Positions 1 through 64,000 of a stretch of 64,000 nt of DNA are shown one piece after another. The notes beneath the pieces are model-generated. The model was not told the origin of the DNA. It did no database searches and saw nothing but the letters and a program-made list of their open reading frames with translations. Source of the stretch: Mesostigma viride. Taxonomy: Eukaryota > Streptophyta > Mesostigmatophyceae > Mesostigmatales > Mesostigmataceae. Made by a program: the position numbers and the translations under genes. Where the stretch lies: the NCBI GenBank assembly GCA_009746045.1, contig RPFO01000176.1, forward strand, positions 2,501 through 66,500, read 5' to 3'. Numbering within the stretch: the stretch's first letter is position 1; each line of letters starts with the position of its first letter.

Positions 1-1292
1 TAAACCCTAAACCCTAAACCCTAAACCCTAAACCCTAAACCCTAAACCCTAAACCCTAAACCCTAAACCCTAAACCCTAAACCCTAAACCCTAAACCCTA
101 AACCCTAAACCCTAAACCCTAAACCCTAAACCCTAAACCCTAAACCCTAAACCCTAAACCCTAAACCCTAAACCCTAAACCCTAAACCCTAAACCCTAAA
201 CCCTAAACCCTAAACCCTAAACCCTAAACCCTAAACCCTAAACCCTAAACCCTAAACCCTAAACCCTAAACCCTAAACCCTAAACCCTAAACCCTAAACC
301 CTAAACCCTAAACCCTAAACCCTAAACCCTAAACCCTAAACCCTAAACCCTAAACCCTAAACCCTAAACCCTAAACCCTAAACCCTAAACCCTAAACCCT
401 AAACCCTAAACCCTAAACCCTAAACCCTAAACCCTAAACCCTAAACCCTAAACCCTAAACCCTAAACCCTAAACCCTAAACCCTAAACCCTAAACCCTAA
501 ACCCTAAACCCTAAACCCTAAACCCTAAACCCTAAACCCTAAACCCTAAACCCTAAACCCTAAACCCTAAACCCTAAACCCTAAACCCTAAACCCTAAAC
601 CCTAAACCCTAAACCCTAAACCCTAAACCCTAAACCCTAAACCCTAAACCCTAAACCCTAAACCCTAAACCCTAAACCCTAAACCCTAAACCCTAAACCC
701 TAAACCCTAAACCCTAAACCCTAAACCCTAAACCCTAAACCCTAAACCCTAAACCCTAAACCCTAAACCCTAAACCCTAAACCCTAAACCCTAAACCCTA
801 AACCCTAAACCCTAAACCCTAAACCCTAAACCCTAAACCCTAAACCCTAAACCCTAAACCCTAAACCCTAAACCCTAAACCCTAAACCCTAAACCCTAAA
901 CCCTAAACCCTAAACCCTAAACCCTAAACCCTAAACCCTAAACCCTAAACCCTAAACCCTAAACCCTAAACCCTAAACCCTAAACCCTAAACCCTAAACC
1001 CTAAACCCTAAACCCTAAACCCTAAACCCTAAACCCTAAACCCTAAACCCTAAACCCTAAACCCTAAACCCTAAACCCTAAACCCTAAACCCTAAACCCT
1101 AAACCCTAAACCCTAAACCCTAAACCCTAAACCCTAAACCCTAAACCCTAAACCCTAAACCCTAAACCCTAAACCCTAAACCCTAAACCCTAAACCCTAA
1201 ACCCTAAACCCTAAACCCTAAACCCTAAACCCTAAACCCTAAACCCTAAACCCTAAACCCTAAACCCTAAACCCTAAGCCCTAAACCCTAAA
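1..1292. repeat. Telomeric repeat array (CCCTAAA)n
   Basis: About 184 near-perfect copies of CCCTAAA run from the first base, so this is the left chromosome end with the C-rich strand written 5' to 3'. The only variant unit I see is CCCTAAG at 1272-1278, two units from the inner edge, where degenerate units are expected. The TTTAGGG type is typical of land plants and many green algae, and is also found in dinoflagellates and some other protists. Confidence 0.99.
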
Positions 1293-1637
1293 CAGCTTTT
1301 TCAGGCCGGCCAGCGAGAAACTGAAATCCCGGCAAGTGATTTCATGACAAAGTGATTTTGATGGTTGCTTGCATGCATATTAAGTGAGACAACTATTCCT
1401 GGACGCATGGCGTGCCAACATATATAAGTTGTTACCAGATATTAATCACATGCCCTATTGAAGCGACGTTGGACCGCATAAACGAGGAATGGCTGAACTT
1501 GTCATGACCCGGCAAGGTACCTACACGCACAACAAGAATACATCAACATGAGACGATATATGGTGAGATGACCGAGATGTATGGAGAAATGAATGTCTCT
1601 ACTAGGATTATTATGAAGGTGTATACGTGGTATTTGC
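1293..1637. other. Subtelomeric non-coding stretch
   Basis: Unique-looking sequence between the telomere and the first minisatellite. I see no open reading frame of note, no repeat and no RNA gene in it. Confidence 0.6.
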
Positions 1638-1709
1638 GGTGTCACGGTGTCACGGTGTCACGGTGTCACGGTGTCACGGTGTCACGGTGTCACGGTGTCA
1701 CGGTGTCAG
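1638..1709. repeat. Octamer minisatellite GGTGTCAC, array 1
   Basis: Eight perfect head-to-tail copies of the 8-bp unit GGTGTCAC, followed by a ninth ending in G instead of C. The unit is not a multiple of three, so every frame reads as a periodic peptide; an apparent small ORF across 1627-2094 is an artefact of this. Confidence 0.95.
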
Positions 1710-1804
1710 AAGCATAGGTAAAACTTGCAATGACCCATTGAATACATCATCCCCATTAATAATCACTGCATACCTGCAAAGATGTGTGTTTATATGCATT
1801 TTGA

Positions 1805-1844
1805 GGTGTCACGGTGTCACGGTGTCACGATGTCACGGTGTCAC
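1805..1844. repeat. Octamer minisatellite GGTGTCAC, array 2
   Basis: Five copies of the same 8-bp unit as the array at 1638, one carrying a G-to-A change (GATGTCAC at 1829-1836). It sits about 100 bp inward of the first array. Confidence 0.93.
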
Positions 1845-2014
1845 GGGTCCTATGAACTTCCCCTTCCTCAGAGACTTAAGTGGAAACTTTAAATTCAATA
1901 AAATACAACTTTTCAAAATGAACTACAAATTGCGTGTTCTAGTACAAATCCAGACGAGCTTAGGGACTGGACAGCGGGGACCAGCCACTCGTTATCAGTG
2001 CTCGGCTGGCCCAG

Positions 2015-5000
2015 TTGCTCAACCTAACCAGGGAGAATGGCGGGCTGCGGGACAGTCATGTGTCCGTGGCGGGCTGGCAGGGCCCTGCCGCTAAACCCTT
2101 TGCCATGACTGCGGTCCAGGTAATGGTCATCCTCAACCCGCTCAGGCCATCCGACATGGCCTGCATCCCTGTGAATGCCCTTGTGACCGAGCAGTCATCG
2201 TATGACGTGCTGGTCGGCATGGAGGTCATGTTTCCCATGCGGCTCGAGGTACGCATGTGGGAAGGCCGCGCGGTGTACATCGTTGACAGAGACGGTGACG
2301 CCATGCGCCAAGCAAGCATCCCGGTGAGCTGCTACAGCTCGGACAATGGGGCAGTGCGTGTCTCGACGGTCAACCGGGTCGAGGCTGGCTCGCACGACGC
2401 GGTGGTGGAGGTACGGATGGGGGAGGTCACGGCAGCTGGGGGGGCTGTGCGTGATAAGCATCGGCCGTGCATCCCAACAGCGCTGGTGGGACGGGCCTCA
2501 TTGCACAGCACGTGGGCGGCGCGACAGCAGCCGCAAGCGCGGCAGGCCCTTTTGCGTCAGCACGTCACCAACGCGGTGCGGCAGCAACAACTCTCTCATC
2601 TCCCGCGGCAATCGCAGTCACAAGTGGCTGTCGCGACTACCGAAGGTAACTTCTGTGCCGATGTTGTGGCAGAGTCGCGGGTCTTGTCCGAAGGGGTTGT
2701 ATTGCTAGAATTGTTTGCTGGGATGGGAGGGGGGCTGGCTGGCTTTCTCGCTGCAGGCGGTACGTGCCACACGTTGATCGCCGTAGAGCCGTCTCCTACC
2801 GCTCGGGCAGTGTATAGGCATCACTGTGCCCAGCTGTCTGCCCTGTATCCATCTCAGTTTCCTCCGTCTGCGTGGACAGATCCGTTTGGGGAGTGCCCTC
2901 AGGATATCCGCGCCATTGGGGAGGTTCATGTGCGAGGCCTTTTGAGGCGGCACAAGAGGATAGACCTCGTCCTCGCGGGCTGGGAATGTCAGGCCGGCGT
3001 AGGACGCGGGCTTGCGGATCCTAGGAGCGGGTTGTTTTGGGATCTGCTTCGAGTCGTTGGACTCTTGCAGCAGCTGCAGGACCAGCCACTAGCGTATCTT
3101 TTTGAGAACGTGGTGGCCGACGACAGCCCTCACGAGGTAGTGAGGAAGGACTGGGCCCAGATCGTGGACATCTTAGGGGCACCAGTCACGTGCGACAATG
3201 CAGGATTGGGCGGGCTCACCCACAGGTACCGCGCATTCTGGACCAACCTTGCACTCACCACCACCATCCAGGCAGTGGTAGATGCGATCACACGACAGCA
3301 CGACGGCATGCCCGCGGAGGTGGCGCTGCCACCACATTTGGTCACGCAGCGGGTAGACGTCGCCGATCGGCACCCTTACGCGCCCGTCAATCACGTAGGT
3401 AAGCCTATGTGCGCTCTTCCCACCTTGGTTAGTTACCAGGGGTCATCGGCCTACAGGGACCGGGGCAAGGGTTTGGTATGGGACACCGGTACGGGTTTGT
3501 TGGTGCAGCCGCCCGCTGAGTTTCGGGAGGTGAGCATGGGGTTCCATGTGGGGGCGTCCGCCGCTGAGGGGGTTTTAGAGGCCACTAGGTGGTCTCTCGT
3601 TGGGCAAGCCATGTCAGCCTTCCAGGTTGGGTATGTTCTGCGGGCCGCAATGCAAGTGCGCCAGGGTGGGGGAGATATCCCCACACCGCCACCGCCTGTC
3701 AGTGCCCACGCGGCTGGTGTCCGGCCAACAGCGTCCGGCGGCACTGGGTCGCCATGGAGATCGCGGCTGCTTCAACTATGGAGCGTTATCCTCATGACGT
3801 CCTTGTTGTCCAGCACGGTGTTCGCTGGAGCGCCCACCCTGCAGCAATCGGTCGGTCGCGCAGTCCGTGCCATTCAGCAGGTGAGCGTCACACCCGGTGT
3901 AGCCGCATTTTCCCTTTTCCACGATGCCGCTGTCCGGGGGCCTTGTCTCGACAGTAGGAGTGCCGCAGTCGCAGATCCTGCTGCCTCTCACATATGGGCC
4001 ATAGGTGAGCACCTCACCGCCACGCAACGCAAGGCTATGGAGCACTGGTTGCATTCTGCACGCTCAGTTTTCGCTTTCAGCAGTGAAGAACTAGGGTGCT
4101 ACAACGGGGGCTGCATGGGGGTCCCACTAGATACGGATCAGCCCTTATTCAGGCGGCAGCATAGGCTGAGCTTGGCTGAGCTGGAATTCGTAGATGCTAA
4201 CTGTCGAGAGCTAGAGGCAGCTGGGATCATCCGCGCTTCATCCTCCAGTTATGCAGCTGCCACGGTGGTCGCACCCAAGAAGGATACCATCACAGGCGAG
4301 TGGACAGGTATGCGCATGGCCACTGACCTGCGTCAGCTGAACGCGCACACTCCTGTTGATAGGTACCCCATGCCTCGGGTCGATGATGTTTTGGATAAAA
4401 TATCTCCCCAGGTCAAGTATGTGTCGTCGCTAGATTTGCGTAGCGGCTTCCATCAGATCAAGGTCGTAGAGGCAGATCAGCGCAAGCTGGCCTTTTGGGG
4501 TGGGACCCGTCTGTACGAGTGGGTTCGCATGCCATTCGGACATCGCAACGCTAGTGCGGTGTTCCAACGTGCCATGGACCAGGTGCTGGCAGGGTTGCCA
4601 TTTGCAGCCTGCTACATAGACGATGTCATTGTCTTTAGCGAGACATTTGACCAGCACTTAGCTCACCTCGATCAGGTTCGGATCGCCCTAGATAAGGCCA
4701 ACCTGCGGCTGCACCCTGAAAAGTGCAAGTTCGCCCAACAGACCATAGGGTTTCTTGGTCATCAGATTGTACCAGGTGGCCGGACCCCTGAGGCAGCCAA
4801 AGTGGAAGCCATCAGCAACGCCGCAGTGCCCATCGACATCTCGGGGGTGCGCGCGTATCTCGGGCTAGCTGGCTATTATCGAGGATATATTCAGAATTTC
4901 AGCACCAAAGTCAAACCCCTGACTGAGTTGTTGAAGAAGGGCAATGTCTGGGCGTGGGGTCCGGCTCAGCAGCGAGCCATCGATACCATCAAACAGGAAC

Positions 5001-5824
5001 TGACTGCCGCTCCTATCCTACGCGCCCCCGACTATGCTCTGCCCTTCATTCTTTACACCGATTGGTCCAAGGTAGGCCTAGGGGCTGTGCTAGCACAAAA
5101 GGACGATGCGGGGCGCGAGCATGTTATCGCGTACGCTAGTCGGAGTAACAACTCTGCCGAGAGTCGGTACTCTTCCTACGAGGGGGAAGCGTTAGCCGTT
5201 GTGTGGGCCATCAAGCACTTCAGGCCATATCTCTTTGGGCGGGTGTTCACACTTGTCACTGATCACCAGCCCTTATTGTGGTTGATGACCAGCGACAAAC
5301 TCACGGGTAAGCTGGCCCGGTGGGCAATGATCATTCAGGAGTACCACCTGACAATCGTCCATCGGCCAGGTGTGGATCACTCCAACGCGGACGTCCTGTC
5401 CAGGTATGCTCTACCAACCACTGTTGACAACACTGGTGCGCGGGCCCTAGGGGCCGAGAGCTCGCCTGGGTCTGTGGTTTTTGTTAATGCTGCAGGCTTC
5501 GCTGACGCCGACGCCGAGGCAGACTGGCGCGCAGTCGAGTATACAGTCGCAGACTTTGCGGCAAGCTGCAATGCAGTTCACCCTTCTCCCTTCACCCCTG
5601 CCGCTGGCCTCCTCGCGTTGGAGGAAGGTAATTCTCCGTCCTTTGACATTGACAATACCTTGGCACGATACCTAGCACTCCAGGTGGTGTTGGTTGGCCA
5701 TCTCACAGTGGAATGCAACATGGGTGATGTGTGGCTCGATGGGCGTGTGTTGGAGCAGGTCCAAGGGATAGCTCTCACCCCACCCCGGTTGATTGGTCCT
5801 CAGCCCAGCGTGACGCTGAGTTGA
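2015..5824 (+). CDS. Ty3/gypsy polyprotein with embedded cytosine-C5 DNA methyltransferase (PR remnant-MTase-RT-RNase H)
   Basis: Retroelement polyprotein, open for about 1269 codons. The frame opens at a TTG, so the true 5' end is probably lost. Residues 60-76 (YDVLVGMEVM) match the end of a retropepsin; the catalytic DTG part and Gag are absent. Residues about 228-545 form a C5-MTase: motif I ELFAGMGGG (232-240), motif IV GWECQ with the candidate catalytic Cys (325), motif VI ENV (364-366), a THRYRAFWTN block (402-411) and a motif-X-like LVGQAM (528-533). RT follows (SLDLRSGFH 805-813, YIDD 867-870, FLGH 913-916), then RNase H (YTDWSKVGLG from 1014, EGEALAVV, TDHQPL). A hydrophobic stretch near 585-605 lies between MTase and RT. 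The frame ends at 5824 and the integrase continues in another frame. By family knowledge the MTase would methylate DNA cytosines; activity here is not shown. Confidence 0.93.
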   Translation: MLNLTRENGGLRDSHVSVAGWQGPAAKPFAMTAVQVMVILNPLRPSDMACIPVNALVTEQSSYDVLVGMEVMFPMRLEVRMWEGRAVYIVDRDGDAMRQASIPVSCYSSDNGAVRVSTVNRVEAGSHDAVVEVRMGEVTAAGGAVRDKHRPCIPTALVGRASLHSTWAARQQPQARQALLRQHVTNAVRQQQLSHLPRQSQSQVAVATTEGNFCADVVAESRVLSEGVVLLELFAGMGGGLAGFLAAGGTCHTLIAVEPSPTARAVYRHHCAQLSALYPSQFPPSAWTDPFGECPQDIRAIGEVHVRGLLRRHKRIDLVLAGWECQAGVGRGLADPRSGLFWDLLRVVGLLQQLQDQPLAYLFENVVADDSPHEVVRKDWAQIVDILGAPVTCDNAGLGGLTHRYRAFWTNLALTTTIQAVVDAITRQHDGMPAEVALPPHLVTQRVDVADRHPYAPVNHVGKPMCALPTLVSYQGSSAYRDRGKGLVWDTGTGLLVQPPAEFREVSMGFHVGASAAEGVLEATRWSLVGQAMSAFQVGYVLRAAMQVRQGGGDIPTPPPPVSAHAAGVRPTASGGTGSPWRSRLLQLWSVILMTSLLSSTVFAGAPTLQQSVGRAVRAIQQVSVTPGVAAFSLFHDAAVRGPCLDSRSAAVADPAASHIWAIGEHLTATQRKAMEHWLHSARSVFAFSSEELGCYNGGCMGVPLDTDQPLFRRQHRLSLAELEFVDANCRELEAAGIIRASSSSYAAATVVAPKKDTITGEWTGMRMATDLRQLNAHTPVDRYPMPRVDDVLDKISPQVKYVSSLDLRSGFHQIKVVEADQRKLAFWGGTRLYEWVRMPFGHRNASAVFQRAMDQVLAGLPFAACYIDDVIVFSETFDQHLAHLDQVRIALDKANLRLHPEKCKFAQQTIGFLGHQIVPGGRTPEAAKVEAISNAAVPIDISGVRAYLGLAGYYRGYIQNFSTKVKPLTELLKKGNVWAWGPAQQRAIDTIKQELTAAPILRAPDYALPFILYTDWSKVGLGAVLAQKDDAGREHVIAYASRSNNSAESRYSSYEGEALAVVWAIKHFRPYLFGRVFTLVTDHQPLLWLMTSDKLTGKLARWAMIIQEYHLTIVHRPGVDHSNADVLSRYALPTTVDNTGARALGAESSPGSVVFVNAAGFADADAEADWRAVEYTVADFAASCNAVHPSPFTPAAGLLALEEGNSPSFDIDNTLARYLALQVVLVGHLTVECNMGDVWLDGRVLEQVQGIALTPPRLIGPQPSVTLS

Positions 5825-6435
5825 ATAGGGTGCAACATAGGGCGGTCACCTACTCGTGGGATGCCGGGGTCCTCCACAAAATGATCGGCAAGCGCAAAGT
5901 GGTGGTGCCGCCGCCTCACAAGCGGGTCGCCATCGTCCAGCAAGCCCATGAGCGGTATGGCCACCTGGGTGGTAACCGCACTTTGGCGCTAGTGCGCGCC
6001 TCTTATTGGTGGAACGGCATGCGTGCCACAGTCGCGCAGGTCGTCGCTCGCTGCGCGCAGTGTGCCCGGGTGAAGGCCCGGTTCAATGTGGACCACGATG
6101 CGAAAGAATTGATGAGCCTACCCATCAGAGGGCTCTTCTACCGCTGGCACGTAGACCTGTGTGGGCCCTTTGATGAAAGTGCAGATGGCCACAAGTATGT
6201 CATGGTGTGTGTCGAAAGTTTTAGCAAGTGGGTCGAGCTCATCCCCATTGCTGACAAGCAGGCCGCCACCACCGCCAAGCACTTCGCCGACATCATCGCC
6301 AGGTTTGGCGCCCCCGCGGAGGTGGTCACCGACCAGGGCGGGGAGTTTCGGGGGAATTTCAGGAATTGTTGGATGCATGTCTCATTGATCACCGTCGCAC
6401 TTCTCGGAGCATCCTCAGGCCAATGGTTTGGCTGA
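5731..6435 (+). CDS. Ty3/gypsy integrase, zinc-binding and catalytic core (frameshifted)
   Basis: This frame continues the polyprotein after the stop at 5824, one base out of register. It carries the H2C2 zinc module (HERYGHLGG...CAQCARVK) and the catalytic core: first Asp in WHVDLCGPF, second in VTDQGGEF. The frame is lost after the second Asp. Compared with the duplicate at 9521, this copy lacks one G in the G-run near 6351-6355 and one G near 6405, so the catalytic Glu region is read in the next frame. The gene is probably non-functional as sequenced unless those runs are miscalled. Confidence 0.88.
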   Translation: MARWACVGAGPRDSSHPTPVDWSSAQRDAELNRVQHRAVTYSWDAGVLHKMIGKRKVVVPPPHKRVAIVQQAHERYGHLGGNRTLALVRASYWWNGMRATVAQVVARCAQCARVKARFNVDHDAKELMSLPIRGLFYRWHVDLCGPFDESADGHKYVMVCVESFSKWVELIPIADKQAATTAKHFADIIARFGAPAEVVTDQGGEFRGNFRNCWMHVSLITVALLGASSGQWFG

Positions 6436-7258
6436 GAGATTGGTGCAGACTGTCAAGCAGGCTTTGCGCAAGTGGAGCCTGCAGTCAGCATCATTCACTA
6501 TGTGGGATCGTGAACTGGCGTGGATAGCCATGGGTTACCGAATGTCACCCCAGGAGTCGCTCGCCTGTTTCTCCCCGTATTTCCTGTTGTTTGGGCGCGC
6601 ACCCTTGCTCCCCACGGAGGCGCAGAGTGCACACCCCACCCCTATGGCGTTTGACAACGCCAGTCAGTTTCTGGCTGAGGTGACCGCACGGGCGGCTACT
6701 TTCCGCAAGGTTATGCCCATCGCCATGAACAACTTGTTCATCGCCCAGCACCGAGATACCCTGCGCTACGCTCAGCGCCGGGGGGGCGCTTACATGGCCC
6801 GTCAGCTGCATTTTCGTCCGGGGCAGTTCGTATTTCTCCGCACGCAGCTGACCGACACTCTTGACGTGACTGCGGGGCCGACCATCTTGCGGATCGTCGC
6901 CATCAAGCCATCTGGGGTCGCCATTTTGGAGGGCGTCGACGGCAGTCGCACCACCGATAACGTAAGCAACCTCAGTCCGTGTTCGTTGCCCAACTTATTG
7001 CCTGACCTCGCCCCGCACACGGCCAGGCGGGTCAAGGACGCACAGTGTCAGGTTTGCCATCGCGTAGACCAGGGGGATACCATGTTGCTGTGTGATCACT
7101 GTAATTGTGGGTGGCACATGCACTGCTTGCAGCCAGCGCTCACCACCGTGCCAGCGGGCCAGTGGTTTTGCCCAGTTTGTGTCGCTGCCCGTTTCGCAAC
7201 CAGTAGCGTCACCATTTCCTTAGCTGCTGTGGTGTTGGCACGGTCGCTGGCCATGTGA
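6428..7258 (+). CDS. Ty3/gypsy integrase C-terminal part with terminal PHD finger
   Basis: Begins with the LAERLVQT segment that holds the third catalytic residue (Glu) of a DDE integrase, then the connector and a C-terminal barrel-like region (RPGQFVFLRTQLTD...GPTILRIVAIKP). The end is a C4HC3 PHD finger: CQVC, then CDHC, GWHMHC and CPVC. Many Ty3 elements end in a chromodomain that reads histone marks; by analogy the PHD finger may target integration, which is inference. A purine-rich run just after the stop (AGCGAGGGGGGAA) fits a polypurine tract before the LTR. Confidence 0.88.
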   Translation: MAERLVQTVKQALRKWSLQSASFTMWDRELAWIAMGYRMSPQESLACFSPYFLLFGRAPLLPTEAQSAHPTPMAFDNASQFLAEVTARAATFRKVMPIAMNNLFIAQHRDTLRYAQRRGGAYMARQLHFRPGQFVFLRTQLTDTLDVTAGPTILRIVAIKPSGVAILEGVDGSRTTDNVSNLSPCSLPNLLPDLAPHTARRVKDAQCQVCHRVDQGDTMLLCDHCNCGWHMHCLQPALTTVPAGQWFCPVCVAARFATSSVTISLAAVVLARSLAM

Positions 7259-7284
7259 GGAGCCATGAGAGCCAGCGAGGGGGG

Positions 7285-8586
7285 AATCATGGGACAGGTC
7301 CTCGCCCACCCCACCAGGCACGTCAGCTCAGCTCATTTGGGTTTTACCAAAGCTGAGCATGGCCAGCCGCCATGGTGGCGCCGGAGATTGTGGTACGCAG
7401 ACGCGACAGCTGTCACGGACGCGAGCTATGTCATCCGGGCGCCCACTATGCACAAGACCGGTGACGTGCGCAAGGAATTTGTTTTCTGCGCATTTTCGAC
7501 AAAGGCTAGTGACCGGGGGGGGACACTAGCACTTGCAGCATAAGAGCGGACGAAAGTGCACGTGCGCGCGCGCCGGGCCAGGCACGGCTGGGCGCGCAGC
7601 ACAGACGTACTTGAGCGGACGGCAGCACAAGTGCGCAGCGTCGAGAGGATCATACGCGAGTTAGTGGACAGCTGGAGCTGGAGCTGGAGCTGAGCTGGAG
7701 CTGGAGCTGGAGCTGGACTGCTGGACTTCAACAGCGCCGAGGCTATTGACAGGCCAGGTGTCTTTGTGGTGTAGAATAGCGGGTCAACGTTATGAGGACT
7801 GGACAGAAAATGGAAAAGGACAATTTGCGGTGCGGAGCCAGATCGCTGGAATGAATGCGAAATCGCTGGCAGCCCTACAAAGGGATTTCTTCTAGAAAAA
7901 AGATTAGAAGCAATGTTTGCTGGGCCACTCACACGCAAGGTGTGAGCGTGCAGATTGTTTGAAGGATATTATGCTTCGACCTTGGTGGTCGTGACTAAAT
8001 GCCGGACATTCCCAGGGACAGAAATGCCGGAGCCTCTAGGAGATGAGATCGGCAACAGGGTAGCAATTTAGATTTGTCGGGATGCCTTCCTGTTTTTGTT
8101 GGCATGTGTGGTAGAAAGCCAGGACGGCAACTGGAATGCGGTTTCTGTTTGCATGGTTCAGGCAGCAAGATAGTTTTGGCATTCCTGGCTGGACTGACAA
8201 GTGTGGCGTGTGTCATGCGTGTGGCATGACGAATGGTTTGGTTCATAGTCGAAGAGGACTCTCACGTAGCGTGTAGTCTCTTCGAGTCTCTCGTTAGTGG
8301 CCTTCGTGTTTCTCCCTTTCCTTGGGAGCAAGGCCGGTAGCATGTCATGGAGCGCTGCCTAACTGCGGGCTCGTGAGCATGGAGTGCATCGATATTGAGA
8401 CTATCAACGTGTTGTAATTGTATTAACTTTCTCAATAAATTCCGCATGTGCGGCTTCATCATCAGACTGTGCAAAGTGTGTGTGTTGTGAAAACATTGTT
8501 CTATAGCAGGGGAGGCAAAAGCATTAAGGTGGTCATCAGGCACGAGGGACAGTTCCTTGTCCTCGGCTGAGAACCCTCCTTTCGTT
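7285..8586 (+). mobile_element. Probable 3' LTR of the Ty3/gypsy element
   Basis: The sequence AATCATGGGACAGG directly after the polypurine-like run starts a block whose first about 125 bp recurs at 8587-8727, as expected if a second LTR copy starts there. The block is non-coding and holds a GAGCTG hexamer array (about 7665-7725). I cannot find the 5' LTR of this element, and the ends are not clean TG...CA, so the boundaries are provisional. Confidence 0.5.
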
Positions 8587-8727
8587 AATCATGGGACAGG
8601 TCCTCGCCCACCCCACCGGGCATGCAGTTAAGGCAGGCACGTCAGCTCAGCTCATTTGGGTTTTACCAAAGCTGAGCATGGCCAACCGCCATGGTGGCGC
8701 CGGAGATTGTGGTACGCAGACGCGACA
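8587..8727 (+). repeat. Second, truncated LTR start
   Basis: Near-identical to 7285-7408 apart from an extra stretch of about 20 bp near 8627 (CATGCAGTTAAGGCAG region). It stops at GACGCGACA and is joined directly to the antisense Copia 3' end. Confidence 0.75.
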
Positions 8728-8789
8728 AAACCTCCAGGGGGATAAAAACCTACAGGAGGAGCATTAGGCTCAGGCTCCCAGATTACTCC

Positions 8790-9485
8790 TTATGACAAGG
8801 GTTTCCCAGCCATCATGGACCGCAGCAACTGGTACCCATTAAGGGCCAGTCGTGGAAGCTTGGTCATAGCATCAGCAGGATTTGAATATCCTGGCAGATG
8901 TATGGTCATACAGTGGCTGGACAACTCCTTTGCCACAAGGTAGTCCAAGTCAGTAGTAGTGGCCCTCTCATTCTTGATAAAAGAGACCACGGGCTTATTA
9001 TCACAATAAACCCTGACATCAATCACAGGTTGAGGTCTTATCTGACTCAGACACCATAAGAGTAGCTCTCTTATGTATATGGCGTCGCGAATGCACATGG
9101 CGTATGCCCTGCACTCGGCTGTGTCAATGCCAGCAAACCGCCTCCTCTGAAGGTTACTGGACCAGTATACCAACGAGGGCTGTTTGCCTTCATTCCTGAT
9201 GGTGATCAGGCATCCGGCTCTGGCACCAATCTTGTTGGCAGATCTAGACTCTTGGCTAGCATCTGTGTAGGCGTCTAAGATGATACGCCTATGACAGTCT
9301 ACACCAGACAACACCAAATCAGGAGATTCATTGAGGCAGCTCTCCAGGCGCCTCCTTCCTTCTCCTACAATAACAGAGTCTGGCATCCTACTCTGTACTG
9401 CCAGGTCAGGGTTAGTTGTGGCAGCCAGCCAACCTAGTTGACCTTTAACCGTAGGGGCATTCTCCTCACTTACTCTCTTGGGCAA
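8790..9485 (-). pseudogene. Copia-like RT tail and RNase H fragment, duplicate copy
   Basis: Antisense fragment nearly identical to the C-terminal 231 residues of the product at 12313-13678. It includes the GQLGWLAATTNPDLAVQSRM segment, the RNase H core (DAYTDASQES; TAECRAYAM; VYCDNKPVVSF) and the LPGYSNPADAMTKLPR tail. It is cut off at 9491 by the duplication breakpoint, so it cannot make a complete protein. Confidence 0.9.
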
Positions 9486-9520
9486 CTGAGTGTTGGGGCG
9501 CCTCTTATTGGTGGAACGGC

Positions 9521-9934
9521 ATGCGTGCCACAGTCGCGCAGGTCGTCGCTCGCTGCACGCAGTGTGCCCGGGTGAAGGCCCGGTTCAATGTGGACCACGA
9601 TGCGAAAGAATTGATGAGCCTACCCATCAGAGGGCTCTTCTACCGCTGGCACGTAGACCTGTGTGGGCCCTTTGATGAAAGTGCAGATGGCCACAAGTAT
9701 GTCATGGTGTGTGTCGAAAGTTTTAGCAAGCGGGTCGAGCTCATCCCCATTGCTGACAAGCAGGCCGCCACCACCGCCAAGCACTTCGCCGACATCATCG
9801 CCAGGTTTGGCGCCCCCGCGGAGGTGGTCACCGACCAGGGCGGGGAGTTTCGGGGGGAATTTCAGGAATTGTTGGATGCATGTCTCATTGATCACCGTCG
9901 CACTTCTCGGGAGCATCCTCAGGCCAATGGTTAA
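9521..9934 (+). pseudogene. Ty3/gypsy integrase core, duplicate copy
   Basis: Duplicate of the integrase core. It keeps the longer G-runs missing from the first copy, so the frame stays open through the second Asp (VTDQGGEF) to HPQANG. It ends at a stop made by an inserted 4 bp (TAAT-type) near 9931 that the first copy lacks. The 5' part of the polyprotein is absent. Confidence 0.88.
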
Positions 9935-10766
9935 TTTGGCTGAGAGATTGGTGCAGACTGTCAAGCAGGCTTTGCGCAAGTGGAGCCTGCAGTCAGCATC
10001 ATTCACTACGTGGGATCGTGAACTGGCGTGGATAGCCATGGGTTACCGAATGTCACCCCAGGAGTCGCTCGCCTGTTTCTCCCCGTATTTCCTGTTGTTT
10101 GGGCGCGTACCCTTGCTCCCCACGGAGGCGCAGAGTGCACACCCCACCCCTATGGCGTTTGACAACGCCAGTCAGTTTCTGGCTGAGGTGACCGCACGGG
10201 CGGCTACTTTCCGCAAGGTTATGCCCATCGCCATGAACAACTTGTTCATCGCCCAGCACCGAGATACCCTGCGCTACGCTCAGCGCCGGGGGGGCGCTTA
10301 CATGGCCCGTCAGCTGCATTTTCGTCCGGGGCAGTTCGTATTTCTCCGCACGCAGCTGACCGACACTCTTGACGTGACTGCGGGGCCGACCATCTTGCGG
10401 ATCGTCGCCATCAAGCCATCTGGGGTCGCCATTTTGGAGGGCGTCGACGGCAGTCGCACCACCGATAACGTAAGCAACCTCAGTCCGTGTTCGTTGCCCA
10501 ACTTATTGCCTGACCTCGCCCCGCACACGGCCAGGCGGGTCAAGGACGCACAGTGTCAGGTTTGCCATCGCGTAGACCAGGGGGATACCATGTTGCTGTG
10601 TGATCACTGTAATTGTGGGTGGCACATGCACTGCTTGCAGCCAGCGCTCACCACCGTGCCAGCGGGCCAGTGGTTTTGCCCAGTTTGTGTCGCTGCCCGT
10701 TTCGCAACCAGTAGCCTCACCATTTCCTTAGCTGCTGTGGTGTTGGCACGGTCGCTGGCCATGTGA
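9933..10766 (+). pseudogene. Ty3/gypsy integrase C-terminal part with PHD finger, duplicate copy
   Basis: Near-identical duplicate of the product at 6428-7258, starting at NLAERLVQT and ending with the same C4HC3 PHD finger. It is out of frame with 9521-9934 because of the 4-bp insertion. It has no start of its own and is followed by the same purine run and LTR-like block (10794-12109). Confidence 0.88.
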
Positions 10767-10793
10767 GGAGCCATGAGAGCCAGCGAGGGGGGG

Positions 10794-12109
10794 AATCATG
10801 GGACAGGTCCTCGCCCACCCCACCAGGCACGTCAGCTCAGCTCATTTGGGTTTTACCAAAGCTGAGCATGGCCAACCGCCATGGTGGCGCCGGAGATTGT
10901 GGTACGCAGACGCGACAGCTGTCACGGACGCGAGCTGTGTCATCCGGGCGCCCACTATGCACAAGACCGGTGACGTGCGCAAGGAATTTGTTTTCTGCGC
11001 ATTTTCGACAAAGGCTAGTGACCGGGGGGGGGACACTAGCACTTACAGCATAAGAGCGGACGAAAGTGCACGTGCGCGCGCGCCGGGCCAGGCACGGCTG
11101 GGCGCGCAGCACAGACGTACTTGAGCGGACGGCAGCACAAGTGCGCAGCGTCGAGAGGATCATACGCGAGTTAGTGGACAGCTGGAGCTGGAGCTGGAGC
11201 TGAAGCTGGAGCTGGAGCTGGAGCTGGACAGTCTGCTGGACTTCAACAGCGCCGAGGCTATTGACAGGCCATGCAGGTGTCTTTGTGGTGTAGAATAGCG
11301 GGTCAACGTTATGAGGACTGGACAGAAAATGGAAAAGGACAATTTGCGGTGCGGAGCCAGATCGCTGGAATGAATGCGAAATCGCTGGCAGCCCTACAAA
11401 GGGATTTCTTCTAGAAAAAAAAGATTAGAAGCAATGTTTGCTGGGCCACTCACACGCAAGGTGTGAGCGTGCAGATTGTTTGAAGGATATTATGCTTCGA
11501 CCTTGGTGGTCGTGACTAAATACCGGACATTCCCAGGGACAGAAATGCCGGAGCCTCTAGGAGATGAGATCGGCAACAGGGTAGCAATTTAGATTTGTCG
11601 GGATGCCTTCCTGTTTTTGTTGGCATGTGTGGTAGAAAGCCAGGACGGCAACTGGAATGCGGTTTCTGTTTGCATGGTTCAGGCAGCAAGATAGTTTTGG
11701 CATTCCTGGCTGGACTGACAAGTGTGGCGTGTGTCATGCGTGTGGCATGACGAATGGTTTGGTTCATAGTCGAAGAGGACTCTCACGTAGCGTGTAGTCT
11801 CTTCGAGTCTCTCGTTAGTGGCCTTCGTGTTTCTCCCTTTCCTTGGGAGCAAGGCCGGTAGCATGTCATGGAGCGCTGCCTAACTGCAGGCTCGTGAGCA
11901 TGGAGTGCATCGATATTGAGACTATCAACGTGTTGTAATTGTATTAACTTTCTCAATAAATTCCGCATGTGCGGCTTCATCATCAGACTGTGCAAAGTGC
12001 ATGTGTGTTGTGAAAACATTGTTCTATAGCAGGGGAGGCAAAAGCATTAAGGTGGTCATCAGGCACGAGGGACAGTTCCTTGTCCTCGGCTGAGAACCCT
12101 CCTTTCGTT
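10794..12109 (+). mobile_element. Probable Ty3 LTR, duplicate copy
   Basis: Duplicate of 7285-8586, with small differences such as the length of the GAGCTG hexamer array (about 11178-11230). It is followed at 12110-12250 by the same truncated second LTR start. Non-coding. Confidence 0.5.
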
Positions 12110-12250
12110 AATCATGGGACAGGTCCTCGCCCACCCCACCGGGCATGCAGTTAAGGCAGGCACGTCAGCTCAGCTCATTTGGGTTTTACCAAAGCTGAGC
12201 ATGGCCAACCGCCATGGTGGCGCCGGAGATTGTGGTACGCAGACGCGACA
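12110..12250 (+). repeat. Second, truncated LTR start, duplicate copy
   Basis: Duplicate of 8587-8727 with the same inserted stretch and the same junction to the antisense Copia 3' end. Confidence 0.75.
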
Positions 12251-12312
12251 AAACCTCCAGGGGGATAAAAACCTACAGGAGGAGCATTAGGCTCAGGCTC
12301 CCAGATTACTCC

Positions 12313-13678
12313 TTATGACAAGGGTTTCCCAGCCATCATGGACCGCAGCAACTGGTACCCATTAAGGGCCAGTCGTGGAAGCTTGGTCATAGCATCAGCA
12401 GGATTTGAATATCCTGGCAGATGTATGGTCATACAGTGGCTGGACAACTCCTTTGCCACAAGGTAGTCCAAGTCAGTAGTAGTGGCCCTCTCATTCTTGA
12501 TAAAAGAGACCACGGGCTTATTATCACAATAAACCCTGACATCAATCACAGGTTGAGGTCTTATCTGACTCAGACACCATAAGAGTAGCTCTCTTATGTA
12601 TATGGCGTCGCGAATGCACATGGCGTATGCCCTGCACTCGGCTGTGTCAATGCCAGCAAACCGCCTCCTCTGAAGGTTACTGGACCAGTATACCAACGAG
12701 GGCTGTTTGCCTTCATTCCTGATGGTGATCAGGCATCCGGCTCTGGCACCAATCTTGTTGGCAGATCTAGACTCTTGGCTAGCATCTGTGTAGGCGTCTA
12801 AGATGATACGCCTATGACAGTCTACACCAGACAACACCAAATCAGGAGATTCATTGAGGCAGCTCTCCAGGCGCCTCCTTCCTTCTCCTACAATAACAGA
12901 GTCTGGCATCCTACTCTGTACTGCCAGGTCAGGGTTAGTTGTGGCAGCCAGCCAACCTAGTTGACCTTTAACCGTAGGGGCATTCTCCTCACTTACTCTC
13001 TTGGGCAACTGAGTTATCAGTTTTTCTCTATACCCCTTCGCCGATTGCAGCTTAAGATGCCATCCTTTGTCATCTTGGAAAAGGGTACAGCCAATGCCAC
13101 AGTAAGGTACCTGGCTGTTTTTAGTAAACCATGCTCTGGTACCAATAGGGGACTTGTCATTGAGCCTTTTATAGGTCTCATTCAACCATCCCTTGGGACC
13201 AATGCGTTGCATGTCATCCCCATGTAAGGTAGCCCAGGTGGGTTGTCCCTTGGATTGCCCTACAAAGAGACAATAGGCAAGATGAGATTGTTGCATCTGA
13301 CATCTCTCTTGGATGGCAGGAGCAATGGTTTCATACCAAATGACTGGACTGCTGACCAGTCCTTCCCAGCCCACTTTAGGCTGCATGTAGGGATAACCTA
13401 CTTCAGCTAACCAGCATGCTGGGGTCTTGACACAACAGGGTCTTTGAGATTGCCAAGTGGCTCTGGCCACCTGAGGATCACCATGCAAAAAGGCCCTGGT
13501 GAAGTCATCAACTTCTGCTCCATAATCCAAGCCATAATCCAAAGCACCAAGGTATAGACTAAGAATAAGCCTGAGAACAGGATGTGACAGGCCAGGAGTG
13601 TACAGCTCCTCCTTATCAAAGTCTGTAGTACCATGGAACTGGGTTACGACTGGACGTGCGTTTGGTATAGGAGGCTCA
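12313..13678 (-). CDS. Copia-like RT (palm onward) and RNase H, 3' piece of the split minus-strand element
   Basis: Minus-strand pol fragment. The frame is open from the edge of the TTAA element (13678) to the stop at 12313. RT: the ARPVVTQFHG finger block, first catalytic Asp in the segment EVDDFTRAFLHGDP, then TWATLHGDDMQ, which stands where Copia elements have YVDDM. RNase H follows (DAYTDASQES, TAECRAYAM, VYCDNKPVV, NPADAMTKL). Equivalent blocks occur in the intact element at 41003-44685, so the assignment is firm. The rest of pol lies at 15405-17260 and 27461-28205. A 3' LTR is not visible: sequence past 12300 runs into Ty3 LTR DNA at 12250. Confidence 0.92.
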
Positions 13679-13682
13679 TTAA

Positions 13683-15400
13683 CTCGTCGTCTGTCCCTGG
13701 TCCTAATTTTAGGACTGAGTTCAACTCAGTCCTAATTTTAGGACCTAATTTTGAGGTTTTGTAGAAAATTCGCCCCGGTCGGAATATTTGGCAGAAAAAT
13801 TTTCTCAAAATTTATTCAAATACTACTTGAAAAGATCTTTCTTGGACATATTTTTGGGATTTTTTTGGATTTGGTTTGGGCGGCTAACCGTACGGTGAAA
13901 GTAAAGGTGGTAAGGGTACATTTTCACGCGAAACGTGAGTTCCGGAAATGCACGACCTAGCCATGGCGGCTTGCGCCCATGCATGCAGTTTACGTTTTCG
14001 GACGATTTTGCGGGCCAAACCCAGGAAATAGATTTTTTATGTCCTAAAGATGATACAAGTGAATTTTAACCTCGCGGGGATGCGATTTACTGGGTGTCGG
14101 CACTGTTCTTGCAGGAAAAATCTCCGATTAGGCAGGTCGACGGAATGGATTACTACAATTGATTCCCGGATCAAATCGAAGGGTTTATAGGTTTCTTTCT
14201 ACCTTTTATCATGTATTGTCGTAGATTAAGTCTAGTGGCAGTCAAGATTTGATGATTTCGACCACTCTGTCACGTCATGGTTTGTGTGCCGCAAAGTGCC
14301 ACTTTTGCAGGCACCGCCTGGGCCAAGGTAACGCCAGCCGTGCCAGGTAAAGCTGGAATATCGCTGCTTCATCGTTTCTTGGTATTCTTACATGAGTTTA
14401 AGCTTGCGATGCGCTGTCAGTTTTGAGTCTTGCTGCTCTTTCTTGACCGTTGCCTGCCCCTCTCTAAAACCATCTTTTTAGATGATCTTACCAGGCATTT
14501 GCCTTACCGTAGCGTGGCTGTACAAGGTTTTAGGTGCTGAATGGGTTAAAACACTTTCATAGATGTTAGTTATTCTCTTGCTATGTTCATACTGCATGAT
14601 TGTGTGGTCATGGGCTGCGTCAAGGGTACTGTCAAGCTTATACGGGTGAGTGAAAAATCATGGTGATAAACCACTGTCATCATGTGCCAGCAGGTATCTT
14701 GGCCATGTCATGGCAAGGTAATACAGTTTTATCCATGTCCATTCTTGTAAAGAACAATTAAATGTGACTAACCTACCCATTATATCGGTGGTTATTACTT
14801 ATAATACATCCCTTTGTAGCTACGTATCCATACGCATTCCCTACATGTATGCATAGGCTTTCACACATACTAAGGTACAATATAACTGCAATATGATGAT
14901 GCAAGTATATTTTCCTATTATGCCTGAAGGGAAATGGGCTGATTGACATGGTTTGTGGCCACGCTACTATGTAGTATGACCGCACTTACATGCTTGCAAA
15001 TTGCTAGCATGGCCCAGTCCTATGTATAGGACTGGCAGTATTTGGCGTGTTTCAGGCAGTGCCAGTGGCCAAATTGAGTCCAGTTTTTTGCCACAGGTCA
15101 AGAACTATATTGTTTACATGCCTGTATTTTTTAAACATGCATATGGAATTTATTCAATTTTTGCCACTCATGCTTCCACACAAAAATGCAAATTCGCCGA
15201 CGGTGCCATACATCCATGTAATTTTTAGGAGTTTGGGTCAAGTTTTCACTGATGTAGTATTTTTGCCAGCAAGAGGACATCAAATACTCCATAGACCCAC
15301 ATCTAAGCATCTTGGATGGACCCCCCACCTAGTCACTACACACGGTTGAAAAAGGTCAACTCAGTCCTATTATTAGGACTGAGTTGGGACAGACGACGAG
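13683..15400. mobile_element. TTAA-flanked non-autonomous DNA transposon 1 (piggyBac-like by target site)
   Basis: 1718 bp bounded by perfect 15-bp inverted repeats, CTCGTCGTCTGTCCC at 13683-13697 and its complement at 15386-15400, with TTAA on both sides (13679-13682 and 15401-15404). Subterminal palindromes built from GGACTGAGTT and AACTCAGTCC lie at both ends (about 13700-13742 and 15359-15385). It interrupts the Copia RT between the KMKSKL and ARPVV blocks. No transposase is encoded. TTAA duplication is the hallmark of piggyBac-type transposition, but these termini do not start with the usual CCC. Confidence 0.9.
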
Positions 15401-15404
15401 TTAA

Positions 15405-16410
15405 GCTTGCTCTTCATCTTGCATACAAAACGCAACTGAAGCATTTGAGCATTGGGTGGAGGTTCTGAAATGCCTTCAAAAACATCCAGCGTTTGCCACT
15501 CCTGGAGCGCACGCGCCAATGCTAGTCGCCAGGCCTCAAGGCCAGCGAAAGTGTGACAATCCAGGTCTACATCATCAAAGGACATAGGACTATGAGCAGC
15601 AAATGACCTTTTTGTAAGACCACTAAGAGAGGTCACACTGAGCTGGGCAGGTTCTACCAGCTCAGAAGCTGGGGGCATATCCCTTCCCCATTCTGCTCCT
15701 TTTATTACTGAACCGACACAGGCGGTCTTCCAATGTGCCTTCTGGAATATTTCAAGAGGCAAGGAACATCTGAATGATTCCAGAGGAATTGGGTCACAAT
15801 GGGTTTTTAGGAGACTCTTTGTGTTATTGGGGCTATCAACAATGGTAACACCGGGAGTCACCAAGAATGGCTGGCCAATGAGAGTGGGCCCCTTGTAGCC
15901 ATCAACAACACAAAGTGTCAAAGACTCACCCAAGAATGGGATAGTGATATTCCCAAGAACTTGATGATTAGTGTTACCCGCAAAGTCTTGGACATTAGTC
16001 CATGGACTGGGTTCAAGGGAATACTTATCCAGCAAAGCATTAAAGGGTGAGGTGACAGAGACCTCTGCTTTGGTATCCACATCAAAGCCATCAAGGTCCA
16101 TGTCCTTCTCTAGAAGAGAAGTTATTTTGGCAATCTTTAGTGAAGGCTTGAGCTTCTTTACAATATCCCGAAGCTCTTGAGGATTGCCCCTCTTTCCGAG
16201 CTGAGTGTTCAACCTGGACAACCCCTCCTCAGCCTGTCTTCCTTGGGCTGGTATTTTCCCATCAGTCTCCAAGGGCAATGGCTTATTACCAGGGTAATTG
16301 AATCCAAGCTTTGGCTGTTCAGACTGAAATATGTTATCCACCTGCCCAGGGGTCTCAAGCCCATGTTCCAACGGCCGGAGCTTCCGGTGCTGATCAGGCA
16401 CCCTATTATC
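15405..16410 (-). CDS. Copia-like retropepsin-like domain and RT start, middle piece of the split element
   Basis: Minus strand; in frame with the integrase piece at 16411-17260 but separated from it by one TAG stop. About 100 polar residues lead to a retropepsin-like domain: DVDTKAEVSV (Asp codon near 16077) in place of DTGA, then a strand-rich middle and GYKGPTLIGQPFL, which matches the conserved retropepsin end. The RT N-terminus follows (WRLALARALQEWQTLDVF, LRFVCKMKSKL), interrupted at 15404 by the TTAA element. The protease therefore lies after integrase and before RT. Confidence 0.87.
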
Positions 16411-17260
16411 CTACAAGTCAGCTTCAAATATATCATCCTGTGATATCCGGGCAGTCAATGTCTTAGGCTGAGCTTGCTGAGTAGTAGGCTCCAGTTGATG
16501 GGAGGCCGCCCTTTCTGGTAGTTGGAGTCCAGCCTGTTCACTGGCCAAAGGTGGACAGGAAAGATTGTGAGATCCAGATGCCTCTTCAGGGGCCATATTT
16601 ACCAGGGGATTTTCTTCATTAAATTGAAAGTTCATTGGATCTCTCTTCAATCTATTCCAAGCCAGATGATAAGTGGTACCATTCCAGACCACATCAGCAG
16701 TTTTCATCTCCGGGTCAACTGAGGTTATGGTCCCTGGACCCTGCCAATAACCGCGTTTACCAGGAGCATTTTCTTTGTGGAAGATCACCTGGTCTCCCAC
16801 CTTAAATTTTAATGATTCTCCTCTCTGTTTATCCTTTTCACAGAGGTGAGTATACTGTGTCCACCTCTGCTTACTCCATGCCTGCATTATGTCATCAGGG
16901 TAGAGGCCACCTGCTAGTCCACGAGGTGAGACCAGCCATGGAACACCACGCACTTTGAAAGTATGAAGACGGTTGTACATGGTGTTTTCCACTTTTGCAG
17001 CACCCAAACACCTGACAGCAAAAGTTGGTTTAAAAATCTCAGGATAATCCCCAGACATCACCAACTTCTTAAGCTCCTGTATATATCTGTCAACCTTGCC
17101 TTGGGCTTGATGATCTTCACGACCCACAATCCTTAGGAAAGGCAGATCAGAGTATTTGGTCAGGCAGTTAAACTGCAAGTCCATCTGCAGCTTGTGAATG
17201 ACTGCAAACTTCTGCAGAATAACAAGAACTGCAGCATGGAGGGCATGGAGGGCATGGAAG
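16411..17260 (-). CDS. Copia-like integrase, second half, of the split element
   Basis: Minus strand. Starts at the edge of the compound insertion (17260). KLQMDLQFNCL holds the second catalytic Asp. GREDHQAQGKVDRYIQEL aligns with LEDHEGQGVIERTIRSV of the element at 41003 and has Asp where the catalytic Glu is expected, a sign of inactivation. The integrase C-terminal barrel follows (FKVGDQVIFHKENAPGKRG, TYHLAWNRLKRD), then a Pro/Gln-rich linker ending at the TAG stop. Three near-identical CATGCCCTC units sit at the insertion edge (about 17230-17258). Confidence 0.88.
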
Positions 17261-17324
17261 GTAATGCAATACGCATTACTTTTGCATACTTGCAAGTATG
17301 CAAAAGTAATGCGTATTGCATTAC
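17261..17324. repeat. Perfect 64-bp palindrome
   Basis: Starts GTAATGCAATACGC and is its own reverse complement over 64 bp, centred on TTGCAA. A shorter relative lies at 26142-26183. It forms the outer edge of the compound insertion. Confidence 0.95.
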
Positions 17325-17593
17325 TTAACTAAAATTGGGCCGCGTGGGGAAATCCGGCGTTCCGCACACACCGCTCGTTACCGAGGTGACTCGATTAATT
17401 ACGACTCGGCTATTCCCAGCCTCGCGCCGTAATTCCTATTTCGACTTGGCCTACCCGGCCTCCGCCAAACATAGAAATCCACAAATATTTCGACTTGGCC
17501 TCCCAAGCCTACCCGCCGCAAATATTTCCGTGCCTCCGAGAGGATTCGAACCCGGTACCCCAGGAGCGAACGCCAATCTTAGTTAAGTAATGC
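17318..17593 (-). mobile_element. MITE-like repeat M, copy 1
   Basis: About 275 bp with inverted termini GCATTACTTAACTAA followed by AATTGG or GATTGG. Body contains direct motifs such as GACTTGGCCT and ends with an exact Pol III B-box sequence (GGTTCGAATCC on the minus strand, 17542-17552) followed by a tRNA-acceptor-like CGGAGGCA. Non-coding; the long ORFs in it are by chance. Confidence 0.8.
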
Positions 17594-17600
17594 GATACGC

Positions 17601-17821
17601 AATTGGGCCGCGTGGGGAAATCCGGCGTTCCGCACACACCGCTCGTTACCGAGGTGACTCGATTAATTACGACTCGGCTATTCCCAGCCTCACGCCGTAA
17701 TTCCTATTTCGACTTGGCCTACCCGGCCTCCGCCAAACATAGAAATCCACAAATATTTCGACTTGGCCTCCCAGGCCTACCCGCCGCAAATATTTCCGTG
17801 CCTCCGAGAGGATTCGAACCC
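17601..17821 (-). mobile_element. MITE-like repeat M, copy 2 (left part, interrupted)
   Basis: Same body as copy 1 but without the outer terminus on the left. It is cut at its B-box-like segment by the LTR element at 17822-25772; the rest resumes at 25778-25817. AACCC is duplicated at the break (17817-17821 and 25773-25777). Confidence 0.85.
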
Positions 17822-18554
17822 TGTAACAGAATAAAATGGTGGCCTCTGCTCCACTAAATGCACAGATCTTTTACCTCCTGTCATTAAAGACAGAACGGAC
17901 TTATCAAACCCCAAGAGACAGGGGAGATTCCTAGCACTCTCCAGGAATCGTAGAGGGTGGTCGTTTCCCGTCTAGAGGCCATTCCTACGAGACGGTACTT
18001 ACGCGGTAGAGAGCGGTGGTCCCCTTTTGGTCGGGCGTCTCTCTGCTTGTTCATACAGACACAAGACTTCCTGTCTATCGGATATGGCTGTCCAATAACA
18101 GGGCCTGAAGTGAGCATGTTTGGTTATTAGAAATAACTTCACATAATTGGGGGTATCCGCGTCATGGCTATGGTGACAAACAGGCAAAGCTTATGTCCCC
18201 GCCGACACAGAGGAGTCCAACGCAATCCTACAGGTCTCAGCCAATCAGAACGCAGACGAACCGGTAAGGTTCTCTCTCTGTATGCTTTACACCCCTAACT
18301 TACGAAAGATACTAACTGACATCAGTCAGATTACACATAGTAGATTCCAAGGTGCTGTCCCGTACCGTCCAGGGCCCAACACAAAGGACCATCAAAAGGG
18401 CACTCCGCATATAAGTCCCAAAAAGTCAAGTCAGGCCAGGAATCATTACACTTTGGCCGTACAAAAGACTCAGCCATTTACACTGAACGCTGAACTCCAA
18501 GTTCACGTCCACTTGGATGTAACAGTATACACACTGTCAGAAAATACTGTTACA
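17822..18554 (-). repeat. LTR of the non-coding element (3' LTR in minus orientation)
   Basis: 733 bp, TGTAACAG...CTGTTACA. The polypurine tract lies immediately beside it at about 18555-18565, which fixes it as the 3' LTR of a minus-strand element. Confidence 0.93.
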
Positions 18555-19376
18555 TTCCTCCCCCCAAGAACAGAGCTACCAGCTCTGCCAAACAGACCAG
18601 TCGCATGACTGCCAGCATCCCCACAGGCCTCAAGTCTCCGCCAACACGGCATCATTGACCCTGCAAGGATCTGAGGCTATGGACAAAGGAAATGGTCTGC
18701 AAATCACAGGCTGGCCGCATGACCCAGTTATCCCTCCAGGCCTTAACCCTTGGATGGTACTGGTACCTATTTCTAGTTACCAGTTTTACTCGTAACTACA
18801 AATAGTGACCAGTTTTAGAACCGAGCTGGCGCGAATGCCAGTAGATATTTCCGTGATATTTTTAGGTCTGCTGCTAGAGCTAGATGTGTAGTACACCCTG
18901 ATACCGGACATCACTATGTTCAGACCAAGTTTGCAGGGACTAATTAACGGTTACAGTACAGGGGGGTACCCTGGTGCACAGCTGCCACTCATTTTTAGCT
19001 TGTCATCTTCCAGTTATTTTTAGATAGTACAGCTGGGTCCCTGGGACAACCAGTGATGTGAGTGTTCAGAAGCCATGCATGGCTACCAATTTAACTGCCT
19101 TTCCAAGGCCAGGTCCAATAAAGTTGTTTAAACCACATAAAATGCATTTTAGGTGTATCACGTCTCGCACCCAGCGGATCCCCCTGGGGGGGGTCCTTAA
19201 AATGTACCCATAGGACAATGCAACATGACCACCAACATGACCCCCAAGTAACTCAATATATGTGTGTGCTTTGGTCCCAATATGGATAGTAAAATTGTTA
19301 TTAGGTTGGTTTGTGGACTTTATAGTGCAAAGTGCAACTGGTAACTACTTTTAGGAACGAGTTAGACACCATCCAA

Positions 19377-19421
19377 GACCACAAAGGCGTCGACCACAAA
19401 GGCGTCGACCACAAAGGCGTC
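19377..19421. repeat. 15-bp tandem repeat x3
   Basis: Three perfect copies of GACCACAAAGGCGTC inside the non-coding LTR element. Confidence 0.93.
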
Positions 19422-20144
19422 ATCAACCCTCTGGGGAACTGAGTTCATCGGGCAAGACTCACAGCCTGAACACATAACACACATCCTATCTGGGGAGGAA
19501 GTTGTCACACTACCGCAAAACTCAAAACCCAAACACAGAAAAAACACAAAATAAAACCCAAAATATACTTAAAACCAACTTCTGTCTTCTCCTGGGACTC
19601 CATCCAGAGAAAAGACGAACTGGTACTGGGCGCATCCTGCAACTCATGACAGAGAAAAGACCCTATAGTACTATCCAAGTACAATGTCATCACAACTGGT
19701 ATCAAACAAGGCAGGTGAAAGGAACAACCGCCTTAAAGCTGAAGACTCAAAAAGTCTGAAAACAGGACTGGGACTGGAACTGGAATTGGAACTGGAAGTA
19801 GCAACTGGAAGCAGATCTGGAATTGGAAAAAGAACTGGAACTGGATCTGCTGGTACAGGAAGTGTCTTCTTAAGAAAGGCAAGTATGGCCTCAAAAGACA
19901 CACAAGCAGAGAATGAGGAACCACAGTGTTGAGAGGGCTCACTCATGGAATCCGCCATGCCCATCACAGTAAGCATCATAACAGATTCTCTCTGCCTATC
20001 CCACTGGCAACAAAGACTGTGCCATATCTGCACATCCCAAACTGGATCCATAGAAAGTAGGTAGACTGCACCCAAGTCCACGCGTCCAAGACAAGGTCTC
20101 CCACAACTGGATCAGTGCAAGCACGTAGTAAAAACTGATCTCCA

Positions 20145-20243
20145 AAATCTGGCCACCCCAGATTCTCCAACCCATCCAAATCTGGCCACTCCAGATTTTC
20201 CATCCCATGCAAATCTGGCCACTCCAGATTCTCCATCCAAGAT
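20145..20243. repeat. 33-bp tandem repeat x3
   Basis: Three copies starting AAATCTGGCCAC at 20145, 20178 and 20211 with a few mismatches. Each unit contains an AATCTGG/CCAGATT inverted pair that could fold into a small hairpin. Confidence 0.9.
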
Positions 20244-22490
20244 CCACATACTGGGTTGCATGTCAAACACTGGATCGGCTCCAAGAAGGAAAACTGCAGC
20301 AGGAAGACTCCGGATGTCAACCACTGGAAGCATAACTTGCTGACCAAAGCACGCTGACCACAGCTTTAATGTAGACCAGAGGCCCAGAACTGAAAGACAG
20401 AAATGTCCCTAAGGCCCTCAGTCAGGTGACCACAGCAAGTCTGCCATGAAGGCACAGGTCACCAGGACAGAATGGGATCTATGAGGTAACAAAAGAAGAA
20501 ACTGAAAATCCCAATCAGTTTCATAGGCAAATAGTGATGTCCATCTGCCATAGACCTCATAGATCTCCTCCCCTCTAAGACAAGACGCAGGGGGCTAGGG
20601 TGAGGGAAAGCCTGCGGCCACATCTCAACCCACAAACAAGTGGCCCTAAATGAACAAGGCACACGCATCAGTCTCTCTCAACTGGAATGGTGAGAGCAAC
20701 CAACGATCTTGGAACGACTCAGGTCACCCAAGACCGCGACCATCATCAAGGCGCAATGCATCACTCAGTGCCAAGAGTGAGGGACACCTTAGACCAAGGC
20801 AATTCAGCACATCATTGATCATGCAGAGCCATGGTCCAATTACTCAACAGCTGGTAAACTGGAGACAACCAGCACGTAAACGTATTCATTCATCTGGCCG
20901 CCTCGGGTAAACTGGAAACAACCAGAAGGCACTGGCCAAACAGAGGTACTGTCTCTGCATGGTGAACTGGATACCACCAGCAGACAAACTCGTTCCCAAA
21001 TCTGCCACTGATTAACTGGATGCAATCAGCAGGCATACTGCCAACAATCTGCCAACGGCGTGGTCACAGGACAGTCATGGGTTAGTCACAGGAAGGGGGA
21101 TGGGGCCAGCCAACCCTGTCAAGGTGTAGGGGCTAGGGCATCTCAAACCCACAAGACAACAAGGCCAGACAGGCTCCCTCCATAAGATGTTCCTGTGAGA
21201 CCACACAACATGGATTAATCCTTGACAGCCATAAGGTTGCAGATTGATGTCAAGCAGCGGTAAGGCTGACGAGGTCAACACAAAGAGAGCTCACAGGTTC
21301 TCCTAGGTTAAGACTCTCAGCAACAGTATCACAACCCATCCTAGGTACAAAAATTGTCCATTGATCCAGAACGCTGTTGTACTGTGGGCAGCTCAAGGGC
21401 GGAAGGGTCCGTCAGCACAGAGAAATACTCAAGAGCTGTAGCAAGACCCCTTGCATCATGTACAACAAAGGTGAGTGAGTAGGCACTCAGGGTACAGATG
21501 CTAGCATACTGTTGTACGCAATTAACTCAATCAGAGAGAGGCTCTCGATCAGGCAGGTATGAGAGGATATCACAAAGTCCACTCACGCAAGGCAGCAAGA
21601 TAGACAAAGAAATGAACAGATGTGAGAGGTGAGATCTTCCCAAGACAAGGATTAGCAAGGAAAGATCAGAAGGGGGTCAAGAGGACAGTGACAAGGATCA
21701 ATAACAAAGGCAAGCCATTGACAAGCAGTGAGGAGTTAGAGCAACCAACGTCACCGGTTAACTCCACACTTAATGAATGCTCGTCTGCATCCCTGTTATG
21801 ATAGCCACAAAACGTCCTTGACACACCCTATAGCAACTCTGTTCATGATGTCCACTGCTCCAAAAGATGCACACCATTAGGCCACTCCATAGGCCTTGCG
21901 AATACTCAAAGCTCTCATAACTGTGAGAACCGAAGAAGGTGAGTACTCTAGGTATGCACACAGTCTGTATATCTGGTGCACTGGAGTCACAGACTGCACA
22001 CGGAGAGAGAGAGCTTGACAACAGGGAAGCACATGAAGAGTATGACTCCCACTGTTTCTGACCATAAGAACTTCATCAGTTGTCAGCAAAGAGCTAACAA
22101 GAAAGGCTTACATGAAGAGAAAGCCCAAGTGATAGAAGTCCAGGTCACTAAGGAAAAAGCATAAAAATTAAAACTCAGCCATGGCATACTGGCACAGCAT
22201 TTATCCTCAGGCAAGCTCTAATAAGACTGCAAACAAACAAAACCACGTGGGGATTCTGGTATATCCAACACTGGGACAGAATACAGATGCTAGTGACTGC
22301 TTTCATGCATGACTGAAAAACAACTGTCACGCATCTATCAACCAACTGTACACCTTTCCATAATAAGGCAACCAGGGGCAACTGTATAGACGTCATCCAT
22401 GATAAGCACAACGTCTACACCATCCCAATGGCCACAAGAAAGATGTAAACCTGGGTGACTGACGTAAGAGTTAGGCACTTGGAATCTACA

Positions 22491-22721
22491 GGCAGCCTTG
22501 GCAGGGTTAGGAGAGAAACAAACTATTTTCTCCCAACAGGCAGCCGTAGCTAGTACTGCAGAATATAGGCGGCCTTGGCAGGGTTAGGAGACAAACAAAG
22601 CTGGGGTCTCCCAACAGGCGACCTAAAACTAGAACTAAACAGTACAGGCAACCTTGGCAGGGGCAGGAGACAAACAAACTGTTTCTCCCAACAGGTGGCC
22701 TATAATACTATATAATACTGT
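22491..22721. repeat. 77-79-bp tandem repeat x3
   Basis: Three diverged copies starting at 22491, 22568 and 22647. Each opens with a GGC..CCTTGGCAGGG block and contains AGGAGA.AAACAAA and TCTCCCAACAGG segments that are partly complementary. Confidence 0.88.
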
Positions 22722-25035
22722 ATGGCCTAAATCAGGTGACAGGGAGACTGTTAGTGGCTCCCCTAAGCAGCAGGTCTTAACCAAGACACAGGGTGACAAG
22801 AGTCAACACGTCACAGCCCACGTGTCTAGGACAAGCCAGCTATAAAACTATGACTACAGCAGATTGCTAAAAGGCACTATTGCCAACCTGAGTCATCAAG
22901 GGCAGACGTAAAGTACGTCCTATGCAGCGAACTTGATGACCATACTCCTTATGGGACCCAGTGAACAAGCATCCTTTCTACAAAAAAAAAGAAGAAAAGG
23001 AAAGACTTGACCCTGCCCATTACAATGTTCTCAGCAGTGAACCAAATAGCTAGTTCACGCAATCAAGGCACCTCATATGTGTGCAAGACCAGAGAACATG
23101 CAAAGATGCGCCCAAGGAGGCACTGCAGAAGCATGCACTCAAAAGAGGCACCGCAGTAGCTACCTACAGCTGCAAGATGTCTATGCAACTGAAGAGCCTG
23201 GTGCACGTCATACTATCTATAGAGTGCAGTACTCTATCACATCTACAGAGGCAAGCCAAGCCACAGATGCAATAGAGCACAGCATCCATAGATAATACAA
23301 GTGCCCGTGACTACCCAGGACAGGGGTACATGTTTCAGCCTGCACCAAGAAATAACATTGAATGCTGGCTGACCCAAGTCCTGGTTGTATTCTAAATAAA
23401 CTACTGACTATCAAAACCATCCTGGAATAGATAGCCTTTCTATTACTACTAACTATCTGGCTGTGTGCTGGTACGTGCCAGAACCATGCACAAGGTGTCT
23501 GGTCAGATCCACACCCTCCCAGAAAATTTTTACGGTGGGTCCCTACAATGTACCAGATACACTACTACAGGGCAGTGACAGGCACCAATCAAAACATGTA
23601 CTCCACGCAAGCCAATGGTGAGTGCTAAAAGCTCAGACTCACACAGCAATGCTAAAACGCTCAGCAACAGCAGCGACGCGACCTGTGGCCGGAATACCTC
23701 CGCCATAAGCAGGACCCCCAGAAGCCCAAGGTGTACTGGAGGGGCGGGGACCTGATGATCAACCACAAGATGTGGACGCCCCCAGCGGGCTAGAATAATA
23801 GCCCTAGCTTGTAACCATTGGCGTCACTGCCGCTAAGGCAGCCATGCCTAGACTGTTGCCTAGCTGTGCCAACACACCTAGTCACGTGCCGCCAACGCAC
23901 GGTACACAACCAGCAGCCATAGCCTTAGCCTAGTCCTAGTACAGCCATGCTACGCCCTGGCTATGTTCAGATTACTTGCCCACGCTCCTTGCTATGATAT
24001 GCTCACATGGGTCTTATTGCACCCACAGTTTGCCGGATCGTTAGCCTGTCCTTTTAGCTAGCCGCGCCCGATTGCAGCTGTGGCATGCCTTTGGCATGAA
24101 GGAGACTGGGGGTCTCTGCCCTTTCTCCTGTAGTGCACACACAGGGATTAAAAGCACTTCGGTGCTCCGTGACTCCCCAACGGGAGCACGAGTTTAATTA
24201 ATTAATTAATTAATGCTAAAACAGCATCACAGGCATGGAATAATGTAATGATGGGAACAACTAGGTTGTTCTCCTCCCACCCTATGGGGGAAGAAGCCAG
24301 CACTCCCTAACTAGGCATGCAGGTGTCAGGCACAACACCTTTAAGGTGTCCGCAGTATGACAGCACACTTTGAGAGACATGGGACTGTCACCCTTTTTAC
24401 AAGCCATGACTAGAACAGGGAAAAGACCTTCCTCCAAACTGCTTACAGGACTGGGTCTTCTCCATTCTAGCATCATGGTGGTGAGCAGTCAAGAAAAATG
24501 TCTCATCCCCTAGGCATCTCTTCTGCAACCAAAAGAGATCACCAGGTGCCCACCTGCTTTTCAAGATGTTGGCCTAGCAGATGCCGTTGCAGCAAACGAC
24601 GCTGTCGCCACAACCAGAAGTCGCTGCTACAGCCAAACGGCGGCGCTAGAGCGAAAGGTTGTTGCCGAAACATGAAGATGTTGTCACTAAAACTGGCAGA
24701 TGTAGTCGTTGAAAAAGAAGGCATTGTCACGACTGGAAGAACTCGTTGCCACCACCACACTGTGTCGGCTGATTGTTGTTGGCGTGTAGAGCTCGTTGCC
24801 GTTTCAGCGGGTAGGGCAGATTGACGCACTGTCGAATAGTCAACACTGAGCAGCAGAATCACTTGAGTTGGCTGGTCTGGTGCGTTAGGTTGGGAATGCT
24901 ATCGTTCTTGTTCTTCCCTCGGTAGAAAAAACGTTGGTAGGCGGAAATGGTTGATATATACTGAAAGAGTCAGTACACGGAAACTCGTCCCATGCTTTGA
25001 TAAGTCTGTTCAGAGGTCAAACCTCCGATTAACAA

Positions 25036-25772
25036 TGTAACAGAATAAAATGGTGGCCTCTGCTCCACTAAATGCACAGATCTTTTACCTCCTGTCATTA
25101 AAGACAGAACGGACTTATCAAACCCCAAGAGACAGGGGAGATTCCTAGCACTCTCCAGGAATCGTAGAGGGTGGTCGTTTCCCGTCTAGAGGCCATTCCT
25201 ACGAGACGGTACTTACGCGGTAGAGAGCGGTGGTCCCCTTTTGGTCGGGCGTCTCTCTGCTTGTTCATACAGACACAAGACTTCCTGTCTATCGGATATG
25301 GCTGTCCAATAACAGGGCCTGAAGTGAGCATGTTTGGTTATTAGAAATAACTTCACATAATTGGGGGTATCCGCGTCATGGCTATGGTGACAAACAGGCA
25401 AAGCTTATGTCCCCGCCGACACAGAGGAGTCCAACGCAATCCTACAGGTCTCAGCCAATCAGAACGCAGACGAACCGGTAAGGTTCTCTCTCTGTATGCT
25501 TTACACCCCTAACTTACGAAAGATACTAACTGACATCTGACAGTCAGATTACACATAGTAGATTCCAAGGTGCTGTCCCGTACCGTCCAGGGCCCAACAC
25601 AAAGGACCATCAAAAGGGCACTCCGCATATAAGTCCCAAAAAGTCAAGTCAGGCCAGGAATCATTACACTTTGGCCGTACAAAAGACTCAGCCATTTACA
25701 CTGAACGCTGAACTCCAAGTTCACGTCCACTTGGATGTAACAGTATACACACTGTCAGAAAATACTGTTACA
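25036..25772 (-). repeat. LTR of the non-coding element (5' LTR in minus orientation)
   Basis: 737 bp, matching 17822-18554 apart from a 4-bp indel and ending CTGTTACA before the target duplication AACCC. Confidence 0.93.
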
Positions 25773-25777
25773 AACCC

Positions 25778-25817
25778 GGTACCCCAGGAGCGAACGCCAA
25801 TCTTAGTTAAGTAATGC
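25778..25817 (-). mobile_element. MITE-like repeat M, copy 2 (right part)
   Basis: Continuation of the copy interrupted at 17821, ending TTAGTTAAGTAATGC. A further run of GCATTACTT-type inverted sequence follows to 25857. Confidence 0.8.
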
Positions 25818-25857
25818 GATACGCATTACTTTTGCATACTTGCATTACTTAACTATC

Positions 25858-26137
25858 GCATTACATACTTAACTAAGATTGGCGTTCGCTCCTGGGGTAC
25901 CGGGTTCGAATCCTCTCGGAGGCACGGAAATATTTGCGGCGGGTAGGCCTGGGAGGCCAAGTCGAAATATTTGTGGATTTCTATGTTTGGCGGAGGCCGG
26001 GTAGGCCAAGTCGAAATAGGAATTACGGCGCGAGGCTGGGAATAGCCGAGTCGTAACTAATCGAGTCACCTCGGTAACGAGAGGTGTGTGCGGAACGCCG
26101 GATTTCCCCACGCGGCCCAATTTTAGTTAAGTAATGC
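25858..26137 (+). mobile_element. MITE-like repeat M, copy 3
   Basis: Same repeat as 17318-17593 in the opposite orientation. The left terminus has a small insertion (GCATTACATACTTAACTAAG). B-box-like GGTTCGAATCC at 25903-25913. Confidence 0.82.
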
Positions 26138-26141
26138 GTAT

Positions 26142-26183
26142 CGCATTACTTTTGCATACTTGCAAGTATGCAAAAGTAATGCG
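26142..26183. repeat. Perfect 42-bp palindrome
   Basis: CGCATTACTTTTGCATACTT and its complement centred on TTGCAA, a shorter version of the 64-bp palindrome at 17261-17324. Confidence 0.93.
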
Positions 26184-27171
26184 TATCCCCTATTGTAACT
26201 ACGATTTACGAAGCCCCAAAACTTTGGCCGAGGCCGTAGGCCGAAAGTGGGGCCGTCCCACGCGCCCCCTAGCGCGGGAGCGGACGACGTCCAGGACCGT
26301 AGCGAGATGGCCAATCGGCGTAGTACAAAGAAAATCCCCAAACCTTGGAGATCGAGTCTCACATCTCCTGAACGGGTGCTGAAACGCTGAACATGTTCAG
26401 ACTTTTGCGGGCAGGTGGGGCGTCTCGCCAATCCGCGCGGCCTCAGGACATTACGGCGCGTTGACTATTTTAAGCGTCAAACAAGCTACTGGCGAACCGA
26501 TATCTGTACTAAAACTTTTCGGAGTACAGGACGTGGGATGTGAAATTTGATAAGCAAGCGAGACGAAATGACAGTTACGTGCTGAACGGAAACGTTCACA
26601 TCTGAACAGGGGAAATAGAATCAAACGAGACGGAATTTTCAGTTACGAACGAAAACGTTCATAGCGTTGCTGAACGGAAACGCAAAATTATATTTAGTAT
26701 ATCGAATGGTATGCGGAAATTGATTGTGGTTCAGTCCGAGCGGAGAAATTTGTCAGAATTTCACTGGAGATACGACCGTAACGACTAACGAAATTTCCAA
26801 GTATCTGACGCTGAAATATCTCTAAAGTATATCGAATGGTATGCTGAAATTCATTGTCCGAGCTGAAAATTTGTCAGAATTTCATTTTCCATACGAACGT
26901 GACGAAGTTTCCAAGTATCTCACGCTCGGAGAGCTTCCACGGTGTTCACGGGGAAGGGTCCGTTGCGCGTGGCGCACGGAGACGGTTCGTCCCGGTCGGA
27001 ATCGTCCGCGCCCGCGCGTCCTCCGTGGAAGGGTCTTGGCGCGTCGCGCGGGCCGGTGCGGTTGGCGCCCAGAAGGTCGACTATCGGCCTCTGGGCCGCT
27101 AGCGGCGAGTCACGTCCTCTCAAGTCGGGGAGGGGGGGCGATAGCCCCCCCTCCCCCACTTTTTTCTTGTC
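26184..27171. other. Unassigned stretch between MITE copies
   Basis: No convincing ORF. 26200-26460 and 26930-27160 are GC-rich; 26480-26900 is AT-rich with short repeated phrases (GAACGGAAACG, TATCGAATGGTATGC). A 13-bp-stem GC hairpin lies at 27127-27156 (GGGGAGGGGGGGC, loop GATA). I do not recognise the segment. Confidence 0.5.
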
Positions 27172-27444
27172 GCATTACTTAACTAAGATTGGCGTTCGCT
27201 CCTGGGGTACCGGGTTCGAATCCTCTCGGAGGCACGGAAATATTTGCGGCGGGTAGGCCTGGGAGGCCAAGTCGAAATATTTGTGGATTTCTATGTTTGG
27301 CGGAGGCCGGGTAGGCCAAGTCGAAATAGGAATTACGGCGCGAGGCTGGGAATAGCCGAGTCGTAATTAATCGAGTCACCTCGGTAACGAGCGGTGTGTG
27401 CGGAACGCCGGATTTCCCCACGCCCAATTTTAGTTAAGTAATGC
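27172..27444 (+). mobile_element. MITE-like repeat M, copy 4
   Basis: 273 bp with the cleanest termini: GCATTACTTAACTAAGATTGG at the left and its near-complement at the right. B-box-like GGTTCGAATCC at 27213-27223. It is followed by GCAATACGCATTACTTAA and then by Copia integrase sequence at 27461. Confidence 0.85.
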
Positions 27445-27460
27445 AATACGCATTACTTAA

Positions 27461-28205
27461 CTGTATTCTCATCCTCTGCTGCCATAGGTTCAATTCCAAT
27501 GTAGCCTGACCATTCATCCACAGCCACCAAGTAAGGCAATTGCCTGTAATTGGTGAAGTAGAGGATATCAGCTTGTAGATTACCCCTACCATCTGCAGGA
27601 TGCTTTGCATGACGTTTGAAAGGCTTGTTAGCACACAATTGGCACACACAATGTTCTCTGACATCTTGATAAGCCTGCCAGAGAGCCTTGTTATTAATGG
27701 CTTGAACAAGCCTAATGGCATTGTTTCCATGGCCACAGGCATCATGCAAACTCTTAGCCAAAATCCTAAGATTAATACAATCATTAGGTGATGGCTCTTC
27801 AGGACATGGATAGGCATCCACGTTCCTGGCAGAGCAAGAGTCCAAGTTTTTATTATCAATACAACAAGGATTATTGCTCTGAGGAGCTTGACTGTTAACA
27901 ATATCAATGGGTGCTTGGCTACAAGCAGGAGCTGCACCACATGTATTGTTCACAGATATGTTGCTCACTTGGGCAACACTGTGTGGCATCTGTCTACAAA
28001 CAGGAGCAGATCCACATGTATTATTTACAGAAAGAGTTCCCTCTGGGGTACTCTTTTTATTCCAGGCATGGATAGGAATGCCACAAACAGGGGCACTTTT
28101 ACTGCTGCTCACTGGGGCAGCTATACGGTCATTAGGAGTTACTGCTGGAGCCCCTACCACCTGGCAGGCCTCTTCTGCCACGAAACCACTCTCATCAACG
28201 TCCAT
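27461..28205 (-). CDS. Copia-like pol start: integrase zinc module and first catalytic Asp
   Basis: Minus strand with its own ATG at 28205 (MDVDESGFVAEEACQ), 38 nt after the gag stop and in a different frame. About 150 residues of low-similarity linker, with two NNTCG.AP.C repeats, lead to the integrase HHCC module (LHDACGH ... CVCQLC) and the first catalytic Asp in LQADILYF. No retropepsin motif occurs between gag and integrase. The frame reaches the compound insertion after AAEDENTV and picks up insertion sequence before stopping. Confidence 0.9.
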
Positions 28206-28243
28206 AAGGACGCTGTAGGGGTTATATAAACAGAGAGGATCAT

Positions 28244-29182
28244 CTAGTTTTTCTGCTGCTGCTTCCTCTTGCGGCCATGAGAGTTACTGCCACCCCGCGG
28301 CTGAGAGGCATCACCACCACGCGGCTGGGAAGCGTCACCACCACGCGGCTGAGAAGCGTCACCACCACGAATGGCACCGCTCTTGACGGCTTGGGAGATC
28401 TGCTGCAGCAGCTTGAGCACTTCCATCTGGGTATCCTTGGGTCCAGCGCCAGCCTTACTCCTGCAGGCAGATGCAACATGACCAGGATTGCCACAAGACT
28501 TGCACTTGCGAAAGTAGCAATCCTTAGCCAGATGGTTAGTCTTGTTACAAAAAGTGCAAGGAGGGAAGGACTCAGAATTAGCGACAACCTTACCCTTACA
28601 TGCGCGGCGTGTGTGCCCGGGCTGCCCGCAGTTGTAGCAGAAGATTTCCCGTTGCTGCTCCATCACCATGGCGACACGAGGCACCTCCGCGGCACCTCCT
28701 TCTCTGGAAACACGGGTTTGGTTCGTCAAGAGCTCCTTGAGGTGAGCTCTGCATCGGTGAGTGTCGCTCAGGTAACCGCGGCAGTTGGCGACCAAATTCC
28801 GCTTCTCGGACTCAGATAAAGCACAGTTTTGGATCCATCGGAGATTGACCGCCTCGTCAGGCCACCGGAGCCCCTGCTTCTCCAGCGTGTCGTAGTAAGA
28901 GTTGAGGTGCTCGATGATGGTCTGCCCGGGCTTTGGCTTTGCATCTACAAATTCCTCGATCTCGTCGCAGGTTTTGGTAGTAATAGATCGGAGAAAAGTC
29001 TCCCTTGCTCGACGCAGAAACTCAAACGGCGACCACCGCAGAGGTAACTTGCGCGCGATCCAGCAATGAAATCCACTCCGGATGGTTCTTTTCACGGTCT
29101 CCCAACGGGGTACCGCGAAGAAATTCCAGCCAGTCCGGAATAATGTCTCGGTTGCCCGCGAGCCTGCGGAAAAACGGCCCAA
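28244..29182 (-). CDS. Copia-like Gag, capsid end and three zinc knuckles
   Basis: Minus strand. The real coding part starts near 29040 (RKLPLRWSPFEFLRRARETF); earlier codons are out of frame with the N-terminal piece at 29022-29489. It has a Gag-type helical region (FVDAKPKPGQTIIEHLNSYYDTLEKQG), then three CX2CX4HX4C knuckles (CYNCGQPGH, CTFCNKTNH, CKSCGNPGH), three tandem RGGDASQP repeats and a basic tail. Role by family: coat protein that packages element RNA. Confidence 0.9.
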   Translation of the reverse strand: MGRFSAGSRATETLFRTGWNFFAVPRWETVKRTIRSGFHCWIARKLPLRWSPFEFLRRARETFLRSITTKTCDEIEEFVDAKPKPGQTIIEHLNSYYDTLEKQGLRWPDEAVNLRWIQNCALSESEKRNLVANCRGYLSDTHRCRAHLKELLTNQTRVSREGGAAEVPRVAMVMEQQREIFCYNCGQPGHTRRACKGKVVANSESFPPCTFCNKTNHLAKDCYFRKCKSCGNPGHVASACRSKAGAGPKDTQMEVLKLLQQISQAVKSGAIRGGDASQPRGGDASQPRGGDASQPRGGSNSHGRKRKQQQKN

Positions 29183-29489
29183 GCGAAGCTACAAAACGAT
29201 CCCGGTCTGCTTGAATAGCACCAGGTACCAGCGGGGCTGGAACCCACTTCTTGATCGCCGACAGCAGCTTCGCCTCCTGAAGCAAGCTCTCCCGCCGAAG
29301 CACCTTATCACGCTTACGCTGGTTGTCACTACTAGTACGTCCCTGTCCGCAGCCCTCTTCCCGGGGCTGGTCGGACATATCTGTATTGTCATCCCCGTGC
29401 TCGCCTGGGCCAGGGTTGACAGAAATCTGAGCTGGTCCGTGCTCACCAGGGCCAGACCGCGGCTCTGAAAGATCGTCGTCCGAAGACAT
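29022..29489 (-). CDS. Copia-like Gag, N-terminal part (frameshifted)
   Basis: Minus strand, ATG at 29489 (MSSDDDLSEP). Acidic, Gly/Pro-rich start, then LLQEAKLLSAIKKWVPAPL and RDIIPDWLEFLRGTPLGDREKNHPEW, plausible capsid helices. The frame is lost near 29040 where the second piece takes over, so one indel separates the two halves. Confidence 0.75.
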   Translation of the reverse strand: MSSDDDLSEPRSGPGEHGPAQISVNPGPGEHGDDNTDMSDQPREEGCGQGRTSSDNQRKRDKVLRRESLLQEAKLLSAIKKWVPAPLVPGAIQADRDRFVASLGPFFRRLAGNRDIIPDWLEFLRGTPLGDREKNHPEWISLLDRAQVTSAVVAV

Positions 29490-30412
29490 CGAAATGAATA
29501 CAAGTTGCAAATAAACGGAATGCGATGGAAATCAGAAAGCATGGAATGAACGTTCTCTTTATTGTTCTCATACGTTATTGCTGTTGTTGCATAATTCGTC
29601 TTCGTTGCGCATAAGAACCTGTTGCGCTTGGTACCTTCATCAGTCTTGCTGGATATCCTACGTGGACTTGCACTCCATGTAGTTCAGTGCATGCCGCGTG
29701 TTAGATACTTCTAGAATCCTCTAGAAGGTTCCAAGGCATGGATGCGCATATGATTGGACGATAGTCGGCTCAGTCCTCTTGACAGGACTACACCGGCCCT
29801 AGACCAGCCGGTGACGTGGAGGCCAGGGAGACGCCCACACATTCTACGTGGCGTTATCCCATTGGCGAGTACTAGTGAAGTACAGCCATTGGTCCAATAC
29901 TACAATAAAGTATATTGTAGTAATCTGTACAAGATCCCCTATCTCTGAGGACCCATGTGGACCCTAGATGGGTCTCCAACCAACTCCAGCCATTCTTTCC
30001 CTTGTGAAAGTGATGAGGCTTAGATGTATTCATTGATGTTCGGCCGCACCTGGCCAGCTCACTTTCACATGTGAGGGCAATGGAGACTCACTTGGGTCTT
30101 ATTATTGAACCTATGGCAGCAGAGAATGAGAGGGCCCTGACAACTTGACGACATGCCACGGCTCACGCTTTGACACGTCCCAGCCATATTGCAACATAAA
30201 AACCACTAAAAGGTGCCAGGAATCTGGCGATGCGCAGCACGGAATGGCATGCTACCAGCTGGCGCTAATTGCACGGAAAGAAGCCGAAAACTTGTGTTGA
30301 TAACCCAGTAAGGAAGCGAACCATTCATAGGGTGACGCCGAGCACACGATTGTACCATTACTGGCATTGTCCTTCGCCCAGCGGCGCAACAAATTAAAGA
30401 ACAACCTTCCAT
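29490..30412. other. Non-coding region upstream of the minus-strand Copia element
   Basis: Should contain the 5' LTR and leader of the minus-strand element (gag ATG at 29489), but no second LTR survives for comparison, so the boundary cannot be drawn. No ORF or RNA gene seen. Confidence 0.5.
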
Positions 30413-30427
30413 GGAATAATATATATA

Positions 30428-30926
30428 TATTAAAAATATAATTACTTACAGCAGAGTGAAATCACTCAAACCAAAGCAAACGCCCAGCTATACACCTATA
30501 TACAGAGCCATGTCAAAGCTCTATACTACCATAAGACCAATGGAAACGCCTAACGGGAGGAACCTAATAGCCCTGCTGCACCGCAAAATCAGCCCGCGTA
30601 CGGCGGAGCATGATGTCAGCCATGGCCCGAGTCAGCGCCACCGACAAGCGCTGACGCCAATATGACGTCCAGGTCCGCGCCGACCATGGGGCCCGCTGGC
30701 CCTCCAGGTCCAGCCGGTCCTCCCGGAGCCGGCAACACTCCTTGAAGAAGGCGGAGGTCAGGGGCCCCATGGCCCCAAACTCCTCCAGGACAAAGGGCAC
30801 CACACGATGGTGCCCGACGTCGCCGTAGGCCAGGAGCGTGGCCCGCTCCGCCCGGTCCGCCGTGTAACCTGCCGTGAGGGAGGCCCCAGCCACGTGGCTA
30901 AGAGCCAAGGGCCGCGCCACCGAAAC
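30428..30926 (-). mobile_element. 5'-truncated LINE insertion, family A, with 15-bp target duplication
   Basis: GGAATAATATATATA occurs on both sides (30413-30427 and 30927-30941), as produced by target-primed reverse transcription. The minus strand codes a C-terminal fragment and ends in an AT-rich tail (TAATTATATTTTTAATATA). Shorter copies of the same 3' end occur at 45702-45914 and 48448-48516, each with its own duplication. Confidence 0.88.
30564..30920 (-). pseudogene. LINE C-terminal fragment (family A)
   Basis: Minus strand. Contains VVPFVLEEFGAMGPLTSAFF and APWSARTWTSYWRQRLSVAL. A similar product is encoded at 61547-61882, which supports a real protein segment. It is not a known catalytic domain; I read it as the region downstream of RT because it lies next to the element's 3' tail. 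5'-truncated. Confidence 0.65.
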
Positions 30927-30941
30927 GGAATAATATATATA

Positions 30942-31498
30942 CTAAGACGCGTGCGCATCGATATAATCCCGCGAGCCTGGAGAGTGTCTTACCGATCATG
31001 ACGGAAATCTTGCCGAAACCCAGCAAACTTTTTAAAGCTTTACCAATCACAATTTAAACGCATCCTTGACGCTAAGTAAAGCCCATAAAACCTGACAATC
31101 ACCGCCACCAGCGTGCATTCTAGTAATTTATCCCTCTCGACGAAAACTTCAGATTGGACCCCCGTGGCGATGGTCATCAATAAAATCATCGACACTGCAA
31201 AAGGCGCGAACTCCGCTACGAATTAATATCATAAACTCATCGTCTTTAAGATTCGCACAGTTTCTCTACATTCCGTAGAGCTATCTTTTTCTACTCTGCC
31301 TGAAAGCACGTCGCCATGGCCAGCTCCGGTAGGGGTGCGCGCACCGTGCACCACTTTTTCACGGTACGGACGGGTACCGCGAATTTTTTCGGCGCCAAAA
31401 AATTCGCGCCGGGACCAGGCCGGGACCAGGTCGGGACCAGGTCGGGACCAATCAGCACGAAGTGACTGAATTCATGGACTCCAAGTATTAACCAACGA
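30942..31498. other. Non-coding stretch with 11-bp tandem repeat and hairpin
   Basis: No supported ORF. 31411-31450 holds 3.6 copies of GGGACCAGGTC. Just before it, GCGAATTTTTT (31379-31389) pairs with AAAAAATTCGC (31397-31407). Confidence 0.7.
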
Positions 31499-33156
31499 TA
31501 TACGAAGGCGAAATGCAAAAGGTTAAATCGTTAGCCGCCGACAATCTGGAGGGTCCGATGATGGATCCAACGGCCGTGATAAACCCGCTAAGTTAGCGGC
31601 TCGGGTCGTCCGTCCAAAATACTACACATAAACAACCAATACAAAACAAGCAAACTACGGAAAACAAACAGCCTTCGGCCCCAACGGTCACAAATCCAAC
31701 GGAAACGACCCGAAATCGATAACACCACCGAAACGACGCAGCCGCAGGCCACGCCGCCGGACGAAAAACAAAGTGACGTGCTCCGCGAGCAATTTGCTGG
31801 CTGGCGATGGCAGGAAACGTGCGCTAGAAAATTGGGATGGGGAATGCGCAGCCATGGTTTTATACGTCAAAATTTTATGTTTGAAGAGCAAGTACGAAAT
31901 TTTCTGAGCTGGAGGTGCGTCAACGGAGTGATACCTGCGTGGGAGAGGTCCGCGTCGCTATGGCGCTATAGTATCATGCTTAATTGCTTTACGTACTGGG
32001 TGCCTAGTAAAATCAGTTTGCTGTTCGTGGAAGGCGTGGGGCCGACGAGTTTCTGGTGTCATCATATTGGAAAGAACGCTGGATTTTTTGCCACGGGACG
32101 TAACTGGCGATGCCGATGGTGAGGCGTACTACCTACCGGGGTACTACCTGCTCTCTTTCTGATGCATTTTCATGGTTGCGTTCTTTCCATTTCGCCGAGT
32201 CCACCTAGTCGCAGACATAGCGTAGCGTTGCGTTTTATTTTCTTAGCCGTGCAGGACGCCATCTTCATGGTCCTTCGAATGTCCTGTGTGAACGTCCGCT
32301 GCCCAAGGATCTGTGATGCTTTTTTCTGGAATATACTGGGCTTGGAAAGCCCCTCTGGATGCTTGCCTGGTCACGGGTTTGGGGCGTCATTTACATTCAT
32401 GGCGCTTTCTGCGTAAGCTGACTTGCTTCGCACGTGGATTTTCACTGGACTGAAGAGCGCGTCTGCTAGCATGTTTACGTGGTGTATAAGGTGATCAATA
32501 AACTATTTGTTTATAGAAGGTGTGACAATAGAAGGTGTGACGTATATTTCTTCATCAAGCATGTCAAAAGTAATCTCCACTCGCTTACAACCTGAATTTT
32601 GCTTTGCTGGGTCTGCTGTGTTTGTGTCTCACTGTGCAGGCTATCCCCTTGGTTGATCAACCAGGTGCTTTTTGGTGGCAGCGGGGCCATATACTCTTCT
32701 TGGCGTTTTTCATCCATGGCATGTCAACCAATGCATGCATGCCAGCCCCTAAACAAGAAAACACTAAGTCACCAAAGAATGGAATTCAGGGCATGGTCAT
32801 GAGCAGGGTAACAGCAGCATTAATATTAAATGGGCATGATGTCAACAGGAAAACACTAAGTCACGTGAGGAAAGTCTTTTTATGATCCCAAACAGCCTGG
32901 ACGTGGCCGTGTGCCAAATTAATTTGTGTGGTCCGCGCATTTCCGGCGCAAGTCGCCGGCCGGACCTTGTGACAGCGCCAGAATCATTATTTACATTGTA
33001 CGACTTTTGTAGGTAGAAAAATGTCTGTGGAGACGCTGTGCGTCGCGCTTAAATATTTTAATATAATTTTAATGAAAAGTTTGAAATGTTTAGTAAACCT
33101 TACCTACGCTTAGCCGCTAGGCGGCTAAGCTTAGCCAAACCACATGTGCACATCGA
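31499..33156 (+). mobile_element. Unknown interspersed repeat R1, copy A
   Basis: Starts TATACGAAGGCGAAATG and ends with an inverted GCTTAGCCGC/GCGGCTAAGC hairpin followed by CACATCGATATA. Joined head-to-tail to copy B. No terminal inverted repeats, LTRs or transposase seen. A short ORF near its start has an equivalent in all three copies. Confidence 0.85.
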
Positions 33157-34903
33157 TATACGAAGGCGAAATGAAAAAAGTTAAAACGTTAGCCTCCGAC
33201 AATCTGGAGCGTCCGATGATGGATCCAACGGCCGTGATAAACCCGCTAAGTTAGCGGCTCGGGTCGTCCGTCCAAAATACTACACATAAACAACCAATAC
33301 AAAACAAGCAAACTACGGAAAACAAACGGCCTTCGGCCCCAACGGTCACAAATCCAACGGAAACGTCCCGAAATCGATAACACCACCGAAACGACGCAGC
33401 CGCAGGCCACGCCGCAGCCACCATGTCTGAAGAAAAACTAAGTGACGTGCTCCGCGAGCAATTTGCTGGCTGGCGATGGCAGGAAACGTACGCTAGAAAA
33501 TTGGGATGGGGAATGCGCAGCCATGGTTTTATACGTCAAAATTTTATGTTTGAAGAGCAAGTACGAAATTTTCTGAGCTGGAGGTGCGTCAACGGAGTGA
33601 TACCTGCGTGGGAGAGGTCTGTGTCGCTATGGCGACCTGGAAATGGAATGTCGTTGTAGATTTAGGTATTGTAGTATCTTGCTTAATTGCCTAGTGAAAT
33701 CAGTTTGCTGTTCGTGGAAGGCATGGGGTGTGGCCGACGAGTTTCTGGTGTCGCCACATCATATTGGAAAGAACGCTGGATTTTTTGCCACGGGACGTAA
33801 CTGGCGATGCCGATGGTGAGGCGTTTGTTTCGATGACCGGGGTAGTACCTGCTCTCTTTCTGATGCATTTTCATGGTTGCGTTCTTTCCATTTCGCCGAA
33901 TCCACCTAGTCGCAGACATAGCGTAGCGTTGCGTTTTATTTTCTTAGCCGTGCAGGACGCCATCTTCATGGTCCTTCGAATGTCCTGTGTGAACGTCCGT
34001 TGCCCAAGGATCTGTGATGCTTTTTTCTGGAATATACTGGGCTTGGAAAGCCCCTCTGGATGCTTGCCTGGTCACGGGTTTGGGGTGTCATTTACTGCTG
34101 TACTGGCTGACATTCATGCGTAAGCTGACTTGCTTCGCACGTGGATTTTCACTGGACTGAAGAGCGCGTCTGCTAGCATGTTTACGTGGTGTATAAGGTG
34201 ATCAATCAACTATTTGTTTATAGAAGGTGTGACAATAGAAGGTGTGACGTATATTTCTTCATCAAGCATGTCAAAAGTAATCTCCACTCGCTTACAACCT
34301 GAATTTTGCTTTGCTGGGTCTGCTGTGTTTGTGTCTCACTGTGCAGGCTATCCCCTTGGTTGATCAACCAGGTGATTTTTGGTGGCAGCGGGGCCATATA
34401 CTCTTCTTGGCGTTTTTCATCCATGGCATTTCAACCAACGCATGCATGCCAGCCCCTCCGGCCCACATGTAAACAAGAAAACTCTAAGTCCGTGTCGCTA
34501 TGGCGACCTGGAAATGGAATGTCGTTGTAGATTTAGGTATTGTAGTATCATGCTTAATTGCCTAGTGAAATCAGTTTGCTGTTCGTGGAAGGCGTGGGGT
34601 GTGGCTGACGAGTTTGTGGTGTCGCCACATCATATTGGGAAGAATGCCAAATTAAGTTGTATTGTCCGCGCATTTCCGGCGCACGTCGCCGGCCGGACCT
34701 TGTGACAGCGCCAGAATCACAATTAACATTGTTGACTTCTCAGGCGCCACAACACACTGGACTTGTGTAGGTAGAAAAATGTCTGTGGAGACGCTGTGTT
34801 TTTATATAATTTTAATGAAAAGTTTGAAATGTTTCGTAAACCTTCCCTAAGCTTAGCCGCTAGGCGGCTAAGCTTAGCCGAACAACAACTGCACATCGAT
34901 ATA
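33157..34903 (+). mobile_element. Unknown interspersed repeat R1, copy B
   Basis: Second direct copy, same start and same 3' hairpin (12-bp stem AAGCTTAGCCGC at 34849-34860, loop TAG). Relative to A and C it has an internal rearrangement near 34460-34640, where a segment like 33620-33770 recurs. Confidence 0.85.
33423..33659 (+). CDS. Small hypothetical protein of repeat R1
   Basis: 78 codons with an ATG in good context (GCCACCATG). Trp/Arg-rich product with QFAGWRWQETYARKLGWGM and FIRQNFMFEEQVRNFLSW. Equivalent ORFs lie at 31778 and 59398, but those copies have a different sequence where this ATG is. I do not recognise the family; it might be the first exon of a gene carried by the repeat. 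Confidence 0.4.
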   Translation: MSEEKLSDVLREQFAGWRWQETYARKLGWGMRSHGFIRQNFMFEEQVRNFLSWRCVNGVIPAWERSVSLWRPGNGMSL

Positions 34904-35000
34904 GTCTCAAAAAAAATCCACAAAATACAATACATGCGAGAGAATCTCTGCGGATTTAATGTTTACGTGGTGACACCAGAAGAACTCCCACGCCGCAGGG

Positions 35001-35326
35001 CGGGAATAAACTCAACTCAACTCAACTCAACTCAACGCCGCAGGCGGTGTGGTACAGTATACGTCAATTGGCCCCCGGCCGTTATAGAATCTCTGGCTGG
35101 CTATGACCGCCGCCAGGTCAGCAGGGCAGGTGGGATCCAGTTGGAACAACAACGTCATCATGACGGGTCTCGGCCGATATGATTATCCGGCCCTCGGCCG
35201 ATGTGATATTTCTGTCTCTCTGGCTATGACCCGCGTGGGATCCAGGTCATCCACTGAACGGAACTGAACGCCATCAAGGCGTTGAGTTGAGTTGAGTTGA
35301 GTCTAGTTGAGTTGAGTTTATTCCCG
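35001..35326. mobile_element. Foldback element with (AACTC)n arms
   Basis: CGGGAATAAACTCAACTCAA at the left (from 35001) is matched by its complement at the right (to 35326). Arms are about 35-48 bp, with the right arm longer and interrupted by TCTAG. Interior is non-coding. I see no clear target duplication. Confidence 0.75.
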
Positions 35327-35506
35327 CGCCCGGCGCGCCGGCGGTCCGACCTCGCCATCAAGGCGTGGGAAATATGCGGAAATATGCTGAACTGAACTGT
35401 GACGTCATCAAGGAAAGTTCGGGTAAGTTGGTATTTTTGTAAGCTATCCAGTTAGCGGGATAGTTATTACTAATTCTAAGTAATTTTAGTTGGATCGCCG
35501 CGTTTT

Positions 35507-35590
35507 CCGGGTAAATGGGTATTTTCACCAACCAAAGGGAATATCGTTAGGTAAAGGGGTACCACGTATCGACCAGCTGGTTACCCAATG
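35507..35590 (-). mobile_element. LINE tail (family C) with 16-bp target duplication
   Basis: 84 bp whose minus strand matches the ends at 56417-56606 and 58639-58845 (GGGTAACCAGCTGGTCGATA ... ACCCATTTACCCGG). TGGATCGCCGCGTTTT occurs on both sides (35491-35506, 35591-35606). A severely 5'-truncated LINE insertion. Confidence 0.9.
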
Positions 35591-35906
35591 TGGATCGCCG
35601 CGTTTTTTCAGCGATGTGTCAGGGATGTGTAGGTAATGGGGCAGCCGTATCAACCAATCCACAAAAAACGTCATTGATAATACAACAAAAATGGATAGCT
35701 GATAACAGGAGGAAAAAATGGTTTCGACTTGGGACTTTTTTTTTTGCAAAACTTAGCCCTAACCGGGAGAAGACAAGTGTACAACACGGAAACTCGTCTG
35801 TGGGGGGACGTGCTACTGATATAAGTCGTACACAGCGTACGACATCAGCGATGAAACGCCAAATCATAGGGAAAGGCTATCAACAGGAAGTTATGAACAC
35901 TCAGGA

Positions 35907-36458
35907 TTGGACGAAAAAATGAAACGCCAAGTCATGGACAGAACCGGTAGAGGGAAAAAGATTCGCATGAAAGGCAATCAGATTCGAAACGGACGATTGG
36001 AGGAAAAAATTATCATGGAATCGAAATGGAGACGCACGATTGGATACAAAAACGGAACAAAACATTCAGAAAGGTCATTCTGGAAAGGACATGACAGCGC
36101 ATACTACTGGACAGCGTCCCACGAAAAAACGAAACGTGGAGGGAAGAAGAATATCCGATATTCAGAGGCATTTGATTCCAAATGGACACGCACGATTGGA
36201 AGGAAGAATAAAATTAGGAAAGCACATGCCAGCGCATATACAACAGGTCGACATGGTCAAGCTGGAGAAGCCAGGCGCCAAGCCCGGCATGAGCTTGAAG
36301 ACGACGACGTCGCCGCCGACCAGCTTAACCCGCGCACCACACGGCACAGAAACTTCATTTTAAGCGATGAATCGAGCGGCGATACCGAAAATGTGGTGGA
36401 GAGAGAGGAGAGTGATAAAGGCGAGGATTCAGAGGACTTCAGGGGAGTGTCAAAATGA
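35907..36458 (+). CDS. Hypothetical Lys/Arg-rich protein
   Basis: 183 codons, charged and low-complexity, with loosely repeated W.RTIG.K/RTIGRKNK phrases that reflect a diverged DNA repeat of about 70 bp in the first half. The end is acidic (ESSGDTENVVEREESDKGEDSEDF). The acidic style continues in the +1 frame after a GGGG run near 36443, so this may join the zinc-finger ORF at 36455. No family recognised. Confidence 0.35.
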   Translation: MDEKMKRQVMDRTGRGKKIRMKGNQIRNGRLEEKIIMESKWRRTIGYKNGTKHSERSFWKGHDSAYYWTASHEKTKRGGKKNIRYSEAFDSKWTRTIGRKNKIRKAHASAYTTGRHGQAGEARRQARHELEDDDVAADQLNPRTTRHRNFILSDESSGDTENVVEREESDKGEDSEDFRGVSK

Positions 36459-36975
36459 AGAAAAAGAAGAAACTGAGGTGACCCCGCAGTACAACCTGCA
36501 CCCGGCTTATGCCGAGCAGAGGGAGCACGACAGGGCACAACCTGTACCTACTAATGGATACCCGTGCGACTGCTGCAATCGGATATTCACAACACCAGGG
36601 CGACGCAGACAGCACCTACGCAGCGAAGCCAGAAAAAAAGTTTCTTGGTGGTTTGTGTGGACGCTATTCTTGCATTTTGACCTTTTGCTTAATGCGTTAT
36701 ATCCATGCTAATTACAATTCGGCTTTCTGCTATCTGTTATGCTGGGATTTTGCAGGCACAGCAGCCAGCGTAGGGGCACTGGTGGCAGCCGCCATATTTG
36801 CTCCGCGTACTTCGACCTCGGGGAGGAGGAGGCTGGCCTGCAGCCTGTCACTAAAAAGTTGAAAAAAGAACCTGCCAAAATTGAGTCACCTGTTGCTGAC
36901 GACGCGCAACCATCATTGTACCAACAAGTGGTGGACTTTGAGAATGAGATGGAAGTAGAAATTGCCCATGGATAG
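36455..36975 (+). CDS. Possible spliced C2H2-like zinc-finger protein
   Basis: The frame through 36540-36640 reads NGYPCDCCNRIFTTPGRRRQHL, a C2H2 finger start (CX2CX12H); the second His is not in place. A second open stretch (about 36756-36975) is acidic/basic (GEEEAGLQPVTKKLKKEPAK). A GT donor near 36651 (TG then GTGG) and the AG at 36754-36755 (ATTTTGCAG) would join the two in phase. This is inference; RNA evidence would decide. Confidence 0.3.
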
Positions 36976-37882
36976 AAAACTCCTGCACAATTACGTGTGG
37001 TGACTGACAAGTTTAATGATGCTTGGCTAGACAGGATCATAGACGGTGATGATGGTCGTGATGAGATGATTTTGTGCGGGGACTATATTGAAGTGTCGTG
37101 AAGTTATGGTGATGATGGCTGTAACATGGGGATGAAATTAAGTGACCTAAAATATTTTTAATGCAATACTTGTTGACTTGGATCATGACCCACACAATCA
37201 TATCATAACTGTAACCTTATATGAATCTGGCATGGCAACATGAAATAAGCACATATGTGCACTACACACAGCACAATGAATACACGCAAGTCCCCACCTT
37301 TTTTTTTGGAAATGCTACAAGTTTACATCTTCAGCTCTTGCATTAGCCTAGGTATCTTTTTTTTTTTTGCAGGGCTGCGTTAGGAAAAAAGCACAGGACG
37401 TAAGTGTTTCAGCCGTGCAGTAACCCTTGATAGCAGCGCTTTTTTTTGCAGGGCTGACTTAGGCAAAAAACACAAGTCCTAAGCCAAAAGCAGATTTGTG
37501 TCATAAAGGAGGTTTTGCTTTGGACTTAGGTTTTTTTCATTACTTATGTAAGTTTGAAAAAAAAAAGTCTGAAAGTCCGGGCAAAGGTGAATACAACAAA
37601 AATGGATAGCTGATAATAAAGGAAAGCTGGAAAGTCAAGTTTGCTAGTTCAGTTTATTCGAGAGCTTCCTAGTTCCTACAGTACGCCAACTCTCTTCTGC
37701 CCATGCGCGGCGTGGGGAACAACAACAACAACAACAACAGCAACGCCACGGCCACGCCAAGCTGGCCACAAGTTTTGAAACCAGGGGTTCCGAGTTCCAA
37801 CCTGTAGTCGTTCGTATCTTACGCGTAGGTTTGTGCAGTCACTGCGGTGACGTATGACGGAGCGCGGAATCAGAATACCTAC
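36976..37882. other. Non-coding stretch up to the Copia 5' LTR
   Basis: AT-rich with several T and A homopolymers, the right 27-bp repeat (37590-37616) and an AAC trinucleotide run (about 37721-37738). Ends in CCTAC (37878-37882), the target duplication of the Copia-like element. Confidence 0.7.
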
Positions 37883-38355
37883 AGTTAGTCTCCATGCTTT
37901 GCTGTAGACTAAGTCTCAAAGGCATTGTGAATACAACGTATGAATAAGCCTTGTAAACCTACGTTGGTATGTGAATATAAATACCACGTGGGCTATGCAG
38001 ATAGGAATGCTAGTCGAGTCGCATACGTTTCCCTAGATAGGTACTTTGGGTACTGAGGTACGTGACAGATGTCAGTACCCAGTATACGTAGTGTCCTGTC
38101 ATTGGACGGTACTAGAGTATCCTAGATAGGGACCGTACTGCAGCGTGCATTGATTTGTGATCGCACGATGCAGTGACTAGACTGCTACCTGTCATCGTGT
38201 GGCCTCGGGCCAACGGTCTGCACCCAACGGTCACTGGCGGCGCAGCCGGTGAGAGGAACGTTGATAAAGGGTAAACCTATTTTCTAATGAACCAAGCAAT
38301 TCATTGCTCCAAGCCTTCAGTGTTCTCAAGCAATATATCCCACCGCATTCTAACT
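37883..38355 (+). repeat. 5' LTR of the Copia-like element
   Basis: 473 bp, AGTTAGTCTCC...GCATTCTAACT, with 6-bp inverted termini. It should contain the promoter; no TATA box can be assigned with confidence. Confidence 0.94.
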
Positions 38356-38373
38356 TGAATTTTATTTGCTACC

Positions 38374-41169
38374 ATGGCTATCACGAACAAGACTGTCGCT
38401 AAGAAGCTTTCCTACAACGAGGATGATGATGGGCAGGATCGGCGGATGCCCAGAGACAACAACAAGAAGCCGGCTGGCGATGCGGCCATTTCCAAGAAAA
38501 AGAAAAAGAACAAAAAGACTCACAATGGTTGCCAGGACGAGGGGACGGCGGCTGCAAAGCCGACCGACCTACCCCCCTCCCCTGCGAGGCCGGAGGCCGA
38601 GACGGCTCCCCCCGGGGAGACCGGCTTACCCTCGACTCCGGCGGCCGCCCCAGCCGCAACCACGGCTGGCGCGGCCATGGCTGCGGAGACCTCGGTGGTA
38701 AACCCCACTGAGGCTCCACAGTCCGGCCCCACGTTGCCATCTCTTCGGGAGCGTATGCCCCGTCAGACGGCCTCGGTGGCACCGGACGGGACGATTACCT
38801 TTCGTCCCGCCACATCAAACCTTAATGTCCCTTTCGCCCAGGGACATAACCACATTGAGCTAACGTTTGGGCGACCCTCTGCGTCCCTTCTTCGCAAGAA
38901 GAAGGACATGGAGAGTATTAAACTCGCACGGGTGGTGCGAAAACCTGTGGAACCCATCGCCGGACAACCAATGTCCGACGATGAGGTATCCGACACTGCC
39001 AGTCTCCCCGATGGGGAGACTGAGATCAATCTTACCCCAGCGCTCCTGGCGGTCGAGCAGGCCGCGCTGGTGGCAAATGAAGAACGCCGAGAGCGGCAGC
39101 GGGACCGAGAGGTCCGCCGAGAGGCGGCTTTTCGGCTCGCCGCTAAGCGGCAAGAATATGAAGAGGAAGCCGCCCGTCGCCTGGCTACCCACCAGGCGAT
39201 GGCGGACGCGTACCGCGAGGCCACCCAGCGGTTACGTGACCTCTTAAAAAATGCTGACTATCCCATGCACTATGCGGACAGTCAAGACCTGGCCGAGCTT
39301 GCTCGGTCAGCACACTTTAAAACCATGTCCTCCATCACCCAAGCCAGGGTCACGGAGGCCATCTTGGCCAAACATGGGGTGGTAGCTGAAGAAGCCCCCC
39401 CGCTGGAAACCACCAGCAAGAAACCCTCTCCCCCCCAACCCCTGCAGTACAAGGAGGGACTGCTGGCCCTGGGCGCGAGGAAGGGCAAAGAGGCGGACTG
39501 TCCAGTCCGGCCTGCTATGATCATGGGAGAACCACTCCCTGACATACCCGAGGATGAGGCTGCTTTTCAGGCAGCCCTCCGGGAGCATGAGGTACGCAAG
39601 GAGATGAAGCGTCTCATGCGGGAGGAGGCCAGGAGGAGAGCAGAGGCAGACACCCCTGCCCGCCCCTCCACCGATGGGGCTGGACCCAGTGGGGTTACCC
39701 GGACACCCCCGGGCTCCCCCAGGGCCACCATGACCCCCCCTCCCCCTCCCCCACCACCCCAGGTTCGCCCTGTGGGTTGGGGCCCCCTCCCAAACCAGGG
39801 GGGGTGGCCAGGACCCCAGGAGGCCCTGGGGGGAGGTGCAGAGGTGCCACAGGCACCCAACAGGCCTGCTGAGGCCCCCCCAAGGAGCGGGGATGTCCTG
39901 GAACAGCTCGCCATTCTCCAGGCCCAGCTGGCCTCGTTGCAAGATCAGCAGTTAACAGCTAACCAGCTGCAAACTGTCGAGGGCCTGCGCGCCCTGATGT
40001 CGCGGTATGAGCGGGGGACCATCAACCTGGACCCCACCCGCCTGCAACAAGCAACCGACAGCTTCTTGAGGGCCAACCCCCCTCTCACAGGTGTGTTTAA
40101 CCCTCATAAAAAGGAATCCAAAATCAATATTGCTGGCTTGCCTGAGGGTCACACTGTTGAACAAGCTAAGCAATTTGTTTTTGCTTTGGAGTATGGGATG
40201 GAAGGTCTTAACCTTAGACATCAGTTTAAGGCTCTCAGGGCCTCCTCCACATTCCATCAATCATCTCCTGCAATCAGAGCATTGATTCAAACCTATCAGG
40301 AACGTACCCTGACACCTGAAGCAGCCATTGAACAGTGGCCTACCTTTATCACTGATCTGAAACAGCTAGTGCTTACCAATAACCACATGGAAGCAGTAGA
40401 ACGTTTCAACTGGCTTGCTGCATATAAGGTGAACAAGAATAACCTCTCTGGGGATGCAAAAACATACAGGGTAATGATTGAGAAAGACCTTGAGCTTCTC
40501 AAGCTCCAACCAAGGTATCTCATCCACACCTGGCTAACAAAAGCTAATTTGCAACCTTCTGTCCTGGCTACCCTGCTTACAGGCCTCAAGTCCCTCTGGG
40601 ACAACTTCAGAGCTGCCATGCTCTATATCGAGGAGGCAGTGGACCCCCTGGGTACTGGCAACAACCAGGCCCAGGACCCCAAGGTCCAGGGTGTCCAAGG
40701 CCACAAACGCAAGGGGCAGGCCAGCCAGGGGGGGCACCCAAGACCCACAAGTCCTCCCACCAAGGGGGCAGTGGCTCTCAGGGGCGTGGCAACACGTGGC
40801 ACCGTGTGCCCCTGCATGGCAACCCCAACAACAACAACAACAACAACAACAACAGGTCCCAGCAGGGCAACAATAACAACAGGTCCCAACAGGGCCAAAA
40901 CAACAACAACAACAGGTCCCAGCAGGGCCAGAACCGGTCCCAGCAGGGAAACAACAACAACAACAACACAACAACAACCAGCCTGGCAACCCTGGGGGGT
41001 CCATAAGGTGCCTGAGGTGCTTCCAACGAGGGCACGCACGGCACAACTGCCCCAACAACGACTCCCTGGCCAACGGGGTGGATCTCTGCCCGGGCTGCTG
41101 GCACGCACGTCATCCCCTGGGGCCTCCAGGCAGCCGTTGCAACAGGCCTCGCTACCCAAATCAATGTGA
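38374..41169 (+). CDS. Copia-like Gag with long N-terminal extension
   Basis: Starts at ATG 38374. The first about 560 residues are disordered and charged: Lys-rich start, Pro/Ala-rich blocks, an Arg/Glu-rich coiled-coil-like part (ERRERQRDREVRREAAFRL) and poly-Pro. The capsid-like part follows (about 40080-40660: TGVFNPHKKESKINIAGLPEG, ALIQTYQERTLTPEAAIEQW). After the seven-G run near 40730 the biologically sensible frame (Asn/Gln-rich, SGSQGRGN then NNNN and NRSQQG repeats) is -1 to this one, so residues after about 785 here are probably not the native tail. The DNA is much more GC-rich before about 40070 than after. Confidence 0.88.
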   Translation: MAITNKTVAKKLSYNEDDDGQDRRMPRDNNKKPAGDAAISKKKKKNKKTHNGCQDEGTAAAKPTDLPPSPARPEAETAPPGETGLPSTPAAAPAATTAGAAMAAETSVVNPTEAPQSGPTLPSLRERMPRQTASVAPDGTITFRPATSNLNVPFAQGHNHIELTFGRPSASLLRKKKDMESIKLARVVRKPVEPIAGQPMSDDEVSDTASLPDGETEINLTPALLAVEQAALVANEERRERQRDREVRREAAFRLAAKRQEYEEEAARRLATHQAMADAYREATQRLRDLLKNADYPMHYADSQDLAELARSAHFKTMSSITQARVTEAILAKHGVVAEEAPPLETTSKKPSPPQPLQYKEGLLALGARKGKEADCPVRPAMIMGEPLPDIPEDEAAFQAALREHEVRKEMKRLMREEARRRAEADTPARPSTDGAGPSGVTRTPPGSPRATMTPPPPPPPPQVRPVGWGPLPNQGGWPGPQEALGGGAEVPQAPNRPAEAPPRSGDVLEQLAILQAQLASLQDQQLTANQLQTVEGLRALMSRYERGTINLDPTRLQQATDSFLRANPPLTGVFNPHKKESKINIAGLPEGHTVEQAKQFVFALEYGMEGLNLRHQFKALRASSTFHQSSPAIRALIQTYQERTLTPEAAIEQWPTFITDLKQLVLTNNHMEAVERFNWLAAYKVNKNNLSGDAKTYRVMIEKDLELLKLQPRYLIHTWLTKANLQPSVLATLLTGLKSLWDNFRAAMLYIEEAVDPLGTGNNQAQDPKVQGVQGHKRKGQASQGGHPRPTSPPTKGAVALRGVATRGTVCPCMATPTTTTTTTTTGPSRATITTGPNRAKTTTTTGPSRARTGPSRETTTTTTQQQPAWQPWGVHKVPEVLPTRARTAQLPQQRLPGQRGGSLPGLLARTSSPGASRQPLQQASLPKSM
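40818..40980. repeat. (AAC)n-rich microsatellite within gag
   Basis: Runs of AAC/CAA triplets interrupted by copies of a GGTCCCAGCAGGG-type unit. In the likely gag frame it codes Asn runs separated by RSQQG. A place where length changes are easy. Confidence 0.9.
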
Positions 41170-44080
41170 GTTCACTCACCTTATGTACTCTGAGGATGAT
41201 GATCTCATTACCATTGGGGATGGCAACCAGGGCATAATTGATTTTGAGGCAGCAACCTTACTGTCCTCCCAACACCCTGTTCTGGAACCTTACATAAAAG
41301 CACTAACCCCTACTGTTGACAACTCCATAGATATCAAGGAGCTTGCTCATCAGCTGCACCTAGCCATGGGTCATGAAACAGTGGCTGAGGAACTGGCCAG
41401 ACGGCTGGGGGGTAGTAGCATGGGAAAACAACTCAGGAATGCAGTAAAACTGGCTAGACAACACTGTCAAGAATGTCAGTTCAATAGCCCCAAACCTCAA
41501 AAATGGCATACTGCAACTCCTTCCACCAATAGGGGCATGATAGTGGGGGATGTGATGCACATCAACAAAGATGTCCAACCCTACCTGATCCTAAAAGACT
41601 CATGGTCCAGGTTCACAGTAATGGAACCCCTACCTGGCATGTCTGCAGGGCAGCTACGTGTTGCACTCATGATTGCTTTACCCAGATTCTACCCAGTTGA
41701 CAGAATTTTGCTTGATCAACAATTTTCTTGTCTGACTGACCTGGAAGGGTGTGAAGCAATAGAGATTGCTGGGCTGGAAGATCATGAGGGTCAGGGGGTC
41801 ATTGAAAGAACCATCAGATCTGTCAAAACCCTACTAGCCAAAAATCCTTCCAAGGATGCTACTTCAGGGGTCTATTGTGACAGGGCACTCTGGTGTCATG
41901 AAATGTGCACAACCCTAAACATGAGACCTGTCTTGCATGCCACGTGGGGTGAAGTAATCCCAGCAGGCCTGCAGGCAGGTGTATATCCCCCAGAGGTGAT
42001 AGCACTGTACAACACTGCACGTGCACAAACCTCAGCAAAACTGGCAGAAAAAGATAAAACCCATTCCAGGCCAGTATTCCAAAAAGGTGATCAAGTTCTC
42101 TATTACAAGGAAAACAGCTTTGGTAAGGTTGGAACTTGGCTAGGTCCAGTTACCATCCGTGGATTTACCAAAAACAGCAAGACCGTGGAGGTCAAGCACA
42201 ATATCAATGGGAAGCGTCACAGGGTGAGCTGTCATAGAATTAAGAAGTATTATTCTCCCATGGCAGACGTGCCTGGGGAAGAGTCTTTAAGCATGGACTC
42301 ACTACTTCTATCTGGCAACTCCAGCATGCCCAGCAGTAGCTCTGAGCCACCAATTACTGCTGTTGACAGCACCACAGCACCCTCTGTGAACCCTTCCACC
42401 CTCAGTGAAGCCAGGCCCACTTCACAACCTGGGGATTGCTTAACCAGGCACGAGGTAGCTGGGTTGGAAGCATTAGCTCAGCCCCAAGGCACGAATTGTC
42501 TGCCAACCTCCCGCTCTGAGGTCAAATTGGCAGTCGCCTTGCAAGCATTACACAGGTCACATAAGCAACAAGCTGCTGTGGCCGCAGGGTTGGCAAAAGT
42601 CTCAGCTGTGTGCACTAGTCAGGACCCCTGGACCCTGGCAATAGACACTCAGGCACAGGTCAGTGTGATCAGTGCACAAGCCATCCCTGGTCTTGAGATT
42701 GCACCTTCATTTTGGGCACGGGTGCAGGATTTCTCAGGCCAAAGCTCACTGGATGTAGTGGGACAAGTGATGCTCCCTATACTTGGTATTCAGACACCCT
42801 TCCAGGTGGTGGAGGGGTACTCTGGTAACACCTTGTTGGGGGAACCTTTTGTATCCTATCCTGGGGTGCTTATCTCAGCTAATGAGCTCAGTGTCACAGG
42901 GGTGGGTGCAGTTCCTCTGGACCACTTTAAAATCCCTCTCTCCAGTATTGTCCCTGGTATGGATGCTGTCATCAAGGCAGTCAACACTCAGTATGCACCA
43001 GGGGAGATCCCTGATCTGGACAAGTTAGTGCACAGCCAGTTCCTCCATCCCTCAGCCTTTGGGCTGGGTAAGTGGGACATAGCCATGCACTCACCCCACC
43101 AAATCTCCCACGTCATACAAGAATGCAAAACACAAAAAGGGTTTACCAAGTGGCTGATGGCCATTGTCCACCAAGCCAGGCAGGAATGGGTCCTGCCCAA
43201 CCCCAAAAACCCTCAATACAAACCGCCTGTCACCCCTTCATGGGACGTGCCAGAGGGAGCCAAAAAGCTCAGATTAAAATTTGTTCTCAAACAAAAACCA
43301 CAAAAAGTGGGCTCCCCAATCTTCCATGCCAGACCATGTGTCACAGAATTAAAGGGGACATCCACACTGCCAAAAGGGGAAACATACACACCTGGGCTGC
43401 AACAAACCTCACTCAGGATCATGCTCTCCCTATTCCTCCACAACCTCAATGCAGGCCAAGACTATGTCTGCAAAGCCACTGATATTAAAAGGGCCTTCCT
43501 CAGGGGGGACCCAGAAAAGGCTGAATCTGTGTGGAAAGGGAAGGTGTACGTGGTAGACACCCCAGCTGTGTGGAAACCTTATATTGATGAGCCCCACCTT
43601 ATCATCAACATTGGGGTGGAAGGGCTTGTCAGTGCCCCAAAAATTTTCAGAGACTCAGCAGAGGAAGTATTCAAAAAGCTCAAGGCCACGTATGATGACC
43701 TGGACCCATGCTTTTTTGTTGTACCCACCCCCTCTGGACTGCTGTTCTTTGTGTGGCATGGAGATGACCAACTCATTTGTGGGCCTAGAGCTGAGGTGGA
43801 AACCTTTATTCAGCAGGTCCAGGAATCATATGAGATTGGCAAACAGGTGGAATTGAGCACAACCCCCATCCAGTTCTGTGGCATCATGTTGCAGCTGCAC
43901 AGGCAGCCAGATCAATGGGTCTGCTCTCTCTCCCTCCTGCAGAATATATCAAGATTGTCTAGATCTGCTGCATCACACCTGCCTCCCCTTACACATGTGT
44001 GCCACTGTTCAGGGCAAACTGGGGTGGTGGTCAGCCATCTGTGGGGCTCCCTTAGCTGTCATCAGCAGGGTCACCCATGA
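41003..44080 (+). CDS. Copia-like Pol: zinc knuckle-integrase-retropepsin-like-RT
   Basis: The frame is open from about 41003, starting with the Gag knuckle CLRCFQRGHARHNC and a second Cys/His cluster. Counting from 41078: integrase HHCC (H94, H99, C130, C133), catalytic Asp 158 (VGDVMHI), Asp 213 (LLDQQFS), Glu 243 (GVIERTI) and C-terminal barrel 335-390 (QKGDQVLYYKEN). After a Ser/Pro-rich linker comes the retropepsin-like domain: Asp 523 in LAIDTQAQVSV, conserved end EGYSGNTLLGEPF (579-591). Then RT: KWLMAIVHQARQEW, ARPCVTELKG, Asp 802 (ATDIKRAFLRG) and WHGDDQLI (893-900). The frame leaves the RT tail near 43960 and stops at 44080. The order IN-PR-RT differs from Copia elements generally. 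Confidence 0.93.
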   Translation: MRCLRCFQRGHARHNCPNNDSLANGVDLCPGCWHARHPLGPPGSRCNRPRYPNQCEFTHLMYSEDDDLITIGDGNQGIIDFEAATLLSSQHPVLEPYIKALTPTVDNSIDIKELAHQLHLAMGHETVAEELARRLGGSSMGKQLRNAVKLARQHCQECQFNSPKPQKWHTATPSTNRGMIVGDVMHINKDVQPYLILKDSWSRFTVMEPLPGMSAGQLRVALMIALPRFYPVDRILLDQQFSCLTDLEGCEAIEIAGLEDHEGQGVIERTIRSVKTLLAKNPSKDATSGVYCDRALWCHEMCTTLNMRPVLHATWGEVIPAGLQAGVYPPEVIALYNTARAQTSAKLAEKDKTHSRPVFQKGDQVLYYKENSFGKVGTWLGPVTIRGFTKNSKTVEVKHNINGKRHRVSCHRIKKYYSPMADVPGEESLSMDSLLLSGNSSMPSSSSEPPITAVDSTTAPSVNPSTLSEARPTSQPGDCLTRHEVAGLEALAQPQGTNCLPTSRSEVKLAVALQALHRSHKQQAAVAAGLAKVSAVCTSQDPWTLAIDTQAQVSVISAQAIPGLEIAPSFWARVQDFSGQSSLDVVGQVMLPILGIQTPFQVVEGYSGNTLLGEPFVSYPGVLISANELSVTGVGAVPLDHFKIPLSSIVPGMDAVIKAVNTQYAPGEIPDLDKLVHSQFLHPSAFGLGKWDIAMHSPHQISHVIQECKTQKGFTKWLMAIVHQARQEWVLPNPKNPQYKPPVTPSWDVPEGAKKLRLKFVLKQKPQKVGSPIFHARPCVTELKGTSTLPKGETYTPGLQQTSLRIMLSLFLHNLNAGQDYVCKATDIKRAFLRGDPEKAESVWKGKVYVVDTPAVWKPYIDEPHLIINIGVEGLVSAPKIFRDSAEEVFKKLKATYDDLDPCFFVVPTPSGLLFFVWHGDDQLICGPRAEVETFIQQVQESYEIGKQVELSTTPIQFCGIMLQLHRQPDQWVCSLSLLQNISRLSRSAASHLPPLTHVCHCSGQTGVVVSHLWGSLSCHQQGHP

Positions 44081-44120
44081 TGTTCTAGTCAAATCAAATG
44101 CAGTCACATCAGGAAGTTGA
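43960..44120 (+). CDS. Copia-like RT-RNase H connector in a shifted frame
   Basis: Frame 3 here reads TVQGKLGWWSAICGAPLAVISR, matching the GQLGWLAATTNPDLAVQSRM segment at 12313-13678. So one indel near 43950-43990 moves Pol into this frame, and another near the C-run at about 44130 moves it on to the RNase H frame. Confidence 0.75.
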
Positions 44121-44160
44121 TCCATGACTGCCCCCCCTCATCCTCCATGGCCTGAATCTG

Positions 44161-44685
44161 ATGGAAGACATCCACATCCACAGTGTCATGGACAGCTCCA
44201 TGGAGAGCAGAACAATCAATCAGATGGGGGCACGGGAATCAGGGCTGTTTTTTCTCACCAACAGGTCAGATTACATGTCCCTCACTTCCTGGTACAGCAG
44301 GCTACACCGCAGAAAACCTGGCAGCAGCAACTCAGCTGAATGTCGTGCTGTGGTGTCTGCTGCATTGCATGCTCGTTCCCTGCAGCACATGCTCACCTGG
44401 CTACAAACCCAGGCAGGCAGCACATGCAATGTCATCTCACATCTCTATACTGACAGCCAATCTGTGATCAGTTTTCTAACCAAGAAATCTGTCTCTGCTG
44501 CTGTCCACACTGACCTGGATTGGGTGATCCTCAAACAGGAGGCCACCTATTTTTCCAGCTGGACTCATGTGGATGATGAGGACAACCCAGCAGACGCTCT
44601 CACGAAGCTGCGGGATGCTGCTGGCCAACAGTACCAGCTCCTCTTTCAGAACATGAACCCCTATGATATCAGAGTCAGTGTTTGA
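44161..44685 (+). CDS. Copia-like RNase H
   Basis: 174 codons; the first few may precede the real junction. SSMESRTINQMGARESG stands for the first acidic strand, NSAECRAVVSAALHARSLQ holds the Glu, LYTDSQSVISFL the Asp, and DEDNPADALTKLRD is the conserved Copia tail. Stop at 44683-44685, 375 bp before the 3' LTR. Frameshifted relative to RT, so the pol genes of this otherwise young copy are split into at least three frames. Confidence 0.9.
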   Translation: MEDIHIHSVMDSSMESRTINQMGARESGLFFLTNRSDYMSLTSWYSRLHRRKPGSSNSAECRAVVSAALHARSLQHMLTWLQTQAGSTCNVISHLYTDSQSVISFLTKKSVSAAVHTDLDWVILKQEATYFSSWTHVDDEDNPADALTKLRDAAGQQYQLLFQNMNPYDIRVSV

Positions 44686-45059
44686 ATAAATGACTGGCCA
44701 TAGCACAGTACACAACCACCACACCCCCTTACCACAGCGATAGCTGCTGGGCGCCATAAAATTCAACACATTCGTTGTGGGGTGTGAGTGCTGGCTAGGT
44801 CAGATTTGTATCCATTTGCAGCTTGAGGACACAAGCTTTGTATCCATTTACTTAATGTGTGCTTCAGTAACTGGCCAAACCAGCCAGCTGTGTACACCTT
44901 ATTTAATGTGCAATATAACACCTGGCCAGAACAGCCAGCTGTAACCAACCTGGCTCAACCAGCCATGTCTCTTTTGTACCCCTAATCAACTTAAAAACAA
45001 TAACAATAATGTTGGGGGTGCAGACCTGCATTAAGAAATAAATAATAAAACAATACTGG
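44686..45059 (+). other. 3' untranslated region of the Copia-like element
   Basis: Non-coding; contains three loose repeats of a GGCCA.ACCAGCCAGCTGT-like phrase (about 44871-44965). The bases before the 3' LTR (ATAATAAAACAATACTGG) are not a good polypurine tract. Confidence 0.75.
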
Positions 45060-45532
45060 AGTTAGTCTCCATGCTTTGCTGTAGACTAAGTCTCAAAGGC
45101 ATTGTGAATACAACGTATGAATAAGCCTTGTAAACCTACGTTGGTATGTGAATATAAATACCACGTGGGCTATGCAGATAGGAATGCTAGTCGAGTCGCA
45201 TACGTTTCCCTAGATAGGTACTTTGGGTACTGAGGTACGTGACAGATGTCAGTACCCAGTATACGTAGTGTCCTGTCATTGGACGGTACTAGAGTATCCT
45301 AGATAGGGACCGTACTGCAGCGTGCATTGATTTGTGATCGCACGATGCAGTGACTAGACTGCTACCTGTCATCGTGTGGCCTCGGGCCAACGGTCTGCAC
45401 CCAACGGTCACTGGCGGCGCAGCCGGTGAGAGGAACGTTGATAAAGGGTAAACCTATTTTCTAATGAACCAAGCAATTCATTGCTCCAAGCCTTCAGTGT
45501 TCTCAAGCAATATATCCCACCGCATTCTAACT
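45060..45532 (+). repeat. 3' LTR of the Copia-like element
   Basis: 473 bp with the same termini and, by eye, the same sequence as 37883-38355; followed by the target duplication CCTAC. Confidence 0.94.
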
Positions 45533-45701
45533 CCTACCTCGATAAAAGTGATTTTTTTATGTATTGATTGTCAAGGAGAAAACGTAGCGAGGCTATGGCG
45601 GCGTAGAAGATAGCAGGCGATAGCTTCGGCCATTCGCGACCAGCGACAATGATACCAACGGATTCGCCGTGAAAAGGTGCGTCTAACGATACCCATATAT
45701 A

Positions 45702-45914
45702 TTAAAAATATAATAATTACTTACAGCAGAGTGAAATCACTCAAACCAAAGCAAACGCCCAGCTATAAACCTATATACAGAGCCATGTCAAAGCTCTATA
45801 CTACGATAAGACCAATGGAAACGCCTAACGGGAGGAACCTAATAGCCCTGCTGCACCGCAAAATCAGCCCGCGTACGGCGGAGCATGATGTCAGCCATGG
45901 CCCGAGTCAGCGCC
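45702..45914 (-). mobile_element. Short LINE family A insertion with 11-bp target duplication
   Basis: 213 bp matching 30428-30640, minus strand, 5'-truncated. ACCCATATATA flanks it (45691-45701 and 45915-45925). Confidence 0.9.
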
Positions 45915-46348
45915 ACCCATATATAAGCAACTTTCATTTGGTCCTTGAGCCGCCACGCTATCTGTGATGTCGGCTGGCAAGGCGTACAGGAAGTACGGCT
46001 GATGCCTAGAGGCATACAGAATAGCGTGACGGCTCACTACAAATGGACCTGGAATAGTGGTAGAACAGCTCAGGAAGCTGGACGCTTCCTGGTAGTGCTG
46101 TTTCTACTCACCCTTTACACCTTTAACCATGCGATCCTGCTGAGGAACAGGCTCTCGCATAACTCGGTGACCGGAAGTCACCATGACACCCGATACAGAC
46201 CCAACCTGACATTGCAGTCACGGATGGTGCAATGCAGGCTTCCCCCCAGCATAACCCCTGGAATGGGACACCTTTTTTCGCTATCTAACTCTTTATTGCT
46301 CCTGTTGTCCTCGTTGTCATACCTGCAGATTACCGCCTACTACACCGG

Positions 46349-46804
46349 ATGGCAAACCCCGACCCCTCCTGGGAGGAACGCCTTCGGCTGGCACAACCCC
46401 AGGGTGACCTACAAGCGCTGGCGGCGGGAAAAATACCATGGACTCCAGTGTTGGCCTCAAGCTACGCTAATATGAGCAAACGCATGCTCGTCCTCGAGGT
46501 CCAGGGCAAGAACCTTTCTCAAGCAGATAAACGTGCAGCCGCCGCTAACGTGGCAGGGCGTTCAGGCCAGGTGATTCAAGGTCTCAAGGGCCACCCCAAC
46601 GTTGAGATCTGTTTCTTTACTCCGGAGGCAGCCAAATCGGTCCTGGACACCCTCACAACGCTTAACTCCCACCCTGGGGTCACCGTGGGCCGGCGGAACA
46701 TTTATCCCGGTACGATATTGGCGCCATACAGACCTGGCGGGGACATACCACTTGACCCTGCACAACGTCCCTGGCTGGATCCGGACTCGAGAGACCCTGA
46801 ATGA
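46349..46804 (+). CDS. LINE ORF1, N-terminal part (frameshifted)
   Basis: Starts MANPDPSWEERLRLAQPQ. Contains a stretch resembling an RNA-binding fold: KRMLVLEVQGKNLSQADKRAA and HPNVEICFFTPEAAKSVLDTL. The frame switches near 46737-46742, where one G too many lies in GGCGGGGA; the sequel is in frame 3. Confidence 0.75.
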   Translation: MANPDPSWEERLRLAQPQGDLQALAAGKIPWTPVLASSYANMSKRMLVLEVQGKNLSQADKRAAAANVAGRSGQVIQGLKGHPNVEICFFTPEAAKSVLDTLTTLNSHPGVTVGRRNIYPGTILAPYRPGGDIPLDPAQRPWLDPDSRDPE

Positions 46805-47978
46805 AATCTTTAAGCCCTACGGATCGCTTCATGGGTTGAACCTGCCCAACAAGGTGGAGGACCTTCCTCGCACGGGTGGTGGCAACTCCTACCAAGCCTA
46901 CAGCATCGTCTGCAGCTACACGCCCAGGTTCGAACCGGACCAAGGGCTAGGACTGAACGGCACTGGGCAGATCTGGGGGTGCCCCGGCGGCTATTCCGGC
47001 ACCTCGCCACGCTGCCTACCGGACATTCTGCAAATCCCCATCATGGAGTTCGACATTGCTAAGCTGGCCGACTCTCGGGTGACTACCCAAATCAACATGG
47101 AACCGCTGCTATGTACCACCTGCATGCGCTCGCGTGAACATTTATCCAACGCGTGCCCAGAGGCCCTCAGGCTTGCAGCTGCCAAGCAACAGCGGCTCGG
47201 TGGCCTGCAAACCGAGCAGGACCCAGCGGCGCCCCCAGAGACGGTCCCACCGTACGTGCTCATCAACCGCTACATCATGGGCGGCTACGGCGAATGGGAT
47301 CTGCAACAACTAGACATCCCCAAGGACGCCTCGGTGGGCAGCCACCTCTACCCATACATCACCTCGGCCAATCAACCCAACAAGGTACTCTGCACCGTTG
47401 CTGCGGATAACAGCCCCAGCTTGTTGATGCACAAGCCCATGGGGGCTAGGACAGGGCGGCCACTTGACATCTGGACGGAAACGGAGGACTTTCTCAAACG
47501 TAACCAGCTCGACACGCTTGTACAAGTCTCCCGAAACGCGCGCCGGCTGTCCATCATGTTAGACGCTTCAATTGACTACCGCCCCAGGGCTGGCACCATC
47601 TATATCCTGAAAACACTAGTGCCATGTCTTACATCCAAGGAAGGAGACTTCGCAACAGCCGGGGCTCGCTTGGTCTGGACCAACGAGGAGGCCGCACTGA
47701 AATCCATCGGGGTTACGTCGGCCAAACTCAAGAGCATCCTCCGACGCGTCCCCGGGGCGAACTACGTGGATCCCCCGGGAGCGCACAACCAGCCGTCACC
47801 GTCTGACCCGGCGGCATGGCTGCCGGCCCTACCCCATGATCTCGACATGATGCCCTCCTCAACTGGCTCTCTCGAGGAAGCGACAGCGCAGGACGACCCC
47901 TCGGCCAAACGGGCGCAGCCAACGGTCACCACAGCCGACGCAACCAAGCGGGCGCGTGCATCGTCTTCCAAGGCATGA
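46602..47978 (+). CDS. LINE ORF1, C-terminal part with CCHC knuckle
   Basis: True coding begins near 46740 (YHLTLHNVPGWIRTRETL...EIFKPYGSL, RRM-like). A CCHC-type motif CTTCMRSREHLSNAC follows near 47113-47157. The rest is a long tail ending Ala/Ser/Lys-rich (KRARASSSKA). By family it binds element RNA. Confidence 0.78.
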   Translation: MRSVSLLRRQPNRSWTPSQRLTPTLGSPWAGGTFIPVRYWRHTDLAGTYHLTLHNVPGWIRTRETLNEIFKPYGSLHGLNLPNKVEDLPRTGGGNSYQAYSIVCSYTPRFEPDQGLGLNGTGQIWGCPGGYSGTSPRCLPDILQIPIMEFDIAKLADSRVTTQINMEPLLCTTCMRSREHLSNACPEALRLAAAKQQRLGGLQTEQDPAAPPETVPPYVLINRYIMGGYGEWDLQQLDIPKDASVGSHLYPYITSANQPNKVLCTVAADNSPSLLMHKPMGARTGRPLDIWTETEDFLKRNQLDTLVQVSRNARRLSIMLDASIDYRPRAGTIYILKTLVPCLTSKEGDFATAGARLVWTNEEAALKSIGVTSAKLKSILRRVPGANYVDPPGAHNQPSPSDPAAWLPALPHDLDMMPSSTGSLEEATAQDDPSAKRAQPTVTTADATKRARASSSKA

Positions 47979-48050
47979 GAGGTACGCCAACGCTCGCATC
48001 CTTCTGCATTCTCTCTCCTTCTACTAATTTATGAGTCAACTTACTATATA

Positions 48051-49085
48051 ATATCTTGGAACGTTCAGGGTTTAAATACTTATGGTGTTCGCACCCAGGG
48101 ACAGTCTAAAATATCTGCGCTCCAGGCACAACTAGCCAGTATCACTCAACCCTATGTCGGCCCATCTCATGAAATCTGGGTAGGTCTACAAGAACATAAA
48201 TTTCCTGGACGCCAAAGCGCTACAATCCTTTACACGACGCACCCCAGACATGGAACGCAGATGGGCATGGGCACGGGGGACTAGTGGAGGCACTGCATTG
48301 CTACAATATCGACGTCCGCCACACCCTCATGTTCAACTGCACCCATGGGCCCAGCACATAGATACTGCTCCCAACACATGGCAGGGTCGCTGGACCCGGC
48401 AATGCATCTCCTGGGGCGGTAAAACTGGCTATATTATATCGGTATATTATAATAATATAATTACTTACAGCAGAGTGAAATCACTCAAACCAAAGCAAAC
48501 GCCCAGCTATAAACCAGCTATATTATATCGGTATATGCCCCCAACGAACACTCTGACCGTATAAAATTTTTTGATGATTTGTTTGCTATGGTTGCCCCCC
48601 TCCTGGACCAATCTCATGAGGTCATAATAATGGGTGACTTTAATGTTGACCTAGACCATGGCCTTGGGCTTGAGACGACCTCGTTAGCCAACCACCTCAC
48701 CCGCCTCTCACTACAGGATGTTATCAAACCTCGCGACCATCTGCATACTCGCGAGTCCACTCGTCAGGGCACCCGCATCACTAGCCGTCTAGACTACATA
48801 TTTATTTCACCCTTTTGGGCATCCCTCATTTGTCACGCAGAGGTCATACGCTCCACAGTTTTTTCTGATCACTACCCCTGCCTTCTCACCATGGTGTATC
48901 ACTCCAGCCCCCCCAGAGGACCAGGCGTCCCTCGCCTCAATAAAAAGCTGCTGGCTGACCCCGCCTTTCGCACCCTAGTCCGAGAACAATGGCGGGACTG
49001 GAAAACTAAGCAAGTAGACTACCCAAGCACTACGCTCTGGATGCAAGCATGCCTCTCGCACATCCTTGATTCCTCTAAGGCATAA
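48051..49085 (+). pseudogene. LINE ORF2 endonuclease, broken
   Basis: Starts ISWNVQGLNTYGVRTQ, the EEP-endonuclease opening, with WVGLQEHKFPG as the metal-binding Glu block. A stop at 48282 and further shifts follow. The later part (48579 on) keeps VIIMGDFNVDLDHG, SRLDYIFISPFW and FSDHYPCLL, the conserved Asp/Asn and His-containing motifs. A 69-bp LINE tail is inserted at 48448-48516. Confidence 0.85.
48448..48516 (-). mobile_element. Minimal LINE family A tail inserted in a LINE endonuclease gene
   Basis: 69 bp of the family A 3' end (as at 30428 and 45702), flanked by a perfect 20-bp duplication (48428-48447 and 48517-48536). Confidence 0.92.
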
Positions 49086-49148
49086 TACGATCTAGAACAA
49101 CGCCGCATAAAAGGCAAAGACTACAATTACTACAAACGAGTTATTGCT

Positions 49149-50288
49149 ATGTTGCAATCCAAACCCCGCCTAGCCCCGCACGAGTTAACACAACTGCAAT
49201 TGTGCCAGACTGAGATGGATAAGCTACGCCTGGAACGCCACGCAGAAGCCCTAGATGTGGAAAATACATGGTGGCATGTCAAAGGTGAACGAATGAATAA
49301 GGAATTCTTTGCATTTATCCCACCCCCGCGCTCACAAACCACCATCACTGAAATTACAGACGAGACTGGCACCCATACCACCCCTCAAGACATCCTACAA
49401 TCTGGACATGCTTTTTTCTCCACCCTGTTCCGGACAGAACCCGACCCCTCTGCAAATACAGCCACACAAAAAATCCTCGATGCTATTCCCCACCGCCTCT
49501 CTCCGTCACAACAAGCTCTACTAGACGCCAGCCCCACTATGGAAGAAACATCTCTAGCACTTCAACATCTCAAAACCGGTAGCGCACCTGGTGCAGATGG
49601 CCTTCCAGTAGAGTTTTTTAAAACGTTCTGGCCCCTCATAGGCAGGGATCTATACCAATGCATCCTGGAAATCTGGAACACCGAAACTGTTGTGGGCCAG
49701 TGGTCGGAAACAATCCTCATCCTCTTACACAAAAAAGGGGATAAAACAAGTTGGAAAAATTATAGACCCATTCGCATGCTCACAGTCCCTTACAAACTAG
49801 CCAGCAAACTCTTGCAACGCCGTTTCTATAGTGTACTAGATAATCTGATCGGCCCGGAACAAGTTGGATTCAGGTCCAACCTACACATCAGCGACAGCAT
49901 CACCATGATCATGGATATTGTTGATGACGCATGGCGCAACAATATTATAGGTCTTATTTTATTTTGGGATTTTGATAAGGCATTCGACCGCATATGTTGG
50001 AAATACCTCGAGGCTATACTACACGGGCTTGGTTTTGGACCTAAACTTATTAAGGTCAGTCTAGGCATGATCAAATCCCTCACTTGGCACCTACTAATTA
50101 ATGGACATAAATCCCAAATAGGCCATAGCACACGCTCCCTCCCACAAGGCGACTGTCTCTCTCCCCTTCTCTTTTTGCTTGCTCACGCTGGCCTCTTCTT
50201 TCTTCATCAACATGCAGGACAGCCGCATTCAAGGCTACCCCATCCCTCACCACACACGTGGTCTGTTTCAAACTGCCTACGCCGATGA
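49149..50288 (+). CDS. LINE ORF2 reverse transcriptase, first part
   Basis: TGSAPGADGLPVEFFKTFW, LLHKKGDKTSWKNYRPI, LFWDFDKAFDRICWKY (catalytic Asp) and LPQGDCLSPLLF are the standard non-LTR RT blocks. Frame lost at the T-run near 50172-50176. Confidence 0.92.
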   Translation: MLQSKPRLAPHELTQLQLCQTEMDKLRLERHAEALDVENTWWHVKGERMNKEFFAFIPPPRSQTTITEITDETGTHTTPQDILQSGHAFFSTLFRTEPDPSANTATQKILDAIPHRLSPSQQALLDASPTMEETSLALQHLKTGSAPGADGLPVEFFKTFWPLIGRDLYQCILEIWNTETVVGQWSETILILLHKKGDKTSWKNYRPIRMLTVPYKLASKLLQRRFYSVLDNLIGPEQVGFRSNLHISDSITMIMDIVDDAWRNNIIGLILFWDFDKAFDRICWKYLEAILHGLGFGPKLIKVSLGMIKSLTWHLLINGHKSQIGHSTRSLPQGDCLSPLLFLLAHAGLFFLHQHAGQPHSRLPHPSPHTWSVSNCLRR

Positions 50289-51420
50289 CACTACTAACAT
50301 TTGCACCTCCCTGCGTGATGTTGATGCTGTGCTTGACAATATATCTACATACTGTACCGCCTCCCAACAACGCTGCAACGTGCAAAAGTCCACGGGCTTG
50401 CATATTGGCAGAACAACCAACCCGACTCTCCAACCTACTAACCTGGCGGTGACATGGGTCCCGCCAGGAGGATACCACCTTTTGCATAACTGCCTTATCG
50501 GTCGGACAGCCGAAGGGAGGTTATTGGAAGTCAAAACCTTTCTATACGACGAATCACAACAACTGGGCAAACTTACTGGTGTACAACAGGTGGCCAACCG
50601 CTGGGCTGGCGTACACCGCCTCAGCCTCCGGGGCAAGGTCCTCGTCACGAACCAGCTGCTGTTCTCCAAGCTGCTGTACTTCGGTCAGGCCCACCCACCG
50701 GATGAACACACCGTGTCTCTTATTCAACGACTGGGGCATAACTTTGTTTGGAAAAAATCGAGCGATCTCAGCCGCCAGGTACACGGATGGATCAGAGAGT
50801 CAATGTCTTTTATGCCGTGGCCTCTTGGAGGACTAGGCTTACACAATATGCAATGGCGTTTATGGTCTGTGTATGCCAAACAAGTTATCTCTGCCCACAT
50901 TGGTGTCAACACACACCCTGGATGTCTTCTGGCACGTGTAGTAACCCTCTCACGTCTTACTCATCACTCCAATGGTACTTCCTGGCACTCTGGAGCCGCA
51001 CTGCTTACTGCTCGCCTCCCCTCCCCGAAGCTCACCAGAGGTCTTCCTTGGTACTGGGCTCGTATATGGCAAGGCTTTATGGCACTTAAACCCGACCGCC
51101 TATTATTCCCCACACTACGTGAGGAAGTTGCACGCCAACCCCTATTCTTTAATGATATATACCTCAACCCCCTTAATCGCCCCTTCGGATGCTTAAGTGG
51201 CCCTAACCCCTATGAAGGCTTCATAACATCCCCCCACCCTGTAACCACTATTCTCCACCTGTATATTCTCCACGGTGACTGCTACCGCCTCTTAACATAT
51301 AACGAACTGGCTGCCTGGGTCCCCATGCAATATGCCTACTTATGCTGCCTGGGCCGCGCTAGTACAAGCCATACCCCCACGCTGGCACACACTCATGACT
51401 TCTCCATGTGCCCCCTATAA
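50179..51420 (+). CDS. LINE ORF2 reverse transcriptase, YADD part and thumb
   Basis: Continues RT in frame 1: RGLFQTAYADDTTNICTSL has the catalytic Asp pair. The thumb and a long C-terminal region follow, with SFMPWPLGGLGLHNMQWRLW also found in the second LINE (56675). The frame switches near 51320-51335. Confidence 0.92.
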   Translation: MLTLASSFFINMQDSRIQGYPIPHHTRGLFQTAYADDTTNICTSLRDVDAVLDNISTYCTASQQRCNVQKSTGLHIGRTTNPTLQPTNLAVTWVPPGGYHLLHNCLIGRTAEGRLLEVKTFLYDESQQLGKLTGVQQVANRWAGVHRLSLRGKVLVTNQLLFSKLLYFGQAHPPDEHTVSLIQRLGHNFVWKKSSDLSRQVHGWIRESMSFMPWPLGGLGLHNMQWRLWSVYAKQVISAHIGVNTHPGCLLARVVTLSRLTHHSNGTSWHSGAALLTARLPSPKLTRGLPWYWARIWQGFMALKPDRLLFPTLREEVARQPLFFNDIYLNPLNRPFGCLSGPNPYEGFITSPHPVTTILHLYILHGDCYRLLTYNELAAWVPMQYAYLCCLGRASTSHTPTLAHTHDFSMCPL

Positions 51421-52531
51421 AGCTGGTGAATGGTGCTGCTTTTGTCCATACAGCACGACCGCAACATGCTCGGGGAAGGTGATCGCAGAACTCCCCCTTG
51501 GAACCCTGCACGTTCAACTACTGGCGCCGCTGAGCGGCCACAATGGCTGTCTGGCTCAACTTACAACTGCAGTGGTGTTCCTCCCCACCCAGCTATGCCA
51601 CCGGATTCGGGTTGTACCTTGGTCCCTTGAACAATCATGTGTATACCAACCCAACCCCAACCTTCCAGACGCTGCTATTATTTGGCTACATGTGGGATCA
51701 ACTCGCCTGGACATGTTGTCATTGGATCCAGTGGAATTTGGCTGGGTGCTAAATCAGGGTGACAGCAGAATTGTAAAAGGCCTTTACGAGTACACGGCAG
51801 AGTGGGGCTACACAATGCTCCGGCATAAAAACCATCAATTCCACCCCGGACGGACACGCTGGGGCGCTACTGAGTGGCCTGGCCACACCTGGGTCCGCAA
51901 CATCACCCTCGCCGCTGACCACCCGCTGATTGATCGCCGCGCGACCGACGTACAACACCTCTTGATGCACCGGTCCATCGGGGTCGGGGAGATCCTCCAC
52001 CGGCGATTTCACCACCCTGCTACTTGTTTATGTACCAACCCCACTGAAACTGTGGAACACCGATTTTTATGGTGTAACCTCCAGGGAGTTTGGACCTGGT
52101 TGATTGGTTTATGGGCAGCCTGGACATCTGAGCCTATCATACCGGTGTCTACCCGCTCAATTATCTTTGGCATCACTGGCACCCCTGGCCTTGAGCTCAC
52201 CTTTTCACAACAAGCGTGGATATGGCTCCGCACATGCATGTTATATACAATCTGGACGGTGCGAAACGATGTGGTGTTCAATAGGCGCACAGTTTTCGAC
52301 AAAGCTGGGGTTCTCTCACGCTTCATTTACCTATGGAACTCCGGCATGCGACGCTACTGGATGGTTGCAAATGAACAAAACAAAATCTGGGACCCTGGCG
52401 CGGACCAGGATAAGCCCAGCCCACTTGAGATCTTTCATGACCTCATGGGCAAAAACAGGATCTTTACCCACATGCCCAATGACAACCCATACTCTTCAAC
52501 CGTCTGGACTGGAACCACCATAACGGACTGA
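51332..52531 (+). CDS. LINE ORF2 C-terminal region with Cys/His motif
   Basis: 399 codons similar along the length to 57073-58449. Near the end CLCTNPTETVEHRFLWC resembles the zinc-binding module found after RT in plant LINEs. By family this helps bind element RNA or target DNA. Confidence 0.88.
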   Translation: MPTYAAWAALVQAIPPRWHTLMTSPCAPYKAGEWCCFCPYSTTATCSGKVIAELPLGTLHVQLLAPLSGHNGCLAQLTTAVVFLPTQLCHRIRVVPWSLEQSCVYQPNPNLPDAAIIWLHVGSTRLDMLSLDPVEFGWVLNQGDSRIVKGLYEYTAEWGYTMLRHKNHQFHPGRTRWGATEWPGHTWVRNITLAADHPLIDRRATDVQHLLMHRSIGVGEILHRRFHHPATCLCTNPTETVEHRFLWCNLQGVWTWLIGLWAAWTSEPIIPVSTRSIIFGITGTPGLELTFSQQAWIWLRTCMLYTIWTVRNDVVFNRRTVFDKAGVLSRFIYLWNSGMRRYWMVANEQNKIWDPGADQDKPSPLEIFHDLMGKNRIFTHMPNDNPYSSTVWTGTTITD

Positions 52532-52640
52532 GTTTGGGTATCTTTGTGCGCCTGAGAGTATCTAGCCTAAAAACATTTTCTGGCCCACCCTTGGAACCAA
52601 GCATGCTTTTATGTTGAATAAAGTTTGGGTAATGTGGTTG

Positions 52641-54325
52641 GTCACATATCCATGCCCCATGCGTGCTATAAATAGCACCCCCCCCAGGGGGGTACGGTGC
52701 ACATGGGGTTGGAGACATATATAATGCATTATAGACCATTTACACAAATCAGGTGGCCCTGGCCTTTTAAAGGCAGTTTATTAGGATCACAGGCATGCCA
52801 TCAATGCATTCACAGCATGAAATGTCACAGAACTGCACATGCTAGCTAGCAAACAGCCCAAAATAGCTCAGACCGTTATAACGGTGCAAGCTATTTTGGG
52901 ACGGTTGCTAGAACTGCCGTATAGGTTTCCTATCCCAAAGTGGCACAAAACAACAACTAGATGGCCACAAAAGCAATGCCAACACCATGTCCAGCATATA
53001 AGACACAAGCTCATGCTATACAATAGGTGTAAGGCTCATATCAAGGCCTAAAGCGCGCGTACAAAGGGTGGCAAGGAGCTACATCACTAACACATCCAAT
53101 GAACGACAAAACACCTCTATGTTCTTGGAAACAATGAATAAAACAATAGGAATAAGTTGGTAGAATGCTCCCATGCAAACAGGTTATGGGTATCTCCACA
53201 ATTTTCACATGCAATGGATGCAAAACAAGAAGGTGGGCGTTGGCCAGCAAAACAAGAAGCCACGCCTAACACTGGTCAGAAAAAGAACTTGTCTCGGGGT
53301 GCTTGACCAAGGAAAAGCATTGGGTAATCAACGTTACCATATTAGTGACCGATAACAATCGTTACCTCGCTATTTCCGTTGCAGCATCAGCTAACGGTGA
53401 CCAAACATGGTCCAAAATCTGCTTGACCTGATGGTATTCCCCAACCATGACAAGCCGATGCGTAGAGGCAGCAAAACAACAAAAAGACGATCACAACCCC
53501 TCGGTAATAACTCTGATATTAGCTTTAAACGATAGTACAACTATATACGGCTAATAGAACACGCTTGGAGGCTAGAACGTACCAGGTCGGTACAGCAGAT
53601 TACCTTTCTTGCGCGAGCCAGCACGCCAGAGTAATGGACGTAGCCTCGAGCCTTTACTGGCTGCCAATGCTAATAAATCTTGTTGGTAACAACGTACTTA
53701 ATTGATCGATGCGCAGATGTCTGGGAAAATCCGGCCTAGCAACATGCAGCACTCGCACCATCACTGACTGGCCGCTAACATCATTTGCTGCGCCGACCAG
53801 CACCCCGAGACCCATCTACGCATCTCCAAACCTTCCATGGCTAGGGATATTAAATTTTTAGGACATAAGGATCATGCCTACAAAATTTGAGTCCAATACG
53901 TCAAGCCATTCTCTCGTACCAGTCAGTTCTTTGCACCGCCATAGCCGTGCGCGTCAATATTTTTCCTGCACGTCGGTCCCGTTGGACCATGGTACCCCCC
54001 TAACTTTGCTCAAGCATATCTCCCTGGCCAGGTGTCCAAAGTACGGTCTGAAGTGCTCTACGGAAAGCTGACGTCTAGATCTTTCGATCCCCCCAGGTTT
54101 GACCGTTAAATTATTATTGGCGCGGCGCCTGGTTAGCGCACAAACTCAGTCCGTTAGAGTGGTAGGACTTCAACTGGTACCACGAAAACGGCGCGAGAAC
54201 GAGTTAGAAGTCCAGTGGCTTCCGTGGTCTAGTAAGGCTCCGTTTTAGCCACTGACATCTTGATACCCTAGGCTTAGCAGGAATTAACTACTGGCTATAT
54301 TTGGAATAAACGTACACCTATTTAC
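52641..54325. other. Non-coding stretch with a fold-back hairpin and a LINE tail
   Basis: No supported gene. 52846-52911 is an imperfect hairpin with 23-nt arms (CCCAAAATAGCT/AGCTATTTTGGG core) around an ACCGTTATAACGGT palindrome. The last about 50 bp (54277-54325, ATTAACTACTGGCTATATTT...) match the LINE tail at 58569-58625. Confidence 0.7.
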
Positions 54326-54485
54326 CTGGCTGTCCGCGACACTCCCGGAGCTAGTGTATACCACCCCCCGGGGGGGCATTTTCTGGGGTGGGGGGGTGGG
54401 GGGGGTCTTGACCCCCGACCCCCCCCCCCCCAGTTTTGGGGGGGGGGGGGGGGGGTCGGCCCCCCCAAAATTTATATATCCTTAA

Positions 54486-56174
54486 CCCCTAAATGGTCTG
54501 AGATCCTGCCGATAAATCGGCTGGATCTTCACAATTTTGCAAACCAGATGCCATCCAACCTACCCATATCCAATGGCTGTCCTTGGGGGCCAAGCATGTC
54601 CATGAGTTGCCCTTCGGGTTGGTATATCACAACCTCACATATATGCAGGGTAGGCCATGTTTAACTGCCGTCAAAGTCAGGGGGGTCAAGACGCGCGTTT
54701 TCATTTTTGGTAGAATGTGCATTTTGAATTATGTTATAAGACCTAGGCACCTACCACTTCAGGGATGATAAACAATTAGTTGCTGAACAGTTTGAGCCAT
54801 TGGGGTCATCATTTGGGTGGGTATACCAGCAGTTACACCCAGTACAGCCCATAAGGGTACCGTTGGTAAAAAGCAACCAAGGGAGTAGGGGTGGGCATAC
54901 GACCTCCTAATATGGCCACCAACCATGCCAAACAATACATTTCCCTTCCACAATGATGGGGAAACATAGCTGCATCATCACACTGCCCTTACATGGCACC
55001 TATGTGCAGGTGCCACCTTGTCCATGCACGTAGGTAACGTGGTACGGACACCCTACGCAAGGCATGCATTCTAGGAGGCAGCCACCAACAAACTAGTGGT
55101 GTTGAGCCTATTTCAGCCTGCCCTAGCAAGGATAAACTAGGCCTAAGCTGCTATAGCTTGCCAGGTGATGGCCAGCACACCTGGTGGCACATGCTGTCAA
55201 TGGGAAGCTTTTACTCACCAGTTACGTGCTTGATGATGCCACAGAGACCAGCCAACTGCCTCACACTCATGCAATATGTGTGTGGGAAATGTATAACAAA
55301 CATATATGGAGGTATTCAAACCCATACAGCCTCTAAAACTTATCACCATCACCCTGTAGCAGGTCAACTGACTGAGGGAAGCATCTAAGAATGGTGTTTT
55401 AGAAAGGGGCCAGGCCAGGGTCAAGAAAGAGCATGAATAGTGCAAAAAGAATGTGCTACACAAGCTAGAACGTATATATAAATGTCAAACATCGATAGGA
55501 AAACGATGCTTAAGCTTTACCAGGCATGGATGGCGTTACCTTGGCCCAGGCGGTGGCCGCAAAATGGCGCATTTCGGCACACCAAAGCTGTGCAGCATGG
55601 TCGCTGGATTCGGCGATTTCTGGCCACCCTTGCACGTTTACGACTACTATGTATCATAAAAAGTACAAAGAAACCGATATATCCTTTAAAATACGCCGGA
55701 AAGGTATTGCTGTCAACGTTTCTATCGTCCGGCCTGATCGCAGTTTTTTCCAGCAAGAACGCTGCCGACACCTATCAAATGGCATTCCCGCGAACCAAAA
55801 ATTGGCCTGTATGATCTTTAGGACGTTTAAAATCAATATCCTAAGTTTGGACAGAAAATTCGAACGCAAACGTAAATGCCATGCGTGGGCGCAAGCCGCC
55901 ATGGCCAGGTCGTCGTTTTCCGGAATGCACGTTGTACGTGAAAAAGTACCCTGACCCCTTGTACTTTGACCGGCCAGAACACCTCTATAACTTTCTCAAA
56001 AGTATGCAAACCCTAGTACCATGCTGTGAAGAATTTTATAAACTTTCGATCTTCTGAGCTAAACTTTTCCTAATTCTCAATAGATTTCGCGGCATCTGGT
56101 CCCCCGAGAAGGGGCCGATGCATCGGCTGGAACTCGATTTTTGGCGGAAAATCGGCAGCAAGACCATTTAGGGG
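54486..56174. mobile_element. TTAA-flanked non-autonomous DNA transposon 2 (piggyBac-like)
   Basis: 1689 bp with perfect 14-bp inverted repeats, CCCCTAAATGGTCT at 54486-54499 and its complement at 56161-56174, and TTAA outside both. Termini beginning CCC at TTAA fit piggyBac. Part of its interior (about 55866-55945) matches 13915-14000 of the first TTAA element in opposite orientation (CCATGGCGGCTTGCGCCCA core). No transposase; the 142-codon ORF at 55526 is unrecognised and probably chance. Confidence 0.88.
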
Positions 56175-56674
56175 TTAAGTGTATTAAAAAACAACTCTCT
56201 GCTTGGGCGCGGGTAGTTCCGGTGGGGCGCGGGTAGTTCCGGTGGCAAAACGCAGGGGAAGTGGCGCGGGGGGGGGGAGCGGCCTCTGAGAAGTAAGGAA
56301 TACTAAGCGAAAATGCCACGTAGGGGCACAAAGAGAGACTGGACTGAATCGTATTGAGTTGCTGCAAATCATGATGAAGGGAAGAAGGGTTTAGGGGAGG
56401 GGAAAGGAGTAATATTGGTGTTTACTTGCATTCCTCACGGTGACCTTACGCGCGTCACTTGGCTCCCCTGGTCACACAATGCTCCTTTCTAAACCTTTCA
56501 CCTATCACACTACCCTCAGAGGGTAACCAGCTGGTCGATACGTGGTACCTCTTCACCTAATGATATTCCTATTGGTTAATAAAAATACCCATTTACCCGG
56601 AAAAAAAAGGAGTAATATTCGGAGTAATCGGCAGCAATTTTGTTTGGAAACAGCAGGGTATCATAACACACACG

Positions 56675-57112
56675 GTGCCGGGATGGATCGATCGGGACAT
56701 GTCCTATATGCCATGGGTTCAAGGAGGCTTGGGCTTACATAATATGGAGTGGCGTTTATGGTCAGTGTACACCAGACAGATCTTAACCGCGTTCATAGGC
56801 GTAAACGCACACCCTGGTTGTATGTTGGCACAAGAAGCTCTCGCCACAACCTATACCCACACCAATGGTACATCATGGCACTTGGGGGCAGCAATACTTA
56901 CATGTGCGCTCACTTCGTACAAAGGCTTACCATGGTACTGGGCACGTATGTGGAAAGGTTATAAGAACCTAAAACCGGACAGAATTGCTCACCCTACCAC
57001 GAGGGAAGAGGTGGCACGCCAACCATTATCAAAGAGACAACCAGCGCAGGCCAGAAATTATATTTCAATGATTTGCTGCGCGATAGTGAGCATAATGTGT
57101 TTGGTGTTTTAA
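56675..57112 (+). pseudogene. Second LINE, post-RT region, first part
   Basis: WIDRDMSYMPWVQGGLGLHNMEWRLWSVY matches the thumb/C-terminal region of the LINE at 50179-51420. RT itself is missing, so the element is 5'-truncated. Frame switches near 57000-57090 to the next entry. Confidence 0.85.
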
Positions 57113-58449
57113 GCGGCCGCAACCCATATGAGGGCTTTTTGACGGCCACCCCGCCAGTTACGCGAATCATCGATTTATACGCGGCTGACGGTGACCGATA
57201 TCGCCTTCTGACATACACGGAAATCAGCGCGTGGATCGCAAACATGCCCAGCCGACCAGCTTGGGACAACCTTCTACAAGCAATTCCCGCAGGATGGCAT
57301 ACCCTCATGACAACCCCGCGCAAACCCCTACAAATCGGGGAATGGGTGAGCTATTACCCGGATCGCGACACGTCCGTACATAAGGGCTGCATCGTTGCGG
57401 TCGCGTCGACGTGCGTTACCATACAATTGCTCCAGGAGACACCAGACGGTCTGAAAGGACTTCTCGGCAAATTGATTACATCGTATGCCTACATTCCAGC
57501 ATGTCAATGTCACCGCATTCGAGTGGTCCCGTGGTCACTGTCACAGGCGTGCATGTTACCCCTGGACCCCACCACAGTGATACGTGACACCACATGGCTA
57601 CATGTTGGCAAGGGGCGCCTGGACACGCTTGCTCTAGACCCGCTAGAATTTGGGTGGGTCCTCACATCTGGCGGCACCCCAACGACGAAGTGCCTTTTCG
57701 AGTACACGGCAGACTGGGGATACCGGCTACTTCTACATAAAAATCATAGGATGCACCCGGGTCGCCTGCGCTGGCACCCCGAGTGGCCGGGCTACACCTG
57801 GATCAAGAACATTACCTTGGCAGTTGATCACCCATTGGTTGACAAGCGGGCCACCGACGTCCAGCACCTGCTTATGCATCGGGCCATCGGGGTCAATTCC
57901 CAACTGCACCACCGGTACTCCCACGCGGCGGCGTGCTTATGCAACTTTCCAGATGAAACAATTGAGCACAGATTTCTGGACTGCCAACTCGCAGGGGTTT
58001 GGCAATGGCTGCTGGGTATATGGGCCAAGTGGATGGCTATTACAGCTCCCCCCACCACCGTCACACTATCTACGGTTATTTTCGGCATCACGGGATTACG
58101 GGACGCGAGCCTCACAGCCAACCAGATGGCATGGATATGGCTCCGCACGACGATGCTTCACACCATATGGCAAGTTCGCAACGAGACCGTATTCACGTTA
58201 CGTGCCGCGTACACGAGAGGTGCCGTGGTCCGCCGGTTTATCTCATCTTGGAACCTGGCTATGCGTCGTTACTGGCTCCTGGCGACGGAACAACACAAAG
58301 TATGGGACCCGGGCCCTAACAATGACACCCCCAGCCCACTGGAAGTCTTCCATGCACTCATGGGCATGAACCACGTCTTTACACGTATGCCGGATGACGA
58401 TATATCTACAGTACACTGGCTACCTTGGTCGCAGGGCGCGCCTTATTAA
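57073..58449 (+). CDS. Second LINE, C-terminal region with Cys/His motif
   Basis: 458 codons, open to the stop at 58447. Similar throughout to 51332-52531, including YTADWGYRLLLHKNH, DKRATDVQHLLMHRAIGV and the CLCNFPDETIEHRFLDC motif. Clearly diverged from the first LINE, so a different subfamily. Confidence 0.9.
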   Translation: MLRDSEHNVFGVLSGRNPYEGFLTATPPVTRIIDLYAADGDRYRLLTYTEISAWIANMPSRPAWDNLLQAIPAGWHTLMTTPRKPLQIGEWVSYYPDRDTSVHKGCIVAVASTCVTIQLLQETPDGLKGLLGKLITSYAYIPACQCHRIRVVPWSLSQACMLPLDPTTVIRDTTWLHVGKGRLDTLALDPLEFGWVLTSGGTPTTKCLFEYTADWGYRLLLHKNHRMHPGRLRWHPEWPGYTWIKNITLAVDHPLVDKRATDVQHLLMHRAIGVNSQLHHRYSHAAACLCNFPDETIEHRFLDCQLAGVWQWLLGIWAKWMAITAPPTTVTLSTVIFGITGLRDASLTANQMAWIWLRTTMLHTIWQVRNETVFTLRAAYTRGAVVRRFISSWNLAMRRYWLLATEQHKVWDPGPNNDTPSPLEVFHALMGMNHVFTRMPDDDISTVHWLPWSQGAPY

Positions 58450-59117
58450 TGCGGGCACCCCAATTTAGGCACAACTAGGCATTTCAGGCTATTTTTGGCA
58501 TACCTGGGTCACCTTAACTGTTATATGGAAATAAACTAACACCCATTTCACCGGAAAGGAGTAATATTAGCAGGGATTAACTACTGGCTATATTTGGAAT
58601 AAACGTACACCTATTTACCTGGAAAAAGGAGTAATATTTATACCTGGGACGCAACAGGGTGTTTACTTGCATTCCTCACGGTGACCTTACGCGCGTCACT
58701 TGGCTCCCCTGGTCACATAATGCTCCCGTTCTAAACCTTTCACCTATCACACTACCCTCAGTGGGTAACCAGCTGGTCGATACGTGGTACCTCTTAACCT
58801 ACCGATATTCCGCTATTGGTTAATAAAAAATACCCATTTACCCGGAAAATATTTATATTTCAGGGAGGGGGGGGGGGGGGGTCTGCATCCAAAAACCCCT
58901 AACCCCCCCCCCCCCCATTTTCTTGGGGGGGGGGGGGGGGGGCCAACCCCTTACCCCCCGCCCCCCCAGTTTTGGGGGTGGGGGGGTGGGGGGGGCTACC
59001 CCCCCCCCCCTGTATACACTAGCTCCGGGAGTGTCGCGGACAGCCAGTTACCTGTAAAAGTGTTTTTTTTATGTACCCCTTCATACACGTACACGTGTAC
59101 GCGTGCATTCCTGTAAA

Positions 59118-60828
59118 TATACGAAGGCAAAATGAAAAAAGTTAAAACGTTAGCCGCCGACAATCTGGAGCGTCCGATGATGGATCCAACGGACGCGATA
59201 AACCCGCTAAGTTAGCGGCTCGGGTCGTCCGTACAAATACTAAATCACCAAACAACCAATACAAAACAAGCAAACTACGGAAAACAAACGGCCTTCGGCC
59301 CCAACGGTCACAAATCCAACGGAAACGACCCGAAATCGATAAGACCACCGAAACGACGCAGCCGCAGGCCACGCCGCCGGACGAAAAACAAAGTGACGTG
59401 CTCCGCGAGCAATTTGCTGGCTGGCGATGGCAGGAAACGTACGCTAGAAAATTGGGATGGGGAATGCGCAGCCATGGTTTTATACGTCAAAATTTTATGT
59501 TTGAAGAGCAAGTACAAAATTTTCTGAGCTGGAGGTGCGTCAACGGAGTGATACCTGCGTGGGAGAGGTCCGCGTCGCTATGGCGACCTGGAAATGGAAT
59601 GTCGTTGTAGATTTAGGTATTCTATTATAGGAATTTAGGTATAGTATCATGCTTAATTGCTTTACGTACTGGGTGCCTAGTAAAATCAGTTTGCTGTTCG
59701 TGGAAGGCGTGGGGTGGGGCCGACGAGTTTCTGGTGTCATCATATTGGAAAGAACGCTGGATTTTTTGCCACGGGACGTAACTGGCGATGCCGATGGTGA
59801 GGCGTACTACCTACCGGGGTACTACCTGCTCTCTTTCTGATGCATTTTCATGGTTGCGTTCTTTCCTTTTCACCGAATCCACCTAGTCGCAGCAAAGACA
59901 TAGCGTAGCGTTGCGTTTTATTTTCTTAGCCGTGCAGGACGCCATCTTCATGGTCCTTCGAATGTCCGTTAACGTCCGTTCGGTTGCCCAAGGATCTGTG
60001 ATGCTTTTTTCTGGAATATACTGGGCTTGGAAAGCCCCTCTGGATGCTTGCCTGGTCACGGGTTTGGGGCGTCATTTACATTCATGGTGCTTTCTGCGTA
60101 AGCTGACTGGCTTCGCACGTGGATTTTCACTGGACTGAAGAGCGCGTCTGCTAGCATGTTTACGTGGTGTATAAGGTGATCAATCAACTATTTGTTTATA
60201 GCAGGTGTGACAATAGAAGGTGTGTTATATATTTCTTCATCAAGCATGTCAAAAGTAATCTCCACTCGCTTACAACCTGAATTTTGCTTTGCTGGGTCTG
60301 CTGTGTTTGTGTCTCACTGTGCAGGCTATCCCCTTGGTTGATCAACCAGGTGCTTTTTGGTGGCAGCGGGGCCATATACTCTTCTTGGCGTTTTTCATCC
60401 ATGGCATGTCAACGGCAACGCATGCATGCCAGCCCCTAAACAAGAAAACACTAAACCAAAGAATGGAATTCAGGGCATCATGGTCATGAGCAGGGTAACA
60501 GCAGCATTAATATTAAATGGGCATGATGTCAACAGGAAAACACTAAGTCACGTGAGGAAACAGCCTGGACGTGGCCGTGTGCCAAATTACTTTGTGTAGT
60601 CCGCGCATTTCCGGCGCAAGTCGCCGGCCGGACCTTGTGACAGCGCCAGAATCATGATTAACATTGTATGACTTTTGTAGGTAGAAAAATGTCTGTGGAG
60701 ACGCTGTGCGTCGCGCTTAAATATTTTAATATAATTTTAATGAAAAGTTTGAAAATTTTCGTAAACCTTACCTAAGCTTAGCCGCTAGGCGGCTAAGCTT
60801 AGCCAACTGACATGTGCACATCGATATA
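59118..60828 (+). mobile_element. Unknown interspersed repeat R1, copy C
   Basis: Third copy of the repeat at 31499-34903, same start, same 3' hairpin and same CACATCGATATA end. A further 5' fragment of the repeat (GATACGAAGGCGAAATGC) follows at about 60850-60887. Confidence 0.85.
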
Positions 60829-60887
60829 GTCTCCAAAAAAAAAATGTGTGATACGAAGGCGAAATGCATAAAGTTGAAACGTTAGCC

Positions 60888-61430
60888 TAAACCCTGCGAC
60901 CCTTGCAGCCTTGCTGCGACAGCCGAAAACTTGTGACAGTCGATCGACTGCCATGGTTCGACAGGTTTGACAGCTATGTCGGGTAAACACCGGGGTTAAG
61001 CTTGATAAGGGTTTGTACTGCGATGACGTCGCGGGGAGGGCTTCCGGGCGGCCCTCATCCCAAGTTGAAACCAATGACGCGCTTATGGAGGTGTTTTCCC
61101 GCGGGCATGCGCGTGCGCATCGGCCATATTATCCATATGCATATCATGATGGCGTTCCTGATATTTGTTGCAACAATCTCGCTCACGTCTTGCTCTAGGA
61201 TTGGCGCCATCGCCACATCCGAATTTGATGACGGTACGTCCGGTCCTAATACATGAAATAATCTACTGCTCGCGCGCAGCTAGTACTACGTGTGCATTCT
61301 TCCACATATATATATATAATTATATATATTCATTGAGAATGATAAATTACGGAGGTGAGATTGGCATGCAACATAAGGACCCCCCCCCCCCCAAAAGAAG
61401 AACCCTAAAGAAAATAATAGTAATCTGACA
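60888..61430. other. Non-coding stretch
   Basis: No convincing ORF. Contains an AT dinucleotide-rich segment (about 61305-61330) and a C-run (61380-61392). Confidence 0.5.
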
Positions 61431-61546
61431 CGGACATGCAAGGATCACGCCAGCTGCACAAGGTACAACATAACTACATCACAAAACTACGACACGCAGC
61501 AACATCGCTGCCGGCCGGCCCACCAGGCCTGGGTCGATCGAGGGAT

Positions 61547-61882
61547 CTAGACCGCATGGGTCGCGACAAAGTCGGCCCGGCTGCGGCGGAATAACACATC
61601 AGCCACGGTGCGAGTGAGGGCGAGTGACAGGCGCTGCCGCCAATACGAGGACCACGTGCGGGCAGACCACGGGGTGGTCTGACCCTCGAGGTCGAGGCGG
61701 TCTTCACGGCGCTGGCAGCTCGTGGAAAAACTCCGCCGTTTGGGGCCCATGGCCCCGAACTCCTCAAGGACAAAGGGGATGACCCGGTGGGGCCCCACAT
61801 TGCCGTAGGAGGCAAACTTGTCGCGCTCAGCCACAGCTATATATATAGTCGCCAATATAAAATATATATTATTGCCACCCAT
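61547..61882 (-). pseudogene. LINE family A-type C-terminal fragment, second copy
   Basis: Minus strand. VIPFVLEEFGAMGPKRRSF and TPWSARTWSSYWRQRLSLAL match 30564-30920. Diverged, with the segment after GAMGP different, so not a recent copy. The upstream boundary lies in AT-rich DNA near 61835-61870; no target duplication could be fixed. Confidence 0.65.
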
Positions 61883-64000
61883 ATCTAATTATGCTTATAT
61901 AGTAGTGTATAGTTTAGCCCTGGCAGCTCTCTCCAGCAGCCGTCTATGATGGCATGGTCTATTGCCTATCTACTAGCTACCTATATCGTTCGCCATGAGC
62001 TTACAATACAATGTCATCTTGTCGATATTCCGCTATGCGCTGGCTATGATTAGCTTATATATAGAGGCAGCGCCTGCTGCAAATAAAAGCTGCATGCGCA
62101 TATATATGTATATATAGTGCAGGTTTGCAGACGTGCCGTCTCATGACTGATTCGGTGGGACGTCTATGGGACGCTGGTGGGACAATGTCAGCTTGGTGGC
62201 GCCCCCCCCCAATTGCTTACCTCGGCGGGCCAATTGCCCATTTCCCAAACTCATGATCATCTATAGGTGGGTCACTGAGCTCAGCACGGTGGGCCGTCCC
62301 GACTTCCTGAGTTTGTCCCACCTTCTTGTGAATGGGGCGCATCCCACGGTCGAGGCGAGCAGTCCACTCATGTAGTGCAGCTGCCAGAGTTAATTGCGGG
62401 CGTGCAGCTTTAATAATCCGTTCCCAGCTTTATCAACTGGTGCTGGTAGTACTATCGAATGATCATGCAGAATTCAATGGGCTATAGTACCTGACTTGAT
62501 GCCATGGTTTCTACATGTACTGTATCGGCTACAGGCGGTACTACTAGCGCTGTCATTCAGTATACACTTAAAAAATGTAAAATTGATGCCATGGTTTATT
62601 TTATCGGCTGCAGACATTAGCGCTGCCATTCATCACACTTACTGATGTACGTGTACTGCAGCATAAATACCCTTGTTAGTAGTTGACGGCCAGCCCCGAT
62701 AAAATGAGCTCGACTAGCTCCTCCACCAATTTCTGATCTGCCGCTGCAGGGAGACCGCTGCAAGGAGTGGGTGGCCTTCATGCTTCTTCGGCATCATGGA
62801 GTGCCGCGGGTCAAAAGGGCGCCCAACGGAGCGTTTTGGAGCCTGCCATTGACGCCGGAGCAGCGGCGACATCAGCCCATGGCACATCCGAGGTATGGGA
62901 CAGCGTTTTAGAAACTATATATACTACCTGAGCCTCGTGCGATGAAATATCTACGAAGGCTTTGCAGTGAAATACCTACAAAGTGGAGACAGGTCTTGTG
63001 TAAGTTTCGAAGTTCTAACAATTCCGCTTACATGCCTGGAACATATAGGACTTATTCACACACAGTTGCAAAGGGAAAGAGCCTGATTCCACGATACATT
63101 CTTACATGCTATATGACACAGGGGCTTACATTCAGCACAATTATTAATGCATTTGTACTTTGGCATTTATTACGCATCTTCATGCGTCTATTTCCTTCAT
63201 CCAATCTTGTTATGCTTTTTTACATGTGCAGAACCTGGAACCCAGTGTAGCGCATCGGAGACGCCTGACGGAGGAGTTAGGTATGCGTATGCAGATTTAC
63301 AGATATTTTGGCTTTCTGAGTTGAGGTACACACATGTGTACCTGGCTTTTTGCCCCGGCGCATGCATTTGTTGGCTTTGAAAATGTTTGAGATACGTCGG
63401 TGTCTATTTCCCCCCCTGAAAATGACTATTGAGGAAAATTACAAAACTATTGTAGACCTGTCACTTATACCATGTCGTCGTGTGAAATTTGTACAATTTG
63501 TGAATTGATTTTATTCACTTCAAGGCCTTGTAGTTTATCCTTGCTAAGGAAAGTTGACATAGGCTTTATGAGATATTGTGCCAAGGGGATCCACTTACTC
63601 CAAATGACCTGCCCATACGTTCCTGCAAATTTCCCCACTTTTGATTATGTATTCTGGGCGGCCTATTTACACGGTGAAAATGTTGACATTTTTTCAAGTG
63701 ATAATTAAATTTCCCCGCAAAACATGTGAGTATCTTCACCAGATTATAGTATTGTCTCATGTGCATGTCATACATACCATGTTGTACTGAGTCGTGCATG
63801 CGCATGCACCGTGTTATAACATGCCAGTTGTCATTATCGACCTATTGTCTGCCCATGAACATAGGTCAGGGTCGCCACCACCACTCACCTACCATAATTA
63901 CCAAAGTCCACGCTACCTTGAGGTACATAGCCAATGATGTCTAGAAAGCTGTGCACCACGTTATTTATTGACGTAATAAATAATTTTCCTAGCCGGGGCC
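61883..64000. other. Mostly non-coding tail of the window, with possible exons
   Basis: AT-rich, with short ATAT runs and no long ORF. Two exon-like stretches with AG/GT borders lie at 62750-62892 and 63232-63280 and join in an open frame; see findings. Otherwise nothing recognised. Confidence 0.5.

Follow-up and report, generated by a model that had tools for sequence, protein, structure and literature searches.

Can a Copia-type retrotransposon carry its protease on the far side of integrase? The question is raised by an LTR element in a window of 64,000 nucleotides from Mesostigma viride (contig RPFO01000176.1, positions 2,501 to 66,500), where a sequence-only reading had described a Gag zinc knuckle running straight into integrase (IN) and a retropepsin-like segment placed between the integrase C-terminal domain and reverse transcriptase (RT). 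We put the probability at roughly 80% that this element belongs to a Copia-type lineage of LTR retrotransposons with the pol order (CCHC)-IN-PR-RT-RH and a retropepsin-like domain of Gypsy or clan AA type (PR) between IN and RT. Throughout, "protease" is used of this domain for a homology suggested by sequence comparison, and its catalytic activity is putative.

The window element, a copy of what we call family F1, spans 37883-45532; the range first assigned to it, 41003..44080, was too narrow. All of its features lie on the forward strand. Its 5' LTR (37883..38355) and 3' LTR (45060..45532) are 473 bp long and 100% identical, end in AGTTAG...CTAACT rather than TG...CA, and are flanked by the target site duplication CCTAC (37878-37882 and 45533-45537). 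It is a young LTR retrotransposon. The LTRs are intact, as had been claimed, but the copy as a whole is not fully so, Gag, pol and RNase H lying in different frames.

The Gag open frame (38374..41169) encodes 931 amino acids and has no Pfam match, and the pol open frame, which differs from it in frame (40877..44080), runs from the zinc knuckle to RT and ends upstream of RNase H. Within pol, the CCHC zinc knuckle CLRCFQRGHARHNC lies at 41009..41050 (zf-CCHC_3, E 5e-4) and is followed by an integrase with HHCC, D/D/E and a W-x-GP C-terminal domain at 41330..42256, the start being approximate; by eye, the HHCC and DDE motifs fall at 41354-41824 and the C-terminal domain ends at about 42256. A Pfam search gave no match to the F1 integrase, and rve matches the homologous place in family F5 at E 2.8e-5, below its cut-off. 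We found no retropepsin motif between knuckle and integrase. Beyond the W-x-GP domain comes a linker and then the retropepsin-like domain (42629..42901), with LAIDTQAQVSVIS from 42635, D-T-Q at 42644-42652, an LLG motif within 42812-42850 (EGYSGNTLLGEPF from 42812) and RT downstream. On both counts the pol frame bears out the sequence-only reading. RT, identified by motifs including an HGDD box and by Pfam, occupies 43241..43903 and matches RVT_2 at E 8.8e-6 and 25.9 bits, below the curated cut-off of 31.6; RNase H (44161..44685) sits in a frame of its own and has no Pfam match. The junction of Gag and pol is a CAA-rich tract (40826-40978) whose repeats encode poly-Q, poly-N or poly-T, depending on the frame, and the window itself begins with a TAAACCC telomere array (1-1293).

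Across the assembly (440 Mb, 2243 contigs), the window pol has at least 46 scored places at 97-100% identity. In all 20 copies drawn from the best of these, which are distributed over many contigs, a single frame has IDTQAQVSV after IN and before RT. Both LTRs lie within the stretch in 15 of the 20, and each of these 15 has a perfect 5-bp duplication, every one different, so that paired LTRs with a target site duplication are found in the window copy and in 15 of 20 further copies; this test covered copies of F1. Over the integrase stretch, the 21 F1 copies, the window's included, show a single synonymous variant codon, and from this near-identity it follows that the family spread recently. 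The frame of pol relative to Gag varies among the 20 copies (L009-L028), being the same in 5, +1 in 6 and +2 in 9.

The order recurs in sister families. A broken F2 copy on the reverse strand of the window retains the N-terminal part of integrase (27483..27794), the integrase core and C-terminal domain (16459..17241), a retropepsin-like domain, VDTKAEVSV...TLIGQPF, that continues into RT (15412..16080), RT (13060..13671) and RNase H (12334..12807), ordered as in F1 and 28-33% identical to it. Genome-wide, 117 scored matches to F2 turned up, fragments counted in, and in one copy a frame of 1344 amino acids spans IN-PR-RT-RH. A degenerate DNA pattern for the RT motif R-A-F-L-x-G-D-P found 447+413 = 860 places in the 440 Mb, and the reversed pattern found 0+0; among the 100 matches listed there are at least six sequence types, and F3, F4 and F5 were picked from the places found by the pattern. 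F4 (L040) has IN-PR-RT-RH in one frame of 1070 amino acids. In one F5 copy (L039) a single frame covers knuckle, IN and PR, while RT (RVT_2) falls in an overlapping second; another (L038) has IN, PR and RT in three frames with the order unchanged, and the F3 copy comprises PR and the start of RT only, in two frames. In pol, identity to F1 is 32% for F2, 30% for F4 and 43-45% for F5; by domain, F1 and F5 share 72% in PR, 70% in RT and 47% in IN. RVT_2 scores 27.9 bits on F5 and E 0.06 on F4 (cut-off 31.6 bits), and a Pfam search of the F2 RT gave no RVT_2 match.

Several features of these sister families deserve separate mention. In both F5 copies the frame changes from PR to RT at the same place, the frames overlapping. 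The RTs of F4b (L037) and F4 (L040) are 99% identical and their PR domains 72% (dS 1.49), a mismatch that looks like recombinational exchange upstream of RT; both PR types recur in further copies. The F2 integrase (L029) reads GKVDR against GVIER in F1, GVVER in F4 and GLVER in F5, which puts Asp in place of the presumed catalytic Glu; long open frames are numerous in this family.

Ordinary Copia elements of the same genome provide the contrast. An RVT_2 search gave 150 scored places, and three ordinary Copia families found by it show the Pfam order Pol_BBD - gag_pre-integrs - rve - SH3 - RVT_2, in which we take Pol_BBD to be the Copia protease region. These three controls have the canonical GAG-PROT-INT-RT-RH order, whereas F1, F2, F4 and F5 do not, and the rearrangement proposed for the window element holds beyond it. 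It had also been suggested that the order be sought in related genomes; it was found in further families of this one, but no relative came to light outside this genome, a large protein database lying beyond the scope of the search. In an RT tree of 8 rows, drawn from its midpoint, the three canonical families part from the lineage at a 100/100 split. Because the defining domain order was tested and is absent, we call the lineage Copia-like rather than an ordinary member of Ty1/Copia. Two abundant canonical Copia families (L033 and L034) have D-S-A in place of D-S-G in the protease active site, together with long open frames.

What the sequence-only reading overlooked is the catalytic triplet. 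It is DTQ in F1, F3 and F5, DTN in F4 and F4b and DTK in F2 and F2b, never DTG, and the D-[TS]-G of clan AA is missing from every family read. Nor does D[ST]G occur in the window Gag frame or in the F1 pol, F2 pol, F4 (L040) or F2b (L030) frames; F5 has one D-S-G (ADSGSYAD), inside integrase and without visible retropepsin context. In retropepsins the glycine of DTG touches the substrate, and there is no space for a side chain, so that a side chain at this position makes ordinary catalysis doubtful. The domain is nonetheless under purifying selection within clades. Its dN/dS values are 0.12/1.40 for F1-F3, 0.22/1.68 for F1-F5, 0.23/1.96 for F3-F5, 0.19/1.49 for F4-F4b and 0.11/0.52 for F2-F2b, a ratio of about 0.1-0.2 in all five within-clade pairs, with dS high even there. 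In the remaining 16 of 21 pairs, which are between clades, dS is saturated or high (pN/pS 0.55-0.67), and the evidence for selection is accordingly confined to comparisons within clades. The domain has some role visible to selection.

Two accounts of that role deserve serious weight. On the first, to which we give a little under even odds, the domain would be an aspartic protease, acting as a dimer through an altered site (D-T-[Q/N/K]), and would mature Gag-Pol; it would be translated inside an IN-PR-RT precursor and would dimerise as retropepsins do. On the second, the main rival and in our estimate slightly less likely, cleavage would have been lost: what is left of the retropepsin would persist as a non-catalytic fold that gives structure to the IN-RT precursor or lets it dimerise, and the processing of Gag-Pol would fall to canonical Copia or Gypsy proteases acting in trans or to host enzymes, or would barely take place. 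A non-cleaving module would fit the loss of glycine in every family read and the lack of D[ST]G from the window Gag and the F1, F2, F4 and F2b frames, and other elements of the same genome do carry proteases with DTG, DSG or DSA. It fits less well with the D, T and A of the motif, which are invariant in 8 of 8 rows of A4, our profile of eight PR-like domains, and on which a dead enzyme would not depend, or with the purifying selection just described.

Has this order been described before? Among the titles and abstract starts listed in literature searches, none describes an IN-PR-RT order in Copia-type elements, and to that extent the earlier statement that no such Copia group was known stands; repeat libraries, the large protein database and most subscription papers were outside the search. 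A repeat library or a paper could therefore already have the order under a different name, but we think it unlikely, since nothing in those titles and abstract starts describes it and PMC6317226, in the excerpts used here, gives GAG-PROT-INT-RT-RH for 5410 Ty1/copia elements. The same excerpts report that a large plant survey dropped elements of "unexpected order" as likely mispredictions. Domain order is a sorting criterion for LTR retrotransposons, and here a lineage with an "unexpected" order is abundant and recently mobile.

Homology of the domain to retropepsins is, on the comparisons that follow, very probable. The sole Pfam matches on the F5 segment are three aspartyl-protease families, Peptidase_A2_2 (PF12382, E 0.0041), gag-asp_proteas (PF13975, E 0.0084) and Asp_protease_2 (E 0.1), and the F3 segment matches gag-asp_proteas at E 0.016. 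All of these matches fall below curated cut-offs; they start at the D-T motif and extend almost to the end of the PF13975 profile. The F1, F2 and F2b segments have no Pfam match and the F4 segment has one weak, unrelated match. When F5 and F3 were reversed or shuffled to give eight decoys, none hit a protease family, and one had another weak match. Aligned by hhalign with six PF13975-type proteases from the same assembly, A4 matches over 82 columns (P 0.006, probability 6%); of 300 column-shuffled decoys, 1 scored as high. The alignment registers both motifs, VDT[QKN]A with VDTGA and LLGEPF with ILGLDW, and the ILG-like region that the lineage carries toward the C terminus of the domain (LLGEPF, ILGQNF, LIGQPF) pairs with IILGLDW of a PF13975-type protease. 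In the F1 and F2 proteins a loose retropepsin template, written after the motif was seen, matches only at the PR-like place, and it matches 28/20000 shuffled F1 and 17/20000 shuffled F2 proteins.

The domain might instead be a beta-rich module peculiar to this lineage whose likeness to the DT.A/LLG template is fortuitous; about 1 in 1000 shuffles reach that template. In favour of such a module are the lack of a Pfam match at the curated level and of a confident fold. The structure prediction proposed earlier as a check yielded two poor AlphaFold models of the domain (pLDDT 35.8 and 46.3), and fold searches returned only non-significant matches, the HIV-1 and EIAV proteases among them. Neither of the two outcomes named beforehand as refuting the rearrangement turned up. 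A PDB sequence search gave no protease, and unfiltered single-sequence hmmsearch scores overlap those of reversed decoys, F4_rev standing above F1, F2 and F4. Yet chance resemblance is improbable, given that three aspartyl-protease models match F5 and one of them F3 in the same position, that no decoy among the 8 does so, and that the profile match is co-linear at both diagnostic motifs. As for an artefact of assembly error, nested insertion or a lone chimeric copy, which the broken frames of the window copy and the shattered F2 copy might bring to mind, we reject it: all 20 F1 copies, spread over many contigs, share this order, and F2, F4 and F5 show it too.

With a Copia-like lineage carrying a retropepsin-like domain between IN and RT as the preferred reading, its source can be considered. 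The LLG/ILG motif and the profile match point to a retropepsin of Gypsy or clan AA type over a relocated Copia protease. PF13975-type proteases of the same genome stand directly before RVT_1 in L062 and L063, which marks them as Gypsy-type (L063 was outside the six used in hhalign). Because PR adjoins RT, carries LLG/ILG and matches the PF13975-type set at P 0.006 against P 0.22 for the canonical Copia proteases found alongside, it would be more economical to suppose that the Copia protease was lost and one of Gypsy type then captured than that the original was moved; the comparisons themselves are weak. In either case the domain would have been acquired or moved once, in the common ancestor of the F1-F5 families. 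We tentatively suggest that a Gypsy-type retropepsin replaced the Copia one and that it works, or serves another essential task, with Gln, Asn or Lys in place of glycine. Were the domain active, a retropepsin could function without the glycine of DTG; were it inactive, LTR elements could thrive without a canonical protease of their own.

The window also contains a Gypsy-type element (2015-7258), whose open reading frame at 2015-5824 has RVT_1 and RNase H matches as well as a match to DNA_methylase (PF00145; E 5e-5, 23.3 bits, cut-off 22). Gypsy elements with captured methyltransferases are reported from Klebsormidium in excerpts of PMC5890265.

Among the closest known systems is Ty1/Copia (Pseudoviridae), with which the lineage shares IN before RT, a CCHC Gag, LTRs, a 5-bp target duplication and an RT that resembles RVT_2, though below its curated cut-off. 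The lineage differs in placing PR after rather than before IN, in an integrase that ends in a W-x-GP domain, in F1 LTRs that end AG...CT, and in the LLG/ILG of its PR, where excerpts of PMC2642776 give ILS as usual for Copia. With the Ty3/Gypsy elements of the same genome it shares a PR that adjoins RT upstream (as in L062 and L063), and the PF13975-type proteases are its best profile match; yet its IN precedes PR and its RT is Copia-like, whereas Gypsy elements are ordered PR-RT-RH-IN, with IN last, in the PMC6317226 excerpts. Like the retropepsins of clan AA, the domain starts with hydrophobic-x-D-T-x-A and ends with an ILG-like motif, and in F5 and F3 it matches most of the PF13975 profile weakly; unlike them, it has Q, N or K and not G at the third position of the triplet. 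A change of pol order that brings IN before RT is known from Gmr1-like Gypsy elements, but there it is IN that has moved, within a Gypsy element, whereas in the lineage described here PR and IN are swapped in an element of Copia type.
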